A stretch of 64,000 nt of DNA from the NCBI GenBank assembly GCA_002070415.1, contig MWDF01000005.1, forward strand, positions 1 through 64,000. The letters run 5' to 3'. Position numbers and translations under genes: made by a program. The DNA comes from Firmicutes bacterium ADurb.Bin153 (GTDB lineage Bacteria; Bacillota; DTU025; MWDF01). Positions 1-64,000 of this stretch are shown piece after piece. Position 1 is the first letter of the stretch; each line of letters begins with the position of its first letter. A model generated the notes under the pieces. It saw only the letters and a list, made by a program, of their open reading frames with translations. It did not search any database and was not told the origin of the DNA.

Positions 1-80
1 GGCCAGAGTCTTGTGGGGGTCCGACGCGTCGGAAGATCGCAGAGATGGTCGATGACAGATGACATTTGGCACATGGATAC
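1..80. other. Left-edge sequence, no gene recognised
   Basis: I see no supported coding region here. A perfect 12-bp palindrome (CCGACGCGTCGG) lies at about 21-32. The stretch may be the edge of a neighbouring gene or of intergenic DNA; the window cuts it off. Confidence 0.4.
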
Positions 81-115
81 AAAAAGCGACCCCCGTTGCA
101 TGGCAACGGGGGTCG
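81..115 (-). terminator. Intrinsic terminator downstream of mscL
   Basis: A perfect 13-bp stem (87-99 with 103-115) closes a 3-nt loop. On the minus strand it is followed by five T residues (81-85). It lies about 90 bases beyond the mscL stop codon and has no T-run in the plus direction, so it serves the minus strand. Confidence 0.9.
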
Positions 116-204
116 TGTGGTATTCCACTACAAAGAGAACGCGCGCAGTGGGGCTTGTGCCAGGGTGATCCGCCTGACCGTGATCGGCTCGGTGGGCAGG
201 TGAG

Positions 205-660
205 TTACCTGACCGACAGCTCCGACGTGCAGTGAGGGCACCTGACGGCCTTGATCGGGATAGCCGACAGACAGTAGGGGCACTCTTTCGTGGTCGGGGC
301 AGCGGGTTCTTCCTTCACTGGCTTGGCAGCGACTGCCTTTGCACGGTTGATCGTCCTGACCACCAGGAACAGTGCAAACGCCACTATCAGGAAGTCGATC
401 ACGGTGTTAACAAACAGGCCAATGTTGACGGTCGCTGCACCGGCAGCCTTGGCGTCAGCGAGTGACGCGAAGCCCTGCCTCGACAGGTCTATGAATATGT
501 TCGAGAAGTCGACTTTGCCCAAGAGCATGCCAAGGGGCGGCATGAGTATGTCGCCGACGAACGACGTGATTATCTTGCCGAATGAAGCGCCTATCACTAT
601 TCCGATGGCCATGTCGAGCACGTTGCCCTTCATGGCGAAGTCGCGAAACTCCTTTAGCAT
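205..660 (-). CDS. mscL: Large-conductance mechanosensitive channel MscL with C-terminal zinc ribbon
   Basis: Homo-oligomeric membrane channel that opens under membrane tension to release solutes after osmotic downshock. The N-terminus ([13 protein letters not shown]) and the first membrane helix with its glycine/alanine pattern (about residues 15-45) are typical of MscL; a second helix lies at about 82-104. At 151 aa it is longer than the roughly 136-aa E. coli protein. The extra tail carries two CxxC pairs (C127/C130 and C141/C144), which look like a small zinc ribbon. I chose the ATG at 660 because AGGAGG precedes it by a normal distance; an in-frame ATG at 681 has no ribosome-binding site. 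It is monocistronic and ends at the terminator at 81-115. Confidence 0.95.
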
Positions 661-815
661 GGATATCAGCCCTCCTAACATGATCGTGCGTCAACTCCGC
701 TACCGGCAGTGCGACAGCAGACCTCCCGCTGCTTCGAATAGTGATTCGCCGTGGCGGGGCGTTACCCTTCAACCGCGAGCTTGTGGAGTGGAGGCTGGGC
801 AGGCAGAAACGGCAA

Positions 816-853
816 GATGGACACTGAATGGACATCGCCATTCAGTATCCATC
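816..853 (-). terminator. Stem-loop after the tRNA-Pro/tRNA-Leu pair
   Basis: A 16-bp stem (816-831 with 838-853) closes a 6-nt loop. The only non-Watson-Crick pair is a G-U on the minus-strand RNA, which would be an A-C mismatch on the plus strand, so the structure belongs to the minus transcript. It starts 37 nt after the tRNA-Leu CCA end. The following sequence is only weakly U-rich (TTGCCGTTT), so it is either a poor intrinsic terminator or an RNA 3' protective hairpin. Confidence 0.55.
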
Positions 854-889
854 TCAGAATACCTACTAGACACCTGTTTCAAAGGTTAT

Positions 890-973
890 TGGTGCGAGAG
901 GAGGGACTCGAACCCTCACGGGTCGCCCCGTCAGATCCTAAGTCTGATGCGTCTGCCATTCCGCCACTCTCGC
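890..973 (-). tRNA. tRNA-Leu (anticodon TAG)
   Basis: The minus strand folds into a class II tRNA: acceptor stem GCGAGAG (967-973) with CTCTCGC (894-900), anticodon loop CTTAGGA with anticodon TAG, a variable arm, and a GGTTCGAGTCC T-arm. The 3' CCA is encoded (890-892). It follows tRNA-Pro after a 17-nt spacer, so the two are probably one transcript. Confidence 0.95.
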
Positions 974-990
974 TTGCACAGACGTAAAAA

Positions 991-1067
991 TGGTCGAGGT
1001 GCCGGGACTTGAACCCGGGGCCTCTTGGTCCCGAACCAAGCGCGCTACCAAACTGCGCTACACCTCG
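991..1067 (-). tRNA. tRNA-Pro (anticodon CGG)
   Basis: A complete cloverleaf on the minus strand: acceptor stem CGAGGTG (1061-1067) pairs with CACCTCG (995-1001); anticodon stem CTTGG/CCAAG holds loop TTCGGGA, giving anticodon CGG; the T-loop is GTTCAAGTC. The CCA end is encoded (991-993). First gene of a two-tRNA unit with tRNA-Leu. Confidence 0.96.
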
Positions 1068-1088
1068 ACTGCTGTTTAGACAAATAAT

Positions 1089-1117
1089 ATGATATAACAG
1101 AAGCTATGTAAGTGCAA
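1089..1117 (-). promoter_or_regulatory. Candidate sigma-A promoter for the tRNA-Pro/tRNA-Leu unit
   Basis: A -10 hexamer TATCAT (1089-1094) and a weaker -35 hexamer TTGCAC (1112-1117) are 17 bp apart on the minus strand, just upstream of tRNA-Pro. The intervening DNA is AT-rich. The -35 match is only partial. Confidence 0.5.
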
Positions 1118-1139
1118 TTACTTTCTAGGAGTGAGCCCA

Positions 1140-1784
1140 TTGAACAATGATGAGCAACTGAGTCTGTTTTTAGGAAGACAGCAGCATGAGGATATTGAGC
1201 CCACTAATAGGAGTATGTACGACAAGAATGTGCTGATGCATGCCGTGACCGATGATGTGGCCAGGTGCCATTCATGTAAACTAGGCTCGACAAGGCTGAA
1301 TACCGTCCCCGGTGAAGGCAACCTTGATGCGAGGGTCATGTTCGTCGGGGAAGGACCAGGTGCCGATGAGGATTTAAAGGGGCGGCCCTTCGTCGGGGCA
1401 GCCGGAAAGCTCCTGGATGCGATAATCAACGCTATGGGCATGAAGAGAGAGGAAGTATTCATTGGGAACGTAGTTAAGTGCAGACCGCCGAGCAATAGGG
1501 TGCCGGAGAAAGATGAGATAGATACTTGCATTGTATATTTAAAAAGACAAATTGAAATAATTAAACCGAAAGTAATCGTGTTGTTGGGTTCCACAGCATA
1601 TAAAGCCATGATTCCCGGATCAAAGGATGGGATTACAAAGGCAAGGGGGAATTTCATACAGGTCGACGGTACTGAATTCATGCCTACGTTCCATCCCGCA
1701 GCCCTGCTCAGGGACCCATCCAGGAAGACTGACGTATGGCATGACATGAAGAAAGTAATGTCTTTACTTAGAGAGGAAATGTGA
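1140..1784 (+). CDS. Family 4 (Fe-S) uracil-DNA glycosylase
   Basis: Removes uracil from DNA, starting base-excision repair. Four cysteines (C43, C46, C114, C130) match the 4Fe-4S ligands of type 4 UDGs. Motif GEGPGADED (about 70-78) and the HPAALLR motif near the C-terminus form the active site. I start it at the TTG at 1140, 8 nt after AGGAG; the in-frame GTG at 1131 overlaps that Shine-Dalgarno and has none of its own. The product is 214 aa, a normal length. It is one of few plus-strand genes and looks AT-richer than the region beyond 8 kb. No SOS box is visible upstream. Confidence 0.93.
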   Translation: MNNDEQLSLFLGRQQHEDIEPTNRSMYDKNVLMHAVTDDVARCHSCKLGSTRLNTVPGEGNLDARVMFVGEGPGADEDLKGRPFVGAAGKLLDAIINAMGMKREEVFIGNVVKCRPPSNRVPEKDEIDTCIVYLKRQIEIIKPKVIVLLGSTAYKAMIPGSKDGITKARGNFIQVDGTEFMPTFHPAALLRDPSRKTDVWHDMKKVMSLLREEM

Positions 1785-1841
1785 TAGATTATCGTATAAT
1801 AGATATAGGGTCGTCAGAATAATAGGAAAGGTGTGAGTAAC

Positions 1842-2195
1842 ATGCACCTCATATCAAGCGAGGATATACTGCGGGGGCTCGAGAGCTTCAGGGCCATCGC
1901 GAAACAGGATCTCCTCGCTGCGCAGCTCACAGAGAACCCCGATTTCTGGGAAAAGCAAGCTTCGACGAGAAGGAACACCTATGACAGACTTATAAGTGTA
2001 ATAAACAACGAAGGTGTAGAGAGCGCGATATTCATGGCAAAACAATGGTATCAGCAGCTTCCGAACTTCTATGACAAGCTTGAAAACAGCAATCCGGAAG
2101 ATAGGGGAACAAAACAGGCTTTGGAGATCTTCTTCAGGGCATGTGGAGTAGAGAAGAAAGAAATAAAGGATACATCATCATCCATAAGGGCATAA
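1842..2195 (+). CDS. Hypothetical protein, 117 aa
   Basis: I do not recognise the family. The product is soluble, predominantly charged/aromatic and probably helical, with no signal peptide, membrane segment or cysteine pair. It begins HLISSEDILRGLESFRAIAKQD and has a tryptophan/tyrosine-rich centre (AKQWYQQLPNFYDKL). The ATG at 1842 has an AAGGTG 8 nt upstream; an in-frame GTG at 1833 is less well placed. It lies 57 bases after the uracil-DNA glycosylase on the same strand. A TATAAT at 1795-1800 in the gap lacks a good -35, so co-transcription or an own promoter are both possible. It ends at the shared terminator at 2226-2251. Confidence 0.75.
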   Translation: MHLISSEDILRGLESFRAIAKQDLLAAQLTENPDFWEKQASTRRNTYDRLISVINNEGVESAIFMAKQWYQQLPNFYDKLENSNPEDRGTKQALEIFFRACGVEKKEIKDTSSSIRA

Positions 2196-2225
2196 AGGTG
2201 TTCGTATCCAGATGAATATGAAATA

Positions 2226-2251
2226 GCCCCGCTTAATGCGGGGCATTATAT
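2226..2251. terminator. Bidirectional intrinsic terminator between the plus-strand gene and lexA
   Basis: Stem GCCCCGC (2226-2232) / GCGGGGC (2238-2244) with a 5-nt loop. It is followed by ATTATATTTT on the plus strand, and by an AT-rich CTATTTCATATT on the minus strand. The two flanking genes converge here. Confidence 0.85.
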
Positions 2252-2860
2252 TTTCCTAAGAAGTCCAATTACCTTGCCTATTACTTTGGTATCAGGGGAG
2301 ACTATTACTTGGTATGCCGGGTTCTCCGGATGCAGCTCGATGGTTTCCTTTGTTTTGTAGATACGCTTAACCGTTGCTTCATCTTCTATCATGGCTACTA
2401 CGATCTCGCCGTTTTGAGCATCGGACTGGCTTCTTACTATCAGCATGTCGCTTTCGTTTATCCCGGCGCCTATCATGCTGTCTCCCTTTACTTTGAGCAT
2501 GAAGACCTGATCGTCGCCTACCCAGTCCTTAGGTATCGGTATATAGTCTGTAATATTCTCAGTGGCCAATATCGGCATTCCGGCGGTGACGGCACCTACC
2601 AGAGGCACACCTTTGGCTATCTTCCTTACATTTATCGAATCCCCAGTATCCTGGATTACATCTATAGCCCGGGGTTTAGTGAGATCACGCCTTATAAAAC
2701 CCTTCTTTTCCAGGGAGTTCAGATAGCCGTGCACTGTAGAAGTGGACTTCAGTCCTACCGCTGCGCATATCTCCCTTACGGAAGGGGGAAAGCCCTTTTC
2801 TGCGGCTTCCTTTGATATGAAGCTTAGTATCTGTGACTCTCTATCATTCAGGTTAGGCAT
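2246..2860 (-). CDS. lexA: LexA SOS repressor
   Basis: Transcriptional repressor of the DNA-damage regulon; RecA filaments trigger its self-cleavage. The N-terminal winged helix-turn-helix spans about residues 1-65. The C-terminal peptidase S24 domain shows the scissile A93-G94 bond (VTAGMP), catalytic S128 (GDSM) and K165 (ATVKR). The 204-aa length is normal. The ATG at 2860 has a GAGGTG at good spacing. Its own promoter overlaps a LexA box (2915-2928), and it diverges from a YneA-like gene carrying a second box, so autoregulation and co-regulation are expected. Confidence 0.98.
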   Translation of the reverse strand: MPNLNDRESQILSFISKEAAEKGFPPSVREICAAVGLKSTSTVHGYLNSLEKKGFIRRDLTKPRAIDVIQDTGDSINVRKIAKGVPLVGAVTAGMPILATENITDYIPIPKDWVGDDQVFMLKVKGDSMIGAGINESDMLIVRSQSDAQNGEIVVAMIEDEATVKRIYKTKETIELHPENPAYQVIVSPDTKVIGKVIGLLRKI

Positions 2861-2888
2861 AATAACACCTCAATTCATGATTAACACT

Positions 2889-2917
2889 AATATATCAGAC
2901 ATCAATAAAGTATACAA
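2889..2917 (-). promoter_or_regulatory. lexA promoter
   Basis: TTGTAT (-35, 2912-2917) and TATATT (-10, 2889-2894) are separated by 17 bp on the minus strand. The -35 overlaps the LexA box at 2915-2928, the arrangement expected for autorepression. Confidence 0.7.
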
Positions 2918-2928
2918 ACGTTTGTTCG
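2915..2928. promoter_or_regulatory. LexA (SOS) box at the lexA promoter
   Basis: CAAACGTTTGTTCG matches the Gram-positive consensus CGAAC-N4-GTTCG at all but one of the ten fixed positions. It overlaps the -35 of lexA. Confidence 0.8.
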
Positions 2929-2935
2929 ATTGCCG

Positions 2936-2964
2936 TTGACATGCATCCTTGATGCCTATATACT
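2936..2964 (+). promoter_or_regulatory. yneA promoter (near-consensus sigma-A)
   Basis: TTGACA (2936-2941) and TATACT (2959-2964) are exactly 17 bp apart. The predicted start of transcription falls on the LexA box at 2971-2984, so bound LexA would block initiation or escape. Confidence 0.88.
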
Positions 2965-2970
2965 GAAACC

Positions 2971-2984
2971 AGAACATATGTTCG
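2971..2984. promoter_or_regulatory. LexA (SOS) box at the yneA start site
   Basis: AGAACATATGTTCG matches CGAAC-N4-GTTCG at nine of ten fixed positions and has a palindromic core. It covers the predicted +1 of the downstream gene and is centred 56 bp from the lexA-proximal box. Confidence 0.88.
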
Positions 2985-3002
2985 ATAAGGAGCGGATAAC
3001 TA

Positions 3003-3329
3003 ATGATAGGTACCATCTACAGGGCAAAGAGGATAAAAGGTGATTCTACCCTTAGATTGATCCTAACCGTTACTGGCATATCCGTATTCATATTGGCATT
3101 CGGCATCATATTCAGTTCCTGCGTCATGGGCCGGAATGATGCTACCGGAGTAGAAGAAGTTATCGTTTGTGTAGGTGATACCGTTTGGGGATGCGTCAGG
3201 AGCGTTTACGGGGATGAAGCCGATATAAGATCAGTCGTAGAGAGGACTATAGAGATTAACAACATCGAAAGCGGCATCATATACCCGGGGCACGTATTAG
3301 CAATCCCGAAGCCATATAGCGCACAATAG
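3003..3329 (+). CDS. yneA: YneA-like SOS cell-division inhibitor (membrane-anchored LysM protein)
   Basis: Probable damage-inducible suppressor of septation acting at the membrane/cell-wall interface. Residues about 18-42 form one membrane segment. A LysM peptidoglycan-binding domain follows (about 53-104, with VGDT near its start and YPGHVLAIP at its end). At 108 aa it matches the roughly 103-aa B. subtilis YneA. Divergence from lexA, as in Bacillus, and a LexA box on its start site are the main reasons for the name; sequence identity to YneA is probably low. AAGGAG lies 10 nt before the ATG. It ends before the hairpin at 3346-3381. Confidence 0.82.
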   Translation: MIGTIYRAKRIKGDSTLRLILTVTGISVFILAFGIIFSSCVMGRNDATGVEEVIVCVGDTVWGCVRSVYGDEADIRSVVERTIEINNIESGIIYPGHVLAIPKPYSAQ

Positions 3330-3345
3330 GGCACTGTAATTGATT

Positions 3346-3381
3346 AAAGAGGTACCGAAGGTTAAGCTCAGGTACCTCTTT
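3346..3381. terminator. Terminator-like hairpin between yneA and the GNAT gene
   Basis: An 11-bp perfect stem AAAGAGGTACC / GGTACCTCTTT (3346-3356 with 3371-3381) with a 14-nt loop. It lies between convergent genes. Each arm carries three T residues at its outer end, so it could act in both directions, though the U-tract is short. Confidence 0.65.
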
Positions 3382-3408
3382 ACATTGTAATGTCTTGATA
3401 ATGGTTGG

Positions 3409-3870
3409 TTAAGGGCTCAATATCTTAGCCACGTAGTAACCTATAGGCGGATTGCTATCATGAGGGCGGAAACCTTCTGTTGCAGGGCAGAGGCAATAAC
3501 CCAAGGCATACCACATGTTTATCGCCTTGATTTTGTCGTCGCTACTCCATGCTCTGATTTGCCGATATCCGCGCTCCTTAGCCCAATGCTCGGACAATTC
3601 TATCATCTTGCTAGCTATACCACGGCGCTGGTAATAGGTGTCCACCTCGATTGCATCAATATATGCGTCAGTCTTGTCAGCGAGAGGGGGAATAAGCGCT
3701 TTAGTGTAAATTGAGATGAAACCAACAGGTTCGCTACCGTCATACGCGGCTAGGGAATAGCAATCCTCACCGAAATGAAAGCAGTTGTAGTACTCTATGT
3801 ATTTCCCGAACTTCCTTACGAATATCTTTACTTCATCAGGTTCGACTTCGCGAAAAATGATCTCAGCCAT
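3409..3870 (-). CDS. GNAT-family N-acetyltransferase
   Basis: Acetyl-CoA-dependent acyltransferase of unknown acceptor. The GNAT core is visible: strand VGFISIYTK, then IDAIEVDTYYQRRGIASKMIE, where QRRGIAS (about 81-87) is the acetyl-CoA pyrophosphate-binding motif A, and NMWYALGY near residues 118-125. 153 aa, single domain, no signal peptide. GGAGG lies 7 nt before the ATG. It appears to be a single-gene unit between the yneA terminator and the fmdB terminator; I see no convincing promoter in its upstream 100 bases. The substrate cannot be inferred from context. Confidence 0.85.
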   Translation of the reverse strand: MAEIIFREVEPDEVKIFVRKFGKYIEYYNCFHFGEDCYSLAAYDGSEPVGFISIYTKALIPPLADKTDAYIDAIEVDTYYQRRGIASKMIELSEHWAKERGYRQIRAWSSDDKIKAINMWYALGYCLCPATEGFRPHDSNPPIGYYVAKILSP

Positions 3871-3970
3871 TCAATTTCCTCCGTAGTTAGTGATGCCATT
3901 GGGTTCTAATCCAGGAGCGGTAATGATGCTCTTATTCTTTATGAGGGGAGAGTTCCCTCTAGCTACAGGC

Positions 3971-4011
3971 AAATAAAAATGGAACCGCTCCCCTCAGAGA
4001 GGGAGCCGTTT
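3971..4011 (-). terminator. Intrinsic terminator of the pduL-nudix-fmdB operon
   Basis: On the minus strand GCTCCCT pairs with GGGGAGC, extended by an AAC/GTT pair outside one mismatch, and is followed by ATTTTTATTT (3971-3980). It lies about 90 bases past the fmdB stop. Confidence 0.8.
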
Positions 4012-4065
4012 GGCCGAGATTGTTAATGTCGCATAATACACATTATGTAAATCTATATTATTATC

Positions 4066-4086
4066 TTAGGGCCGGACCGGCCCTAA
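4066..4086 (-). terminator. Second hairpin after fmdB
   Basis: A 9-bp perfect stem TTAGGGCCG / CGGCCCTAA with a 3-nt loop, 12 bases after the fmdB stop. The following minus sequence AGATAATAATATAGATTT is only mildly U-rich. Probably a weak first terminator or RNA-stabilising hairpin ahead of the stronger one at 3971-4011. Confidence 0.55.
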
Positions 4087-4097
4087 TGGCTATGACT

Positions 4098-4310
4098 TCA
4101 TGTAGGGCTGCATGATGTGCTACTGCATCCGCTGCAATCGCTTGATCCTACCGAGGGCTTGAAACTAGATCCACATGAGAAACCGAATTTGGAAAGAAGT
4201 TTCTTCGTTCTGTCGGAATTGCACTTCGGGCAGACCACACGCTCGTCCTTCTTTGCCAGGGTTTCGAAATTGTGTCCGCAGTCTTCGCACTTGAACTCAA
4301 ACATCGGCAT
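4098..4310 (-). CDS. FmdB-type zinc ribbon protein
   Basis: A 70-aa regulator-like protein of the FmdB/CxxC_CxxC family; the true function is not established. The N-terminus PMFEFKCEDCGHNFETL, with C8/C11 and a second CPKC pair (C27/C30), forms the zinc ribbon. The C-terminal tail is Ser/Cys-rich (CSGCSSTSC), common in the family. The first ATG is preceded by GAGGTG at 8 nt; a second ATG two codons later is less likely. It lies 12 bases after the NUDIX gene as the last member of the pduL operon. Confidence 0.88.
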   Translation of the reverse strand: MPMFEFKCEDCGHNFETLAKKDERVVCPKCNSDRTKKLLSKFGFSCGSSFKPSVGSSDCSGCSSTSCSPT

Positions 4311-4322
4311 TTGGATATCACC

Positions 4323-4784
4323 TCAGAAAAGGCTCTTGGATATGCTAAAGAAGTATTCGATATATCCGTCAGTAATCGCAAGATTAGCTGGGCAAGTTGA
4401 GAAAAGCCCAGCTCCTGACACTTTGCTGTCAAGGAACGCCGGCGAGAAGGAACTCAACTTGCAGGAAAATATGTCGCCGTCCATAATAAAACTCTCTCTT
4501 TCGACTCTATAGGAGCACCGCCAGATGAAATTTCCGCCAGTCATGCCCGTTTCCTCAAGAAGTTCCCTTTCTGCGCAGTCCAAGGGAGTTTCCCCGGTCT
4601 CTCTTTTTCCTCCGGGAAACTCCCAACCTTTGCGGTCTGTATTGAAGACCAAAAGCAACTTATCAATGAAAATCGGCACTACAAGCGATGAGCCTCCATC
4701 ATATGTTCGCGGACGGACGAAATCCAGTACGGTTGTTGTCCGCTGATCCTTGAGTATGACTCTCTCGCCTTCATCTTGATTCAT
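4323..4784 (-). CDS. NUDIX hydrolase
   Basis: Cleaves a nucleoside-diphosphate-linked compound. The NUDIX box GX5EX7REUXEEXGU is intact at about residues 59-81 (GKRETGE...RELLEETGM), so it should bind Mg2+ and be active. The C-terminal part (about 100-153) has no telling motif, so the substrate (8-oxo-dGTP-like or other) is open. 153 aa. Its ATG overlaps the pduL stop as ATGA, indicating translational coupling, and fmdB follows 12 bases later. Confidence 0.87.
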   Translation of the reverse strand: MNQDEGERVILKDQRTTTVLDFVRPRTYDGGSSLVVPIFIDKLLLVFNTDRKGWEFPGGKRETGETPLDCAERELLEETGMTGGNFIWRCSYRVERESFIMDGDIFSCKLSSFSPAFLDSKVSGAGLFSTCPANLAITDGYIEYFFSISKSLF

Positions 4785-5356
4785 ACAAGGACGTAGACTA
4801 ACTCGCCGTTCTTCAGTCCGCAGGCATTGGCCTCGTCCGTGTCTATGTGCATCTCAAGTACAAATGTCGGATGTACCCTTATAAGGACCTCTTCGAATAC
4901 AAGGCCGCGGTTTCCCTTGACGCTGACCTTGACGATCTGCTTGTCCTTCAGTCCGAGCTTGGCGGCATCTTCATCATTCATGTGGACATGCCTCTTTGCT
5001 ACGATGCATCCCTCGGTAAGATTCAGCTCTCCTTTGGGCCCTACGATCTTGATAGGAGTGCTCTCTTTCAGGTCGCCGCTATCGCGCACAGGGGGCTCAA
5101 GGCCCAAAGCCCTGGCATCGGTATTGGACACTTCAATCTGTGTCTGTTTCCTTGTCGGCCCTAAGACCCTTACATTGTTCAGGCTACCCTTGGGTCCTAT
5201 AAGATTTACGACCTCTTCGCAAGCGAACTGCCCTTTCTGAGAAAGGTCCTTCTTAACAGTTAGTTTCGCGCCTTCCCCAAAAAGCTTATGAAGATCCGCT
5301 TCGCTCAGATGAAGATGTCTGTTTGAGATCCCTACCGGTACTTTAAAGTCTGACAT
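4781..5356 (-). CDS. pduL: Phosphate propanoyltransferase (PduL-type phosphotransacylase)
   Basis: Converts acyl-CoA plus phosphate to acyl-phosphate plus CoA (acetyl or propionyl). Two beta-barrel repeats each begin with a His-rich metal motif: SNRHLHLS (H14, H16) and AKRHVHMN (H123, H125). H170 near EMHIDTDEANA is a likely further zinc ligand. At 191 aa it lacks the N-terminal encapsulation extension of compartment PduL proteins, and no shell-protein or aldehyde-dehydrogenase gene is nearby, so a cytosolic Pta-replacing role is likely. AAGGAGG precedes the ATG by about 8 nt. First gene of pduL-nudix-fmdB. Confidence 0.93.
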   Translation of the reverse strand: MSDFKVPVGISNRHLHLSEADLHKLFGEGAKLTVKKDLSQKGQFACEEVVNLIGPKGSLNNVRVLGPTRKQTQIEVSNTDARALGLEPPVRDSGDLKESTPIKIVGPKGELNLTEGCIVAKRHVHMNDEDAAKLGLKDKQIVKVSVKGNRGLVFEEVLIRVHPTFVLEMHIDTDEANACGLKNGELVYVLV

Positions 5357-5393
5357 TTGTCTGCCTCCTTACGGTAATCTACTTTTTAATCAA

Positions 5394-5422
5394 TTGACAA
5401 CAATGCCCTATGCACGTAAAAT
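5394..5422 (+). promoter_or_regulatory. tRNA-Trp promoter
   Basis: TTGACA (5394-5399) and TAAAAT (5417-5422) with a 17-bp spacer, ending 27 bases before the tRNA-Trp gene on the same strand. Near-consensus sigma-A promoter. Confidence 0.88.
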
Positions 5423-5449
5423 ACTTATTGCATATGAATACGCCATCGC

Positions 5450-5525
5450 AGGGGAGTAGCTCAATTGGCAGAGCATCGGTCTCCAAAACCGAGGGTTGCG
5501 GGTTCAAGTCCTGTCTCCCCTGCCA
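5450..5525 (+). tRNA. tRNA-Trp (anticodon CCA)
   Basis: 76-nt cloverleaf: acceptor AGGGGAG/CTCCCCT, anticodon stem TCGGT/ACCGA with loop CTCCAAA (anticodon CCA), T-arm with GGTTCAAGTCC, discriminator G and encoded CCA. It lies between the divergent pduL and the convergent surE, with its own promoter. No clear terminator is visible in the 33-base gap to the surE stop. Confidence 0.97.
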
Positions 5526-5558
5526 CTATTCTACACTCAAAGGTTTACATATTATATA

Positions 5559-6344
5559 TTATAGCAACCGATGGCCCCCGCCGCTGTTCCTCAATTTCGT
5601 CAGTAATGCATAGTCCGTGACATCGAACTTGATCGGCGTTATGGATATCAAGCCTTTCTTCACCGCTACAGTGTCATAATCCGCTTCTGTGTCCATGTCC
5701 ATCGGATTGCCCGACATCCAGATATACTCCCTACCCCGGGGATCATGCCTGATGTCGAATATATCGACGTATTTCATAGTCCCTGCCCTGGTAAACATAT
5801 ACGGCATACCTGAGCCCTGCTCCTGGGAATCGGCAGGTACATTAACGTTGAGCATGGTCCCGCATGGCAGCTCATTCATGAATATGTCAGTTATATGTCC
5901 TGAGACGAATTTAGAGGCCGTCTGATAGTTTGGATTACGTTTATCGGTACAAGACACGGCAATCGACGGAATGCCCGCAAAACACCCTTCGGCGGCCGCT
6001 GCGACGGTGCCTGAATACAGGATGTCCGTACCTAGGTTAGGTCCTCTGTTGACTCCCGAGATAACATAATCCGGTGGATCCGCCTTCATGAGCAGCTCCA
6101 ATGCGATTTTCACGCAGTCAGCCGGCGTACCGTCAGCGGACCAGGCCCTGAAGGCGTCAAAACCCGGATTCTCAACCTCGATGAGCCTTAACGGGCTGTA
6201 CATCGTCAATGCATGGCTGGCCGCGCTTCTTTCCCTATCCGGTGCGCACACGAATACTTGGAAGCCCGCCTCGGTCAGGCAGTTGCAAAGAGAAGCCAAT
6301 CCTTCGGCATGTATGCCGTCGTCGTTTGAAACCAAGATCTTCAT
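5559..6344 (-). CDS. surE: 5'/3'-nucleotidase SurE
   Basis: Metal-dependent phosphatase acting on nucleoside 5'- and 3'-monophosphates, linked to stationary-phase survival. The N-terminus MKILVSNDDGIHAEG carries the D8-D9 metal ligands; S40 (RSAASHALT) and the SGVNRGPNLGTDILYSGT segment complete the site. I chose the ATG at 6344: an upstream in-frame ATG would add 19 residues lacking homology. AGGAG sits 4 nt before it. It follows the MgtC-family gene by 7 bases and ends the der-plsY-mgtC-surE run. Confidence 0.96.
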   Translation of the reverse strand: MKILVSNDDGIHAEGLASLCNCLTEAGFQVFVCAPDRERSAASHALTMYSPLRLIEVENPGFDAFRAWSADGTPADCVKIALELLMKADPPDYVISGVNRGPNLGTDILYSGTVAAAAEGCFAGIPSIAVSCTDKRNPNYQTASKFVSGHITDIFMNELPCGTMLNVNVPADSQEQGSGMPYMFTRAGTMKYVDIFDIRHDPRGREYIWMSGNPMDMDTEADYDTVAVKKGLISITPIKFDVTDYALLTKLRNSGGGHRLL

Positions 6345-6351
6345 AATGCTC

Positions 6352-7035
6352 CTATTCCCGGACCTCGTAGTTCCGGATGCCCTGTATCTTTGACAGTTCA
6401 TGGATCACATCACATACCCGGGTATCCTTAATGACCTTCCTCAATTCAAGGTCAATCATCACTATGCCCGTATCAAGATCGCTGTTAATCTCGCTCTTCA
6501 GTATATTAATCGAATACCTGCCCAACAGAGCGGCAACGTCACCGAGAAGACCCGGCCTGTCGGTAGCCGTGATCTTTAGCATCGAGGATGCCCTAACCGA
6601 AAGCATGCGCTCAACTTTACTGAACTGGCTCAGTACTATGACAACAAGCAATGTCCCTAGCGCCGCATACTGCACAAGGCCCGCACCTACGGATATGCCT
6701 ATCATGCAAGTCGCCCAGAGGCTTGCTGCGGTCGTAAGCCCTTTAATGCTTAGTCCGTCCCTCAATATAGTACCCGCGCCCAGAAAACCGATGCCTGCGA
6801 CCATCTGCCCTACTATCCGGCCCGGATCTCTAAGCCCGCCTTCCCAAGCGCCAAAGCCCCTCATGGAGACTATGGTCAGAAGAGATGCTCCTACACAGAC
6901 AAGCGCATGCGTTCTAAGGCCGGCGGACTTGCCATGAACCTCCCTTTCATACCCTACCAGAGATCCAAACAAGACCGATAGCACCAAAAGGCCCAGGTCT
7001 ATTGCGAACTCTTTCCATGCGACCATTAGGAACAT
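6352..7035 (-). CDS. MgtC/SapB-family membrane protein with C-terminal ACT-like domain
   Basis: Membrane protein related to MgtC, a family that affects Mg2+ homeostasis and ATP synthase in pathogens; its role here is unknown. Residues 1-145 hold about four or five hydrophobic helices with the family motifs GSLVGYERE, GLRTHALVCVGASLLT and AGIGFLGAGTI. Residues about 150-227 form a soluble domain that reads as an ACT fold (ITATDRPGLLGDVAALLGRYSINILK), suggesting ligand sensing. 227 aa. GGGGGG lies before the ATG. Located between plsY and surE. Confidence 0.9.
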   Translation of the reverse strand: MFLMVAWKEFAIDLGLLVLSVLFGSLVGYEREVHGKSAGLRTHALVCVGASLLTIVSMRGFGAWEGGLRDPGRIVGQMVAGIGFLGAGTILRDGLSIKGLTTAASLWATCMIGISVGAGLVQYAALGTLLVVIVLSQFSKVERMLSVRASSMLKITATDRPGLLGDVAALLGRYSINILKSEINSDLDTGIVMIDLELRKVIKDTRVCDVIHELSKIQGIRNYEVRE

Positions 7036-7050
7036 GTAATCCCCCCTGAA

Positions 7051-7662
7051 TCATTTTTTCTTTAACGATGTATCAGGCTTAAGCCTGTATGATATCTTGT
7101 TCTCCTTCCCTGCCAAAAGCCTCTTGATGTTGTCCTTATGTCTGTAGATGGCCATGCAGCAGATAACTACCGTCAGTATCACTATCTCCCAAGGCGCTTT
7201 GAGCACCAATGAGAGAGGGATTAGCAAGAATGCGGAAGTCATCGATGCTAAAGACTTAATCCGCGTCGACAACACGATTATAGCAAAAATGGGCACTATT
7301 AGTAGGAATCGCGGCTCTAGCACAACCAGGGCTCCGAAACTAGTCGCTATGCCCTTACCTCCTTTGAACATCGTATATATAGGCCAGTTGTGGCCTATCA
7401 CCGCTGCCAGGGAGGCACCGCACTGCCAAGCCAGACCCAAGCCAAGCGACCTAGCTATGAGCACGGGCACTATCCCCTTGGAGATATCCAGGATTGCGTT
7501 TACGATGCCGTATCCGACTCCGAGCGCCCTGGTAACATTGGAAGTCCCCGTGTTGCCGGAACCTACTTTCCTAATATCTATACCCAGCACGAGCTTGGTA
7601 ATAACTATGCCAAAGGGTAGAGCTCCGATCAGGTAGCCTATTGCCAATGCCAAAATCCCCAT
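7051..7662 (-). CDS. plsY: Acyl-phosphate:glycerol-3-phosphate acyltransferase PlsY
   Basis: Integral membrane enzyme that transfers an acyl group from acyl-phosphate to the sn-1 position of glycerol 3-phosphate, the first step of phospholipid synthesis. The family loops are present: GSGNTGTSNVTRALG (about 34-48) and GHNWPIYTMFKGGKGIATSFG (about 89-109). Several hydrophobic helices and a basic C-terminal tail. 203 aa. It follows der by 6 bases. PlsC, which does the next acylation, is encoded about 6.5 kb upstream in the same direction. Confidence 0.97.
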   Translation of the reverse strand: MGILALAIGYLIGALPFGIVITKLVLGIDIRKVGSGNTGTSNVTRALGVGYGIVNAILDISKGIVPVLIARSLGLGLAWQCGASLAAVIGHNWPIYTMFKGGKGIATSFGALVVLEPRFLLIVPIFAIIVLSTRIKSLASMTSAFLLIPLSLVLKAPWEIVILTVVICCMAIYRHKDNIKRLLAGKENKISYRLKPDTSLKKK

Positions 7663-7668
7663 GCCCGT

Positions 7669-9000
7669 TCAACTCCTCTTTCTTAGGTGGATGGTCATCG
7701 GTGTACCGGAAAAATCGTATGCATTACGAATAAGATTTTCCAGATACCTGACATAAGAGAAATGGACCAGATCCGGCGAGTTGGTGAACAGCACGAACGT
7801 AGGCGGCTGTACCCTGACTTGCGAAATATAAAGGAGCTTTGGCTGCCTTCCCTTCTCACCGGGCGGCGGGAAGCGAAGGACCGCCTCCTCCAGAAGCTTG
7901 TTCAGCTCGGCGGTGGCAATGCGTCTCCTGTTTGCCTCGAATGCATCCACGATCGCCTTGAGCAATTTATCAAGATGCCTTCCCTGCTTGGCCGATACGA
8001 AGATGATTTTCACGTAGTCCATATAGGAGAGTTTTTCTTTGATCTCCTTGATTTTCTCTTCGTGGTATCCTTCTTCCCTATCCATGGCATCCCATTTATT
8101 GACAGCTATTACGACAGCCTTTCCTGCCTCGTGGGCAAAACCCGCTATCCTTACGTCCTGTTCAGAAACCGTTTCTGTACCGTCGAGTACGATGACGGCG
8201 ACATCGCTTCTTTCTATCGCTGACATGCTCCTTACCACGGAATAGAACTCGACTGACGTATCGATTCTAGGCTTGCGCCTTATGCCGGCCGTATCAATCA
8301 GGACGAACGGCCTGCCATCGATGTCTATATCCATGTCGATTGCATCTCTCGTGGTCCCCGGCAGTTCGCTTACTATGCTTCTTTCGTAGCCGATGTATTT
8401 GTTCACGATGGATGACTTGCCCACGTTGGGCTTGCCTACGAACGCCACCTTGATAGGCGCGCCATCGGCTGCCTCACCATCCTGCTCATTTTCCTTGTAA
8501 CCGATCTCCTTGAGTTTTTCGACTATCGCATCCAACAGCTCAGCTACCCCTGTCCCGTGGGCCGCAGTCACCGGTAACGGCTCCCCAAGCCCTAACGACC
8601 AGAATGAATAGTCCATGTGCCTCGGATCATCCACCTTATTCACACAGAGCACGCAAGGCTTCTTACTGTGCCTGATTATGTTTGCCACATCCTCGTCCTC
8701 TGACATGAGTCCCGTCTTCGCATCCAAGACAAGGACCACGACGGCCGCCTGCTCAACGGCAATTTCCGCCTGGTCGCGCACCTTTTCGTTCAAAGGGTCG
8801 TGTTTTCCGGTGGTTATGCCGCCTGTGTCAATGATTACGAAATCCATCCCCTGCCACTTGGTATCGGCATATATCCTGTCCCTAGTGACGCCGGGCTGGC
8901 TTTCCACGATGGATACCCTGCTCCTGATTATCCTGTTAAAAAGGGCGGATTTACCCACGTTGGGCCTGCCCACTATAGCCACCATCGGTCTTGTAGTCAT
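7669..9000 (-). CDS. der: Ribosome biogenesis GTPase Der (EngA)
   Basis: Double GTPase needed for 50S subunit maturation. G-domain 1 starts with GRPNVGKS (about 11-18) and DTGG; G-domain 2 repeats GKPNVGKS and DTAG with NKWD; the C-terminal KH-like domain ends in IRNAYDFSGTPMTIHLRKRS. 443 aa, normal. I start at ATG 9000 (MTTRPMVAIVGRPN), with AGGAAGG about 9 nt upstream; the open frame extends 17 codons further, into the end of the DUF512 gene, without homology. One base separates it from the DUF512 stop. Confidence 0.98.
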   Translation of the reverse strand: MTTRPMVAIVGRPNVGKSALFNRIIRSRVSIVESQPGVTRDRIYADTKWQGMDFVIIDTGGITTGKHDPLNEKVRDQAEIAVEQAAVVVLVLDAKTGLMSEDEDVANIIRHSKKPCVLCVNKVDDPRHMDYSFWSLGLGEPLPVTAAHGTGVAELLDAIVEKLKEIGYKENEQDGEAADGAPIKVAFVGKPNVGKSSIVNKYIGYERSIVSELPGTTRDAIDMDIDIDGRPFVLIDTAGIRRKPRIDTSVEFYSVVRSMSAIERSDVAVIVLDGTETVSEQDVRIAGFAHEAGKAVVIAVNKWDAMDREEGYHEEKIKEIKEKLSYMDYVKIIFVSAKQGRHLDKLLKAIVDAFEANRRRIATAELNKLLEEAVLRFPPPGEKGRQPKLLYISQVRVQPPTFVLFTNSPDLVHFSYVRYLENLIRNAYDFSGTPMTIHLRKRS

Positions 9001-9001
9001 C

Positions 9002-10339
9002 CTATACCGCCTTCCTATGCATGCCGGCCGCCTCAAGCAGGCCTGATGCATCAGTGCTGACCACTCGGAGTTCCATATCGCAGCGTCTTGCTACTTCTGC
9101 CACCTTCATGCCGTCAAGGAACACATCCTCCCCGTCCCTCAGCATGACATCCGGTATGACAAGCCTTCCCCCTGCCGTAGGACGGCCATCCATCCGCTCT
9201 ACAGCGGTTATGATATCGCTTCCTACGACAAGTCCAGTTACTGTCACTCCGCCTCCGAAGTAGATGCTTGGTACAGAAATCAAGTCAGTCTTCGATCCCG
9301 AAAGCACTTCAATCTTATCCAGCAAAGGGCCTATGACCCTAGCTCCGTCTGTTCCGGTCACCAAGCATGTGTTGCTGGCCTGCGGATCGCTAACCCAAGT
9401 ACCTTCGGAAAGCAATGATTCGACATCGCCGGAAAGAGACCTTGCCAGACCTATCCCATTCTCAAGCTGGACGTATCCCTCATAGGACTTATCATCGGGG
9501 AAATTCCGCCCGGCTACCAGGTAGTACTCATCCGATGCCCAGACTAACCTGGTCCCGAAATGCGAAAGGAAACTGGACTGCAGATCGCCTATCATATCCA
9601 GGGTATCCTTCGCCTCGGTTTCGTTCACGGACCGGATCTGTTCGTTTATCCGCCTATGCCTCGTCAACCCTACCGGCACAACACCTATCGACAGCAAGCC
9701 GGGACGTAGTGTCGAGAGCTCCTCGACGCTCCTTTTTAAAACGGCCCCGTCATTCATACCGGGTACTACGACTATCTGGGTGTGCATCTCTATGCCGTTA
9801 TCCTTCAGATAGCCCAGCACTTCCATGATCGGCCTTGTCGATTTCCTGCCGAGCAGGCTGTTTCGTATCACAGGATCAGTCGCATGCACCGATATGTAGA
9901 GCGGGGACATCCTGAATTCGACTATCCTGTCCAGCGTCCTCTTGGAGCAATTCGTAAGGGTGACGAAATTGCCCTGCAGGAAGGAAAGCCTGTAATCGTC
10001 ATCCTTTATGCATAGGCTGTCCCTTACGCCGTCCGGCAGCTGGTCTACGAAGCAGAATACGCACCTGTTGGCGCACTCCCTTATGCCGTCGAACAGTATG
10101 TCCTCGAACTCAACCCCGAGGTCTGCCATCTCGTCGCGGTAGACACACAGTTCCAGCTCCTTGCCTTCGCGCTCCGCATAAACAGTGAAGGAGTAGTCGG
10201 AAGTAAGGAGGCGCCAGTCGATTATGTCGACCATCTCGTAACCGTCGACTCCCAATATGGTATCCCCGGCCATGAGCCCGGCTTTCGCTGCGGGAGAACC
10301 CACGGCGACATTCTTCACTTTTGCCACAGTCTTTACCAA
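9002..10339 (-). CDS. DUF512 family protein: PDZ domain plus radical-SAM-like Fe-S core
   Basis: Putative Fe-S oxidoreductase of unknown reaction, frequently found beside der. An N-terminal PDZ-like segment (about 5-60, AVGSPAAKAGLMAGDTILGVDG) precedes a CANRCVFCF cluster motif (Cx3Cx2C) and a TIM-barrel-like region (LQGNFVTLTN, SVHATDP, PGMNDG), then the DUF512 C-terminal half. Start choice: AGGTGG lies 7 nt before a TTG at 10339 but only 1 nt before the GTG at 10345, so I prefer the TTG (445 aa). A strong terminator (10357-10396) sits directly before this ribosome-binding site. Confidence 0.9.
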   Translation of the reverse strand: MVKTVAKVKNVAVGSPAAKAGLMAGDTILGVDGYEMVDIIDWRLLTSDYSFTVYAEREGKELELCVYRDEMADLGVEFEDILFDGIRECANRCVFCFVDQLPDGVRDSLCIKDDDYRLSFLQGNFVTLTNCSKRTLDRIVEFRMSPLYISVHATDPVIRNSLLGRKSTRPIMEVLGYLKDNGIEMHTQIVVVPGMNDGAVLKRSVEELSTLRPGLLSIGVVPVGLTRHRRINEQIRSVNETEAKDTLDMIGDLQSSFLSHFGTRLVWASDEYYLVAGRNFPDDKSYEGYVQLENGIGLARSLSGDVESLLSEGTWVSDPQASNTCLVTGTDGARVIGPLLDKIEVLSGSKTDLISVPSIYFGGGVTVTGLVVGSDIITAVERMDGRPTAGGRLVIPDVMLRDGEDVFLDGMKVAEVARRCDMELRVVSTDASGLLEAAGMHRKAV

Positions 10340-10356
10340 TTCCACCCCACCTAATT

Positions 10357-10396
10357 AAAAAACGGAGAAAAGCCCCTCCAAGAAGGCTTTTCTCCG
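10357..10396 (-). terminator. Intrinsic terminator between prsA and the DUF512 gene
   Basis: A 12-bp perfect stem CGGAGAAAAGCC / GGCTTTTCTCCG (10363-10374 with 10385-10396), followed on the minus strand by TTTTTTAATTA. The last T of the tract is only a few bases from the DUF512 Shine-Dalgarno, so DUF512 expression needs read-through or a promoter hidden in the hairpin. Confidence 0.93.
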
Positions 10397-10412
10397 CAAA
10401 GAGGGCTCGACT

Positions 10413-11315
10413 TTACTCGTGTGTGACGTTCAGCGATTCGTACTTGCTGTCGGTCACGGTAACAGTCGATTTATCCTTGACCTCGAGCAGCAGCGTGTCT
10501 ATGTTCTTCGCCTGCTCGCCCTTGATCTTCTCCACTACCAGGTCGTGCGCTTCCTCTAGAGTGGGCATCTTCTCGGCCTTCTTGTCGGTGCAAAGGATCA
10601 CATGGAAGCCGTATTCGGTCTCGACTATGGGCGAAAGCTGGCCGACGTTAAGCTTGAACGCGGCGGTCTCGAAAGCCTCTGTCATAGCGCCCGAACCGAA
10701 GAAGCCGAGGTCTCCGCCGTTAGCAGCGGTTCCGGTGTCGATCGACTTCGCCTTGGCAAGCTCCACGAAATCTGCGCCCTTCTTGAGCTCGTTGAGGACC
10801 TCCTGGGCTTCTTCCTTGGTCCTGACCAGTATATGGCTCGCCCTTACCTGGGCGGGTTCGAGGTAGTAATCGGGATTGGCCTTGTAATCGGCCGCTATCT
10901 GGTCCTCGGTGACCACTATGTCCTTAGTCGATATCTCATAGGCAAGGAGGTTCTGCTGTAAAGTCATACGCAGGCTATCCTCGGTCATGCCATACATGCT
11001 AAGCACATATTCATACTGGTCGCCCAGGTTGGTCTTGACCTTTGCCAGCTCCTCATCCACGCGCTCCTGCGTGATGGAAACGCCAGCCTTCTTGGCTTCC
11101 TGGGCCAGAAGGGTCTCGTTGATCATCTCCTGGAGTATCTGTGCGCCAGCCTGGCTCTCAAGCTTGTCAAGGAAGGCCTTCCTGGTTATCCTCTCTCCGT
11201 TGACCATCGCTACGGCGGTCTTTCTGCTGAAAATGACCCACGCCGATGCGGCGATTACTACTACCGCAACTACCGAGGCCAACAAGATATAGGATTTCTT
11301 AACTCGATTGTCCAT
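10413..11315 (-). CDS. prsA: Membrane-anchored peptidyl-prolyl isomerase, PrsA/SurA type (parvulin)
   Basis: Extracytoplasmic foldase for exported proteins. An uncleaved N-terminal membrane anchor (about 9-29, ILLASVVAVVVIAASAWVIF) is followed by a SurA-like N-terminal domain and a parvulin domain (about 155-250, with RASHILVRTKEEA, GGDLGFFGSGAM and ETEYGFHVI). There is no lipobox cysteine, so unlike B. subtilis PrsA it seems to be a transmembrane rather than a lipid-anchored protein. 300 aa. Followed by a strong terminator. A TATAAT lies upstream at 11361-11366. Confidence 0.93.
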   Translation of the reverse strand: MDNRVKKSYILLASVVAVVVIAASAWVIFSRKTAVAMVNGERITRKAFLDKLESQAGAQILQEMINETLLAQEAKKAGVSITQERVDEELAKVKTNLGDQYEYVLSMYGMTEDSLRMTLQQNLLAYEISTKDIVVTEDQIAADYKANPDYYLEPAQVRASHILVRTKEEAQEVLNELKKGADFVELAKAKSIDTGTAANGGDLGFFGSGAMTEAFETAAFKLNVGQLSPIVETEYGFHVILCTDKKAEKMPTLEEAHDLVVEKIKGEQAKNIDTLLLEVKDKSTVTVTDSKYESLNVTHE

Positions 11316-11360
11316 AGGTCAAGCCCCTTTCACTACCACATGTACTGGATAAACATAGAT

Positions 11361-11389
11361 ATTATACTTTATCGGCGGTGATAAGTATA
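11361..11389 (-). promoter_or_regulatory. Possible prsA promoter
   Basis: A perfect -10 TATAAT (11361-11366) lies in the ispH-rpsA/prsA gap, 17 bp from a poor -35 (TATACT, 11384-11389). The -10 alone is convincing; read-through from ispH-rpsA is also possible, as I see no terminator in the gap. Confidence 0.35.
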
Positions 11390-11391
11390 CT

Positions 11392-13431
11392 TTAGCGCTT
11401 GCCGCTCTGCTGCTTTATCCTTATCCTGTCGGCAATCGTGATCTTAAAGTCTTCTTCGGAGGACTTCATATAATCTTCGTACTTCTCCCTCTCAGCCCTG
11501 TCAGCCGCTTCCTTTATCGACAGGCTGATCCTTCCATTCTCGTGGTTCACCGAAAGCACCTTTACCTTGACTTCCTGGCCCACCGAGAGTACGTCTTCAG
11601 GAGACTGGACACGGCTGTCGGAGATCTGGGAGACGTGCACGAGCCCCTCAGCGCCGCCCTCAAGCCTTATGAAAGCGCCGAAGCTCATTAGTTTGACCAC
11701 CGTCCCCGAGTATATTCCGCCTTCATCGAGGTCCACCGCCATAGTCTTAAAACGAGGTTTCTCGGCAAGCTGTTTCATGCTGAGAGAAATCTTTCCCCTG
11801 GCATCGTCTATCGCTATGACTTTGATCTCAACGTTCATGCCTTCGTTGAGGACCTCGGACGGGTTCCCGACCCTCTGCCAGGATATCTCGGATACGTGCA
11901 ATAGGCCGTCTACTCCGGGGAACAGGTTGATGAAGGCGCCGAACGGCATGATCTTCCTGACTACGCCCTGCAAGACCGAGCCGACTTGCACCTTGGAGAA
12001 GTTCTCCTCCCTCTGTCTGGCCGCTTCTTCCTCAAGGAGCGCCCTTGCGGATACGACCGCGCCCTTCCTGTTCTCCTCGAGCTCGACTACCTTAACCCGT
12101 ACTTTCGTACCCACTATCGTGCTTAGGTCCTCGATGCGCTTCCCGATCTGGGAAGCGGGCATGAAAGCCCGTAATCCGAGGTCGACCACTACGCCGGCCT
12201 TGACCGCCTCAACTATGACACCTTCCAGAGGGCTTCCGGATTCGAATGCGCCCTTCGCCCTCTCCCACGAAGTGATGGCGTCCGCCTTCACCTTAGACGC
12301 GTATTGCACGTCCTTCTGTGCGTCAAAGTCCTCCAACGCAACCGTGATCTCATCCCCGGGCTGGAACAACTGCCCCGGCAGTACAGACTTAGAGAAGGTA
12401 AGCTGGTCCTTGGGTACATGAACATCCGCTCCTTGCCCTACGTCCGCCAGCACCTCGTCATCTGTGACAAGAGTCACTTTGCCCGTGACTACCTGCAGCT
12501 CCTTCTTGACGGGCGCTGCCTCCTTCTTTTCGGGATAGAGCTGCTCCAGCTCTGCCATTGTCATTTCCTTCTCCGCGCCTAGATCTGCCATCGCCTTGAC
12601 TACCTCCTTGATAATGCCATCTGGGGTCGATGCCCCCGCTGTGATGCCCAACTTATCGTAACCTGCATCTTTGATGCCCTTGACATCCAGCTCAGACAAG
12701 TTTGCAACCCTGTAAGTAGGCTTGCCGGAAGCTCCCGCTATCTCTTCGAGCCTCCTGGTGTTCGCGCTCTTCGGTCCTCCGATTACGATCATCGCGTCCA
12801 CCTTGCAGGAAAGGCGCCTGGTTTCCTCCTGGCGCTCCTTCGTGGCAGGGCAGACGGTGTTCTTATAGATAACGTCATGACCGGCCGCTCTAAGGGCTTC
12901 GAATACACCGATTACGAATTCCGCCACTTGCGTCGTCTGAGCAAGGACCAAAAACCTCTCACCGCGCCTGGACGCTGCTCCCTTCAGAATCTCCTCTTGG
13001 TCATCCGATATTATCGGATCCCTCAGGTAGGAAGCCACTCCCGATATCTCGGGATGTCTCCTGTCTCCTACTATGACGACGGTCCCGCCTCCGGCCTCCC
13101 AGTCGACCGCCTTTTTCTTGAGGCGGTTCACGTGAGGGCATGTGGCGTCCACTACCCTGAGCCCCATGGACGCGGCCTCTTTCAGCACTCCGGATGACGT
13201 CCCGTGCGACGGGACGACTATGTCCCTGCCGGCCGTTTCCGACAATTCGCTTACGGAGGGAAGGCCTTGCCTTTCGAGGCTCCTTATCATGTCGTCGTTG
13301 TGTATCAAGGGCCCCAGAGTGGCACAGCCCCGCCCCTCGGCTTCCGCCTTGCCGACTGCGTCGACGGCGATATCCACGGCCCGCCTTACTCCGGCGCAGA
13401 AACCGGCCGATTCCGCCAGTATTACTTTCAC
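11392..13431 (-). CDS. ispH-rpsA: Fused HMBPP reductase (IspH) and ribosomal protein S1
   Basis: The N-terminal part (about 1-285) is IspH, which makes IPP/DMAPP from HMBPP in the last MEP-pathway step: 4Fe-4S ligands C12, C98 and C194 and active-site H44, H76 and H126 are all present. After a linker, about 318-660 hold four S1 RNA-binding repeats; the last two are canonical ([14 protein letters not shown]) and the first is divergent. 679 aa. The fusion is typical of Clostridia. The GTG start overlaps the talC stop by one base (TAGTG) with no strong ribosome-binding site, implying coupling. dxr and ispG of the same pathway are also in the window. Confidence 0.96.
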
Positions 13432-14078
13432 TACTTATCAGATACCTTCTTCCAATCTTCCATGAACTTCTCTATACCGGCCGTCGTAAGGGGATGCTCC
13501 ACCATCTCCATAAGCACCCTGTAAGGCACCGTTGCTATGTGTGCTCCGGCAATTGCGCACTGGGTCACCTGCTCGGTATTCCTTATGGAAGCCGCGATAA
13601 TCTCGGTGTCCATGTCGTTGGTGTCGAAAATCATCCTTATGTTCCTAGTGATGCCTATGGCGTCGACGCCCCTGTCTACCAGCCTTCCGATGAATATGCT
13701 CACATAAGTCGCCCCCGCCCTGGCTGCCAGGAGCGCTTGGTTCTCGTTGAATATCAGGGTGGCGTTCGTCTTTATTCCCAGCTCGGCAAGGCGCTTGATG
13801 GCCTTCAGGCCCTCTGTGGTCATCGGTACTTTTACCACCATGTTGGGGGCCATGGCCGCGATCTCCTTGCCCTCCTTGACCATCCCTTCGGCATCCAGCA
13901 AGACTGCCTCGTAGCTGACCGGCCCATCCACCCTGTCGGCTATCTTGGCTGCCATCTCCCTCGGATTATGGCCTTCGCGGGACAAAAGGGTGGGATTCGT
14001 AGTCACACCGCAGATTATCCCCATGTTATCGGTCTTGACTATCTCATCGAGATTTGCGGTGTCAATGAACAGCTTCAT
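13431..14078 (-). CDS. Fructose-6-phosphate aldolase / TalC-type transaldolase
   Basis: Small class I aldolase of the transaldolase family acting on fructose 6-phosphate or sedoheptulose 7-phosphate. [26 protein letters not shown], the Schiff-base lysine in MVVKVPMT (about K83) and [28 protein letters not shown] are diagnostic. 215 aa, matching the FSA/TalC subfamily. Transaldolase and aldolase activities cannot be separated by eye. AGGAGG lies 7 nt before the ATG. It overlaps plsC by 17 bases and ispH-rpsA by 1. Confidence 0.93.
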
Positions 14079-14706
14079 CCTGGGCCTCCTTATCTTCGTC
14101 CAGCATGGACTGTATGTTGGCTTTCACCTGATCCGACAGCTCTTGGGATCTAGTCCTTAGAGTCTCGATATCATGCTGGTCAACTTTCTCGACCTTTATC
14201 GGATCCCCGAAAACGGACTTGAACGGGACAAGATGGATCCTCTTCGTTCCCTTCATGTATGCCTGATAGGTACCAAACAGCGCCACGGGCACCATAGTCG
14301 CACCGGTCACCAATGCGAGGTATGCGGCCCCGGACTTGAAGGTCCCCATCTTTCCGTCGAGAGTCCTCGTTCCTTCCGGGAAAACACAAAGTCCCTTACC
14401 CTCGTTGAGCAGCTTAATGGAATGGTTCATCGCGGCCCTGTCAGCGCCGTTGCGCTTGACCGGGAACGTATTCACCAGGTTAAGCAGGAACGCCAGAACG
14501 GGGTTCTTGAACAGCTCCGCTTTGCCCATGTAGAAGAGCGGTCGTTTGACGTTCCATGCGATCAATCCAGGGTCTATGAAGCTTCCGTGGTTGGCCACAA
14601 CTATCACAGGGCCCGTTGAAGGCACCTTGTACGCCCCGAAACAGCGGAAACGGTGGAAGATGCGTATGTATACCCAGATGAAGAACGCCAATGGCCTGTT
14701 AAGCAT
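14062..14706 (-). CDS. plsC: 1-acyl-sn-glycerol-3-phosphate acyltransferase PlsC
   Basis: Membrane-associated enzyme that acylates lysophosphatidic acid to phosphatidic acid. The catalytic HX4D is at NHGSFID (about 38-44) and the substrate motif FPEGTRT at about 116-122; residues 5-17 are a hydrophobic anchor. 214 aa. GGAGGT precedes the ATG. It overlaps cmk by 8 bases and talC by 17. cmk-plsC-ispH/rpsA is a familiar clostridial order, here with talC inserted. Confidence 0.95.
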   Translation of the reverse strand: MLNRPLAFFIWVYIRIFHRFRCFGAYKVPSTGPVIVVANHGSFIDPGLIAWNVKRPLFYMGKAELFKNPVLAFLLNLVNTFPVKRNGADRAAMNHSIKLLNEGKGLCVFPEGTRTLDGKMGTFKSGAAYLALVTGATMVPVALFGTYQAYMKGTKRIHLVPFKSVFGDPIKVEKVDQHDIETLRTRSQELSDQVKANIQSMLDEDKEAQDEAVH

Positions 14707-15385
14707 CCCCGAGACCTCCAGCCTTAATGCAGAAGCGTGATATTATCTCATCTACGACCTGCTGGGGCGACATATTCGTCGAATCTATGATCAGAGCTCC
14801 TTCAGCCGGCCTCAATGGATCGACCTCGCGGCTGCTGTCGCGCCTGTCCCTCTCCTTGAGGTCATTCAAGACTTCTTCGTAGCCGATGCCGTCACCCTTG
14901 AAATCAAGTAGCCGCCTTCTTGCCCTTTCCTCGACCGTGGCGTCCAGGTATATCTTCCTTTCGGATTCCTTCAGGACTACCGTGCCGATGTCCCGCCCGT
15001 CCATTATGACGTCGTTGTCCGCGGCTATACCCCTTTGCAGCGAGACCATGAGCTTCCTGACGGCCGCATGGATCGCCACGGGAGAAGACGCCCTCCCCAC
15101 CTCAGGCGATTTGAGAAGGCCCGTTACATCCTCTTCGCCGCAAAGGATCCTGAAGCCGCCCCTGCCGTCGGGAACGGCGCTTATCTTCGAATCTAGGGCG
15201 CACTTGAGGACACCGTCGGCCTCATAAGGGTCTATTTTGGCCCTAAGAACACATAAAGCTATAGCCCTGTACATCTCCCCCGTGCTCAAGTAGGGAAGGC
15301 CAGTGGCCGCCGAGAGCATCTTCGCTATTGTGCTCTTGCCGGATCCGGCGGGTCCGTCAATGGCGATAGAGGTTCTAAGAGGCAT
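14699..15385 (-). CDS. cmk: Cytidylate kinase
   Basis: Phosphorylates CMP and dCMP with ATP. The P-loop GPAGSGKST (about 10-18), the CMP-binding ISTGEMYRAIAL-like segment (here YLSTGEMYRAIAL), DGRDIGTVV and the lid ARRRLLDF are clear. I start at ATG 15385 (MPLRTSIAIDGPAG), with GAAGGA at 8 nt; the open frame runs 19 codons further without homology. 228 aa, normal. Separated from the pilin genes by a terminator at 15444-15476. I see no clear promoter in the remaining gap. Confidence 0.97.
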   Translation of the reverse strand: MPLRTSIAIDGPAGSGKSTIAKMLSAATGLPYLSTGEMYRAIALCVLRAKIDPYEADGVLKCALDSKISAVPDGRGGFRILCGEEDVTGLLKSPEVGRASSPVAIHAAVRKLMVSLQRGIAADNDVIMDGRDIGTVVLKESERKIYLDATVEERARRRLLDFKGDGIGYEEVLNDLKERDRRDSSREVDPLRPAEGALIIDSTNMSPQQVVDEIISRFCIKAGGLGDA

Positions 15386-15443
15386 CCAATAATCCTTCAC
15401 AGTTGAATAGCTATAAGGATAAAATACCATAAAAACGCCCAAT

Positions 15444-15476
15444 CAACAAATGAGGCCGGGTAATTTCCCCGACCTC
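15444..15476 (-). terminator. Terminator of the pilin-like gene group
   Basis: A 9-bp stem (15452-15460 with 15468-15476) with one G-U pair on the minus RNA, followed by ATTTGTTGATT. A second 7-bp hairpin, CAGCAGC/GCTGCTG (15477-15483 with 15499-15505), lies between it and the gene. Confidence 0.75.
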
Positions 15477-15548
15477 CAGCAGCGTATTCTTATTCGAAGC
15501 TGCTGTAGTTGCAGTTTCATACAATGCTAAGCATAGAATCCTGACGCC

Positions 15549-16958
15549 CTACAGCCACCTGTCCGATATTAAGTTGGTTATGTAGTATTCGTCAGTGCCC
15601 AGATTATCCTCTTCGTCAAGGTAACCGGTAGCATCCGCGCCGTACCAGATCGGCAGCGATGAACGAGGTATCCTCTCGTAACGGATTTCGAAATGCGAGT
15701 TAGGATTGAACACATCACAGATCACGGAGCCATAGAAATCGGGTACGCTGGCCGAACCTTTCACGATGACCGTCGCGTTAGGGGCATATATCATTGACGG
15801 GGCGTTCTCAAAGTTACCACCAAACGTGATTGTGCCGGTGGTGCCGGCTACGATATGGCCGCTCAAGGTCGGAGTGCCTATCGCCGTGATATCCATCGAT
15901 ATATCAGCCCTGAGGGATATTATATTGGCCCTAATATATGCATTACCGCCGATCTTTATGTCATTGCTTCCCATATAGATGATGTTCACCCTGCCTAACC
16001 AGCAGTTGGCGCTATGAACGGCGGGGGTGCTCTTCAGATTGCATGTCTCGGTGCATCCGATCTTCCCATTGATATCCAGGCCGTTATCCACTATCAGATA
16101 GACTACCCCGGGGTTGTTGAACCTCAAAGAACCGCTCTTTATCGTCAGGCTGTTGCAATGATAGATAGTAGGGGCTGACTTCGACGCGCTGTTGGACCAT
16201 ACTGTGTCGCCGTTGATTACGACGGCTCCTTTCTCCGTCCCCGTGAACTCGAGTTTCCTGGGTATCCTGTAGTTTCTCAGCTCGGCTAGGATATCGGGCC
16301 AGGCAGGATCAAGAGGATCGACATGAATGTCCCTCTGGATCTCACTCGGCGTATTAGGGTCCAACGGGTCGTTGTATGCAACGATTTTCCCGGAGATGAC
16401 ATCAACCTTATAGTCATTGCTCAGTTTCTCGTCTGCGTTCGCCGTGGATTTCGTAAAAAGCGCGCAGTCGACCAAGCCGAATGGCTTATACTCTGTAAGC
16501 GAATATTTAAGTTGTATGGATGCCTCATGGGTGAACTTCCCAGACGTACCCACGGATGTCAGTTCCAACCTGCCCGTCTTTGTGCTCGTGTCTTTATATG
16601 ATTTCGCCGTTATCACGAAATTGCTCAGCCCTTCAGGACTAATCGTCCCGCCCGCCTCGTAGAAGCCCTTAATGCCGTGGGACACAAGCTCGTCCACGAA
16701 TGTGGAGACATCCTCCTGGTATTCCTGGATGTTGTTTTCGGTCACATCGCCCGGGATTTTCGTCAGATAGTCCGTAAGGGCCGCTACGCTGCCCCGGGCT
16801 ATATAGAAAGCCTTGGCCAGGTGTTCTTCCCTGATTGCTGAAGTAGCTTCATAATAGCCGAAGATAGAAAGCCCAAAACCGAGCATTATCAGCACTATTA
16901 CGAAAAGGAGCACTAACGGAAGGGCTATGCCTTTCTGGTTCCTGATTCTACTACGCAT
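15549..16958 (-). CDS. PilX-like pilus assembly protein (pilin-like N-terminus)
   Basis: Probable minor pilin or pilus-tip component exported by a type IV pilus machinery. A short basic leader ends in QKG, followed by a hydrophobic helix (IALPLVLLFVIVLIMLGFGLSIFGY); the usual Glu at mature position 5 is missing (Leu). The rest (about 50-469) is a secreted domain rich in beta-strand-like repeats with conserved glycine turns (about 220-430), resembling right-handed beta-helical or polymer-forming folds. 469 aa. AGGAGG is 9 nt before the ATG. Third gene of the pilin trio. Confidence 0.8.
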   Translation of the reverse strand: MRSRIRNQKGIALPLVLLFVIVLIMLGFGLSIFGYYEATSAIREEHLAKAFYIARGSVAALTDYLTKIPGDVTENNIQEYQEDVSTFVDELVSHGIKGFYEAGGTISPEGLSNFVITAKSYKDTSTKTGRLELTSVGTSGKFTHEASIQLKYSLTEYKPFGLVDCALFTKSTANADEKLSNDYKVDVISGKIVAYNDPLDPNTPSEIQRDIHVDPLDPAWPDILAELRNYRIPRKLEFTGTEKGAVVINGDTVWSNSASKSAPTIYHCNSLTIKSGSLRFNNPGVVYLIVDNGLDINGKIGCTETCNLKSTPAVHSANCWLGRVNIIYMGSNDIKIGGNAYIRANIISLRADISMDITAIGTPTLSGHIVAGTTGTITFGGNFENAPSMIYAPNATVIVKGSASVPDFYGSVICDVFNPNSHFEIRYERIPRSSLPIWYGADATGYLDEEDNLGTDEYYITNLISDRWL

Positions 16959-16980
16959 CTATACCCCCTCCTTAGGGTGA

Positions 16981-17505
16981 TCACTTCCCGAAGATTATTT
17001 GAAGATAGTCTTCACCCGGTATCAAAGTCGATGCTTGGTTGTTTTCCAGCAACATCGTGCTGGCTATCGTGTAGTCCCTGTCCTTCTCGACCCCCGTAGC
17101 ACTGAAAATTACGAAATACTTGCCCGCAGTGCTATCATACGTCACGTCGAATGAAAGGTCCATGAACACATAGGCTGTCTCGAGGTTTCCACTCGGCCTT
17201 ACATACCTTAGCGCGTATGGGGGCTCATCCCCTACCCTTTCGACCATGAATTCCCCGGTACCGGGTGCTCCGCCCGAGTATTCGGCCCTTACGTTTATTG
17301 CGGTCCTCAGGTCCTGGCTGACGATCGTCGTCGCGAGCCTTGCCTCCTGCTGGATCTTTGCCTGGTTGCTTCCCAACGTGAATGTCCTCGTGCCGAACAG
17401 GAAGAAGGACAGGGCGGCAGCCATCACGAAGCCCACTACAACTATCACGAGTATAAGCTCGACCATGGTTACTCCCTTGTCATTCCTGAGCTTCTTGAAG
17501 ATCAC
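16981..17505 (-). CDS. Type IV prepilin-like protein (PilW/PilJ-like)
   Basis: Prepilin with a class III signal: basic leader MIFKKLRNDKG, cleavage before V, Glu at mature position 5 (VTMVE), then a 20-residue hydrophobic helix. The body (about 35-174) looks like a pseudopilin globular domain with an ARLATTIVSQDLRTA helix. 174 aa. GTG start with GAGGGGG 8 nt upstream. It lies between the two other pilin-like genes with gaps of 22 and 17 bases. No prepilin peptidase or assembly ATPase is in the window. Confidence 0.88.
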   Translation of the reverse strand: MIFKKLRNDKGVTMVELILVIVVVGFVMAAALSFFLFGTRTFTLGSNQAKIQQEARLATTIVSQDLRTAINVRAEYSGGAPGTGEFMVERVGDEPPYALRYVRPSGNLETAYVFMDLSFDVTYDSTAGKYFVIFSATGVEKDRDYTIASTMLLENNQASTLIPGEDYLQIIFGK

Positions 17506-17522
17506 CTCGGTTGCCCCCTCCC

Positions 17523-17885
17523 TTAAAGGTTCTTGGGGATGAATGTCCTTAGCTCAACTTGTTCGGACCCTACCGTACTATTTCCGATCCCATCGATGAT
17601 CGTCCCGAAGACCTTGACGGTGTGGTAGACGTCTACCTTCGCTGGTATGGTACCGTCAAAGGAGAACGTGATGGAATCCAAGTTATCCGTAGTTCCTGTT
17701 GCTATCTTGCCGTCGATCTCAGACTTCGCTGCATCGATAGCCTCGGTTTTGTAGCCGGCGCCCACTATCCATCGGAAATTACTGCCATATAATCCAAGCA
17801 GGGCGACGGCCACGACCACCAGTATCACAGCGGCTACGATGACCTCAACAACCGTGAATCCTTTCTGATTGGATAGCTTCCTCAT
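17523..17885 (-). CDS. Type IV prepilin-like protein (PilV-like)
   Basis: Short prepilin with leader MRKLSNQKG, cleavage before F, Glu at mature position 5 (FTVVEVIVAAVILVVVAVALLGLYG). The remaining roughly 85 residues form a small beta-rich domain. 120 aa. AGGGTG precedes the ATG. First of three pilin-like genes, 23 bases after rluB and probably co-transcribed with it. Confidence 0.87.
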   Translation of the reverse strand: MRKLSNQKGFTVVEVIVAAVILVVVAVALLGLYGSNFRWIVGAGYKTEAIDAAKSEIDGKIATGTTDNLDSITFSFDGTIPAKVDVYHTVKVFGTIIDGIGNSTVGSEQVELRTFIPKNL

Positions 17886-17908
17886 ACTTTCACCCTCTTT
17901 CTCATGGG

Positions 17909-18622
17909 TTACTCGTGTGTTACACCAAGTTCCCTGATCTCCGCTTCAGTCAGGTAGCGCCACTCGCCGGTCTTCAGGCTTCCGAGCCTTAGAGGTCCCA
18001 TGGCCACCCGCTTGAGGCTCAGGACCTTGCTGCCCACCGCCTCCAGCATCCTTTTCACCTGCCTCTTCCTTCCTTCATGGATGGTAACCTGTAGCATGAG
18101 GCCCGATGGATGCATCAGCTTAACCTGCGCAGGCGCCGTCATGGTTTCATCTAACATTATTCCTATTCGCAATAACTGTAAATTTTCCTCTTTTAGAGGG
18201 CTACTTAAAGAAACGTTATAGGTCTTGTCTACGTTCTTACCCGGGTGTGTGAGCCTGAAGGCTAGGTCGCCGTCGTCCGTCAGAAGAAGGAGGCCCTCCG
18301 AATCGAGGTCGAGCCTCCCTACCGGGAAAACCCTGTGCCCCTTCGCATCCACGAGCGAGGTCACCGTCATCCTGCCCCTGTCGTCGGTTACGGTAGTGAG
18401 GTAGCCGCGCGGCTTGTTCAGCATGATGTACACAAAGTCGCTGGCGGGCTTTATCGGCTTTCCGTCCAGCGATACAGTATCCCCCGGCATCACTTTCGTG
18501 GAAAGGTCCGTCACCTGCGCGCCGTTGAGAGTAACCCTGCCATCTTCAATGAACGCCTCCGACTTACGTCTGGAGGCGATACCGCAAGAGGCGATGTATT
18601 TTGCGATCCTTTCGCCCGTCAT
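17909..18622 (-). CDS. rluB: 23S rRNA pseudouridine synthase, RluB/RsuA family
   Basis: Converts a specific rRNA uridine to pseudouridine (position 2605 for RluB). An S4 RNA-binding domain spans about 1-60 (RIAKYIASCGIASRRKSE). The catalytic domain follows with GRLDLDSEGLLLLTDDG (catalytic Asp about 104), LNKPRG and EGRKRQVKRM. 237 aa. Its ATG overlaps the upstream stop as ATGA. The position next to scpB/scpA is the usual Firmicutes arrangement, favouring RluB over RsuA. Confidence 0.92.
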   Translation of the reverse strand: MTGERIAKYIASCGIASRRKSEAFIEDGRVTLNGAQVTDLSTKVMPGDTVSLDGKPIKPASDFVYIMLNKPRGYLTTVTDDRGRMTVTSLVDAKGHRVFPVGRLDLDSEGLLLLTDDGDLAFRLTHPGKNVDKTYNVSLSSPLKEENLQLLRIGIMLDETMTAPAQVKLMHPSGLMLQVTIHEGRKRQVKRMLEAVGSKVLSLKRVAMGPLRLGSLKTGEWRYLTEAEIRELGVTHE

Positions 18623-19260
18623 TCCTTGAACCTTTCCAGGTCCTCGTTGGAACCTATGGTGACGAGGATGTCGTTCTGCTTGATTATGTCGTTCGCGCCG
18701 GGTGTCAGGATCCAGTTGTTGCCCGATTTCACAGCCACTATGTTGACCCCGTACTTCGCCCTGACGTCTATCTGCTTGAGTGTGCGTCCGACCACCTTCT
18801 CGGGGGCTTTTATCTCCAGGATCGAAAATCTCGGATCGAGCTCGATCAGGTCTATGAAATTGTTCGATAGTATCGAATGGGCGAGCCTCTCCCCCGCTTC
18901 CTTCTCAGGGTAGACGACCCTGCTGGCCCCTACGGCCTGGAGTATCCTGCCGTGCATCTCGTCCTTCGCCTTCGCGATCACGTTCGGTATTCCGAGCTCC
19001 TTGAGGATCATCGTGCCCATCACCGACATCGTTATGTTCGAAGCGGTGGTTATCACCGCCACGTCCGCGTTCCTAATGCCGATGCTCTCCATCGCATCGC
19101 GGTCCGTCACGTCGGCGGCTACGGCATGGGTAACGAAATTTGCGTATTTCCTTACCTTCTCCTCCTCCTTGTCTATCGCGAACACCTCGGCGCCCTCGTC
19201 GATCAGCTTAAGCGCCATAGAGACACCGAACACACCCAGTCCGACAATTGCCACAACCAT
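18619..19260 (-). CDS. TrkA/KtrA-type potassium-channel regulator (RCK domains)
   Basis: Cytoplasmic gating subunit for a Trk/Ktr K+ transporter. Residues 1-125 form a Rossmann RCK_N domain with GLGVFGVSMALKL binding ATP/ADP or NAD; about 135-213 form the RCK_C (TrkA_C) domain. 213 aa, typical of KtrA. AGAGGTG lies before the ATG. No KtrB/TrkH membrane partner is in the window. It sits between scpB and rluB and overlaps rluB by 4 bases, an unusual place for it. Confidence 0.92.
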   Translation of the reverse strand: MVVAIVGLGVFGVSMALKLIDEGAEVFAIDKEEEKVRKYANFVTHAVAADVTDRDAMESIGIRNADVAVITTASNITMSVMGTMILKELGIPNVIAKAKDEMHGRILQAVGASRVVYPEKEAGERLAHSILSNNFIDLIELDPRFSILEIKAPEKVVGRTLKQIDVRAKYGVNIVAVKSGNNWILTPGANDIIKQNDILVTIGSNEDLERFKE

Positions 19261-19289
19261 CTGAATACACCTCTTGTCTTTCGACGTTT

Positions 19290-19838
19290 CTAGTCCAAAC
19301 CCGGCAGCTTGGGTCCTTCGGCATCTTCGATCCCTTCAAGGCCGGGGAGGGATCTCAGGTCCGCGAGGCCCATGTAGACCAGGAATTCCTTAGTAGTGCC
19401 GTACAGTATCGGACGCCCGGGGGCGCTCTTGCGGCCCTTCTCGGTGATCAGGCCCCTCTGCGCGAGGGTGATCAGGGCGGATTCGGCTCCCACTCCCCTT
19501 ATCTGCTCGATCTCGGCCTTGGTGATAGGCTGCTTGTACGCGATTATCGCCAACGTCTCCATGGAAGCGTCCGTAAGCGCCGTGTGCCTTATGGCGGCCA
19601 GGTAGCCGGATATGTCTTCGGCGAGCGAAGGATGTGTCGAAAACGCCACACCCTCGCCTATTCGCACCAGCCTGAGCCCTGAATCCGGCCTGTCGTAGGC
19701 TTCTTCTATGTCCTTCACCAGCATGGACATGGTATTCCTGTCCACCCCCACGAAGCTGGCCAGGTCGTCGACATCAACGGGTTCCGGGGAAGCGAAGACG
19801 ATGCCTTCAATCAGCGCTTTCATCCGCAGCAGGTCCAT
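19290..19838 (-). CDS. scpB: Segregation and condensation protein B
   Basis: Kleisin-interacting subunit of the SMC-ScpAB condensin, acting in chromosome organisation. Tandem winged-helix domains are visible (about 5-75 and 90-160, with ETLAIIAYKQPITKAEIEQIRGV and LITEKGRKSAPGRPILYGTT). 182 aa. GGAGG lies 6 nt before the ATG. It overlaps scpA by 32 bases, so translation is coupled. Confidence 0.97.
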   Translation of the reverse strand: MDLLRMKALIEGIVFASPEPVDVDDLASFVGVDRNTMSMLVKDIEEAYDRPDSGLRLVRIGEGVAFSTHPSLAEDISGYLAAIRHTALTDASMETLAIIAYKQPITKAEIEQIRGVGAESALITLAQRGLITEKGRKSAPGRPILYGTTKEFLVYMGLADLRSLPGLEGIEDAEGPKLPGLD

Positions 19839-20601
19839 CTTGCGCCTCCTCCCTCCAAGCCATCCAGATCGGAGCGTCCGTAGATGCCTGGCTTATGGTT
19901 ATGATCCCCATCTTCGCAAGCTCCAGAAGCGCCAAGAGGCTTCCTATGAGCGCGCCCATGTCCTTTATCGCCCCGAGGGCCCTCATGAAATCGACGCCCT
20001 TCCTGTTCTTCAGCGCGCCGAGCAGCGAGTTCATGAAATCCGCAAGCGGGGTCTCCTCGTACGGTGCGGCTATCGCCGCTTCCCTGTTCCTGTCCCCGAG
20101 CCTTTGGATTATGTCCCAGAAGTCGTCTACGAGCACGCCCTCCAGCGGATTTCCCTGCCATCTCACGCCGAGCTGTTCGTACCTGCCTCGCCGGTACATC
20201 CTTGAAGCTTCGGCCTCGAGCGCCTTGAGCTTCCTTGCGGCGTCCCTGAACACCTTGTATGCCCTCAACCTGTCGACGAGCAGTTCTGCGGGGTCGGGAC
20301 CCTCCTCTTCCCCCTGGGAAGCCTCCAGGTCCTTCCTCTTTGGCATCAGGACCCTCGCCTTTATGAATATCAAGGTGGCGGCGATCACCAGGAATCTGGA
20401 TGATTCTTCCAGGTCGGGCCATTCAAGGGCGCTGATCCTCTTGAGATAGTCGTCGGTGATGTCCGCCAGCGACACTTCGCATATGTCCACCTTGCGCTGC
20501 TCAATGAGCTCCAGCAGGAGGCTTAAGGGCCCGCTGTATCCTGCGGCGCTGAAGCCCGCCGAACCCGCCCCCGTCGTACCTTGGGCAAGCACGGTAGTCA
20601 T
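19807..20601 (-). CDS. scpA: Segregation and condensation protein A (kleisin)
   Basis: Bridges the SMC heads in bacterial condensin. The N-terminal signature YSGPLSLLLELIEQRKVDICEVSLADITDDYL (about 22-54) and the C-terminal winged-helix (LLALLELAKMGIITISQ) are clear. 264 aa. The first roughly 20 residues (Gly/Ala/Thr-rich) precede the conserved start, which is a little long. Its start overlaps the trpS stop (ATGA) and its end overlaps scpB. Confidence 0.97.
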   Translation of the reverse strand: MTTVLAQGTTGAGSAGFSAAGYSGPLSLLLELIEQRKVDICEVSLADITDDYLKRISALEWPDLEESSRFLVIAATLIFIKARVLMPKRKDLEASQGEEEGPDPAELLVDRLRAYKVFRDAARKLKALEAEASRMYRRGRYEQLGVRWQGNPLEGVLVDDFWDIIQRLGDRNREAAIAAPYEETPLADFMNSLLGALKNRKGVDFMRALGAIKDMGALIGSLLALLELAKMGIITISQASTDAPIWMAWREEAQDGPAADESAD

Positions 20602-21578
20602 GCGAGGTGCATCGCCGCCCTTACCTTCTTCATCGTCGCCTCTGCCTTCTCGCGCGCTCTTGCAGAGCCTTCGGCCAGTATCTCATCAACTACCGACGGG
20701 TCGGAGGCGAGCTTGACCCTTCTTTCATGGATGGGGGCGAGCATCTCGAGCATGGAGGCCGCAAGGCGCTTCTTGCACGCTACGCAGCCTATCTGGGCGC
20801 CCTCGCACTCGGACCTAACCTGTCCTACCATCTCGGGGAAGAACGCGGAATAGTAGGCATAGACTGTGCAGATGTCAGGATGGCCCGGGTCGGTCTTCCT
20901 TATCCTTGCCGGGTCGGTCACCATCTGGGATATCGACTTGGCAACCGTATCCGGCTCGTCCGACAGCGCTATGTAGTTGCCGTAGCTCTTGCTCATCTTC
21001 CTGCCGTCCGTCCCCGGAAGGAGCGGGACGTTGTTGAGAAGGGCGTCCGGCTCTACGAGGGTGTCGCCGTAGAGGAAGTTGAAGCGCCTTGCCATCTCCC
21101 TTGCGAGCTCCAGATGGGGCAGCTGGTCCTGCCCTACCGGCACGGTGTCGGCCATGTAGAGCAGGATGTCCGATGCCATGAGCACGGGATATCCCAGGAA
21201 GCCGTAAGTTTGTATCTCCCTGTCGGACATCTGCCTGAGCTGCTCCTTGTAGGTGGGACAGCGCTCAAGCCAACCCAACGGGGTCACCATCGACAGGATC
21301 AGATGGAGCTCTGCGTGCTGCTTCACCTGCGATTGCACGAACACCGTCGACTTCTTCGGGTCCACACCGGCGGCGAGCCAGTCCAGGGCCATCTCCCTTA
21401 TCAGGACCGGCAGCTCATCGGTGTGCTCGTAGCCCGTCGTGAGGGCGTGCCAGTCGACTATCGGGAAATTGCAGCTATACACTTCCTGAAGTTTCACCCA
21501 GTTCCTCAGCGTAAGGTAGTTGCCCAGGTGCAGCTTTCCGGTCGGCCTCATCCCGCTTAGTATCGTGCCCTTCTTCAT
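20598..21578 (-). CDS. trpS: Tryptophanyl-tRNA synthetase
   Basis: Class I synthetase charging tRNA-Trp. HIGH-type motif HLGNY (about 17-21), KMSKS in GRKMSKSYGN and the PVGQDQLPHLELAR segment are intact; CEGAQIGCVACKKRL near the C-terminus is usual. I start at ATG 21578 (MKKGTILSGMRPTG), 7-8 nt after GGAGG, rather than 15 codons upstream. 326 aa. No T-box leader is visible in the 52-base gap. The cognate tRNA-Trp gene is at 5450. Confidence 0.97.
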   Translation of the reverse strand: MKKGTILSGMRPTGKLHLGNYLTLRNWVKLQEVYSCNFPIVDWHALTTGYEHTDELPVLIREMALDWLAAGVDPKKSTVFVQSQVKQHAELHLILSMVTPLGWLERCPTYKEQLRQMSDREIQTYGFLGYPVLMASDILLYMADTVPVGQDQLPHLELAREMARRFNFLYGDTLVEPDALLNNVPLLPGTDGRKMSKSYGNYIALSDEPDTVAKSISQMVTDPARIRKTDPGHPDICTVYAYYSAFFPEMVGQVRSECEGAQIGCVACKKRLAASMLEMLAPIHERRVKLASDPSVVDEILAEGSARAREKAEATMKKVRAAMHLA

Positions 21579-21630
21579 CTGAAATCCTCCGATACGCAAA
21601 TTTCGATTGCAATTGCCTTTCAATTGTATA

Positions 21631-22938
21631 TCACTCTATGGTCTCGTAGACAAGTGGAAGGCTGTCCGCCCTTTCCGGGCTGAAGGAGTACGCCTTCTCG
21701 CAAGACATCAGCGCGCTGGCGGCGCAGGCGTCGCTTCGCGCATAGATCGTAGCGTACGCCTCCCCGGCTTCGACCCTGTCGCCTACGTGCTTCCTTATGC
21801 TTATGCCCACGCCGAAATCAACAGGGTCCCCCTTCCTCTTCCTTCCGGCCCCTATCGTCACCGACGCCTTGCCGAGCTCGAGCGCGTCTATGCCCTTGAC
21901 CCAGCCGCATTCCTGGGCGATGGCTTCCCTTACTATTCCCGCGAGCTCGAACCTGGACGTGTCCTCGATGTAGGAGGCGTCGCCTCCCTGCCTGCTGACC
22001 ATCAGAGCCAGCCTGTCAAGCGCGGCCCCGCTCCTCAAGGCCTTCATCAGGTCCTCTTCTATGAGGGCGCCGTCGCGCCCGTCGCCGGCGCACCTTATCA
22101 TTAGTATCGCCAGATGGAGCACTATGTCTAGGAGCCTCGAGGGTTTAGGGTCCTTTAGCGTCTCGGCCGCCTCTATGACCTCAATGGCGTTGCCTATGGC
22201 AGTTCCAAGCGGCTGGTCCATGTCCGTGACGACCGCGGCCATGCGCCTTCCGGACGCCCTGCCTATGTCCACCATCAGGCGGGCAAGTTCGACCGAGCTC
22301 TCTACGTCGGGCAGGAAGGCCCCCCTTCCCGTCTTGACGTCGAGGACTATCGCATCCGAGCCCGAGGCGAGCTTCTTGCTCATAATGCTAGACGCCATGA
22401 GCGAGATGTTGTCGGTAGTCGACGTCACGTCCCTTAGGGCGTAGAGTATCCTGTCGGCGGGGGCGATGTCGGCCGTCTGGCCGGATACCGCGATGCCTAT
22501 GTCCTTTACTTGCTCTATGAACTGCCTCTTCGTCAAGTCGACCCTCATGCCGGGGATGGATTCGAGCTTGTCCAGCGTGCCTCCGGTATGCCCGAGCCCC
22601 CTGCCCGAAAGCTTGGCGACTGGATAGCCCAGCGCCGATACGAGGGGCGCCAAAATCAGCGTCGTCGTGTCCGCTACGCCTCCGGTCGAATGCTTGTCCA
22701 GCTTTATGCCGGGTATCTCGGAAAGGTCGAGCATGTCTCCCGATTCGGCCATTGAAAGGGTTAGGTCCACGGTCTCGCGCACATCCATGCCCTTGATCCA
22801 TACGGCCATGAGCAGCGCCGCCGCCTGGTAGTCGGGTATCTCGCCGCTGACTATGCCGTCGACGAAGAAGTCTATCTCTTCCCTGCTGAGCCTGCCTCCG
22901 ACCTTCTTCTTTGCGATTATATCCTGGATGAGCATCAT
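21631..22938 (-). CDS. pdp: Pyrimidine-nucleoside phosphorylase
   Basis: Phosphorolyses thymidine/uridine to base plus (deoxy)ribose 1-phosphate. KHSTGGVADTTTLILAPLVSALG (about 81-103), LSGRGLGHTGGTLDKLESIPG and SSIMSKKLASGSDAIVLDVKTGRGAF are the family signatures. 435 aa. The ATG at 22938 overlaps the deoB stop (ATGA) and has GGAGGG 7 nt upstream. Works with phosphopentomutase DeoB, the gene just before it, in nucleoside salvage. Confidence 0.96.
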   Translation of the reverse strand: MMLIQDIIAKKKVGGRLSREEIDFFVDGIVSGEIPDYQAAALLMAVWIKGMDVRETVDLTLSMAESGDMLDLSEIPGIKLDKHSTGGVADTTTLILAPLVSALGYPVAKLSGRGLGHTGGTLDKLESIPGMRVDLTKRQFIEQVKDIGIAVSGQTADIAPADRILYALRDVTSTTDNISLMASSIMSKKLASGSDAIVLDVKTGRGAFLPDVESSVELARLMVDIGRASGRRMAAVVTDMDQPLGTAIGNAIEVIEAAETLKDPKPSRLLDIVLHLAILMIRCAGDGRDGALIEEDLMKALRSGAALDRLALMVSRQGGDASYIEDTSRFELAGIVREAIAQECGWVKGIDALELGKASVTIGAGRKRKGDPVDFGVGISIRKHVGDRVEAGEAYATIYARSDACAASALMSCEKAYSFSPERADSLPLVYETIE

Positions 22939-24137
22939 CCCAAAGCCCTCCGTTCTGCCCCTATCATGCTGGTGCCGGGAAGGTCCCAACGCAGCCCCAG
23001 CCAGTCTGCCGCGGTCGCGCCCACATCGGCGAAAGTGGACCTGGTGCCCAGGGGTACGGGCTTATGGCCCTTACCCCAGACGAGCACGAACGGCATCTCC
23101 CTGCTGTGGTCGGTGCTAGGCGTCGTGGGGTCGTTCCCGTGGTCGGCGGTGACAATCAGCAGGTCGTCTGCGCCCATGCGCTCCATCGCGCCCGCTATGA
23201 GGCCATCGACTTCCTCCAGCGCGGATGCCATGCCGCGTATGTCGTTCCTGTGCCCGTAAAGCATGTCGAAATCCACGCAGTTCGCGAAGACGAGCCCCGG
23301 GCGGTCCTCCCCGAGCGATTGGACGAGCGCTTCCATGGTCGCCCTGTTGCCCGATACGTGCCTGGACACGGATATGTTCCTGTTAGCGAAGAGGTCGTCT
23401 ATCTTGCCGCATCCCGTAACATCCATGCCAGAGTCCACGACTAGGCTGAGCAGGTTCGGCACCGGCGGCTCGACTGCAAAGTCGCGCCTCTTCTCCCCGA
23501 TCCTCGCGTAAGATCCGCTGCCGCCCTTGAAGGGCCTCGCTATCACCCGTCCCACCTCGTGTTCGCCCGTAAGGATCCTCCTTGCGGCCCTGGACGCTTC
23601 GTAGAGCTCCTCAAGGGGTACAACGTCCACGTGCGAGGCTATCTGGAAGACCGAATCACCTGAGGTGTAGACTATGAACCTGCCCGTCCTTACATGCTCG
23701 TCGCCGAAGTCCTTTATCACCTCGGTGCCTGAATAGGGCCTGTTGCAGAGCACGCCCCTTCCGGTCGCGGAGGAGAAAGCGTCCAGCACATCGTCCGGGA
23801 ATCCTTCGGGATACAACGGGAAAGCCCTCTTAAGCACTACGCCTGCCATCTCCCAGTGGCCAGTCGTCGAATCCTTGCCGGGCGATTTCTCCATCATCCT
23901 GCCCCAGCTTGCGGTCGGGCGCTCGGCAGGGTCCAGCCCCGGGGCCTTCTTGCCCGACAGGGCGACCGCGTTTCCCAGGCCCATCGAGGAAAGCGTCGGC
24001 ATCGTAAGCCCTCCGGCCTTACTTGCGGTATTGGCCAGGGTGTTGCTGCCCTCGTCCCCGTAGAGTCCCGCGTCCGGCATCTCGCCGGCGCCTATTCCGT
24101 CAAGCACCAGTATTATCGCGCGTTTCGCTGCGCCCAT
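22935..24137 (-). CDS. deoB: Phosphopentomutase
   Basis: Interconverts (deoxy)ribose 1- and 5-phosphate, feeding nucleoside sugars to the pentose-phosphate pathway. Alkaline-phosphatase fold with metal sites: LDGIGAGEMPDA (D13), KDSTTGHWE, VDFDMLYGHRND and TADHGNDP. 400 aa, normal. The ribosome-binding site is weak (AAAGGA 11-12 nt upstream). Overlaps pdp by 4 bases; xerD lies 20 bases upstream, as in B. subtilis (ripX-drm). Confidence 0.97.
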   Translation of the reverse strand: MGAAKRAIILVLDGIGAGEMPDAGLYGDEGSNTLANTASKAGGLTMPTLSSMGLGNAVALSGKKAPGLDPAERPTASWGRMMEKSPGKDSTTGHWEMAGVVLKRAFPLYPEGFPDDVLDAFSSATGRGVLCNRPYSGTEVIKDFGDEHVRTGRFIVYTSGDSVFQIASHVDVVPLEELYEASRAARRILTGEHEVGRVIARPFKGGSGSYARIGEKRRDFAVEPPVPNLLSLVVDSGMDVTGCGKIDDLFANRNISVSRHVSGNRATMEALVQSLGEDRPGLVFANCVDFDMLYGHRNDIRGMASALEEVDGLIAGAMERMGADDLLIVTADHGNDPTTPSTDHSREMPFVLVWGKGHKPVPLGTRSTFADVGATAADWLGLRWDLPGTSMIGAERRALG

Positions 24138-24157
24138 GCTCGTTTTCCGTCCTTTGC

Positions 24158-25063
24158 TCAGGATCTTGGATGATGCTCGTCGTATACCTGCCTAAGCCTT
24201 ATCTTCGTCAGGTGGGTGTAGATCTGCGTGGTGCCGATGTCCGCATGTCCCAGCATCTCCTGCACGGCCCTCAGGTCGGCGCCGTTTTCCAGCATGTGCG
24301 TAGCAAACGAGTGCCTAAGCGTATGCGGGCTGACGTCCGAGCCTATCCCTGCAGCCATGCACCTTTTCTTCAGGTTCTTCCAGAAGGCCTGGCGGCTCAT
24401 CGGGCTCCCGTCGGGAGTCACGAACAGCCAGTGTGAAGGCCTGAGGTTACAGAGCTCCGACCTGCCTTTGGCCATGTACTCGTCCACCGCCTTAGCGGCA
24501 TAGCTGCCCAGCGGCACGATCCTCTCCTTGGAGCCTTTGCCGACGCACCTTACATAACCGTGTTCCGTGTTCACGTCCCCGACCTTGAGCCCCACCAGCT
24601 CGCTGACCCTTAGGCCGCACCCGTAGAGCACCTCCAGCATGGCAAGGTCCCTTAGGTCCCTCGGGCTCCTGCCGCCGAATGAACCGAGCAGCGCCTTGGT
24701 CTCCTCAAGGCTGAGGCACTTGGGAAGGGTCCTCTTCTGCCGTACGGATTCCACCGCGACCGTAGGGTCCGCCTTTATCGTCCCCTGCCTTGCGAAGTAC
24801 TTGTAGAGGCCGCGGACCGCGGCGAGCTTCCTTGCGGTGCTTGACGCCGCAAGCCCCTTCCCCGAGAGGTGGGCGACGAACAGGCCCACGGTCCTGCCGT
24901 CGGCCGAAAGCAGCATCTGCGCCGTGCACACCCCTGTGCCGCCCCTGCCCGCGAGGAAGGCCTCGTAATCTTCAAGGTCCCTTGCGTACGCGGCGAGGGA
25001 GTTCTCCGCCAGCCCTCTTTCGACCGCCAGGAAACCGAGGAAGTCCTCGATGGCCGGAAGCAT
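24158..25063 (-). CDS. xerD: Site-specific tyrosine recombinase XerD
   Basis: One half of the XerCD pair that resolves chromosome dimers at dif. SAM-like N-terminal core-binding domain (about 1-90), then the catalytic domain with R in YGCGLRVSELVGL, K in [34 protein letters not shown] (tyrosine nucleophile). 301 aa. I start at ATG 25063, with AAGGTG about 9 nt upstream. Context beside deoB marks it as XerD; the second recombinase at 59053 sits in the XerC context. A TATAAT at 25103-25108 could be its -10, but the -35 is poor. Confidence 0.94.
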   Translation of the reverse strand: MLPAIEDFLGFLAVERGLAENSLAAYARDLEDYEAFLAGRGGTGVCTAQMLLSADGRTVGLFVAHLSGKGLAASSTARKLAAVRGLYKYFARQGTIKADPTVAVESVRQKRTLPKCLSLEETKALLGSFGGRSPRDLRDLAMLEVLYGCGLRVSELVGLKVGDVNTEHGYVRCVGKGSKERIVPLGSYAAKAVDEYMAKGRSELCNLRPSHWLFVTPDGSPMSRQAFWKNLKKRCMAAGIGSDVSPHTLRHSFATHMLENGADLRAVQEMLGHADIGTTQIYTHLTKIRLRQVYDEHHPRS

Positions 25064-25103
25064 ACTCTCATCACCTTTCCGCATATTGTTTACATAATAA
25101 TTA

Positions 25104-25688
25104 TTATAGCATCACCGGCTGCTTGGGGCCATCATATCCGATCCTCCTCAGGTACCAGTTGATGAAGATGAGGGATTTCGAATCCTCAATATCTCCGCTT
25201 CCGATCATGTCATCAAGCTCCGAAGGCAGGAAGAACCTGGCGACCAGGTCCTCGTCCTCGTCCGGCACGGCGTCTGACGCACCGGTCACATGCATGAGGT
25301 ACATGTGCATATACTCGCTCGCAAATCCCGCCGCTATGAAGAAGCCCGCCACCTTCCCGTCTATGGCACAGCCCATGCCGGTCTCCTCACCGGCCTCCCT
25401 GATTGCCGCCTCCTCGGGGGATTCTCCCGGCTCGATCCTTCCCGCCGGTATCTCCCACATCGAGCGCCCCGCGGGATACCTGTACTGCCTCACAAGGCAT
25501 ACCCTGCCCTCGCAGTCCAATATGCCGCACGATACGGAATCCATGGTCCGCACAACTTCCCTCGTGACGGTCCTTCCGGACGGGAGCAGCACGGCATCCT
25601 CCTCGACGTTCATTATCCTTCCCCTGAAGACGGTCGACCCGGATAGCCGGACCTCCTTCGCCTCCCTCGCGCAAGGGCACCTGTCCAT
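25104..25688 (-). CDS. nudF: ADP-ribose pyrophosphatase-like NUDIX hydrolase
   Basis: Hydrolyses ADP-ribose to AMP and ribose 5-phosphate. NUDIX box GRIEPGESPEEAAIREAGEETGM (about 82-104) is intact, preceded by the ADPRase-type VRQYRYPAGRSMWEIPAG. The N-terminus carries CPC (residues 4-6), unusual but of unknown meaning. 194 aa. GGAGGGG lies 5 nt before the ATG, and a strong terminator (25701-25738) sits immediately upstream. Next to xerD, as nudF is in Bacillus. Confidence 0.9.
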   Translation of the reverse strand: MDRCPCAREAKEVRLSGSTVFRGRIMNVEEDAVLLPSGRTVTREVVRTMDSVSCGILDCEGRVCLVRQYRYPAGRSMWEIPAGRIEPGESPEEAAIREAGEETGMGCAIDGKVAGFFIAAGFASEYMHMYLMHVTGASDAVPDEDEDLVARFFLPSELDDMIGSGDIEDSKSLIFINWYLRRIGYDGPKQPVML

Positions 25689-25700
25689 ACGATCCCCTCC

Positions 25701-25738
25701 AATTAAAACCGGGGCGCAGGTCGTGCCCGCGCCCCGGT
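25701..25738 (-). terminator. Terminator of the buk-ptb-buk-vor operon
   Basis: A 10-bp stem ACCGGGGCGC / GCGCCCCGGT (25708-25717 with 25729-25738) followed by TTTTAATT on the minus strand. The nudF ribosome-binding site begins immediately after it. Confidence 0.9.
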
Positions 25739-25756
25739 CGCCGGATGCCTTGGCAT

Positions 25757-26293
25757 CTATCCTGCTATCTCTTCGCCCTTCTTGATCGCCTCCAGGTTGA
25801 GCGGCACGAACTTGGCCTTCGAGCCGGTCATCTTCTTCTCGATGACCTTCCCTAGGGAGCCCGTCGTCACCCAGCCGTCCGCTTTGAGCATCGCTCCCAG
25901 CATGACCATGTTGGCCACCTTCTCGCTGCCGAGGGCTTCGGCGATCTCGTTGGCGGGCACCGCTACGTACCTGAGGTCGTCCCTCTTGGGGGCCCGTTTT
26001 ATCAGGCTCGAGTTGAAGACCATCAGGCCGCCCTTCTTGATCATGGGCTCGAACTTGTCCATGGAGGGCAGGTTCATGGCTATCACGGTGTCCGGATTGT
26101 CGACTATTGGAGAGCCTATGGGCTCCTCGGATACGACTACCGCGCAGTTGGCGGTGCCGCCTCTCATCTCGGGTCCGTAGGACGGTATCCAGGAGACGTT
26201 CTTCCCTTCCAGTATGCCGGCCTCCGAAAGAAGGACTCCGGCCAGCATCAGGCCCTGGCCTCCGAAACCGGACAGGATGTATTCCTTCTGCAT
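25757..26293 (-). CDS. 2-oxoacid:ferredoxin oxidoreductase, gamma subunit (VorC/KorC type)
   Basis: Gamma subunit of a four-subunit 2-oxoacid:ferredoxin oxidoreductase that binds CoA and completes the oxidative decarboxylation complex. GFGGQGLMLAGVLLSEAG (about 9-26), SYGPEMRGGTANCAVVVS and NLPSMDKFEPMIKKGGL are typical. 178 aa. Its start abuts the beta-subunit stop. Last gene of the operon, followed by a terminator. Confidence 0.95.
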   Translation of the reverse strand: MQKEYILSGFGGQGLMLAGVLLSEAGILEGKNVSWIPSYGPEMRGGTANCAVVVSEEPIGSPIVDNPDTVIAMNLPSMDKFEPMIKKGGLMVFNSSLIKRAPKRDDLRYVAVPANEIAEALGSEKVANMVMLGAMLKADGWVTTGSLGKVIEKKMTGSKAKFVPLNLEAIKKGEEIAG

Positions 26294-27040
26294 CTACTTC
26301 GCCTCCTCAGGTACTTTGTAATCTCCGAGGGGGTAGTATGGCACCATGTTCTCGTCTACCCAGCGCATCGCCTCGTAAGGTGTCCTTCCCCAGTTGGTCG
26401 GGCAGGTGGAGAGCACCTCCACTATGTTCAGGCCCTTGCCCTCTATCTGGTTCTGGAAGGCCCTCTTTATGGACTTCTTGGCCTTCATGACGTTCGCCGG
26501 CGTGCTTACCGAGACCCTGGATACGAAATAGGCGCCCGGTATCGTAGAGAGCATCTCGGAGATCCTTATGGGGCTTCCGCAGTGCTCGACCTGCCTGCCG
26601 TACGGCGAGGTGCTCGTCTTCTGGCCGACCAGCGTAGTCGGCGCCATCTGGCCTCCGGTCATGCCGTAGATGGCGTTGTTCACGAATATGACAGTTATCT
26701 TCTCGCCCCTCATCGCCGCATGCACGATCTCAGCGGTGCCTATCGACGCGAGGTCGCCGTCTCCTTGGTATGTGAACACGATGCGGTCGGGGTGCACCCT
26801 CTTTATACCGGTCGCCATCGCCGGCGCCCTGCCGTGGGCGGCTACTACGAAGTCCGTGTCGAAGTAGTTGTAGGCGAGGACCGCGCAGCCCACGGGGGCC
26901 ACGCCGATCGTATTCTCCCTTATTCCCAGCTCGTCTATGGATTCTGCCACGAGCTTATGGATGATGCCGTGGGCGCAGCCGGGGCAATAGTGCATCGTAT
27001 TCTTGGTGAGGCTCCTTGCCGTCCTGTACACGTCCTGCAT
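26294..27040 (-). CDS. 2-oxoacid:ferredoxin oxidoreductase, beta (TPP-binding) subunit (VorA type)
   Basis: Carries thiamine diphosphate. [13 protein letters not shown] (about 18-30) and the TPP/Mg motif [12 protein letters not shown] ... [17 protein letters not shown] are complete. 248 aa. It is co-translated between alpha (3 bases upstream) and gamma. Together with the 357-aa VorB-like alpha subunit this suggests a branched-chain 2-oxoacid substrate, but 2-oxoglutarate is not excluded by sequence alone. Confidence 0.95.
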
Positions 27041-27043
27041 CGC

Positions 27044-28117
27044 TCAGACCCCCTTCCCCTCAATGATGGATTTGACCTGGGCGAGCACGTCGTCCCTCTT
27101 GGGGATGAGCCCTCCGGGGATGGCATGGAGGTATACCGGCTTCTTTCCGTTGACCGCAAGCCTTACGTCCTCCACCATCTGGCCCAGGCTCATCTCGACC
27201 GTCAGGAAACCGCGGACCTTGCCGGCGGCCTTGATTATGGCCTGTTTCGGGAAGGGCCATACGGTTATCGGCCTGATAAGGCCGAGCTTCGTGCCCTCCG
27301 CCCTTGCCTTGTCTACCACCGAGCGGCATACCCTGCTCGAGGTGCCGTAGGCGACCAGGGCGAACTCTGCGTCGTCCATCATGTACTCCTCCGCCCTGAC
27401 CTCGTTCTCCTCCACTTTCTTCCAAGTGTCGGCGAGCCTCTCGTTCAGCTTGTACATCAGCTCGGGGTCCAGGTCGAACGCCTTCACCACGCGGGCGGGC
27501 CTTCCCGCCGCGCCGGTCGCGCCGTATGCGGACGCCTTGGGGTCCTTGGGCTCCCTCATCGCCGGGAACGCCACAGATTCCATCATCTGGCCCAGCACCC
27601 CGTCGGCGAGTATCATTACCGGCATCCTGTATTTCTCGCCGGTCTCGAATGATATGTAGATCAGGTCCACCATCTCCTGGATGCTGGCCGGGGCGAAGAC
27701 TATGAGCCTGTAGTCGCCGTGCCCTCCCCCCTTGGTGGCCTGGAAGTAGTCGCTTTGAGCCGGCTGTATGTCGCCAAGGCCCGGTCCTCCGCGCACCATG
27801 TTCACGATAAGCGGCGATAGGAGCGAACCCGCTATGTAGGATATCCCCTCCTGCTTGAGGGAGATGCCAGGGCTGGAGGACGAAGTCATGACACGCGCTC
27901 CCGCCGACGCCGCTCCGTAGACCATGTTGATCGCGGCAACTTCGCTCTCTGCCTGCAGGAAACAGCCGCCGACTTCCGGCAGCCTCCTTGACATGTATTC
28001 GGGTATCTCGTTCTGAGGAGTAATAGGGTAACCGAAGAAGTAACGGCAGCCTGCCCTGATGGCAGCTTCGGCGACCGCCTCGTTACCCTTGAAGAGCTTC
28101 CTCTCAGACACTTTCAC
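27044..28117 (-). CDS. vorB: 2-oxoacid:ferredoxin oxidoreductase, alpha subunit (VorB type)
   Basis: Large subunit of the 2-oxoisovalerate-type ferredoxin oxidoreductase. GNEAVAEAAIRAGCRYFFGYPITPQNEI (about 11-38), QAESEVAAINMVYGAASAGARVMTSSSSPGISLKQEG and RGGPGLGDIQPAQSDYFQATKGGGHGDY are the VorB/KorA signatures. 357 aa, the single-domain form without the gamma fusion. The N-terminus is unusually conserved with VorB proteins of peptide-fermenting Clostridia. 23 bases after the ferredoxin subunit gene. Confidence 0.94.
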   Translation of the reverse strand: MKVSERKLFKGNEAVAEAAIRAGCRYFFGYPITPQNEIPEYMSRRLPEVGGCFLQAESEVAAINMVYGAASAGARVMTSSSSPGISLKQEGISYIAGSLLSPLIVNMVRGGPGLGDIQPAQSDYFQATKGGGHGDYRLIVFAPASIQEMVDLIYISFETGEKYRMPVMILADGVLGQMMESVAFPAMREPKDPKASAYGATGAAGRPARVVKAFDLDPELMYKLNERLADTWKKVEENEVRAEEYMMDDAEFALVAYGTSSRVCRSVVDKARAEGTKLGLIRPITVWPFPKQAIIKAAGKVRGFLTVEMSLGQMVEDVRLAVNGKKPVYLHAIPGGLIPKRDDVLAQVKSIIEGKGV

Positions 28118-28140
28118 AGCCTCCTTAAGATTTCTGTCGT

Positions 28141-28350
28141 TCAGGGTTTAAAGACCTCGATCGCTGAATCGGGGCACATCCTGCCGCATATGCCGCAGCT
28201 TATGCAGTCGTCCTCACGCGCCAGAAACGCGGGAAGATATCCCTTCGAGTTCGTCGCATCGGCGATACTCAGGCATTGCTTGGGACAGTACTTGACGCAC
28301 AGCTCGCAGCCCTTGCAGCGTTCGGCGTCGATCACCACTTTCTTCAACAA
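28141..28350 (-). CDS. 2x[4Fe-4S] ferredoxin subunit (VorD type)
   Basis: Electron-transfer subunit of the adjacent oxidoreductase. Two cluster motifs: CKGCELCVKYCP and CISCGICGRMCP. 69 aa. The start is a TTG at 28350, well supported by GGAGGT 6 nt upstream; there is no ATG. Position directly before vorB and the delta-subunit length support its role as part of the enzyme rather than a free ferredoxin. Confidence 0.94.
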   Translation of the reverse strand: MLKKVVIDAERCKGCELCVKYCPKQCLSIADATNSKGYLPAFLAREDDCISCGICGRMCPDSAIEVFKP

Positions 28351-28374
28351 GACTGACCTCCTTTCAGGCTGATT

Positions 28375-29412
28375 TCAACAGACCTTACCCAGGGCTCTCG
28401 CCCCCGCCTCGGCAAGGGCCATCATCTCGTCCTCGCCGGGGTATCTGAGGACCTTGGCCACGGGCGAGACCCTCTCTTCTATCAACGAGCAGATCCTGGC
28501 CGAATAGGCAAGGCCTCCGGTTATCGCAATCGCGTCTACGCGCCCTTCCAGGACGACGGCCATCCTGCCGACTTCCTTTGCCACTCCGTATACGAACGCC
28601 TTCTCGATGAGAGCCGCGTGCTCGTCGCCGGCATCCACCATCTCGCTGAGCTTCTGCCCAGAGTTCGTGCCCAGGTGCGCCACGAAGCCCCCGCCGCCGG
28701 TGAGGAGCTTCCTGGCCTCGGCGTGCGTGTACCTGCCGGAATAGCACAGCTCGACAAGCCCTGTGAGAGGAAGAGTCCCCGCCCTTTCGGGTGCGAACGG
28801 GCCTTCGCCGTCAAGGGCGTTTGCGACGTCCACGACCTTACCGGCCCTGTGCGCGCCGACGCTTACGCCACCGCCCAGATGGCAGACTATCAAGTTGACC
28901 TCGTCGTATCTCCTGCCAAGGTCGGCGGCCACCCGCCGCGCCACGGACTTCTGGTTGAGGGCGTGGAATATGCTTATCCTCGGGATCATGGGATGTCCGG
29001 AATAACGCGCGAGCGGACCGAGCTCGTCGGTCGTTACGCTGTCGGCGATGAACGCCCTTAATCCGCGCTCCTCGGCCACCTTCTTCGCTATCAGCCCGCC
29101 GAGGTTGGAGGCGTGCTGCCCCATGGGGTGCCTTAGCTTTTCGACCAGCTCGTCGTCCACCTCGTAGACGCCGCTGGGCATCGGCGGCAGAAGGCCTCCC
29201 CTTCCGACCACCCCGTCGAGCTTAGGATTCCCGCAGGATCCCAGGAACGCCGTCACCGCGCCAGTCCTGAAGTCGAGCTGGTCGTATACCGTAGGGTACT
29301 GGGCTATCAGCTCGGAGGCGTGCCTTAGCGTCTCTGCCGACGTCTGCTTCCCGTCCTCGAATATGGCAACCTTCGTAGACGTGGAACCGGGATTTATTAT
29401 CAGAAGCCTCAT
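28375..29412 (-). CDS. buk: Butyrate (branched-chain carboxylate) kinase, second copy
   Basis: Acetokinase-family enzyme making ATP from an acyl-phosphate. INPGSTSTKVAIFEDG, GRGGLLPPMPSGVYEVD, HPMGQHASNLGG, CHLGGGVSVGAH and ITGGLAYS are intact. 345 aa. I start at ATG 29412, with AGGAGG 6 nt upstream; the longer frame adds six codons. It is clearly paralogous to the kinase at 30359 but has diverged in several loops, so different acyl specificities are plausible. Lies 25 bases after ptb. Confidence 0.95.
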   Translation of the reverse strand: MRLLIINPGSTSTKVAIFEDGKQTSAETLRHASELIAQYPTVYDQLDFRTGAVTAFLGSCGNPKLDGVVGRGGLLPPMPSGVYEVDDELVEKLRHPMGQHASNLGGLIAKKVAEERGLRAFIADSVTTDELGPLARYSGHPMIPRISIFHALNQKSVARRVAADLGRRYDEVNLIVCHLGGGVSVGAHRAGKVVDVANALDGEGPFAPERAGTLPLTGLVELCYSGRYTHAEARKLLTGGGGFVAHLGTNSGQKLSEMVDAGDEHAALIEKAFVYGVAKEVGRMAVVLEGRVDAIAITGGLAYSARICSLIEERVSPVAKVLRYPGEDEMMALAEAGARALGKVC

Positions 29413-29437
29413 ATTCGCCCTCCTTACCAAAGGAAGA

Positions 29438-30343
29438 TCATGAGTTCTTGGCCACGGTCGCCGCCGTCGCCATCGAAAGCAGCTTCGTGCGGGGAGAATC
29501 GGCCCTGCTCGTCAAAACTATCGGAGCGCGCGCCCCCGAGATGACGGCGCCGCACTCGACGTTGGCGAAATAGCTGAGCGCCTTGTAGATCACATTGCCG
29601 GTGTTGATCTCGGGACACATGAGGATGTCGGCCTGGCCGGCCACCGGGCCCGATACGCCCTTGTGCTTCGCGGATTCTGCGGATACGGCGTTGTCCAGGC
29701 CGAACGGCCCGTCGACCACGCAGCCCTTTATCTGTTTGCGGTCGCTCATCTTGGCGAGGAGGGATGCGTCTATCGTCGCGGGCATGTCGGGGTTCACCGT
29801 CTCGACCGCCGCGAGGCATGCTACCTTGGGGTTGTCGTTTCCCAGGGCGTGTGCGACCTTCACCGCGTTGTTGATGATCTGGACCTTCTGGTCAAGTGTC
29901 GGGGCGATGTTCATCGCGCCGTCCGTTAGGTAGAAGAACCTGTCGAACTTGTCCGACTTGATGACGGCCACATGGGATATCAAGCTTCCGGTCCTTAACC
30001 CGACCTCCTTGTCCAACACGGCCCTTAAGAAGTCCGTCGTGCCTATGAGGCCTTTCATCAGGGTGCCGGCATTGCCGGAGCTGACGTACTGGACCGCCTT
30101 GAGGGCCGACATCGCAAGGCCCGTCTCGTCGACGACCTCCACTCTGGCAAGGTCGAGCCCGATATCCGCGGCAAGCTTCCTTATGACCGCCTCGTCGCCG
30201 AACAGCGTGAAGTCGGCGAGGTCGATCCCAATCGCCAGTTTCACGGCTTCCAAGACATCGGCGTCCCCGGCCGCGGCTATAGCTATGCGCTGCTTCCCGC
30301 CCGACCTGGCCTCATCGATTATCTGCTCGAAGGTATTGAACAT
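29438..30343 (-). CDS. ptb: Phosphate butyryltransferase
   Basis: Exchanges the CoA of an acyl-CoA (butyryl, isobutyryl, isovaleryl) for phosphate. Pta/Ptb fold with IAIAAAGDADVLEAVKLA, GNAGTLMKGLIGTTDFLRAVLD and TDGAMNIAPTLDQKVQIINNAV; GPVAGQADILMCPEINTGNVIYKAL is near the C-terminus. 301 aa, typical. AGGGAGG lies about 9 nt before the ATG. Sits between two butyrate kinase genes and supplies their acyl-phosphate substrate. Confidence 0.96.
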   Translation of the reverse strand: MFNTFEQIIDEARSGGKQRIAIAAAGDADVLEAVKLAIGIDLADFTLFGDEAVIRKLAADIGLDLARVEVVDETGLAMSALKAVQYVSSGNAGTLMKGLIGTTDFLRAVLDKEVGLRTGSLISHVAVIKSDKFDRFFYLTDGAMNIAPTLDQKVQIINNAVKVAHALGNDNPKVACLAAVETVNPDMPATIDASLLAKMSDRKQIKGCVVDGPFGLDNAVSAESAKHKGVSGPVAGQADILMCPEINTGNVIYKALSYFANVECGAVISGARAPIVLTSRADSPRTKLLSMATAATVAKNS

Positions 30344-30358
30344 CCTCCAAGACCTCCC

Positions 30359-31441
30359 TTAATAGCGTTTGACGGGAACGATGCCTTTTACCGCAAGGGT
30401 GGCGCCGTCTCCCAGGGCCTGCATCTCGTTCTCGCCGGGATAGAGCATTATCCGGCCCAGGAACCCGATCCGCCTCGTTATCTCATCCAGAAGGCGCGGC
30501 CACTTCGCCAGGCCACCCGTCAAGATCACGGCATCGAGCCTGAATGACAGCACCGCCGCATAGGCGCCGATCTCCTTGGCAATCTGGTATGCCATGGCCT
30601 GCATCACCTCGAGCGCCTTCTGGTCGCCCGCGTCGATCCTGCGGTCCACTTCCCTCGCGTCCGAAGTCCCGACGTACGCGAAGAGCCCGGCCTTGCGAAG
30701 GAACATGTCCCTGACCTCGGCTTTGGAATATTTACCAGAATAACAGAGGTCGACTATCGCCCCGGAGGGCATGGTGCCGGTCCTCTCGGGTGTGAAAGGG
30801 CCTTCGTCGTTGGAATTGTTGGCGTCGACGAGCCTTCCGTCCCTAAGGGCGCAGATCGTGGTGCCGCCTCCCATGTGCGCGATCACGAACCTCGCCTTCC
30901 CCAGATCCAAGCCGAGCTCACCGGCCGCCCTCCTCGCAGAGGACCTGGCCGACAGCGTATGCAGAAGGGAGATCCTCGGTATCTGCGGAAGGCCCGAGAC
31001 CCTGGCTTCCGGCTCGTACTCGTCAGTGCAGACGGGATCTACGATATAGGCGGGCACTCCGGCCTTCTTGGCCAGGTGCAGGGCGATGGCGCAACCGAGG
31101 TTCGATGCGTGCTGGGATACGGGGCGATCGAGCGCGTCCTCAACCATACGCTCGTCCACTTCCCAGACTCCGCCCTCCATGGGCTTAAGAAGGCCGCCCC
31201 TTCCGACGACGGCCGAAATCCCGTCAAGGGTCTCGGCTTCGCCGGCAAGGGCGGCTTCCACTGCATCTATCCTGTATTTTAACTGGTCTTTGATCTGGCC
31301 CATCGAATCTAGCTCTACTTTGTCGTGTTCTATGCTCATGGACTTGACGGGCGCGCCGTCTTTGAACACCGCCAACTTCGTGGAAGTAGAACCCGGATTA
31401 ACAGCAATTATGGTAATCGATCCCGTTGATACGCTTCCCAT
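30359..31441 (-). CDS. buk: Butyrate (branched-chain carboxylate) kinase, first copy
   Basis: Acyl-phosphate + ADP to carboxylate + ATP. VNPGSTSTKLAVFKDG, GRGGLLKPMEGGVWEVDERMV, PVSQHASNLGC, AHMGGGTTICALRDG and LTGGLAKW match butyrate kinases. 360 aa. GGAGGTG precedes the ATG. First gene of the catabolic operon, 42 bases after the pnp stop; I see no clear promoter in that gap, so transcription may continue from pnp or begin inside it. Confidence 0.95.
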   Translation of the reverse strand: MGSVSTGSITIIAVNPGSTSTKLAVFKDGAPVKSMSIEHDKVELDSMGQIKDQLKYRIDAVEAALAGEAETLDGISAVVGRGGLLKPMEGGVWEVDERMVEDALDRPVSQHASNLGCAIALHLAKKAGVPAYIVDPVCTDEYEPEARVSGLPQIPRISLLHTLSARSSARRAAGELGLDLGKARFVIAHMGGGTTICALRDGRLVDANNSNDEGPFTPERTGTMPSGAIVDLCYSGKYSKAEVRDMFLRKAGLFAYVGTSDAREVDRRIDAGDQKALEVMQAMAYQIAKEIGAYAAVLSFRLDAVILTGGLAKWPRLLDEITRRIGFLGRIMLYPGENEMQALGDGATLAVKGIVPVKRY

Positions 31442-31483
31442 AAAGGCACCTCCGAATTTCGATATCCGTATTGTTTCTCGGGA

Positions 31484-33688
31484 TCAGTCCCTACGCTTGG
31501 GCCTGGAAGTCACCTTCCCGTCGAGGTCGTCCTCACCCTTGTGGCCGTGGAACCTCTCCGGTCTCTCGCGCCTTGGCGCGGCATCCTCCGTCGCGGCGTG
31601 CTCCGGCTTTGGCAGGAGCTCCTTGCGGGACAGGTTCAGCCTGCCCTGGGAGTCGATCTCGACGAGCTTCACTGTGATCTCGTCGCCGACCTTGACGACG
31701 TCTTCGACCTTAGCGACACGTTCCGCCGCCAGCTGGGAGATATGGACCAGGCCTTCCTTGCCCGGCAGGATCTCAACGAACGCGCCGAACGTCATTATCC
31801 TGGTCACCTTGCCCGTATATACGGTACCGACCTCAGGGTCGCTCACCAAGGCCTTTATATAGTTCTCCGCCTTGATGCCGCCTTCCTGTCCGACCGAGGA
31901 GATGAACACGCGGCCGTCGTCTTCTATGTCGATATTGGCGCCCGTCATCTCCACGATCTTCCTTATCATCTTGCCGCCGGGCCCGATGACTTCGCGGATC
32001 TTGTCCACGTCGATCGTGAAGCTGATTATCCTGGGCGCGTAGGGCGAAAGCTCGGCCTTCGGCGCGCTTATGCAAGCACGCATCGTGTCCAGTATGAAGA
32101 GCCGGCCCTTCTTCGCCTGTGCCAGCGCCTTCTCGAGTATGTCCTTGGAAAGGCCCGCCACCTTGATATCCATCTGTATCGCGGTGATACCGTCTGCTGT
32201 GCCGGCCACCTTGAAGTCCATGTCGCCGAGATGGTCCTCGATTCCCTGGATGTCGGTCAGTATAGTGAAGTCCTCGCCGTACTTGACCAGTCCCATCGCT
32301 ATGCCCGCTACGGGCTTCCTGATCGGCACGCCCGCGTCCATCAGCGCCAGCGTGCTGCCGCAGATCGATGCCTGGCTGGTAGAACCGTTGGATTCTATAG
32401 CCTCGGAGACCATCCTTATCGTGTAGGGGAACTCCTCCTGCTTGGGTATGACAGGCACGAGCGCCCTTTCGGCAAGCGCCCCGTGTCCGACCTCGCGCCT
32501 TCCGGGCCCTCTTATGGGCTTGACTTCGCCGACCGAGTAGGGCGGGAAGTTGTACTGGTGCATATAGTTCTTGGACTCTTCGTGTCCGAGTCCGTCGAGC
32601 ACCTGCTCCTCGCTTGCGGAACCGAGCGTGCAGCTCGTCAGCACCTGGGTCTGTCCCCTCTGGAAGAGCCCGGAGCCGTGCACCCTGGGCAGGAGGCCGA
32701 CTTCGCAGTATAGGGGCCTGATCTCGTCGAGCGCCCTTCCGTCCGGTCGGATGTGCTCCTTAGTTATCATCATGCGTACGACCGACTTCTCGAGAGAATC
32801 CACCATATATGAGATCTCCTCGGGAGCTGATTCCTCGGCGTACTCCTCGATGAAATGCGCCTTGATGGAGGCCTTCGCCTCCTCTATCTTGGCGTCGCGA
32901 GACAGCTTGTCTGGGTTCTTGACAGCGTCGATTAGCATCTGCTCGCCGAAAGCCCTGACCTCGGCCGCTTTCTCAGACGCCGGCTCGAAGTTCTTGAACT
33001 CCAGCTTGCCCGTCCCAGCGGCCGCCACTATCTCGTCCTGGAACGCTATTATCTTCTTTATCTGCTCGTGGCCGAAGAGGATCGCATCGAGCATGTCGGC
33101 CTCGCTCACCTCGTTGGCTCCGGCTTCCACCATCAGGATGGCATCCCTCGTGCCCGCAACAACCACGGACATATCCGAGGCGTTCTGCTCTTCGATCCCG
33201 GGGTTGATGACGAACTTGCCGTCTACCCTGCCGACCTTAACACCGCCTATCGGGCCCTGGAAGGGTGTGGGCGAGACCGACAGCGCTATCGACGCGCCGT
33301 TCATGGCTACCAGTGACGGTTCGACGCCTGGCTCGACCGACAGCACGGTCGCGACAATCTGTACGTCGTTCCTGAATCCGTCAGGGAAGAGAGGCCTTAT
33401 GGGCCTGTCTATCATCCTGCCCGCGAGGATCGCGGCCTCGCTCGGCCGTCCTTCGCGCTTGATGAAGCCCCCGGGTATCTTGCCGGCGGCGTACATCCTC
33501 TCTTCGTAGTCTACCAGCAGCGGGAAGAAGTCGATCCCCTCCCTGGCCTGCTTGGCCATAGTCGCCGTGACGAGCACGACCGTTTCTCCGTAACGGCAAA
33601 GGACCGAGCCCGACGCCTGTTTGGCGAATTTACCGGTCTCGGCCGTGAATACCTTTCCTCCGATATCCATAGTGAATACTTGATGCAT
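31484..33688 (-). CDS. pnp: Polynucleotide phosphorylase
   Basis: Phosphorolytic 3'-5' exoribonuclease of RNA turnover. Two RNase PH domains are separated by an all-helical domain, followed by a KH domain (about 555-615, [19 protein letters not shown]) and an S1 domain (about 625-695). The catalytic region in the second RNase PH core (AIQMDIKV) is intact. 734 aa; the C-terminal tail is basic and disordered. I start at [12 protein letters not shown] (33688); the open frame is longer upstream but crosses the rpsO-pnp hairpin. The ribosome-binding site is weak (GAGAG). Confidence 0.97.
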
Positions 33689-33712
33689 CTTCTCTCTACA
33701 CTTCCTCCTCAA

Positions 33713-33757
33713 AGTAAGGGAGCGCGGTCCGGGCATCGCTTGCACCCCCACGCTCCC
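33713..33757 (-). terminator. rpsO-pnp intergenic hairpin
   Basis: A stem GGGAGCG / CGCTCCC (33718-33724 with 33751-33757) with an inner GGG..CCC helix, followed by TTACTTTG on the minus strand. It may be a partial terminator or a processing structure in the rpsO-pnp transcript; in E. coli this junction carries a terminator and an RNase III site. Confidence 0.6.
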
Positions 33758-33772
33758 ATGAACTCACACTGC

Positions 33773-34042
33773 TTACTTACGCAATCCTAGCTTTTCGATC
33801 AGTGTACGGTAACGCTCGACGTCGCGGTCCTTCAGGTAGTTCAGGAGGCTTCTCCTCTGGCCTACCATCTTAAGGAGGCCCCTGCGCGAGTGATGGTCCT
33901 TGTTATGCTCCTTAAGGTGCTCGGTGAGGTAGTTGATCCTCTCCGTGAGCATCGCGATCTGCACTTCCGGCGAGCCTGTGTCGGTCTCGTGCTTCTTGTA
34001 AGCGTCGATTATCTCTCTTTTCTTTTCCTGCTGTAACGGCAT
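33773..34042 (-). CDS. rpsO: 30S ribosomal protein S15
   Basis: Binds 16S rRNA early in small-subunit assembly. [44 protein letters not shown] and [27 protein letters not shown] are standard. 89 aa. I start at ATG 34042 with AGGAG 8 nt upstream. It has a near-consensus promoter at 34133-34161 and a structured leader of about 84 nt. Confidence 0.98.
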
Positions 34043-34126
34043 ACGTCTTTCTCCTCCATCCAAATACCCCCTGAGCTAAGTAGCCGCCGGAGCAGCGAGC
34101 AACTGGGCACAGGTTGGCTTAATACA
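34043..34126 (-). promoter_or_regulatory. rpsO mRNA leader, possible S15 autoregulatory structure
   Basis: The region between the predicted start of transcription and the rpsO ATG can form two adjacent helices: AGCCAAC with GTTGCT around a 9-nt loop, then GCTGC/GCGGC closing TCCG. S15 often represses its own mRNA through such leaders, but I cannot match this to a known class. Confidence 0.35.
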
Positions 34127-34132
34127 AGATAT

Positions 34133-34161
34133 ATTATATCAGGGCAGCTTGTGACTGTAAA
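34133..34161 (-). promoter_or_regulatory. rpsO promoter
   Basis: TTTACA (-35, 34156-34161), 17 bp, TATAAT (-10, 34133-34138) on the minus strand. Near-consensus. It lies just upstream (in transcript order) of the rpsO leader and right after the ribF stop. Confidence 0.88.
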
Positions 34162-34163
34162 CC

Positions 34164-34943
34164 TCAAACGGGACCGGACCTAGGACCGAAAAGCAAATAT
34201 AGCTCGCCTTCCGATGGCAGGACGCCTTCGGCCTCGACCTTGAGCGTTGGCCCTCCGGGTCCGTCGTCAACCCAGAATATGGAATCATATCCGTCGTAAT
34301 CACTAAAGACCGGCATCGTGCGGAATACGGCCGTCCTGAACTTCACCGTCGCGGGAGGCAGCTCTATCGCCGGGTCCGGCACTATCCGCCCCGCCGAGGC
34401 CGTCGCCTTCAGGAAGTGCACCCTTCCTAGCATCCTCGCCGCGGCTCCTGGCTCCCCAGAGCATATCCTCCTCCTGATCTCGGTGCTGGATATCCTGGCG
34501 CCGTCTATCGACATCTCGTCGAGCACCATGAGGTCAATCCCGGCTTCCTCGCACAGCCTCTCGAGAAGCGGAAGATCCCCCCTGCCGCCTTTGCCGAACC
34601 TGTAATCATGCCCCACGGCCAGGATACGAGCATCACATCTGCTTAGGATCATCTGCTTGAAGAAATCCTCCGCTTCCATCGAAGACAGTACCTTGTCGAA
34701 GCCGAGGACGATGACATCTCCGACCCCCGCCCTCCTGAGCAGCGCCACCTTGTCCTCGCACGTGAGGATCTGCCTCTCCTTGCCGTTCTTGCCGAGCACC
34801 GAGCCCGGTACCTTGTCGAACGTCAGCGCAGTGACCCTGAGGCCCTGCCCGGAGGCCGCCGCCTCCTTGACGAGAGCCGTGTGCGCTATGTGAACCCCGT
34901 CGAATGTGCCCAGCACAAGAGCTGTTCCGCTACTTACCGTCAT
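34164..34943 (-). CDS. ribF: RibF-like FMN adenylyltransferase; riboflavin kinase domain not recognisable
   Basis: The N-terminal nucleotidyltransferase domain (about 1-165) is intact: LGTFDGVHIAHTALV, VGHDYRFGKGGRGD and ISSTEIRRRI, so FAD synthesis from FMN is expected. Bacterial RibF is usually about 310 aa with a C-terminal riboflavin kinase carrying a GFPTAN motif. Here only about 90 residues follow and that motif is absent (MLGRVHFLKATASAGRIVPD...), so kinase activity is doubtful. 259 aa. Overlaps truB by 14 bases. Context truB-ribF-rpsO is canonical. Confidence 0.85.
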   Translation of the reverse strand: MTVSSGTALVLGTFDGVHIAHTALVKEAAASGQGLRVTALTFDKVPGSVLGKNGKERQILTCEDKVALLRRAGVGDVIVLGFDKVLSSMEAEDFFKQMILSRCDARILAVGHDYRFGKGGRGDLPLLERLCEEAGIDLMVLDEMSIDGARISSTEIRRRICSGEPGAAARMLGRVHFLKATASAGRIVPDPAIELPPATVKFRTAVFRTMPVFSDYDGYDSIFWVDDGPGGPTLKVEAEGVLPSEGELYLLFGPRSGPV

Positions 34944-35874
34944 GTATGCTTACAACCTCCGGCACTCTGAAGACGATCCTCGGTTTCGCGACCTTGCTGC
35001 CGCCGCCTCCTGCTCCCGCTATGGACGCTATCGCCAGCGCCCTGCCGTCAGGGCCCAGGAGCATGGCCTCACCTGTCCCTTCGGGGCATACCACGACCGT
35101 CGGCGAACCGTTCATCACCCTGGACGCTTCGGCACCGTCGAGCGTGATCTTCCGCATTTCAGGAAGCGCCGCTTCGATGCTCCTCATGAATTCACCAGAC
35201 CGCCCTTCGGCCGCCATCGACTCGGCCTCATCGAGCGGGATGCAGTCGCCGATCGCCCAGCCTGAGGACCAGGTCCTTCTTAGTGCCGACATGTGCGACG
35301 GCACGCCCAGGGCCTTGCCGATGTCCTCGCACAGCGTCCTGATGTAGGTCCCGTGGGAGCACTCGACCTCTATCCCGGCGGACGTGCCGTACGCAATCTT
35401 TCCGGATGCGCCATCAGGCGCTCCTTCCAGGGAGTATATCTCGACGGTCCTATCTGGCCTTTCGACCTCAAGCCCCTTGCGGGCCAGCTCGTAGAGCTTC
35501 CTTCCGCCGACTTTGACCGCCGAGTACATGGGGGTCCGCTGGGTGATCCTTCCCCTGAACCACTTGAGAGCTTCGGCAAACGCCGCAGAAGGCACTTCCA
35601 TGTCGGGCATTTCCTCGACTGTGCTGCCTGAAGAGTCGCCTGTATCAGTGGATCGCCCGAATGAGATCACGGCGCTGTAGCGCTTTCGCCCTTCCATGAG
35701 GTACGAGGATATCCTGGTCGCCGAGCCCAGGCACAATACCAGCACCCCCACCGCGTCAGGATCGAGCGTGCCTGCGTGCCCTATGCGCCGTTCACCGGTC
35801 GCGCGCCTCATCCTCGCCACTACGTCGAACGACGTGATGCCTTTGGGCTTATCTATCCCTATCACGCCGTCCAT
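34930..35874 (-). CDS. truB: tRNA pseudouridine-55 synthase
   Basis: Makes pseudouridine 55 in the T-loop of all tRNAs. GVIGIDKPKGITSFDVV, the catalytic aspartate in GHAGTLDPDAVGVL (about D39), KRYSAVISFGRSTDTGD and YSAVKVGGRKLYELAR are clear. A C-terminal PUA-like extension spans about 230-314 with a Gly-rich stretch (AGAGGGGSK). 314 aa. GGAGG lies 11 nt before the ATG. Overlaps nrnA by 26 bases. Confidence 0.97.
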   Translation of the reverse strand: MDGVIGIDKPKGITSFDVVARMRRATGERRIGHAGTLDPDAVGVLVLCLGSATRISSYLMEGRKRYSAVISFGRSTDTGDSSGSTVEEMPDMEVPSAAFAEALKWFRGRITQRTPMYSAVKVGGRKLYELARKGLEVERPDRTVEIYSLEGAPDGASGKIAYGTSAGIEVECSHGTYIRTLCEDIGKALGVPSHMSALRRTWSSGWAIGDCIPLDEAESMAAEGRSGEFMRSIEAALPEMRKITLDGAEASRVMNGSPTVVVCPEGTGEAMLLGPDGRALAIASIAGAGGGGSKVAKPRIVFRVPEVVSIHDGK

Positions 35875-36850
35875 GTGCGTAAGCCTCCGATACAGCGGCT
35901 TCCACGGCCTCGGTCACCTGCAGCCTCACCTTCGCAAGTCCGCCGGCGAGAGTGCAGCCCGACGCCCTCTTATGGCCTCCGCCTCCGAAGCCGGCTGCGA
36001 CCGACGATACGTCTACCACGCTCTTGGACCTGAAACCCACCTTTATGAGCCCGTCTTCCAGCTCCTTGAAGGCCACGCATACCTCGACGCCCTCTATCGA
36101 CCTTCCGTAGGAGATGAAGCCTTCCACGTCGCCCTCGCTGAGGCCGTACTCGTCCATCAGGGCCCTTGATATCTCCATGACGGCCACTTTCCCGCCCGCT
36201 CGCAGCTCTATACCGGAAAGCACCGCCCCGAGGCCCTTTATCGCACTGTAAGGCCTGCTTTCATAGACGTTCATCGACACCGAGTGCAAGTCGGCGCCGG
36301 CGTCGATGAGCTCGGCGGCGAGCTTGAAGCAGTCGGAGTCCGTATTGCTGTACCTGAACGATCCCGTGTCGGTGGATACCGCACAGAAGATAGCGGTCGC
36401 GCTTGCGGCGCTGAACCCGGATCCGAGGGCTTTTATAAGGTCCGCCACCATGGAGCCGGTAGCGGGAGCAGAAGTGTCTATCCAGGATATTTCGGTGAAT
36501 CCCGAGTTCGTCATGTGGTGGTCGACGTTTATCCTTGCGCCCGCGCTTTTAGCGGGACGCGCGATCTCCCCTATCCTCTCGTAGGAGCCGACGTCCAGGA
36601 TCAATGCGAGGTCCAGCCCGTCCGGTATCTCCTCGGCGTCAGGCGATATGTACGAGGATCCGGGCAGGAACGTCATGTTCCTGGGGACGCCACCGTCTAC
36701 GGCCATGAACACCTTCTTGCCCATCCCCATAAGGGTAAGGCCGAGTCCTAGAACCGAACCTATGGCGTCGCCGTCGGGCACGATGTGGGAAGTCACAAGG
36801 ATCCTTTCCGCCCCTCGTATCGTATCGATCAGGATCCCGGGCACCGTCAT
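35849..36850 (-). CDS. nrnA: Bifunctional oligoribonuclease / pAp phosphatase NrnA (DHH family)
   Basis: Degrades nano-RNA and dephosphorylates 3'-phosphoadenosine 5'-phosphate. DHH domain: SHIVPDGDAIGSVLGLG (about 21-37), LDVGS, VDHHMTN (about 109-115); DHHA1 domain near the C-terminus with GFGGGGHKRASG. 333 aa. Overlaps rbfA by 4 bases (ATGA) and truB by 26. rbfA-nrnA-truB is a common clostridial order. Confidence 0.96.
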   Translation of the reverse strand: MTVPGILIDTIRGAERILVTSHIVPDGDAIGSVLGLGLTLMGMGKKVFMAVDGGVPRNMTFLPGSSYISPDAEEIPDGLDLALILDVGSYERIGEIARPAKSAGARINVDHHMTNSGFTEISWIDTSAPATGSMVADLIKALGSGFSAASATAIFCAVSTDTGSFRYSNTDSDCFKLAAELIDAGADLHSVSMNVYESRPYSAIKGLGAVLSGIELRAGGKVAVMEISRALMDEYGLSEGDVEGFISYGRSIEGVEVCVAFKELEDGLIKVGFRSKSVVDVSSVAAGFGGGGHKRASGCTLAGGLAKVRLQVTEAVEAAVSEAYAHGRRDRDR

Positions 36851-37206
36851 GAACGGTCCTCCGTCCCGGCCTTGATGTCGTTGAGTATCTCCAGAACTTT
36901 CGCGGCCCTTTCCATCGAATGGTCCGGCCTGAAGTTCAGCTCGGGGGAATGCCTGATGCCCAGGCGCCTTCCTATCTCGCCGCGTATCCTGCCCTTCGCC
37001 GCCTCGAGTGCCTCCGCGGCGGACTTGGCGGCCTCGGGATCCTTCCTGAACGAGCTTATGAACACCTTGGCGAACGACATGTCGCTGCTAAGCTCAACCG
37101 CTGTGACGCTCGCGAATTCGAGCCTGGGGTCGCTCAGGTCCTTGGTCAACATGGCGGACAGCTCATCCCTTATGGCGTCTTGTACTTTATTCCTCCTGAA
37201 GGACAT
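36847..37206 (-). CDS. rbfA: 30S ribosome-binding factor A
   Basis: Small KH-fold protein needed for 16S rRNA 5' processing and cold growth. RRNKVQDAIRDELSAMLTKDLSDPRLEFASVTAVELSSDMSFAKVFISS and the RHSPELNFRPDHSMERAAKVLEIL tail are typical. 119 aa. AGGTG lies upstream of the ATG. Follows the DUF503 gene after a 16-base gap. Confidence 0.97.
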   Translation of the reverse strand: MSFRRNKVQDAIRDELSAMLTKDLSDPRLEFASVTAVELSSDMSFAKVFISSFRKDPEAAKSAAEALEAAKGRIRGEIGRRLGIRHSPELNFRPDHSMERAAKVLEILNDIKAGTEDRS

Positions 37207-37222
37207 AGTCCCTTCACCTCTG

Positions 37223-37510
37223 TCAGTAAACCTCGAGCCTTGTGACGAAGACTTCTATCGCGTCATCCGACTCGATGCTTGAAATTATCCGGCCCATCTC
37301 CGCTTCCACATAGGACGGAGAGTCGCCGACGACCGCCACCGTAAGTTCCGCCGCCTTGTGCGTATCCCTTTGCCCGGTCTCGGCCACCGCCACGTTCTTC
37401 CTGGCGCCGAGCCTGTCGACCGCGCTCCTTATTATCGAGCGCTTGTCCTTCAAGCTGGACGGCGTGTCCAGCTTGAGCAACAATGTCGCAAGGGCGCACG
37501 AGGAGCGCAT
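37223..37510 (-). CDS. ylxP: DUF503 family protein (YlxP)
   Basis: A 95-aa conserved protein encoded beside infB and rbfA in many Firmicutes; thought to be connected with ribosome function but not well characterised. The start LLKLDTPSSLKDKRSIIRSAVDRLGARKNVAVAETG is the DUF503 signature. The ATG shares one base with the infB stop (TAATG); no strong ribosome-binding site is seen, so it is probably translationally coupled. The reading frame runs far into infB, but only this part is a gene. Confidence 0.93.
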   Translation of the reverse strand: MRSSCALATLLLKLDTPSSLKDKRSIIRSAVDRLGARKNVAVAETGQRDTHKAAELTVAVVGDSPSYVEAEMGRIISSIESDDAIEVFVTRLEVY

Positions 37511-40500
37511 TACTGCTGGTCGACCTGGATGGTCCTCTTGATCTGCTCCTTGCCGTAGGCCTCGATGATATCGCCTTCCTTGATGTCGTTGAAGCTTTCG
37601 AAGCCTATGCCGCACTCGAAGCCGGTGAGGACTTCCTTGGCGTCGTCCTTGAACCTCCTGAGGGAGGTGATCTTGCCTTCGTGGACGACCGCGCCGTCTC
37701 TGACTATCCTTGCGGTCGCGTTCCTTGCTATCTTGCCTTCGGTCACGTACGAGCCCGCGATGTTGCCGGCCTTCGGAACGCTGAACACCGCGCGAACTTC
37801 GGCCTTTCCGAGGCTGACTTCCTTGTACTCGGGCTCGAGGAGGCCTTCCATCGCCATGGCGACGTCGTTTATGGCCTCGTAGATCACCCTGTACATCCTT
37901 ATGTCCACCTTGGATTCCTCGGCCGCCTTCGTCGCCGCCGTATCCGGTCTCACATTGAAGGCGATGATGATGGACTCTGATGTCGAGGCCAGCATAACGT
38001 CCGATTCGGACACCGCGCCGACTCCGCTGTGTATCGTTGACACCCTGACCTCGCTCGTGGAGAGCTTCTCGAGCGAGCTCTTCACCGCCTCGACCGAACC
38101 TTGCACGTCGGCCTTGACTATGATGTTGAGGTCTTTCACATTGCCGGCCTTCTTTTGGCTGAAGAAGTCCTCGAGGGTGACCCTCTTCACTTCGACCATC
38201 TCGCTGAGCTTGCGCCTCTCGGACCTTCTGGAGGCTATGGTCCTTGCCTCGCGCTCGTCGGATATCACGTCGAACGGATCGCCCGCTTGGGGCACTCCCG
38301 TCAGTCCGAGCACTTCCACAGGCGTCGAAGGAGGAGCAGTCTCCACCATGTCGCCCTTGTCGTTCATCATGGCCCTCACCCTGCCGAACACTTCTCCGAC
38401 AAGGTAGTAGTCGCCCTGCTTTAGCGTGCCGTTCTTGATGAGAACAGTTGCGACCGGACCGCGGCCCTTGTCCAGCTTGGCCTCGATGACGATCCCCTCG
38501 GCCTTCCTGTCGTAATTGGCCTTGAGATCCTTCATGTCCGATACGAGCAGTATCATCTCGAGCAGGTCGCTTATCCCTATCTTCTTGAGCGCAGACACTT
38601 CGACGGTAACGGTATCGCCGCCCCATTTCTCGGCGACAAGGCCAATGTCGGACAGCTCCTGCAGCACCCTGTCGGGCTGTGCGTTGGGCCTGTCGATCTT
38701 GTTTATCGCGACCACTATCGGCACTCCTGCCGACTTGGCGTGGTTGTAGGCCTCTACGGTCTGCGGCATCACGCCGTCGTCGGCGGCCACGACCAGCACG
38801 ACCACGTCGGTCACCTGCGCACCTCTTGCCCTCATGGACGTGAACGCGGCATGGCCCGGTGTGTCGATGAACGTTATCTTCCTTCCCTTGAGCTCTACTT
38901 GATAGGCTCCTATCGCCTGCGTGATGCCGCCTGCTTCGCCGCCGGCGACGTCGGTCTTCCTTATCGCGTCCAGAAGGGACGTCTTGCCGTGGTCGACGTG
39001 TCCCATTATCGTGACGACAGGCGGGCGCGGCTTCAGCGACTCGGGGGAATCCTCGACCTTCGTAAGCGTGGTCTCCCTCTCCTCGGCCTCAGACTTAAGC
39101 TCCGTTTCTATGCCGAACTCGGACGCCACCACCTGTGCAGTGTCGCTGTCGATCGTCTGGTTCATGCCGGCCATCACGCCAAGGGACATGAGCTTCCTTA
39201 TCAGCTCGCCTGGCGTGACTTCCATCTTCAGGGCCAGCTCCCTTACGGTCATCTCGGTGTCTATAATGATCCTCTTCGTCTTGGCCGCCTTCTCCCTCTT
39301 TCTGGCGGACTTGCGGATACCCGCCTCGTCCTCGTCAAGCAATTCCACGTCTATGTTCCTTATGCGCTTCTCAAGCACCGGATCCGGGGCCATGCCCTTC
39401 TTGCCCTTCTTGGCGACCGTAGTCTTGCCCTTTATCGGGCCGCGGATGTCCCTGTCGTCCTCGGACGTGAAACGCCTTTCCTTGCCGGTGGTACCCCAAG
39501 ACTTCCCCTTGCCCTTGTTGACGGGCATCTCCGCCGATACAGGAGGTACGGTTATGGCTCCCGGCTGGGGCCTCTGAGCGAAGCCGCCGGCGCCCTGCGG
39601 CCTGGGGGCGTATCCGCCCTGGCCCTGGGGCCTCGGCTGGTATCCCGCGCCTTGCGGCCTAGGGGCGTATCCGCCCTGGCCCTGGGGCCTCGGCTGGTAT
39701 CCCGCACCTTGCGGCCTGGGGGCGTATCCGCCCTGGCCCTGGGGCCTCGGCTGGTATCCCGCGCCTTGCGGCCTGGGGGCGTATCCGCCCTGGCCCTGGG
39801 GCCTCGGCTGGTATCCCGCGCCCTGCGGCCTGGGGGCGTATCCGCCCTGGCCTCTCTGCGGATACTGAGGTTGCAGACCTCTCGCCTCGGAAGGCTGCGG
39901 CGTAGGCCTCGGACGAGGAGCTTCTCCTGCCGTCGGCTGCTGGGGCTGCTGTACCACGGGCTGCTGGGGCTGCTGGGCCCTTTGCTGCTCGTGCGCGGGC
40001 TGTGCGACAGTTGATACCCTGGGTATCTGGGCCTCCAGATGCTTGGCGCGCTCCGTTACGGGCCCTGCGGCCTCGACGGTGACATTCACGGCCGGACGGG
40101 ACGATGTCCCGGCTTCGACCTGCTCAACTTGGGCCATGACCTTCTCCTTCTGCTGTTCATCTATTCTCTTCTGTGCCGCCGCCTGGTCATTGGCCTTTGC
40201 GGCCAGCTTGGCTTCCTCTTCCCTATCGGCTTTCGCCTTGGCCTCTGCGGCCTTGGCCCTCTCCTCGGCCTTTGCGGCCTCGATCCTCGCCCTCTTCTGC
40301 TCCTCTTCGAACTCCCTCGCCTGCTTCGCCTCCAATGCCCTCTGCTCTTCCTGGGCCTGCTGGAGCCTCGCGGCAGCCTGCTGGAGGGCCGCAGCCCTCG
40401 GAGCTTGCCCCGGGCGCGGCCTAGAAGGCGCCTGGGAAGCGCGCTGTGCTTGCGGCATCGGCCTCGCCTGGCGCTGTGCTGTCTGTGCCGTGGCGCCCGA

Positions 40501-40767
40501 AGCCCTCCTGACCTCTATCAACGGTTCGGTAGCAGCCGTCTGTACCTGTGCCTTCGGTTTAGGCTTCGCCGCCTTGGTCTTCTGCGGTGCGGACTTTTCC
40601 TTCTCGGCGTCGGGCCCGTACTTGCGCAACACATACTTTGCGGCGTTCTCGTCTATCGCGCTCATATGGTTCGCCGTGGGCACGCCAAGGCTGTTCAGCA
40701 AGTCCACCAGGTCCTTGCTGGGCATATTTATCAACTTAGAAAGCTCGAAAACTCTGACTTTAGCCAA
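37510..40767 (-). CDS. infB: Translation initiation factor IF-2
   Basis: GTPase that places initiator tRNA on the ribosome. Two IF2_N modules (about 3-52 and 500-550) flank a long basic, Ala/Gln/Pro-rich linker. The G domain begins with GHVDHGKT (about 589-596), then DTPGHAAF and NKID; domains II-IV follow to the end. At 1085 aa it is long for the family. The extra length is mainly the linker, which includes 4.5 copies of a 19-residue repeat (about 305-391). GGAGGTG precedes the ATG. Confidence 0.98.
39594..39852. repeat. 57-bp tandem repeat within infB
   Basis: About 4.5 head-to-tail copies of a 57-bp unit starting at 39594, 39651, 39708, 39765 and 39822. Copies differ by only a base or two, mostly silent. 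In the infB frame the unit encodes [19 protein letters not shown]. Being an exact multiple of three it keeps the frame, and copy number may vary between strains. Confidence 0.95.
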
Positions 40768-40795
40768 ATATCCACACCTCCACGAGATTTGCGGG

Positions 40796-41092
40796 TCAAT
40801 CCTTCAACATCCTTGCGGCGAAATTAACGTCGGTAACGGCCGCCACAGCCACCTGCCTTCTTCCCAGGGCGCCTCCCAGGTCTTCCTTGGTCGAAGCCAT
40901 TCTGATCGGCACCCCTTTGTCATCACATATGGTCTTGAACTTGCTCAAAGTGCTCTTCCCGGCGTCGGAGGCGAACACGACCAGCTTGGCCCTGCCCTTG
41001 GCCAGCACGATCTCCACCGCGTCCGACCCTACGGCCAGAACGCCCGCCTTCCTCGCTAGGCCCAGAAAACCCAAGTTTGCGCTAAGGTCCAC
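40796..41092 (-). CDS. rplGA: L7Ae-family kink-turn RNA-binding protein (YlxQ)
   Basis: Small RNA-binding protein of the L7Ae/L30e family that recognises kink-turn RNA; usual neighbour of ylxR and inf[40 protein letters not shown] and the [13 protein letters not shown]-type end are typical. 98 aa. GTG start with GGAGGT 6 nt upstream, overlapping ylxR by 11 bases. Confidence 0.93.
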
Positions 41093-41360
41093 CTTGTACC
41101 TCCATCGCGCTCCTCAGCTGCTCGTATACCTCAGGAGCTATCTCCTTCTCCAGTGAACGCTGCAGCTTCCTGCCCTTTATCGCCTTCTCGAGGCATGCCA
41201 GGTCCCTGCACACGTACGCCCCGCGGCCGGACTTCTTTCCCGTGGGATCGATGAGTACCTGGCCCTCGGGCGTACGCACTATCCTCACGAGGGACTTCTT
41301 CTCGAAGGTGCCCCCGCATCCAAGGCATGTCCTTATCGGTTGCTTCTTGAGCTTGTTCAA
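41082..41360 (-). CDS. ylxR: YlxR family RNA-binding protein
   Basis: Small nucleic-acid-binding protein of the nusA operon; reported as an RNA-binding or regulatory factor in Firmicutes. Signature RTCLGCGGTFEKKSLVRIVRTPEGQVLIDPTGKKSGRGAYVC is complete. The only suitable start is a TTG at 41360, directly after AGGGGAGGG; the frame stays open into nusA, so automated calls may extend it wrongly. 92 aa. 11 bases after the nusA stop. Confidence 0.9.
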   Translation of the reverse strand: MNKLKKQPIRTCLGCGGTFEKKSLVRIVRTPEGQVLIDPTGKKSGRGAYVCRDLACLEKAIKGRKLQRSLEKEIAPEVYEQLRSAMEVQGGP

Positions 41361-41371
41361 GTAACCCTCCC

Positions 41372-42475
41372 CTAGAAGTCCACCTTCTCGGCGCTTGCGA
41401 AGCCGTATTCCCCGGTCTCCTCCATCTGCGCCTCGCTCTTTATGTCCACCTTCCAGCCGGTCACCTTTGCGGCCAGCCTCGCGTTCTGCCCTTCGCGCCC
41501 TATCGCCAGTGAGAGCTGCGAGGTGGGCACTATCACCGTGGCCACCTTGGTGAGCGGATCCGGTATGACCTTGATCGGCCTGGCCGGACTCAAGGCGTTG
41601 CCCACGAACTCTGCGAAGTTCTCCGACCAGGGTATTATGTCTATCTTCTCGTTGGACAGCTCCATTACTATGCTCTGTATGCGGGCGCCCTTCGTCCCCA
41701 CGCATGCCCCGACGGGGTCCACGTTGGAATCGTGCGAGTAGACCGCCACCTTGGACCTGGAGCCGGCCTCCCTTGCTATCGACTTGATCTCGACGAGGCC
41801 GCTTTTTATCTCCGGTACTTCGAGCTCGAGGAGCTTCCTCAGAAGGTTGGGATGGGTCCTGGAAAGCTGTATGGTCGTGGAGCCGCGCTGCAGCTTCTTC
41901 ACCTCGAACACGTAGCACTTGATCCTGGAGCCCACCATGTAGCGCTCCCCGGGTATCTGCTCATGCTGGGGCAAGAAGGCCTCGACCCTGTTTATCTCCA
42001 CGACGACGTTCCTGGGGTCGACCCTCTGCACGATGCCTGTGATTATGTCGCCTTCGCGGTCGGCGAACTCGGTGTATATCATGCCCCGCTCGGCTTCCCT
42101 TATCTTCTGCACGATGACCTGCTTGGCGGTCTGGGCGGCTATCCTGCCGCTTACGAAGTCGTCAAGCTTCACCGGTATCTCGACCGTGTCGCCTTCCTGT
42201 GCCGCGCCGTATTGCCCGGCTTCCTCCATCCCTATCTCTGACCTGTTGTCAGCTACTTCCCCAACCACCGTCTTCAGCGCGACGACCTTGAGCTCGCCGC
42301 TCGTGGGCTCTATCGTGACTTTGACGTTGGCGTGGGTTGCGCTGTAATGCTTCCTGTAAGCAGCGCTAAGAGCAGTCTCAAGCGCCGGGATGAGCACATC
42401 CTTCGATATGCCCCGGGAGCGCTCTATCTCCATTATGGCGCTTATGATCTCCTTGCCCTCTATCTGCTGGCTCAT
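41372..42475 (-). CDS. nusA: Transcription termination/antitermination protein NusA
   Basis: Binds RNA polymerase and nascent RNA, controlling pausing, termination and antitermination. N-terminal RNAP-binding domain (about 1-125), S1 domain (about 130-200), then KH1 and KH2 (DPVGACVGTKGARIQSIVMELSNEKIDII and LAIGREGQNARLAAKVTGWKVDI). 367 aa, the short Gram-positive form. The ribosome-binding site (GGGGGTC) lies about 12 nt from the ATG, a little far. Follows rimP by 15 bases. Confidence 0.98.
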   Translation of the reverse strand: MSQQIEGKEIISAIMEIERSRGISKDVLIPALETALSAAYRKHYSATHANVKVTIEPTSGELKVVALKTVVGEVADNRSEIGMEEAGQYGAAQEGDTVEIPVKLDDFVSGRIAAQTAKQVIVQKIREAERGMIYTEFADREGDIITGIVQRVDPRNVVVEINRVEAFLPQHEQIPGERYMVGSRIKCYVFEVKKLQRGSTTIQLSRTHPNLLRKLLELEVPEIKSGLVEIKSIAREAGSRSKVAVYSHDSNVDPVGACVGTKGARIQSIVMELSNEKIDIIPWSENFAEFVGNALSPARPIKVIPDPLTKVATVIVPTSQLSLAIGREGQNARLAAKVTGWKVDIKSEAQMEETGEYGFASAEKVDF

Positions 42476-42490
42476 TTCCCTTACGACCCC

Positions 42491-42952
42491 CTAATATCTG
42501 GCGGCCAACCTGGCCTTGCTCACCAATTCAAATGGTATCCTCGATTGTTTGCCTTCGTCGTCTTCTATCACTACTTCGCCGTCCATAAGCCCGATGAGCT
42601 TCCCTTCGTGCCTCTTCTGCCCGCCGACTTGCTTGTATGTCGATATCAGCACGTTCCTGCCCGAGAACTTCGCGTATTCTTCTGCGAACCTCAGGGGTTT
42701 TTCGCCCGAGGACGTGACCTCCAGCACATAGGCGTGCGGAATGGGGTCCATTCCGTCCAGGATCCCGTCCGCCTCTTCGCTTAGGCGCGCGCAGTCATCT
42801 ATCCCGACCCCGGATTCCTTATCGATGTACAGCCTGAGAAACCAGCCGGCCCCCTCGGATGACAGCTCGACATCCAGAAGCGTCAGTCCCATACTCTCGG
42901 CGAGAGGCTCCACAGCCCTCTTTACCTGCAGTTCAACTCCCCTAACATCCAT
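42491..42952 (-). CDS. rimP: Ribosome maturation factor RimP
   Basis: Assists 30S assembly. LDVELSSEGAGWFLRLYIDKESGVGIDDCARLSEEADGILD (about 26-66) and YVLEVTSSGEKPLR with the C-terminal SH3-like domain are typical. 153 aa. GGGGG precedes the ATG. First gene of rimP-nusA-ylxR-ylxQ-infB-ylxP-rbfA-nrnA-truB-ribF. Its promoter is at 43051-43079, with a hairpin in the leader. Confidence 0.97.
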   Translation of the reverse strand: MDVRGVELQVKRAVEPLAESMGLTLLDVELSSEGAGWFLRLYIDKESGVGIDDCARLSEEADGILDGMDPIPHAYVLEVTSSGEKPLRFAEEYAKFSGRNVLISTYKQVGGQKRHEGKLIGLMDGEVVIEDDEGKQSRIPFELVSKARLAARY

Positions 42953-42989
42953 TGAAGGTTCCCCCGTTTAAGGCTTCATCGGTATTCTA

Positions 42990-43017
42990 AACACGAAAGA
43001 GTGGGAACAACCCACTC
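42990..43017 (-). terminator. Terminator/attenuator-like hairpin in the rimP-nusA leader
   Basis: A 7-bp stem GAGTGGG / CCCACTC (42999-43005 with 43011-43017) followed by TTTCGTG. It lies downstream of the predicted rimP start of transcription, so it is in the leader of the nusA operon. The short U-tract suggests a pause or attenuation site rather than a full terminator. Confidence 0.5.
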
Positions 43018-43050
43018 CTGAAAACAAACAAAGCATTGACTACCAAAAGA

Positions 43051-43079
43051 ATTCTATAACAAAAGACGCAAAAAGGCAA
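43051..43079 (-). promoter_or_regulatory. Promoter of the rimP-nusA-infB operon
   Basis: TTGCCT (-35, 43074-43079), 17 bp, TAGAAT (-10, 43051-43056) on the minus strand in the polC-rimP gap. It gives a leader of about 90 nt containing the hairpin at 42999-43017. Confidence 0.7.
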
Positions 43080-43193
43080 GCGCCGCTTCTTGAACGTGTG
43101 GTTCGTCAGCGATAATGTCATAGCATAAGTCGTCAGGGAAAACGTCATGCCCGGGAATCGGATGCAGGGCATCTTCGTTGTCGGGCCGATCGA

Positions 43194-43217
43194 GCCGGCG
43201 GCGTCATGATCGCCGGC
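43194..43217 (-). other. GC-rich hairpin after polC
   Basis: Stem GCCGGCG / CGCCGGC with a 10-nt loop, 17 bases beyond the polC stop. No U-run follows. A further inverted repeat ATGCCC...GGGCAT lies at about 43146-43171. One of these may mark the polC 3' end. I see no gene in 42953-43233. Confidence 0.4.
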
Positions 43218-43233
43218 AGTCTACGACGCCACC

Positions 43234-46200
43234 TCAGAACAGCTCCTGGTGCTCGCTCTCCTTCAACCCGGACAGGGCCCCCGCCTCCCTGAGCGCGGTT
43301 ATGTGCGTCTTGGTGAGCCCGACCCTCCTCTTCATGTCGTCCACCGAGCTGAACGGCGATTTCGACCTTGCGTCGCCTATCTTCGCGGCCGCCTTCTCGC
43401 CGAGCCTCGGCACCGAGGACAAAGGCGCCCTTATGCCGTCGTCTTCGGAAGTGAACCTCGTCGGATGGGAGACTGCGATGTCCACCTGCTTTATCCTGAT
43501 GCCCCTTAGCAGGGCCTCCCTCACCGCCTCCAGCACGGGCACTATGTCCTTCTCCTTCTGGGTGGCTGACTTGTTCGAGTCGGTGGAGCGTATCGCCCTG
43601 TCTATCTCCCTTACGGACATGGACGCGAACGACGGGTCGAAGTCCAGCGCCCTTATGGTCAGGTACGCGCTGTAGAATGCGACCGGCATGTGCACCTTCG
43701 CATAGGCTATCCTGAAGGCCATCATTACGTACGCGCACGCATGCGCCTTCGGGAACATGTACTTTATCTTGTTGCAGGAATCGGCGTACCAGTCGGGCAG
43801 GTCCAGCTCCGACATCATGGCCTCGTCCGACTGCGACAGGCCCTTGCCCTTCCTCACCTTCTCCATTATCTGGAAGGCGCTCTTTGGGGGCATGCCCCTG
43901 GAGATGAGGAAGTTCATGATGTCGTCCCTGACGGATATAACGTCCTTGAGGCCGCCGTCCCCGTTCTTGATCACGTCGCGCGCGTTGTCAAGCCATACGT
44001 TCGTGCCGTGCGACAGGCCCGATATCCTGACAAGCTCGTCGAACGTCGATGGCCTGGTCTCGACCAGCATGCCGCGCACGAACCTGGTGCCGAACTCGGG
44101 TATGCCTATCGTGCCGACCTCCTGCCCGTATCTCTTGGCATCCACGCCGAGAGCTCCTATGCCGGAGAATATCGACATCGTCGCCGCGTCGTCGAACGGC
44201 ACCTGCCTGAAGGATTCCCCGGTTATCTCCTCCAGCATCCTGATCATGGTCGGGTCGTCGTGGCCCAGCAGGTCGAGCTTCAGCAGGTTGTCATGCAGCG
44301 CGGTGTACTCGAAGTGGGTAGTCACTATCCCCTTCTCCTTCGAGTTCGCCGGATGCTGGACCGGCGTGAACTCATGGATGTCGCGCCCTTTTGGAAGAAC
44401 TATTATGCCGCCGGGATGCTGGCCCGTGGTCCTCCTGACGCCGGTCGTGCCTATGGCGAGGCGAGCCGACTGGGCCCTTCCTAGCCTTGCGACGGATTTC
44501 TCCTCGAAGGCCTTCACGAAGCCGTAGGCGGTCTTCTCTGCTATGGTGCCTATCGTCCCGGCCCTGAAGACATTGTCGGCGCCGAACATCTCCTCGGTGT
44601 ACTTATGTATCCTGGGTTGGTACTCGCCCGAGAAGTTCAGGTCGATATCGGGCACCTTGTCGCCCTCGAAGCCGAGGAACACCTCGAACGGTATGTCATG
44701 GCCCTCTTTGACCATCTTCATCCCGCAGGAAGGGCACACCTTGTCCGGTAGGTCGAAGCCGTGCTTCTGCCCGAACGGGCCGAAGTCAGACCCCTTGCAG
44801 CCTTCGCACCTGTAATGCGGCGGAAGGGGGTTCACCTCGGTTATCCCGAGCAGAGTCGCCACCAATGACGAGCCGACCGAACCTCTTGAGCCAACCAGAT
44901 AGCCGTCTGACAGTGATTTCCTGACCAGTTTCATCGCGACGAGGTAGATGCTCGCGAAGCCGTTCCCTATGATGGACTTCAGCTCCTTGTCCAGCCGCCG
45001 CTCTACGACATCCGGCAGGGGCTGCCCGTACAGGCGCTCCGCCTCCGACCTCGAAATGTCCCTGACGTCGTCCTCGGCGCCTTCCATGATCGGGGTGCTC
45101 AGCCCGTCCGGGACGGGCTTGAGGCATTCGACCCCGGCCGCTATCCTGTTCGGCTCGATAACCACGGCCCTCAGCGCGTCTTCACGACCGAGGTACGAGA
45201 ACTCCTCCAGCATCTCCTCGGTGGATCTTAGATGCAAGGGCGGCTGCTCGTCGAAGTCCCTGTAGTCCTGACCAGCCAGCAGTACTTTCCTCAGGTCGGA
45301 GTCCTCTTTCCTTATGTAATGGACGTCCCCGGTGGCTACGAACGGCTTTTCCGACTTCTTGGCCGCATCGACCAGCCTCCTGTTCAGGGACCTTATCGCG
45401 TCCAAGTCGGCAAGAGTGCCCTCCCTTACGAGATACGAGCTGTTCTCGGCCGGCATGATCTCCACGTAGTCGTAGAATTCCATGGCCTTCGACAGCTCCT
45501 CGTCCGACGCTTCCCTAAGCGCCAGCCTGAAGAGCTCACCGCCCGCACAGGCCGAGCCGTATAGGAGCCCCTGCCTCAGCTCCAGGGCCAGCCGCCTGGG
45601 CACGAGAGGGTGCCTCTTGAAATGCTCAAGGTGCGATTTCGTGACCATCCTGTAGAGGTTCGCAAGCCCGGCCCTGTCCTGTACGAGTACGGTGAAATGG
45701 TTCGTCTCATCCGACCCGTCATCCTTCAGGTACCCTTCCATGCCGAAGACGGGCTTTATGCCCATCTTGGACGCCGTCTGGTAGAAGCGCGGGAAGGAGT
45801 AGATGACGCCGTGGTCCGTAATCGCAACGGCCGTGTGGCCCATCCCTTTCACGGCCCTTATGACGTCTTCTGGGTCGCTCACGGAATCAAGCGCGCTCAT
45901 CTTGGTGTGGCAGTGCAGCTCCACCCTCTGGCAGGGCCTGAGGACCTCCGGGGCGCTCTCTTCGCATGATTCTATGTCCTCCGCCATCATAAGCGGCTCC
46001 GCTTCCTGTGTGCCCTTCCTGTCGTCCATAACGACGCTGCCGGCGACTCTGACAATCCCGCCCACCTGGGGCAGATCCTCTTCCGAATCGGCGCTTATGC
46101 TGCACGAGATCGCACCGGTCCTGTCCGCGACTATGAACGAGAGCACGGCCTTGTCCCACCTTGACGGGAAGACCGCCTGGTTCATGGCCTCGCCCTCGAC

Positions 46201-46875
46201 CGCCACGTAATCTGTCGCGTCCTGGATGCTTGCTATATCCACCGTCCCGACCTTTATCGGGTCCCCGTATACGTGGGCATTTGATCCGCCATCGCGGACG
46301 TCTGGCTCGTTTTCCTCTACCGGCGCTTCCGGCAGTGAATCGGAATAGTCGGTGTTCCTCGCAAGGCCGCAGGCGAGCTTCACGTCGACGCTGGCTCCCG
46401 TCTTCGCCCCCACGAGGTCCGATATGGCCTCGGGGACGTCGCGCCTTTCGAACGATATGAGCTGGGCCTCGCTAGGTACGGTCAATCCGACGAAACCGTC
46501 CCATGACGGTTCGCACGAAAGCAGCGCGCCGAGGTTTACGCCGCTTGTCTCGGAGACACTGGCGGCCAGTGAAGACCAGGCCTTCTTTATCCATAGATCC
46601 TTCTCGAACGGAAGGTATCTGACTTCGGCTTCCACATCCGCCGCATGCTCCGCAAGCGCCCTGCTCAAGCTGGATACGGCCTCTTCCATGTGCTCGGCGG
46701 GACCTTCCATGCGTACGCTCCAGCCGCCGTCTTCCGTGCGCACCAAAATCTCCCGCACGCGACAAAAAGCCAGCTCTTTCGAGGCTGGCGTGTCTGTTAT
46801 CGATTCTAGTAAACCTCTAAGGTCCTTATGCCCGTCCGAGGGCATCAAGCGATAATGCAACGATGACCACCCCAT
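43234..46875 (-). CDS. polC: DNA polymerase III PolC, lacking the inserted exonuclease domain
   Basis: Main replicative polymerase of Firmicutes. N-terminal domain (about 1-200), OB fold (about 205-300), PHP domain starting at VELHCHTKMS (about 318), polymerase palm with GSRGSVGSS (662-670), zinc cysteines C690, C693, C714, C717, catalytic PDIDLNFSGE (D743, D745), and a C-terminal helix-hairpin-helix. In canonical PolC (about 1430 aa) a DEDD exonuclease interrupts PHP after GLEANLVDDG. Here GMEGYLKDDG passes directly to NHFTVLV, giving 1213 aa. PHP ligands H321, H323, D330, H355, E380, H393, C443, D517 and H519 all seem present. The ATG at 46875 has no clear ribosome-binding site. Confidence 0.97.
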   Translation of the reverse strand: MGWSSLHYRLMPSDGHKDLRGLLESITDTPASKELAFCRVREILVRTEDGGWSVRMEGPAEHMEEAVSSLSRALAEHAADVEAEVRYLPFEKDLWIKKAWSSLAASVSETSGVNLGALLSCEPSWDGFVGLTVPSEAQLISFERRDVPEAISDLVGAKTGASVDVKLACGLARNTDYSDSLPEAPVEENEPDVRDGGSNAHVYGDPIKVGTVDIASIQDATDYVAVEGEAMNQAVFPSRWDKAVLSFIVADRTGAISCSISADSEEDLPQVGGIVRVAGSVVMDDRKGTQEAEPLMMAEDIESCEESAPEVLRPCQRVELHCHTKMSALDSVSDPEDVIRAVKGMGHTAVAITDHGVIYSFPRFYQTASKMGIKPVFGMEGYLKDDGSDETNHFTVLVQDRAGLANLYRMVTKSHLEHFKRHPLVPRRLALELRQGLLYGSACAGGELFRLALREASDEELSKAMEFYDYVEIMPAENSSYLVREGTLADLDAIRSLNRRLVDAAKKSEKPFVATGDVHYIRKEDSDLRKVLLAGQDYRDFDEQPPLHLRSTEEMLEEFSYLGREDALRAVVIEPNRIAAGVECLKPVPDGLSTPIMEGAEDDVRDISRSEAERLYGQPLPDVVERRLDKELKSIIGNGFASIYLVAMKLVRKSLSDGYLVGSRGSVGSSLVATLLGITEVNPLPPHYRCEGCKGSDFGPFGQKHGFDLPDKVCPSCGMKMVKEGHDIPFEVFLGFEGDKVPDIDLNFSGEYQPRIHKYTEEMFGADNVFRAGTIGTIAEKTAYGFVKAFEEKSVARLGRAQSARLAIGTTGVRRTTGQHPGGIIVLPKGRDIHEFTPVQHPANSKEKGIVTTHFEYTALHDNLLKLDLLGHDDPTMIRMLEEITGESFRQVPFDDAATMSIFSGIGALGVDAKRYGQEVGTIGIPEFGTRFVRGMLVETRPSTFDELVRISGLSHGTNVWLDNARDVIKNGDGGLKDVISVRDDIMNFLISRGMPPKSAFQIMEKVRKGKGLSQSDEAMMSELDLPDWYADSCNKIKYMFPKAHACAYVMMAFRIAYAKVHMPVAFYSAYLTIRALDFDPSFASMSVREIDRAIRSTDSNKSATQKEKDIVPVLEAVREALLRGIRIKQVDIAVSHPTRFTSEDDGIRAPLSSVPRLGEKAAAKIGDARSKSPFSSVDDMKRRVGLTKTHITALREAGALSGLKESEHQELF

Positions 46876-46879
46876 GATG

Positions 46880-47521
46880 CTATTTGAGCCTGAACAGCCT
46901 CTTGAATACCTGCTTGATCACATGCCAGTACATCTTTGCGCGTAGTTTGCTGCCTTCGGCGAGCCCGAGCTTCTCCTCCTTGACCACCTGCGTAAGGTCG
47001 TCCAGGTACACCTTCTTGACCTTCAGGGATTTCTCGTTCGCTATCTGGGTGATGATGGTCTCGAGCCCGTATTCCGTGCTCTCGAGCTCGGAAGGTTCTA
47101 TCAGCGACCTCTTTATCGCCCTCTGGCCGGAAAGGAATGTAGTCATCATCTGCGCCAAGTCGGTGAAGACCCTTCCGAACCTGAAAATCCCCACGGTCAT
47201 GTCGGCGTCACCGTTTATCACGGGGTCCAGCAGGTCGTCGACGTGCTTTTCGGTAAGCCCCACCAGGTCGGCGTCCATGAGCAGGATCACGTCGCTGTAG
47301 GTGGCGGATATGCCCCTGGCCACGGCGGCGCCCTTCCCCATGTTGTGCGGAAGCGAGAGCACCTCCACCCCCGTGGCCCCTGCGGCCTCGGCGGTGTTGT
47401 CCGTCGATCCGTCGTTTATGACGAGGATCTGGTCTATCTTGCTGCACTTCTTGAGCACGGAGGTGACGGCCGCGACCCTGGGGCCCTCGTTATAGGCGGG
47501 AACGATGGCGCAAACCTTCAT
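46880..47521 (-). CDS. Family 2 glycosyltransferase
   Basis: Inverting GT-A glycosyltransferase; acceptor unknown. CAIVPAYNEGPRVAAVTSVL (about 4-23), VINDGSTDNTAE, NMGKGAAVARGI and the metal-binding DADL (about 83-86) are intact. The C-terminal third is basic with an amphipathic end (YWHVIKQVFKRLFRLK) that could lie on the membrane. 213 aa, no membrane span. Inserted between proS and polC, where no glycosyltransferase is normally found. GAGGTG lies before the ATG. Confidence 0.9.
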   Translation of the reverse strand: MKVCAIVPAYNEGPRVAAVTSVLKKCSKIDQILVINDGSTDNTAEAAGATGVEVLSLPHNMGKGAAVARGISATYSDVILLMDADLVGLTEKHVDDLLDPVINGDADMTVGIFRFGRVFTDLAQMMTTFLSGQRAIKRSLIEPSELESTEYGLETIITQIANEKSLKVKKVYLDDLTQVVKEEKLGLAEGSKLRAKMYWHVIKQVFKRLFRLK

Positions 47522-47525
47522 CGGC

Positions 47526-49259
47526 TCACCTCTTGCAGGGCTCTAGCCGATCCATCTCGGCATCGACTATCGCCTTTATCTCCTCGGCCGCATCTTCAAC
47601 CGGCACGAGCCTTGCCTGGGCATCGCGTCTCATCTTGAGCTCCACGCACCCCTTGTCCAGTCCCTTCGGCCCGACCGTCACCCTTATCGGTATCCCGATG
47701 AGGTCGGCGTCGTTGAACTTGACCCCAGGCCTTTCGTCCCGGTCGTCAATGAGGGCTTCCACACCGGCCGCCATAAGTTCGGCATACAATGCCTCGCCCG
47801 CTTCAAGCTGCCTTTCGTCTGTCGTGTTGACGACCACCACCGTGCATTGGTACGGCGCCACCGACATAGGCCAGATGATGCCCTTCTCGTCGCTGTGCTG
47901 CTCGATGACCGCGGCGACGCAGCGTGTGATCCCTATGCCGTAGCAGCCCATCACCATCGGGTGGGATTCGCCCTTGTCGTCAAGGTACGTGCAGCCGAGG
48001 GGCACGCTGTACTTCGCTCCGAGCTTGAACAGGTGTCCTACTTCGATCCCCTTCTTCGCGACGAGGGGGTTCGAGCAGTCGGGGCACAAGTCGCCCTCGA
48101 CGGCGTTCCTCAGGTCTGCGAGCTCGAACGGGCCGAAGTCCCTTCCGTAGCAGAGGTCCTTGTAGTGTACGTCCTTCTCGTTCGCGCCCGAAACGCCGCA
48201 CATTATGGCCGGGATCTCGAAGTCGGCTATTACCTTGGGGCACTTTATGCCGACCGGTCCTGCGAAACCGACCGGGGCCCCCGTCACTCTCAATATGGTC
48301 TCCTCGTCGGCAAGAGACACTTCCCTTGCTGCTACGGCATTCCTGAGCTTCAACTCGTTGAGCTCCCTGTCGCCCCTTAAGAGGGCTACGACCGGCTCGC
48401 CGTCGGCCAGGTACACGAGCGTCTTTATCATCCTGCCGGCCGGAACAGAAAGGAATCTCTCGAGCTGCTCGATCGTCCTCACGTCCGGCGTTTCGACCTT
48501 GCTCATGGGAGGGCATTCGCACGCGCTCGCTTCGGGCCTTGCCGTTATCTCGGCCCTTTCGACGTTCGCGCCGTAGCCGCACTTCTCACAGACTACGATA
48601 TCCGCCTCCCCTATTCCGGCTATGGCCATGTATTCCTTGGAGACCTTGCCGCCGATCGCACCGGAATCTGCCTCGACCACGAGGAAATCCAGGCCCATGC
48701 GGGTGAAGGCCCTGCAATATGCCTCGTACATCCTCTCGAAGGATACGTCGAGCCCCTGCTGGTCCGCATCGAAGCTGTACAGGTCCTTCATTATGAACTC
48801 CCTGCCGCGCATGACACCGTAGCGGGGCCTTATCTCGTCCCTGAACTTCGTCTGTATCTGGTAAAGGAGCTTCGGCAGCTGCCTGTATGAGCGCACCTCG
48901 TCCGCCACGTGGGTCGTTATGTTCTCCTCGTGCGTAGGCCCGAGGCAGACTTCCCTTCCTCCGCGGTCCTTGAACTTGAACATCTCGCTGCCGTAATCGT
49001 CGTACCTTCCCGTCCTCTGCCAGGGTTCGGGATTCTGCAACGCGGGCATGAACAGCTCCTGTCCGCCCTGCCTGTCCATCTCCTCGCGGACTATCTGCTC
49101 AACCTTGCGTATGGACCTCCATCCCAGCGGAAGGTATGTGTATACGCCCGCCATGGTCTTGCGCATAAGCGCGGCCCTCAACATGAGCTTGTGGCTCGCT
49201 ATCTCGGCCTCTGCTGGCACTTCGCGCAACGTGGGCGCGAAAATCTCGCTCATCCTCAT
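47526..49259 (-). CDS. proS: Prolyl-tRNA synthetase (bacterial type, with editing domain)
   Basis: Class II synthetase for tRNA-Pro. Motifs 1-3 are visible (YLPLGWRSIRKVEQIVREEM, FKFKDRGGREVCLGPTHEE, GCYGIGITR); a YbaK-like cis-editing domain (about 235-385) lies between motifs 2 and 3, followed by the anticodon-binding domain. 577 aa. The ATG overlaps the ispG stop (ATGA). Cognate tRNA-Pro(CGG) is at 991-1067. No T-box is visible. Confidence 0.97.
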   Translation of the reverse strand: MRMSEIFAPTLREVPAEAEIASHKLMLRAALMRKTMAGVYTYLPLGWRSIRKVEQIVREEMDRQGGQELFMPALQNPEPWQRTGRYDDYGSEMFKFKDRGGREVCLGPTHEENITTHVADEVRSYRQLPKLLYQIQTKFRDEIRPRYGVMRGREFIMKDLYSFDADQQGLDVSFERMYEAYCRAFTRMGLDFLVVEADSGAIGGKVSKEYMAIAGIGEADIVVCEKCGYGANVERAEITARPEASACECPPMSKVETPDVRTIEQLERFLSVPAGRMIKTLVYLADGEPVVALLRGDRELNELKLRNAVAAREVSLADEETILRVTGAPVGFAGPVGIKCPKVIADFEIPAIMCGVSGANEKDVHYKDLCYGRDFGPFELADLRNAVEGDLCPDCSNPLVAKKGIEVGHLFKLGAKYSVPLGCTYLDDKGESHPMVMGCYGIGITRCVAAVIEQHSDEKGIIWPMSVAPYQCTVVVVNTTDERQLEAGEALYAELMAAGVEALIDDRDERPGVKFNDADLIGIPIRVTVGPKGLDKGCVELKMRRDAQARLVPVEDAAEEIKAIVDAEMDRLEPCKR

Positions 49260-50326
49260 CTGTCATCAGCTCCCGGTGCAACTAGTAGGATCATTTCCAA
49301 GAGCGCCTTCGCGGCCTCCTCGTAAGGTACCCTGCCGACCACCGCGCCCTTCCTGAATATTATTGCCGCTCCCTGTCCGCAGGCAAGCCCGAAATCAGCA
49401 TCCGCCGCTTCCCCGGGGCCGTTCACCTCGCATCCCATGATAGCGACGGTGACGTTGGGGTCCGCATTACGGAGCCCTTCCCTTACCTTCTCCACGAGGC
49501 CGGTAACGTCGCCCCTAGTCCTTCCGCAGGTCGGGCATGAGACGATCTTCAGGCCCTTCATAAGGCCAAGGCCCTTCAGCAGCTCCCTGCCGGCCTTCAC
49601 CTCGAGGACCGGATCGGCCGTAAGGCTTATCCTTATCGTGTCCCCTATGCCTTCAAGCAGAAGCGCGCCTATCGCGGCCGACGAACGGATCACCCCCGTA
49701 TCGGGAGGTCCCGCCTCGGTAAGCCCGAGATGGATCGGATATCCGACTTTGCCAGAGATTATCCTGTTCGCCTCCACGGTCTCCGACACATCCGTGGATT
49801 TAACAGACAATACAGTATCATAAAACCCGAGCCTTTCAAATACCAGAAGCTCGGCCAGGGCGCTTTCGGCCAGCGCACGGGCCGTCCTGCCGTATTTTGC
49901 GACAAGCGCCGGCTGAAGCGATCCCGAGTTCACGCCTATCCTGATAGGTATGCCCTTCAAGGCCGCCGCCTTCACCACTTCGTTGACCTTCGCGTCGGAC
50001 CCGATGTTGCCGGGGTTTATCCTTACTTTCGAGACGCCGGCTTCCATGGCCGTAAGGGCCAGCCTGTGGTCGAAGTGTATGTCGGCGCACAGCGGCACAT
50101 GAGAGCTCTTGACGATCCTCTCCAGCGACAAGGCGGCCTCCATGTCCGGGACGGCGAGCCTGACCAGCTGGCATCCGGAATCCTCAAGGGCAGCTATCTG
50201 GCGGATCGTAGCCGAGGCGTCCCTCGTGTCGGTATTGCACATGGACTGCACGGACACAGGAGCAGCTCCCCCGATCGACAGAGAACCTGCCTTCACCTGC
50301 CTCGTCAATTTACGCCCGTCTGCCAT
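49256..50326 (-). CDS. ispG: (E)-4-hydroxy-3-methylbut-2-enyl-diphosphate synthase IspG
   Basis: Fe-S enzyme making HMBPP, the substrate of IspH. TRQVKAGSLSIGGAAPVSVQSMCNTDTRD at the N-terminus; cluster cysteines in SCPTCGR and MGCEVNGPGEA. 356 aa from ATG 50326, with an AGGTGAGG-type ribosome-binding site; a GTG at 50338, overlapping the rseP stop, would add four residues. dxr-rseP-ispG-proS is a clostridial order. Overlaps proS by 4 bases. Confidence 0.96.
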   Translation of the reverse strand: MADGRKLTRQVKAGSLSIGGAAPVSVQSMCNTDTRDASATIRQIAALEDSGCQLVRLAVPDMEAALSLERIVKSSHVPLCADIHFDHRLALTAMEAGVSKVRINPGNIGSDAKVNEVVKAAALKGIPIRIGVNSGSLQPALVAKYGRTARALAESALAELLVFERLGFYDTVLSVKSTDVSETVEANRIISGKVGYPIHLGLTEAGPPDTGVIRSSAAIGALLLEGIGDTIRISLTADPVLEVKAGRELLKGLGLMKGLKIVSCPTCGRTRGDVTGLVEKVREGLRNADPNVTVAIMGCEVNGPGEAADADFGLACGQGAAIIFRKGAVVGRVPYEEAAKALLEMILLVAPGADDR

Positions 50327-50334
50327 CCTCGTCC

Positions 50335-51360
50335 TCACCTTCCGACGATGAGCCTGGTTATGTCGCTGTACGTGGCGTAGATGGCGAGCACTATGAAGAA
50401 GGCGATCCCCGCAAGCCTGAGGGCGTTCATTACGCCGTCGGGTATCTTCTTGCCGGTGATCCTTTCGATGCTCATGAACAGGAGCCAGCCCCCGTCCAAG
50501 ATAGGAAGGGGTATCATGTTGAACACTCCAAGGCTTATGGATACGAGCGCGATCAGCAACAGGAAGGACGGCATCCCGCTTTTGGCGGCCTCGGCCGAAG
50601 CGACTGCTATGCCCACCGGGCCGGATACCTGGCTCAGGTCGCTTCCCAAGAACAGCCTGCCTATCGCTGCCACGGTCAGCCTGACTATCTCTGAAAGGAA
50701 ACGCACCCCGTTTGCGAAAGCCTCCGCGGGGCCCGTCTTCTTCAGAGTGCCTATCATGTAGATTCCTATCTTGCCCCGTCCGTCCGACGGGTCCTTGGCA
50801 GGGACGGCCGTCACCTCCACGGCTTCGCCGCCTCTTTCGACTATTATGTCAACCGGTATGTCGGATGACCCCGACAATACAGATACGATCGACTCGGATG
50901 TGAGCATGGGCTGCCCGTTGATCCTGAGGATTATGTCACCTTCTAGAAGACCGGCGGCTTCTGCCGGAGATCCGGGTATCGTCTGGTCGATCATCGTGAC
51001 CGGGGTGCCGGCGACCGCGAACAACGACGCGACAAGCACGATGGCCAGTATCACGTTCATGACGGGACCCGACAGGATCACGAGGAACCTCTGGTAGAAC
51101 GGCCTCATGCCGAAGCTCCTGCCGTCGCGCACCCTTCCGTCCTCCCCGTCGTCGAACCTGTTCAAGCCTCCGAAGGGCAGTGCCCTCAGGCAGTATTCCG
51201 TGTCCCCTCTCCTCTTCTTCCAGAGCGTAGGCCCGAAGCCTATCGCGAACTCCAGTATCCTGAACCCGAACGCCTTGGCGGTCAGGAAGTGGCCCAGCTC
51301 GTGTACTATGCTTACGATGCCGAAGACTATTATGAATGACAGGAACGCCAAGATCTGCAC
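50335..51360 (-). CDS. rseP: Site-2 protease RseP/RasP
   Basis: Intramembrane zinc metalloprotease that cleaves anti-sigma factors and leftover signal peptides. HELGH (about 20-24) and LPILDGG (LDG motif) are the zinc ligands; a PDZ domain lies at about 120-190; four hydrophobic segments. 341 aa. GTG start with a weak ribosome-binding site, overlapping dxr by 31 bases. No anti-sigma gene is in the window, so its substrate is unknown. Confidence 0.96.
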   Translation of the reverse strand: MQILAFLSFIIVFGIVSIVHELGHFLTAKAFGFRILEFAIGFGPTLWKKRRGDTEYCLRALPFGGLNRFDDGEDGRVRDGRSFGMRPFYQRFLVILSGPVMNVILAIVLVASLFAVAGTPVTMIDQTIPGSPAEAAGLLEGDIILRINGQPMLTSESIVSVLSGSSDIPVDIIVERGGEAVEVTAVPAKDPSDGRGKIGIYMIGTLKKTGPAEAFANGVRFLSEIVRLTVAAIGRLFLGSDLSQVSGPVGIAVASAEAAKSGMPSFLLLIALVSISLGVFNMIPLPILDGGWLLFMSIERITGKKIPDGVMNALRLAGIAFFIVLAIYATYSDITRLIVGR

Positions 51361-52499
51361 CTGCTTTCGACATAGGATCTCGCCTTGAGGTCGGCCTCCA
51401 GCACTTCCTCAAGGCTGGACGGTTCCGATTCCGAAGAGGCCTCCATTGCCTCCTCGCAAAGGCCGGCTATCATCGTGAACGGTATGTTGCCCGACAGGAA
51501 CTGCGCCACCGCCTCCTCATTAGCGGCGGACATCGCCGCGGGGGCCAGCCCTTTGCGCCTCAATGCCCTGTGGCCGAGAGTAACGCCGGGGAAAGTGTCT
51601 GTGTCGGGCCTTTCGAAGCTGAGGGACCCGACCTGTGCAAGGTCGAGCTTCCCGGAGCCCGGCGCGTGCACGCTGGACCTTCCAGGATAGCAGAGGGCCG
51701 CCATTATCGGAAGCCTCATATCCGGCGCTCCCATCTGGGCTATCACCGAACCGTCGGTGAACATCACCGCCGAATGGACGATGCTCTGGGGATGCACCAC
51801 GACCTTGATCCTGTCCGCGTCCACGTCGAAGAGCCATCTTGCCTCTATGACCTCTAGCGCCTTGTTGATCATGGTGGCTGAATCTATGGATATCTTCTTC
51901 CCCATGTCCCATGTGGGATGCTTCAGCGCATCCTCCGGCCTGATGCCGGAGAGGTCCTTGCGCCCGCGGAAAGGCCCCCCGGAGGCAGTCAGCATGATCT
52001 CCTCAACCCCCGCGCCGGCGGACGACCACATACACTGCCATATCGCGGAATGCTCGCTGTCCACGGGAAGTATCGCGGCGTTGTGAGCCTTCGAAGCTTC
52101 GACCATTAGAGAACCTGCGGCCACGAGGCTTTCCTTGTTGGCCAAAGCGAGCGGCTTGCCCGCGTTCAATGCGGAAAGCGAGACGGCCAGTCCTGCGGAG
52201 CCGACCACCGCGTTCACCACTTTGTCCGAGCCGTCGTATGATGCCAGCTCGGACATGGCGCGCCTGCCGTCGACCACCCGCGTAGGCAAGCCCTCCGCCA
52301 GTATTATCTCCTTAAGCCTTGAGGACGCTTCCCTGTCGTACATTGCGGCGAACCTGGGCCTTAACGATGCCACCTGCTCGGCCAGCTTGTCCACGTTGCT
52401 TCCGGCCGCAAGGACTGCAACCTCTATGCCGAGGTGCCTGGCGACTTCCAGCGTCTGCGTCCCTATCGAGCCGGTGCTTCCGAAAACGGAGATCCTCAA
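51330..52499 (-). CDS. dxr: 1-deoxy-D-xylulose 5-phosphate reductoisomerase
   Basis: Second step of the MEP pathway, NADPH-dependent. GSTGSIGTQTLEVA (about 7-20), ANKESLVAAG, PVDSEHSAIWQ, ASGGPFRG and PTWDMGKKISIDSATMINKALEVIEA are intact. 389 aa. The start is a TTG at 52499 preceded by GAGGT at normal spacing; no ATG is near. The last roughly 15 residues (ESRCRSWRSCHS) overlap the rseP start and look unconserved. Confidence 0.96.
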   Translation of the reverse strand: MRISVFGSTGSIGTQTLEVARHLGIEVAVLAAGSNVDKLAEQVASLRPRFAAMYDREASSRLKEIILAEGLPTRVVDGRRAMSELASYDGSDKVVNAVVGSAGLAVSLSALNAGKPLALANKESLVAAGSLMVEASKAHNAAILPVDSEHSAIWQCMWSSAGAGVEEIMLTASGGPFRGRKDLSGIRPEDALKHPTWDMGKKISIDSATMINKALEVIEARWLFDVDADRIKVVVHPQSIVHSAVMFTDGSVIAQMGAPDMRLPIMAALCYPGRSSVHAPGSGKLDLAQVGSLSFERPDTDTFPGVTLGHRALRRKGLAPAAMSAANEEAVAQFLSGNIPFTMIAGLCEEAMEASSESEPSSLEEVLEADLKARSYVESRCRSWRSCHS

Positions 52500-52533
52500 T
52501 TCCCTACCTCACGTCCAATCCCAAGCAATTTCC

Positions 52534-53355
52534 CTACCAGCCGAGGAATAACTTGAAAAGCCAGTACGAGACGGGAACGAACAGAAGGAGGGAATCTATC
52601 CTGTCCATGAAACCGCCATGTCCCGGAAGGAACTTTCCACTGTCCTTGACCCCGCCGTCCCTCTTTAACGCGGATTCCGCAAGATCGCCGTAGTTGCAGC
52701 ATATTATTGCGGCCACTATGAACGCCGCCTTCTGCCACGGCCCTATCTCCGGCACGTACCCTCTTGACGAGAGCAGAGGGTAGACCAGGAACATCACCGC
52801 GATCATGGACAAAGCCCCGCCTATGCTTCCCTCCAGGCTCTTCTTGGGCGATATCATGGGTGCCAGCTTAGTCTTTCCCCCCGAGGCCATCCCGGCGAGG
52901 AGCGCCATCGTATCGTGAACCCATACTATCCCCAGGACAGACAGTGTGAGTATGAAACCTCCCGAACCGACGTCCGTAGCCCTTAGGAGTATCGCATGGC
53001 TGAGGGTCCAGCCGAAGTACAGCGGGGCGAACAACATGCCCGCGGTCTTCGAAAGGGCGCCGTCCGGGTCTCCCTTAAGGACGGGAAGGGATACGGCTAC
53101 GACCAGCACCAGGCCCGTTATGGGCAGTGCGTGCGAGCCTTCGAAAAAGGCCGCATCGATCAGGTACAGGATGCTCAAAGCGGAGCTGAGCCACGTATTG
53201 TGCGCGATCCCCTTTACGGCGGCCAGCCTGCCGTATTCGATATTAGCCATTATAACCACGAACGCTATCAACACCAGGAGATAGGGCCCACCCATCCAAA
53301 GGAGCAGCAATACGGGCGGGATCGCCAGAAGGGCTGACTTAATCCTGTCAAGCAT
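52534..53355 (-). CDS. cdsA: Phosphatidate cytidylyltransferase
   Basis: Makes CDP-diacylglycerol from phosphatidic acid and CTP. Multi-spanning membrane protein with the signature KRDGGVKDSGKFLPGHGGFMDRIDS (about 228-252) and SPKKSLEGSIGG. 273 aa. GAGGTG lies upstream of the ATG. Acts after PlsY and PlsC, both encoded in the window. 10 bases after uppS. Confidence 0.97.
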   Translation of the reverse strand: MLDRIKSALLAIPPVLLLLWMGGPYLLVLIAFVVIMANIEYGRLAAVKGIAHNTWLSSALSILYLIDAAFFEGSHALPITGLVLVVAVSLPVLKGDPDGALSKTAGMLFAPLYFGWTLSHAILLRATDVGSGGFILTLSVLGIVWVHDTMALLAGMASGGKTKLAPMISPKKSLEGSIGGALSMIAVMFLVYPLLSSRGYVPEIGPWQKAAFIVAAIICCNYGDLAESALKRDGGVKDSGKFLPGHGGFMDRIDSLLLFVPVSYWLFKLFLGW

Positions 53356-53365
53356 CAGTTACACC

Positions 53366-54094
53366 TCATGCAAGGCCACCGAACTTCCTCGTCCTTCTCG
53401 CATACTCCGACAATGCCGCATCCAGCTCGGTCTCATCGAAATCCGGCCAGTGCTTGGCTGTGAAATAGAGCTCCGAGTATGCGCATTGCCAAATCAGGAA
53501 GTTAGATATGCGCTGTTCTCCGCTAGTTCTGATCAGCAAGTCCACAGGTGGCTGCCCCGATGTGCTCAATCCCTCTTCAAGGGCCGCCTCGTCTATATCT
53601 GAGGGCATCATGCCCCCTGCGATGCACTTTTCCGCCAGCTTCCTGGCGGACTGCATGATATCCCATTTACCCCCGTAGTTGACCGCCATGTTGAGCGTCA
53701 GCGAATATGCCCTCGGATTGGCCTTCTCGGCCTTCGCTATCATGGCTCTCAGCGCCACCGGCAGGTCCTTTCGCGAACCGATCACGTTAAGACGGATGCC
53801 CATGCCGGGGAAATCAGTGAACTGACCCGAGAAGTAATCGGAGGCTATCTCGAACAGCGCGTCTATCTCAGTCTTGGGACGGGACCAGTTCTCCGTCGAG
53901 AACGCGAACAAAGACAGCGTAGCTATGCCCCTTTCCTGGCACGCCCTGCATATCTTTATTATGTTGGACGCGCCCGCCCTGTGGCCTTCCTTGCGCTCAA
54001 GGCCCCTGGCCGCGGCCCACCTTCCGTTGCCATCCATGATTATGGCCACATGGGCCGGGACGGGCACATCGGCATCAATACGAGCCCCTGTCAT
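53366..54094 (-). CDS. uppS: Undecaprenyl-diphosphate synthase
   Basis: cis-Prenyltransferase building the C55 carrier for cell-wall precursors from IPP. HVAIIMDGNGRWAAARGLERKEGHRAG (about 15-41), FAFSTENWSRP and LLIRTSGEQRISNFLIWQCAYSELYF are complete. 242 aa. Start overlaps the frr stop by one base (TGATG). Uses the MEP-pathway products of Dxr, IspG and IspH. Confidence 0.97.
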   Translation of the reverse strand: MTGARIDADVPVPAHVAIIMDGNGRWAAARGLERKEGHRAGASNIIKICRACQERGIATLSLFAFSTENWSRPKTEIDALFEIASDYFSGQFTDFPGMGIRLNVIGSRKDLPVALRAMIAKAEKANPRAYSLTLNMAVNYGGKWDIMQSARKLAEKCIAGGMMPSDIDEAALEEGLSTSGQPPVDLLIRTSGEQRISNFLIWQCAYSELYFTAKHWPDFDETELDAALSEYARRTRKFGGLA

Positions 54095-54654
54095 CAGACC
54101 TGCATTATCTCCGTTTCCTTTGCCGCGAGGATCTTGTCGACCTCGGCGATGTGCTTGTCTGTCGCCTTCTGGATCTCATCCTGGGCCCTTTTGAGGTCAT
54201 CCTCTGTGATCTCCCCGTCCTTCTCCTGCTTCTTCACCGCTTCGACGGCGTCGCGCCTTACGTTCCTGATCGCTATCCTCATGTCCTCTGCGATCTTCTT
54301 GACCAGTTTCACTAGGTCCCTGCGCCTCTCCTCGGTGAGGTGCGGCAAGGACATCCTGACTACGGTACCGTCGTTGGTCGGGGTGAGGCCCAAGTCCGAT
54401 GCGAGTATGGCCTTTTCGATCTTGGCCAGCATGCTCTTGTCCCAAGGCGTGACCATAAGGGTCCTCGGGTCGGGCGTGCTTACCGTCGCCATCTGGGTTA
54501 GGGGCGTCATCGTGCCGTAATAGTCGACCTGGATACGATCCAGCAACGACGGGTTTGCCCTTCCCGTCCTGACGGCAGCGAACTCCTTCTTCTGTACGTC
54601 AAGGACCACTCCCATTTTCTCCTCGAACTTGGCTATCGATTCCTTGTAAGTCAT
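54094..54654 (-). CDS. frr: Ribosome recycling factor
   Basis: Releases ribosomes from mRNA after termination together with [47 protein letters not shown] and the long C-terminal helix are typical. 186 aa. Follows pyrH by 4 bases and overlaps uppS by 1. Confidence 0.98.
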
Positions 54655-54658
54655 AGAG

Positions 54659-55396
<738 letters not shown>

Positions 55397-55440
55397 CTAT
55401 CCTCCATGCAAGGTAAATTCCACTTTCTGCGGCGCATTTG

Positions 55441-55476
55441 CAAAAAAACGGGGCCTACCTCATCGGCGGGCCCCGT
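55441..55476 (-). terminator. Terminator between tsf and pyrH
   Basis: Perfect 8-bp stem ACGGGGCC / GGCCCCGT (55448-55455 with 55469-55476), 13-nt loop, followed by seven T residues on the minus strand. Starts 14 bases after the tsf stop. Confidence 0.9.
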
Positions 55477-55489
55477 CAGCCACAGCAGC

Positions 55490-56107
55490 TTACTCAGCTA
55501 TTTCCGGCTCTGCCTCGCCGCGCTCGTAGCGCGCGAAGCGCCTTATCTGGATGTTCTCGCCCAGTATCGAAGCCGTCTCCTTTACTAGGTCAGCCACCGT
55601 CTTCGCCTGGTCCCTTATGTACGCCTGGTCAACCAGGCACGTTTCCTTGAAGTACTTCTCTAGCCTACCTTCGGCTATCTTGTCGGCGAACTCAGGCTTC
55701 TTGCCCTCGTTTGCCGCCTGGTGCCTGTAGATCTCCTTTTCGGCCTCTATTACTGAAGACGGGATGTCCTCGCGCTTCACATACAGGGGCTTCTGGGCCG
55801 CGATCTGCATGGCGATTTCCTTTACAAGCGTCTTGAACTGCTCGTTTTTGGCAACGAAGTCTGTCTCGCAGTTGACTTCCACTAGTACTCCGATCCTTCC
55901 GCCCATGTGGATGTAAGAATCTACCATACCCTCGGATGTCGCCCTGCCGCTGCGCTTCTCAGCCCTGGCAAGGCCCTTCTCCCTTAGGAACTGGACGGCC
56001 TTCTCCATGTTGCCTTGGCACTCGATAAGAGCGCGCTTGCAGTCCATCATGCCTGCCTGAGACAACTCGCGCAGTTTCTGCACGTCGGCTGCTTTGATTT
56101 CGGGCAT
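55490..56107 (-). CDS. tsf: Elongation factor Ts
   Basis: Guanine-nucleotide exchange factor of EF-Tu. UBA-like N-terminus (VQKLRELSQAGMMDCKRAL) and the TDFVAKNEQF motif (about 82-91). 205 aa, the short form that lacks much of the second core subdomain. 19 bases after rpsB. Confidence 0.97.
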   Translation of the reverse strand: MPEIKAADVQKLRELSQAGMMDCKRALIECQGNMEKAVQFLREKGLARAEKRSGRATSEGMVDSYIHMGGRIGVLVEVNCETDFVAKNEQFKTLVKEIAMQIAAQKPLYVKREDIPSSVIEAEKEIYRHQAANEGKKPEFADKIAEGRLEKYFKETCLVDQAYIRDQAKTVADLVKETASILGENIQIRRFARYERGEAEPEIAE

Positions 56108-56126
56108 ATGGAGCTCCTCCTTAAGT

Positions 56127-56915
56127 CTAGTTGTTGAGGTCGTCAGCTGCCTGCGCCTCGGATTCGGGGGCTATCTCCTCTTCCTCCTCGGCTTCCGCTA
56201 CTGCTGCCTCGTTCTTGGCGACGGGAGCGTCAACGCCCTCGCGCGCCTCAATTATCGCGTCAGCCATCTTGGACGTAAGAAGCCTCACGGCCCTTATGGC
56301 ATCGTCGTTGCTGGGTATTATGTAGTCCACCTCGTCCGGGTCGCAGTTGGTATCGACTATGCCAACCACAGGGATTCCCAGCCTTTTCGCCTCCAGGATC
56401 GCGATATGCTCCTTCTTGGGGTCCACCACGAACATCATGTCAGGGAGCTTGTCCATATCCCTGATCCCTGCGAGGTTCTTCACCAGCTTCTCGTATTCGC
56501 CCTTGAGGATCATGACTTCCTTCTTGGGAAGGAGTTCGAAAGAACCGTCCTGTTCCATCCTCTCGAGCTGCTTCATCCTGTCAACGCGCTTGCGGATAGT
56601 CGCGAAGTTCGTGAGCATTCCGCCCAGCCATCTCTCGTTGACCCAATACATGCCGCAGCGCTGCGCCTCTTCGGAAATCGTGTCATGGGCCTGTTTCTTG
56701 GTCCCTACGAACAGCATCGTTCCGCGCTCGGCGGCCTTGCCCTTGACGAAGTTGTACGCCTCGTCTATCTTCCTGACCGTTTTCTGCAGGTCTATGATAT
56801 AAATTCCGTTGCGGGAAGTGTAGATGTACTTGGCCATTTTGGGGTTCCAGCGCCTCGTCTGGTGACCGAAATGTACACCTGCTTCGAGAAGCAATTTCAT
56901 GCTTATCACCGGCAT
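56127..56915 (-). CDS. rpsB: 30S ribosomal protein S2
   Basis: Late-assembly small-subunit protein. [34 protein letters not shown] and [37 protein letters not shown] are standard; the C-terminus is acidic. 262 aa. I start at ATG 56915 with GAGGTG at 8 nt; the open frame extends 31 codons into the leader. Promoter at 57032-57060 and a leader hairpin precede it. Codon use includes many ATA and AGG. Confidence 0.97.
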
Positions 56916-56964
56916 CGTATTCACCTCCCTCCCGCTTCGGTTTAACCTCCGCATGCTTCCTCTC

Positions 56965-56999
56965 CCCGGGATGCTCGCTTTCGCGCCACCGGTCCCGGG
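56965..56999 (-). promoter_or_regulatory. rpsB leader hairpin with GAAA tetraloop
   Basis: CCCGGG arms (56965-56970 with 56994-56999) enclose an inner GCGCGAAAGCG stem capped by a GAAA tetraloop. It sits about 50 bases before the rpsB ATG and is a plausible S2 autoregulatory element. Confidence 0.45.
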
Positions 57000-57031
57000 A
57001 ATCCACAATGCGTGTGTAATCGCAATTTAGT

Positions 57032-57060
57032 ATTCTATCAAATCTTATCCCCTGAATCAA
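57032..57060 (-). promoter_or_regulatory. rpsB-tsf promoter
   Basis: TTGATT (-35, 57055-57060), 17 bp, TAGAAT (-10, 57032-57037) on the minus strand, 40 bases after the hslU stop. Gives a leader of about 110 nt. Confidence 0.75.
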
Positions 57061-57099
57061 CCCATGCCGGGGCTGCTCTCCCCAACGGGAGCACCGTTC

Positions 57100-58497
57100 C
57101 TACAGGATCATCGTGACCCTCTGTGCATCCATGTTGATCTTCTCGAACGCCTTCCTTACGAATTCCCTGTCAATTACGACCTTACCCGATTTCTCGGGAG
57201 CCTCGAAGGATATATCTTCCAGGAGCTTCTCCATCACGGTATGCAATCTCCTGGCGCCTATGTTCTCTCCCAGCGAGTTTATCCTGTACGCGGTAGCGGC
57301 GATCTCCTCTATCGCGCCGTCGTCGACTATGAGATCAACGCCGTCCGCCTCCAGAAGGGCCTTGTATTGCTTCACCAGCGAACCCTTGGGTTCAGTCAGT
57401 ATCCTCCTGAACTCCTCCTCGGACAGGGTCTGCAACTCGACCCTTATCGGGAACCTTCCCTGAAGCTCTGGTATGAGGTCCGAGGGCTTAGACACGTGGA
57501 ACGCCCCGGCGGCGATGAACAGCATATGCTTGGTCCTCACGGGCCCGTATTTCGTCTGCACCGTAGATCCTTCCACTATGGGAAGTATGTCCCTTTGGAC
57601 TCCCTCCCTGGAGACGTCCGGTCCCATGGTGGCGTTCCTGCCGGCAATCTTGTCGAACTCGTCTATGAACACGATGCCGTTCTCCTCGGCGTTCCTTACT
57701 GCCTCGGTCTCGATCTCATAGGCGTCGACCAGCTTGTCCGCCTCTTCTTCTATCAGATAGCGCCTTGCTTCCTTGACCGCCATCTTCTTCCTTACCGTCT
57801 TCTTGCCAAGCATATCGCCAAGGATGCTGGACATGTCCACCATCATCTCGCCGGGCTCCCCGGCGCCCATGAAGCCTATCGGCCTTTGGCGGTTGTCCTG
57901 CACGTCGAGCTCGATTACCTGCTCTTCCAGCTGGCCGTCGGCGAGCAGCTTCACTATCTGCTCCCTTTTGCCCTCGGCCTTACTCTTGGCCTCGTCCTGC
58001 TCTTCTTGGCTGGCCGGTTCTTGTTTCTGCTGCATCCCGAAAAGGGCCGCCAAAGGGTTCAGCTGCGCCTTCTCCTTCCTCGGAAGGGGGGCAAGTATGT
58101 CAATAAGTCGCTCCTCGGCGTGCTTTTCGGCCTTGGCCCTGACGAGTTCGGTCTTCTCGGCCCTCACCATCCTGATGGAAGTCTCTATCAATTCCCTGAT
58201 TATGGAATCCACGTCTCTTCCCACGTAGCCGACTTCAGTGAACTTCGTAGCCTCCACCTTCACGAACGGGGCCTTTACAAGGGCTGCGAGCCTTCTTGCT
58301 ATCTCGGTCTTGCCTACGCCGGTAGGTCCGATCATGAGGATGTTCTTTGGCGTTATCTCGTCTTTCATATCTTCGTGCGTTAGCATGCGCCTGAGCCTGT
58401 TTCGCAACGCTATGGCGACGGCCTTCTTGGCCTCGTCCTGGCCTATGATGTGCTTGTCCAGCTCCTCGACTACTTTCCTTGGTGTCAGGTGTTCCAT
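57100..58497 (-). CDS. hslU: ATP-dependent protease ATPase subunit HslU (ClpY)
   Basis: AAA+ unfoldase of the HslUV protease. Walker [10 protein letters not shown] (about 57-65), the I-domain (about 110-240), Walker [13 protein letters not shown], sensor-2 region [20 protein letters not shown] and the C-terminal MIL that docks into HslV. 465 aa. Four bases separate it from hslV. A GC hairpin after the stop (about 57075-57098) lacks a U-run. Confidence 0.97.
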
Positions 58498-58501
58498 TGT
58501 T

Positions 58502-59038
58502 TCATCCGAGCCTTTCGACAGTGATGATCGAATTGGTGTATATGCATATGTCGGCCGCGATCAGCAGCGCCTTGGAGGCTATCTCCTCGGCATCCATCGA
58601 CGTGTTCGCGGCGAGCGCCCTAGCGGCGGCAAGCGCGTAGGGGCCTCCTGAGCCTATGGCCGCGATGCCGTCCTCCGGTTCGATTATGTCCCCGCTTCCG
58701 GAGAGCAGAAGAAGGCTCTTACCGTCGGTCACAAGCAACAGGGCCTCAAGCTGCCTCATGACTTTGTCCATCCGCCACATCTTGGCCAGTTCCGTAGCCG
58801 CCCTGAGCAGGTTGCCCTTGAATTCGTCCATCTTCGACTCGAACTTCTCCAAGAGCGCCACCGAATCGGCCGCTGAGCCCGCAAAGCCGGCCAGGATCTT
58901 TCCGCCCGCGAGGCTTCTGACCTTCTTTGCAGTATGTTTCATGACGGTGTTGCCGACCGTAATCTGCCCGTCCGACGCCATGGCGCATTTCCCCTCGCGT
59001 ATTACGCAGACTACGGTGGTTCCTTCGAATTTGGCCAT
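58502..59038 (-). CDS. hslV: ATP-dependent protease peptidase subunit HslV (ClpQ)
   Basis: Threonine (proteasome-like) peptidase. The N-terminal nucleophile lies within TTVVCV, with G45-type [14 protein letters not shown] and the [14 protein letters not shown] segment. MAKFEG precedes the first Thr, so a six-residue propeptide must be removed, instead of only Met as in E. coli. I start at ATG 59038, 7 nt after GGAGG. 178 aa. Lies in xerC-hslV-hslU order as in Bacillus codV-clpQ-clpY; codY does not follow. Confidence 0.95.
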
Positions 59039-59052
59039 ATCTCCCCCTCCAG

Positions 59053-59958
59053 TCATGACCTTGGATGGTTCTTCTTGTAGGATTCCATGAGCCGCTCCCT
59101 GGATACGGCGGTGTATATCTGTGTGGACGATATGTCGGCATGCCCCAGCAGCTCCTGCACCGACCTAAGGTCGGCCCCGGAATCCAGCAGGTGCGTCGCA
59201 AAGGAGTGCCTAAGGGCGTGAGGCGAGGGGCTCTGGCTAAGCCCGGCCTTTATGTCATATGCCCTCATAAGCCTTTGTATCTGCCTTCCGGTGATCCTTC
59301 CTCCGCGCCTTGAAAGGAAGACCGCCTTCTGCTCCTTGTCGCCGGAGAACCTGTGCCTTGCGACTTGGAGGTAGCGGTCAATGGCCAGCTTTGCGATGCC
59401 TCCTACCGGGGCGATACGTTCCTTCGATCCCTTCCCCATCACCCTTACGGTAGAGCCCGTGCTGTCGTAGTCGCGGAGGTTGAGGCCCACCAGCTCTGAC
59501 AGCCTCAGGCCGGAGGAGTACAGCAGCTCGAAGATAGCCCTGTCCCTTATCTTCAACGGCTCGTCGCCGTCAATCGTCGCAAGTAAAGATTCCACATCGT
59601 CCAGTTCCATGGCCCTGGGAAGCCGCTTGTCCCTTTTCATGGGCGCAAGGGAATCCGTAGGGTTATCTTCGCAGAGCCCCCTTCTGATGCAGAACTTGTA
59701 ATAGCTCCTAAGGGCGGCGAGCCTTCTTAGCATAGTCCTTCTCGCCAGCCCCCTGGACTGCAAATTGGAAAGGTATTTCCTTATGTCTGTGGGTTTTACA
59801 CATCCGGGCGCAAAGCTAGCCGAGGTCGATCCCTCGATGAATCCGGAGAACGAGATCAGATCCTGCCGGTATGAGGAGACGGTCCTCGGTGAGAGCCTTC
59901 TTTCCAGCATGATGTAGTCGAGGAATTGCTCGATGGTGCTATCCAACGGATAAATCAC
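59053..59958 (-). CDS. xerC: Site-specific tyrosine recombinase XerC
   Basis: Partner of XerD in chromosome dimer resolution. Core-binding domain (about 5-95); catalytic [12 protein letters not shown] (Arg), [10 protein letters not shown] (Lys), [23 protein letters not shown] (Tyr). 301 aa. GTG start at 59958 with GAGG about 7 nt upstream, overlapping trmFO by 20 bases. The trmFO-xerC-hslV context identifies it as XerC/CodV. Confidence 0.95.
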
Positions 59959-61267
59959 CCGCTTCCCTCATGAATGCCTCGAAATCGTCCCTTGCCGCCT
60001 CGATCTGCATCTGCCTCTTCGCCTTCCTGGACCTGATGCGGCCCTTAGGCACGGGAAGAAGCCCGAAGCATATTCCCATCGGGTCGAAGCGGTCTCCCTT
60101 GCCGCGCGATACGTAAGCTGCAAGCGCCCCTATGCACGTAGTCTCCGGGAATATCAGCGCATCCTTGCCCGATGCCAGCCTGGCCGCGTTGATCCCAGCG
60201 AGCGCGCCCGTCGCCGTGGATTCCACGTATCCTTCGGATCCCGAGAGCTGCCCTGCGACGAAGAGCCCACTTCTTGCCACAAACATCATGTCGGCGCCGA
60301 TAAGCCCCGGCGAATGCAGGTATGTGTTCCTGTGCACGACCCCGTACCTGATGAACTCCGCGTTCTCAAGGCCGGGTATCATAGAGAACACCCTTCTTTG
60401 CTCTGGCCATTTGAGCCTCGTCTGGAATCCCACCATATTGTAGCTGCTGCCCGGAAGGTCCTCCCTCCTCAGCTGAACCACCGCGTATGGCTCTTCCCCC
60501 GTCCTTGGGTCTTCCAGCCCGACGGGCTTAAGGGGTCCGAATCTGATGGTATCCCTTCCCCTGTCGGCCATCTCCTCAATAGGCATGCAGGCTTCGAAAA
60601 GCCGCATGTCCTCGCCGCTTGAAAGAGGCGCCCTCTCAGCGGAGACGAGCGCGTCATAGAACCTGTCATACTCCTCCTTGTCCATCGGGCAGTTCAGATA
60701 GTCCGGAGTGCCCTTGCCGTACCTCGAGGCTTCGTACACTTTCTTGAAGTCTATGCTGTCGGCGCCGATTATGGGAGCCACGGCGTCGTACATGTACAGC
60801 GAGCCGCTCCCGGTTATGCCCTCCAGCTCGGACAGCATCTTCGGGGAAGTAAGAGGTCCTGTCGCGATGATCGCAGGAAGTGGGATCGACCCCAGAGAGG
60901 AGACCTCCTCTCTTATCAGCTCAATCTTCGGATGTTCACAGATGAGCCGTTCTACCATGCGGGAGAATTTCTCGCGGTCAACGGAAAGGGAACCGCCCGC
61001 GGGAACCGAGCACTCATCGGCGCAGCGGATTATGATTGAGCCCATCTTCTTCAGCTCTTCCTTGAGCCTTCCGGATGGGTGTTCGGCGCTTGCGGATCCA
61101 AGGGAGTTGGAGCACACCAGCTCGGACAGGTGCGGGCCTTTGTGGGCCGGGGTCATGACGCCCGGCCTCATCTCATAGAGCCGCACGTCCATCCCCGCCC
61201 TGGCAGCCTGCCAGGCGGCCTCAGAACCCGATAGCCCTCCTCCTATTACCGTAACGAAGTTATTCGT
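59939..61267 (-). CDS. trmFO: tRNA (uracil-5-)-methyltransferase TrmFO
   Basis: Folate- and FAD-dependent enzyme methylating U54 of tRNA. VTVIGGGLSGSEAAWQAARAGMDVRLYEMRP is the FAD-binding start; CSNSLGSASAEHPSGRLKEEL, AGQLSGSEGYVESTATG and the cysteine in TTCIGAL follow. About 442 aa. The start is uncertain: where the conserved N-terminus begins there is no ATG, GTG or TTG. The only ordinary starts are GTG 61387 and ATG 61357, deep inside topA, giving an Arg-rich tail. I place the boundary at an ACG (61267) downstream of AGGAGGAGG. Confidence 0.9.
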   Translation of the reverse strand, partial: TNNFVTVIGGGLSGSEAAWQAARAGMDVRLYEMRPGVMTPAHKGPHLSELVCSNSLGSASAEHPSGRLKEELKKMGSIIIRCADECSVPAGGSLSVDREKFSRMVERLICEHPKIELIREEVSSLGSIPLPAIIATGPLTSPKMLSELEGITGSGSLYMYDAVAPIIGADSIDFKKVYEASRYGKGTPDYLNCPMDKEEYDRFYDALVSAERAPLSSGEDMRLFEACMPIEEMADRGRDTIRFGPLKPVGLEDPRTGEEPYAVVQLRREDLPGSSYNMVGFQTRLKWPEQRRVFSMIPGLENAEFIRYGVVHRNTYLHSPGLIGADMMFVARSGLFVAGQLSGSEGYVESTATGALAGINAARLASGKDALIFPETTCIGALAAYVSRGKGDRFDPMGICFGLLPVPKGRIRSRKAKRQMQIEAARDDFEAFMREAGDLSVG

Positions 61268-63365
61268 CCTTCTTGTCCTCCTCCTTGGGCTTTGGCGGCA
61301 CGTATTTCGAGCACTTGGGGTTGGGGCACCTGTATTCCTTCGCCTTCCCCCTGCCATAGGAAACGGTGAAGCAGCCACATTCGTCACACTTGACGTCCTC
61401 GGGCTTCTTCCATGTCGAGAAAGTACACGCCGGGTACGAAGTACAGCTGTAGACCTTGCGCTTGTACTTCGTCATGCGCTCCTCCATCTGGCTTCCGCAT
61501 AGAGGGCATTTGCTCTCCAGCAGCACCTTCTGCTTCTTTTTTATGTACTTGCATTCGGGGTACCCGCTGCAGCCCACGAAAGGCCCGAAACGGCTCCTCC
61601 TTACGACCAGCGGTTTGCCGCACTCGGGGCATACCTCGTCGAGCACCTCGACAGGTACTTTGACCCTGGACTGGCTCTGCTCTGCGCCGAGCAGCTTCTC
61701 GTTGAACGGTTTATAGAAGTCGTCGACGACTTTCGTCCACTCCGACTTGCTCTCACCTATAGCGTCGAGCTTGCTCTCCATGTCCGCGGTGAAATCAAGG
61801 CTCACCACGTCCTGGAAATTGGACTTCAGCACGTCGCAAACGGTCCTTCCCACCGAAGTCGGGACGAAGGCCCTCTCCTTGATGTCCACGTAATCCCTCT
61901 TCTTGATCGTGTCGATTATCGAAGCGTACGTGGACGGCCTGCCGACCCCTTTTTCCTCGAGGGCTTTTATAAGGCTTCCTTCTGTGAATCTAGCCGGCGG
62001 CTCCGTGAACTGCTGCAGCGACTTCAGCTGCAACAGCTTGAGGTTCTCGCCCTCCGACAGGCGAGGTATGCTCTGCTGGTCCTCATCCTTGTCTTCCCCG
62101 TTGGAGGTGTTGCCGTATATCGCGGAATATCCGTTGAATGTGACCTTGCTGCCCTGTGCTTTGAATATATGGCCAGCGGACTCGACGGTCACGTACGTGA
62201 TGTCGAGCTTCATGTCCGCCATCTGGCTGGCGAGGAAGCGGTTCCATATCAGTTTGTACAGCCTGTACTGGTCGCGCGAGAGGAGCTCCTTCACCGATTC
62301 CGGTGGCATGTCCAGGCTTACGGGCCGGATAGCCTCGTGCGCGTCCTGGGAGTTGGCCTTCTTCGCGTATATCCTGGCCTTTGCAGGACAGTATTCCTTG
62401 CCGTAGTTGGCCTCTATGTACTCCTTGGCAGCCATACGCGCTTCTTCCGCGATCCTGTAGGAGTCGGTCCTCATGTACGTGATCAGCGCGACGTGCCCTT
62501 TTCCCTGTATCTCCATGCCTTCATAGAGCTGTTGTGCCAACGACATCGTCGTCCTGGCTGTGAGGCCCAGCTTACGGTACGCCTCCTGCTGCAGCGACGA
62601 GGTGATGAACGGTGCGGAGGGCCTCTTCGCCGATTGTTTCACTTCAACCTTGGAGACCGCAAAAGGCGCCGCCTGGCAGTCTCTCACGACATTCGAGGCC
62701 AGTTCGGCGTCCTCTATCTTGCTTGTCTTGCCCTTGAAATACCTTGCCGTGAAAGACTCGCCGCTTTCCTTCTCAAGGTTTGCGTCTATGGTCCAGAATT
62801 CCTTGGGCACGAATGCTTCGATCTCGGACTCCCTTTCGCATATGAGATTTAGCGCTGCAGATTGCACCCTTCCTGCCGAAAGGCCCCTGCGCACCTTCTT
62901 CCAGAGGAACGGGCTGAGCATGTACCCTACTAGCCTGTCAAGTATCCTCCTGGCCTGCTGGGCATCGACCAATCCCATGTCGATGGGCCTGGGATTCTTG
63001 ATGGCCTCCCTGACGGCCCTCTCCGTGATCTCGTTGAACTGTATCCTCACAGGCTCGTCGTTGGGTATTCCCAGTATCTCCTCAAGATGCCAGGAAATCG
63101 CCTCGCCTTCCCTGTCGGGGTCGGTGGCGAGGTAGATCTTCTCTACCGACGAAGCGGCCTTCTTCAAGTCCTTGATCACGCTCGCCTTGTCGGTCGACTG
63201 CTTGTACTGCGGCTTGTAGTTATCCTCGATATCCACGCCGAGCTTCGATTTGGGCAGGTCCCTAACGTGACCGACAGAGGCCCTAACGTCATATTCAGGT
63301 CCCAGGAATTTCTTCAGCGTCCGTACCTTCGCTGGGGATTCGACAATCACCAGGTTCTGAGGCAT
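61260..63365 (-). CDS. topA: DNA topoisomerase I
   Basis: Relaxes negative supercoils. TOPRIM domain (about 3-115, NLVIVESPAKVRTLKKFLG and DPDREGEAI), catalytic tyrosine in ITYMRTDS, and three C-terminal zinc fingers (about 580-700, the first starting CPECGKPLVVRRSRFGPFVGCSGYPEC). 701 aa. Three consecutive ATGs are possible; the third (63365) has the best distance (7 nt) from GGAGG. The stop lies in front of trmFO. Confidence 0.97.
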   Translation of the reverse strand: MPQNLVIVESPAKVRTLKKFLGPEYDVRASVGHVRDLPKSKLGVDIEDNYKPQYKQSTDKASVIKDLKKAASSVEKIYLATDPDREGEAISWHLEEILGIPNDEPVRIQFNEITERAVREAIKNPRPIDMGLVDAQQARRILDRLVGYMLSPFLWKKVRRGLSAGRVQSAALNLICERESEIEAFVPKEFWTIDANLEKESGESFTARYFKGKTSKIEDAELASNVVRDCQAAPFAVSKVEVKQSAKRPSAPFITSSLQQEAYRKLGLTARTTMSLAQQLYEGMEIQGKGHVALITYMRTDSYRIAEEARMAAKEYIEANYGKEYCPAKARIYAKKANSQDAHEAIRPVSLDMPPESVKELLSRDQYRLYKLIWNRFLASQMADMKLDITYVTVESAGHIFKAQGSKVTFNGYSAIYGNTSNGEDKDEDQQSIPRLSEGENLKLLQLKSLQQFTEPPARFTEGSLIKALEEKGVGRPSTYASIIDTIKKRDYVDIKERAFVPTSVGRTVCDVLKSNFQDVVSLDFTADMESKLDAIGESKSEWTKVVDDFYKPFNEKLLGAEQSQSRVKVPVEVLDEVCPECGKPLVVRRSRFGPFVGCSGYPECKYIKKKQKVLLESKCPLCGSQMEERMTKYKRKVYSCTSYPACTFSTWKKPEDVKCDECGCFTVSYGRGKAKEYRCPNPKCSKYVPPKPKEEDKKDE

Positions 63366-63402
63366 CATCATTCCTCCAAATAGGATTTCCTTCTTGCTGT
63401 TG

Positions 63403-63984
63403 TCAGGCTCCGTTTACACCCTTGAAGCTCATCCTGTGGCATGGGGTGGGCCCCAGCCTTCTCAGTGCTTCGTAATGCGCAGGAGTCGGATAACCTTTAT
63501 TATCTGCAAAGCCGTATCCGGGATATTCTTCATCAAGGGCCAGCATATATGCATCACGGCTTACTTTGGCGAGAATGGACGCCGCCGCGATGGACATACT
63601 TAGCCCGTCCCCTCCCACTACGGCCTGCGAGTCAAAATTATGTCCGAGAACGTCCTTCCCGTCAACCACCACAAAGGGTCGATCCACGCCAGACATGGCC
63701 ACGGCCCGCCTCATCGCCAGCAATGTCGCCTGCCTGATGTTGAGCTCGTCTATCTCCTCAGGCGAGGAGGAAGCGATACCGAAACATGCCGCTTCCGATG
63801 TTATCACCTCGTAGGCGCGCTCCCTTGCCTTCTTTCCGAGCGCCTTGGAATCATATATGCATTCGAGCACAACGTCGGGGTCGAAACTCACCGCCGCAGC
63901 GAAGACAGGTCCGGCAATCGGCCCCCGCCCGGCCTCATCCACGCCCACCAGCGCGCTCAGTCCGGTTTTAGACCTAAGGCGCAT
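63403..63984 (-). CDS. rnhB: Ribonuclease HII
   Basis: Cleaves RNA in RNA-DNA hybrids and removes misincorporated ribonucleotides. GVDEAGRGPIAGPVFAAAV (catalytic D and E), YDSKALGKK, VVVDGKD and SMSIAAASILAKVSRD are intact. 193 aa as drawn. The ATG at 63984 lacks a visible ribosome-binding site and the frame is open to the window edge, so the true start may lie beyond it. Follows the usual rnhB-topA order; dprA, often between them, is absent here. Confidence 0.95.
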   Translation of the reverse strand: MRLRSKTGLSALVGVDEAGRGPIAGPVFAAAVSFDPDVVLECIYDSKALGKKARERAYEVITSEAACFGIASSSPEEIDELNIRQATLLAMRRAVAMSGVDRPFVVVDGKDVLGHNFDSQAVVGGDGLSMSIAAASILAKVSRDAYMLALDEEYPGYGFADNKGYPTPAHYEALRRLGPTPCHRMSFKGVNGA

Positions 63985-64000
63985 GTCGTAATCATGAAGC

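Follow-up and report, generated by a model that had tools for sequence, protein, structure and literature searches.

What proofreads DNA replication when the replicative polymerase PolC is encoded without its inserted exonuclease domain? This question is raised by a polC gene in the window, by which we mean the whole 64,000-nucleotide stretch of DNA from Firmicutes bacterium ADurb.Bin153 that was analysed here.

Locus and domain layout

The polC open reading frame is intact, running from ATG to TGA with no internal stops, and the 1213-aa product scores over the PolC cut-offs of NF001688 (1297 bits; cut-off 873) and TIGR01405 (1215 bits; cut-off 1043). These curated equivalog cut-offs place it among the PolC-type DNA polymerase III alpha subunits. 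Pfam identified PHP, Pol3-alpha, finger and HhH domains. Both the OB domain N-terminal to PHP and the C-terminal HhH region are present, as indicated by the alignment to 3f2b from residue 221, by HHH_6, and by the structural model and its fold match. The features of the locus are as follows.

43234..46875, reverse strand: polC, 1213 aa, PolC-type DNA polymerase III alpha subunit without the DEDDh insertion (NF001688 and TIGR01405 over cut-off; 3f2b alignment)
46264..46875, reverse strand: N-terminal region, residues 1-204, weakly conserved (outside the 3f2b matches; w 0.153 between congeners)
45946..46263, reverse strand: OB-domain region, residues 205-310 (3f2b alignment from residue 221; beta-rich in the model)
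45196..45930, reverse strand: PHP domain, residues 316-560, nine metal ligands intact (Pfam PHP, 1.4e-31; site columns; w 0.073 for residues 311-560)
45700..45735, reverse strand: 12-residue linker 381-392, GYLKDDGSDETN, site of the DEDDh insertion in typical PolC (insert-length comparison; two modelled strands joined by a short turn)
43546..45078, reverse strand: polymerase core, residues ~600-1110, with PDIDLNF (742) and LKLDLLGHDDP (865) (Pfam DNA_pol3_alpha, finger)
43237..43545, reverse strand: C-terminal HhH region, residues 1111-1213, ending in the divergent clamp-binding motif HQELF (HHH_6)
47526..49259, reverse strand: proS, neighbour (NF006625)
42491..42952, reverse strand: rimP, neighbour (RimP models, best 4.6e-35, under curated cut-offs)

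On one side polC is flanked by dxr, rseP, ispG, proS and a glycosyltransferase gene, and on the other by rimP, nusA and infB. The proS-polC-rimP-nusA-infB neighbourhood is where the resident replicative PolC of Bacillota normally lies.

Absence of the inserted exonuclease

The original prediction held that the DEDD insertion is absent from this PolC and that no DEDD motif occurs elsewhere in its 1213 residues, and both points were borne out. Specifically, 12 residues separate E380 from H393 in the alignment, against about 210 in exo-containing PolCs. The exo-less PolCs of the alignment (n=64) have 12-25 residues at this junction and the exo-containing ones (n=124) have 180-219, at least 209 in all but two; no intermediate lengths occur in the alignment. 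The insert of about 210 residues in exo-containing relatives carries FD[IVL]ET, HNAxFD and HRAxxD motifs. In the NF001688 alignment, the highest-scoring segment starts at residue 390 of the query, which corresponds to profile position 613. Pfam detected no RNase_T match at E<=1 over the whole protein, ruling out a DEDD domain elsewhere in PolC. An AlphaFold2 model of residues 205-1213 (mean pLDDT 89, pTM 0.80) agrees with this, as the modelled chain is continuous at the junction, with two strands joined via a short turn and no inserted domain. Its best matches among solved folds are 3f2c/3f2b from Geobacillus kaustophilus PolC (TM 0.93-0.95), a structure that is itself without the exonuclease domain (PMC3919608).

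The window genome is an assembly of 96 contigs with 89% completeness and 5.8% contamination, so that an assembly or binning artefact, in which an in-frame deletion took out the exonuclease, deserves mention. It is extremely improbable. The same exo-less architecture is present in the independent assembly of a congener with 85% identity (L004, JAKQNF010000002), which excludes an assembly deletion. The layout is shared by order-level relatives (L005-L008), also assembled independently, and exo-less PolC was found in other genomes of the phylum, including closed ones.

The DEDDh insertion is typical of PolC and not universal: Timinskas et al. reported 6% of PolCs without Exo, and 16% in the table for PolC paired with DnaE1 (PMC3919608). 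Its absence therefore leaves the protein within the PolC family, and the window protein fits the definition of the exo-less variant, a PolC without the Exo insertion.

Frequency and recurrence of exo-less PolC

Published exo-less PolCs are nearly all from Clostridia and Negativicutes (PMC3919608). We searched a phylum sample of 300 genomes, made up of the window's own and others drawn at >=95% completeness, and detected PolC over the cut-off in 217 of the 300. Among the 150 matches listed, 99 are full-length, 48 are cleanly exo-less, two are truncated at contig ends and one is broken up by a frameshift. Another 16 PolC-bearing genomes outside the matches listed, picked for individual look-up because most had no RNase_T match, are all exo-less (16/16). 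Overall, exo-less PolC is present in at least 64 and at most about 118 of the 217 PolC-bearing genomes. These counts suggest a far higher frequency in Bacillota genomes than the published 6% of PolCs.

The exo state changes 10 times on an unrooted FastTree tree of the polymerase core (188 rows), with at least 8 changes forced by supported branches, and 8 times on an unrooted quick IQ-TREE tree (122 rows), with at least 4 forced. Lateral transfer of polC may contribute to these changes. Domain loss is a recurrent event.

PolC appears to be split by a frameshift between its exonuclease and polymerase parts in one single-contig genome (L218, G269:C1:1540000-1544700), where an upstream frame of 636 aa carries RNase_T and the downstream frame has 833 aa.

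Probable inactivation and excision within one family

Loss appears to be under way in one genus of family f21, whereas the domain is intact in other genera of that family. PolC matches from six of the family's genomes (G029, G066, G148, G210, G230 and G296) span the exonuclease, with strong RNase_T matches inside. In the PolC of G125 (L200, G125:C143:36300-40750) a 198-aa insert is still present, but VLALATTG stands in place of VVDIETTG and both HNAxFD and HRAxxD have been lost; the PHP site of this PolC is intact. Judged from these motifs, the insert is catalytically dead. The PolC of G098 (L253/L262, G098:C164), from the same genus, is left with a linker of just 39 aa (GYIVHDQEQV...EQLPSH), and the ends of this linker match the sequence on either side of the dead G125 domain. 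The dead domain and the scar with matching flanks point to inactivation followed by excision. This pattern indicates that the exo-less state is probably derived, not primitive, in the lineage of this genus (g84).

Alternatively, the exo-less form may be primitive, representing PolC before the exonuclease insertion and not a loss. The trees are unrooted and their change counts cannot separate gain from loss, but it is unlikely that the domain was gained several times over at one precise position, and the scar in genus g84 has the same flanks as its dead domain, so we regard a primitive origin as very unlikely.

Conservation of the PHP metal site

The nine PHP positions named in the original prediction were correct, as all of them fall in metal-site columns of the alignment. 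All nine ligands (H321, H323, D330, H355, E380, H393, C443, D517 and H519) are kept in the window PolC (P0001) as HHDHEHCDH, the complete HHDHEH[C/H]DH site of PHP-type proofreading polymerases. They are intact in 64/64 exo-less PolCs of the alignment, and also in all exo-less PolCs re-checked individually; the site is altered in 12/123 exo-containing PolCs. Most of these alterations replace the aspartate corresponding to D517 with asparagine in one exo-containing clade (ATGNVHY versus ATGDVHY), and G. kaustophilus PolC has the same N. Assigned by motif order, this position is D226 of Mycobacterium tuberculosis DnaE1, in which D226N abolished the exonuclease (PMC5636811). G. kaustophilus PolC, with one PHP ligand mutated, has no exonuclease activity, and the DEDD exonuclease of PolC sits inserted in a loop beside the PHP active site (PMC5636811). 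Three exo-containing PolCs have unusual PHP sites: HHNSEHCDH (L019), HHDHEPFDH (L199) and HHDHEHTDH (L205).

The PHP domain is under strong purifying selection between congeners, with w of 0.073 (residues 311-560), close to the 0.055 of the polymerase core; these values are rough, dS being near or above 1. Divergence of PHP relative to the core amounts to 1.18 for exo-less PolCs, 1.21 for exo-containing PolCs with intact PHP and 1.50 for those with broken PHP. We considered whether exo loss is statistically linked to an intact PHP site and rejected the link. The naive Fisher test (p 0.009) counts related sequences as independent, and after correction for phylogeny the association is not significant (independent pairs, 1.3 versus 0), with only two PHP state changes on the tree, too few to test it. 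The association is directional only.

DnaE in the genus

PolC alone was found in the window genome (G000, 89% complete), with no DnaE. A genome with only PolC would be unprecedented and would contradict the literature, in which all bacteria are said to carry a DnaE-type subunit. DnaE1 is present in the 98%-complete congener, where it lies on a 19.8-kb stretch (L260, G011:C33:20001-39821) whose first 279 bases match the very end of G000 contig C42; the rest has just short scattered matches to the window genome. A block of about 19.5 kb with dnaE1 is therefore missing from the G000 assembly, and contig C42 ends at the block edge. Thus, a PolC-only genome is improbable, and dnaE1 of the window genome most probably lies in an assembly gap. 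The PHP site of the congener DnaE1 is also HHDHEHCDH. Three order members (G001, G005 and G002) have a second DnaE (L232, L233 and L234) with the PHP site HHDHEHCNH, a D to N change; they also have DnaE1, with its visible PHP ligands intact.

Candidates for proofreading

Proofreading by either the PHP domain or a separate DnaQ-like protein had been predicted, and it is the second option that is disfavoured. We detected no RNase_T over the cut-off in the window genome or in two congeners, one of them 98% complete, and the Pol I-type 3'-5' exonuclease PF01612 was not found in the genus. One point for editing in trans by a DnaQ-like (epsilon) protein, as in E. coli, is that RNase_T proteins occur in many genomes whose PolC is exo-less, several of them in long fused frames of ~920-980 aa; the order members G001, G002 and G005 have one or two. 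Also, the RNase_T search could miss a very divergent DnaQ, and the window genome is just 89% complete. Nevertheless, RNase_T over the cut-off is likewise missing from G009 (97%) and from the single-contig genomes G026, G030, G095 and G121, all with exo-less PolC, and we consider a DnaQ-like protein quite unlikely here.

The PHP option stands as the best inference. We conclude that this is probably an ordinary replicative PolC that lost its DEDDh domain in the lineage, and that its PHP domain most likely proofreads together with that of DnaE1. The intact PHP site, the strong purifying selection, the complete DnaE1 site and the lack of any detected DEDD-type exonuclease argue for Zn-dependent proofreading by PHP. 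The replicative PolC of the lineage would have lost its inserted DnaQ-like (DEDDh) exonuclease, the PolC PHP would edit the PolC primer end through Zn-dependent 3'-5' exonuclease activity like that of DnaE in Thermus and Mycobacterium, and the intact PHP of the partner DnaE1 would contribute to proofreading at the fork. Against this, PHP is intact in most exo-containing PolCs too and so is not specific to exo loss, its ligands may have been retained because the structure needs them, and the association described above loses significance once phylogeny is counted.

Alternatively, PolC itself may edit little or not at all, with either DnaE1 (PHP) acting in trans or mismatch repair removing the errors, and with a PolC PHP that is mainly structural. 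The intact PHP of the congener DnaE1 is compatible with this, and proofreading in trans has a precedent in B. subtilis, in the opposite direction (cited in PMC12926913). Retention of all nine ligands, beyond the mere fold, in every exo-less PolC of the alignment speaks against it, as exo-containing PolCs can lose ligands yet retain the fold; we regard it as rather unlikely.

There is about an even chance that a replisome with PolC and DnaE1 proofread only by PHP, with no cellular DEDD exonuclease, arose repeatedly in Bacillota as the DEDD domain was first inactivated and later excised. A 2026 survey counted three active proofreaders in most Clostridia (PMC12926913), and our search of open-licence papers found no biochemical assay of any naturally exo-less PolC.

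Relation to known systems

The novelty implied by the original prediction did not hold up, as exo-less PolCs are published (PMC3919608) and common in the phylum. The window PolC is a further member of this known variant. Like the exo-less PolCs of Timinskas et al. (PMC3919608), it has a PHP-Pol3-HhH layout, no Exo insertion and a conserved PHP site; nothing fundamental sets it apart from them, except that it comes from a different, uncultured Bacillota lineage with no RNase_T exonuclease found in the genus. The present analysis adds the high frequency of the variant in the genome sample, its recurrence on the trees, the series of intact, dead and excised domains in one family, and genomes in which no DEDD exonuclease was detected. 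The window PolC offers a natural comparison for asking if a replicative PolC can rely on its PHP domain as the only proofreader. Among its relatives, the intact, dead (L200) and excised (L253/L262) exonuclease domains open the loss of a proofreading domain to direct test in vitro.

The nine-ligand PHP site, with a loop instead of an adjoining DEDD domain, is shared with M. tuberculosis DnaE1 and Thermus DnaE (PMC5636811). Unlike these PHP exonucleases, the window protein is a PolC, not a DnaE, and its PHP activity is predicted. Canonical Bacillus/Geobacillus PolC is about half identical in the core and has the same locus type and fold (3f2b, TM 0.94-0.95). The window protein differs from it in the missing DEDDh domain, in keeping D517 where Geobacillus PolC has N, and in its clamp-binding motif (43237-43251, reverse strand), which is HQELF where QLSLF/QLTLF is usual; the congener L004 has HLELF.
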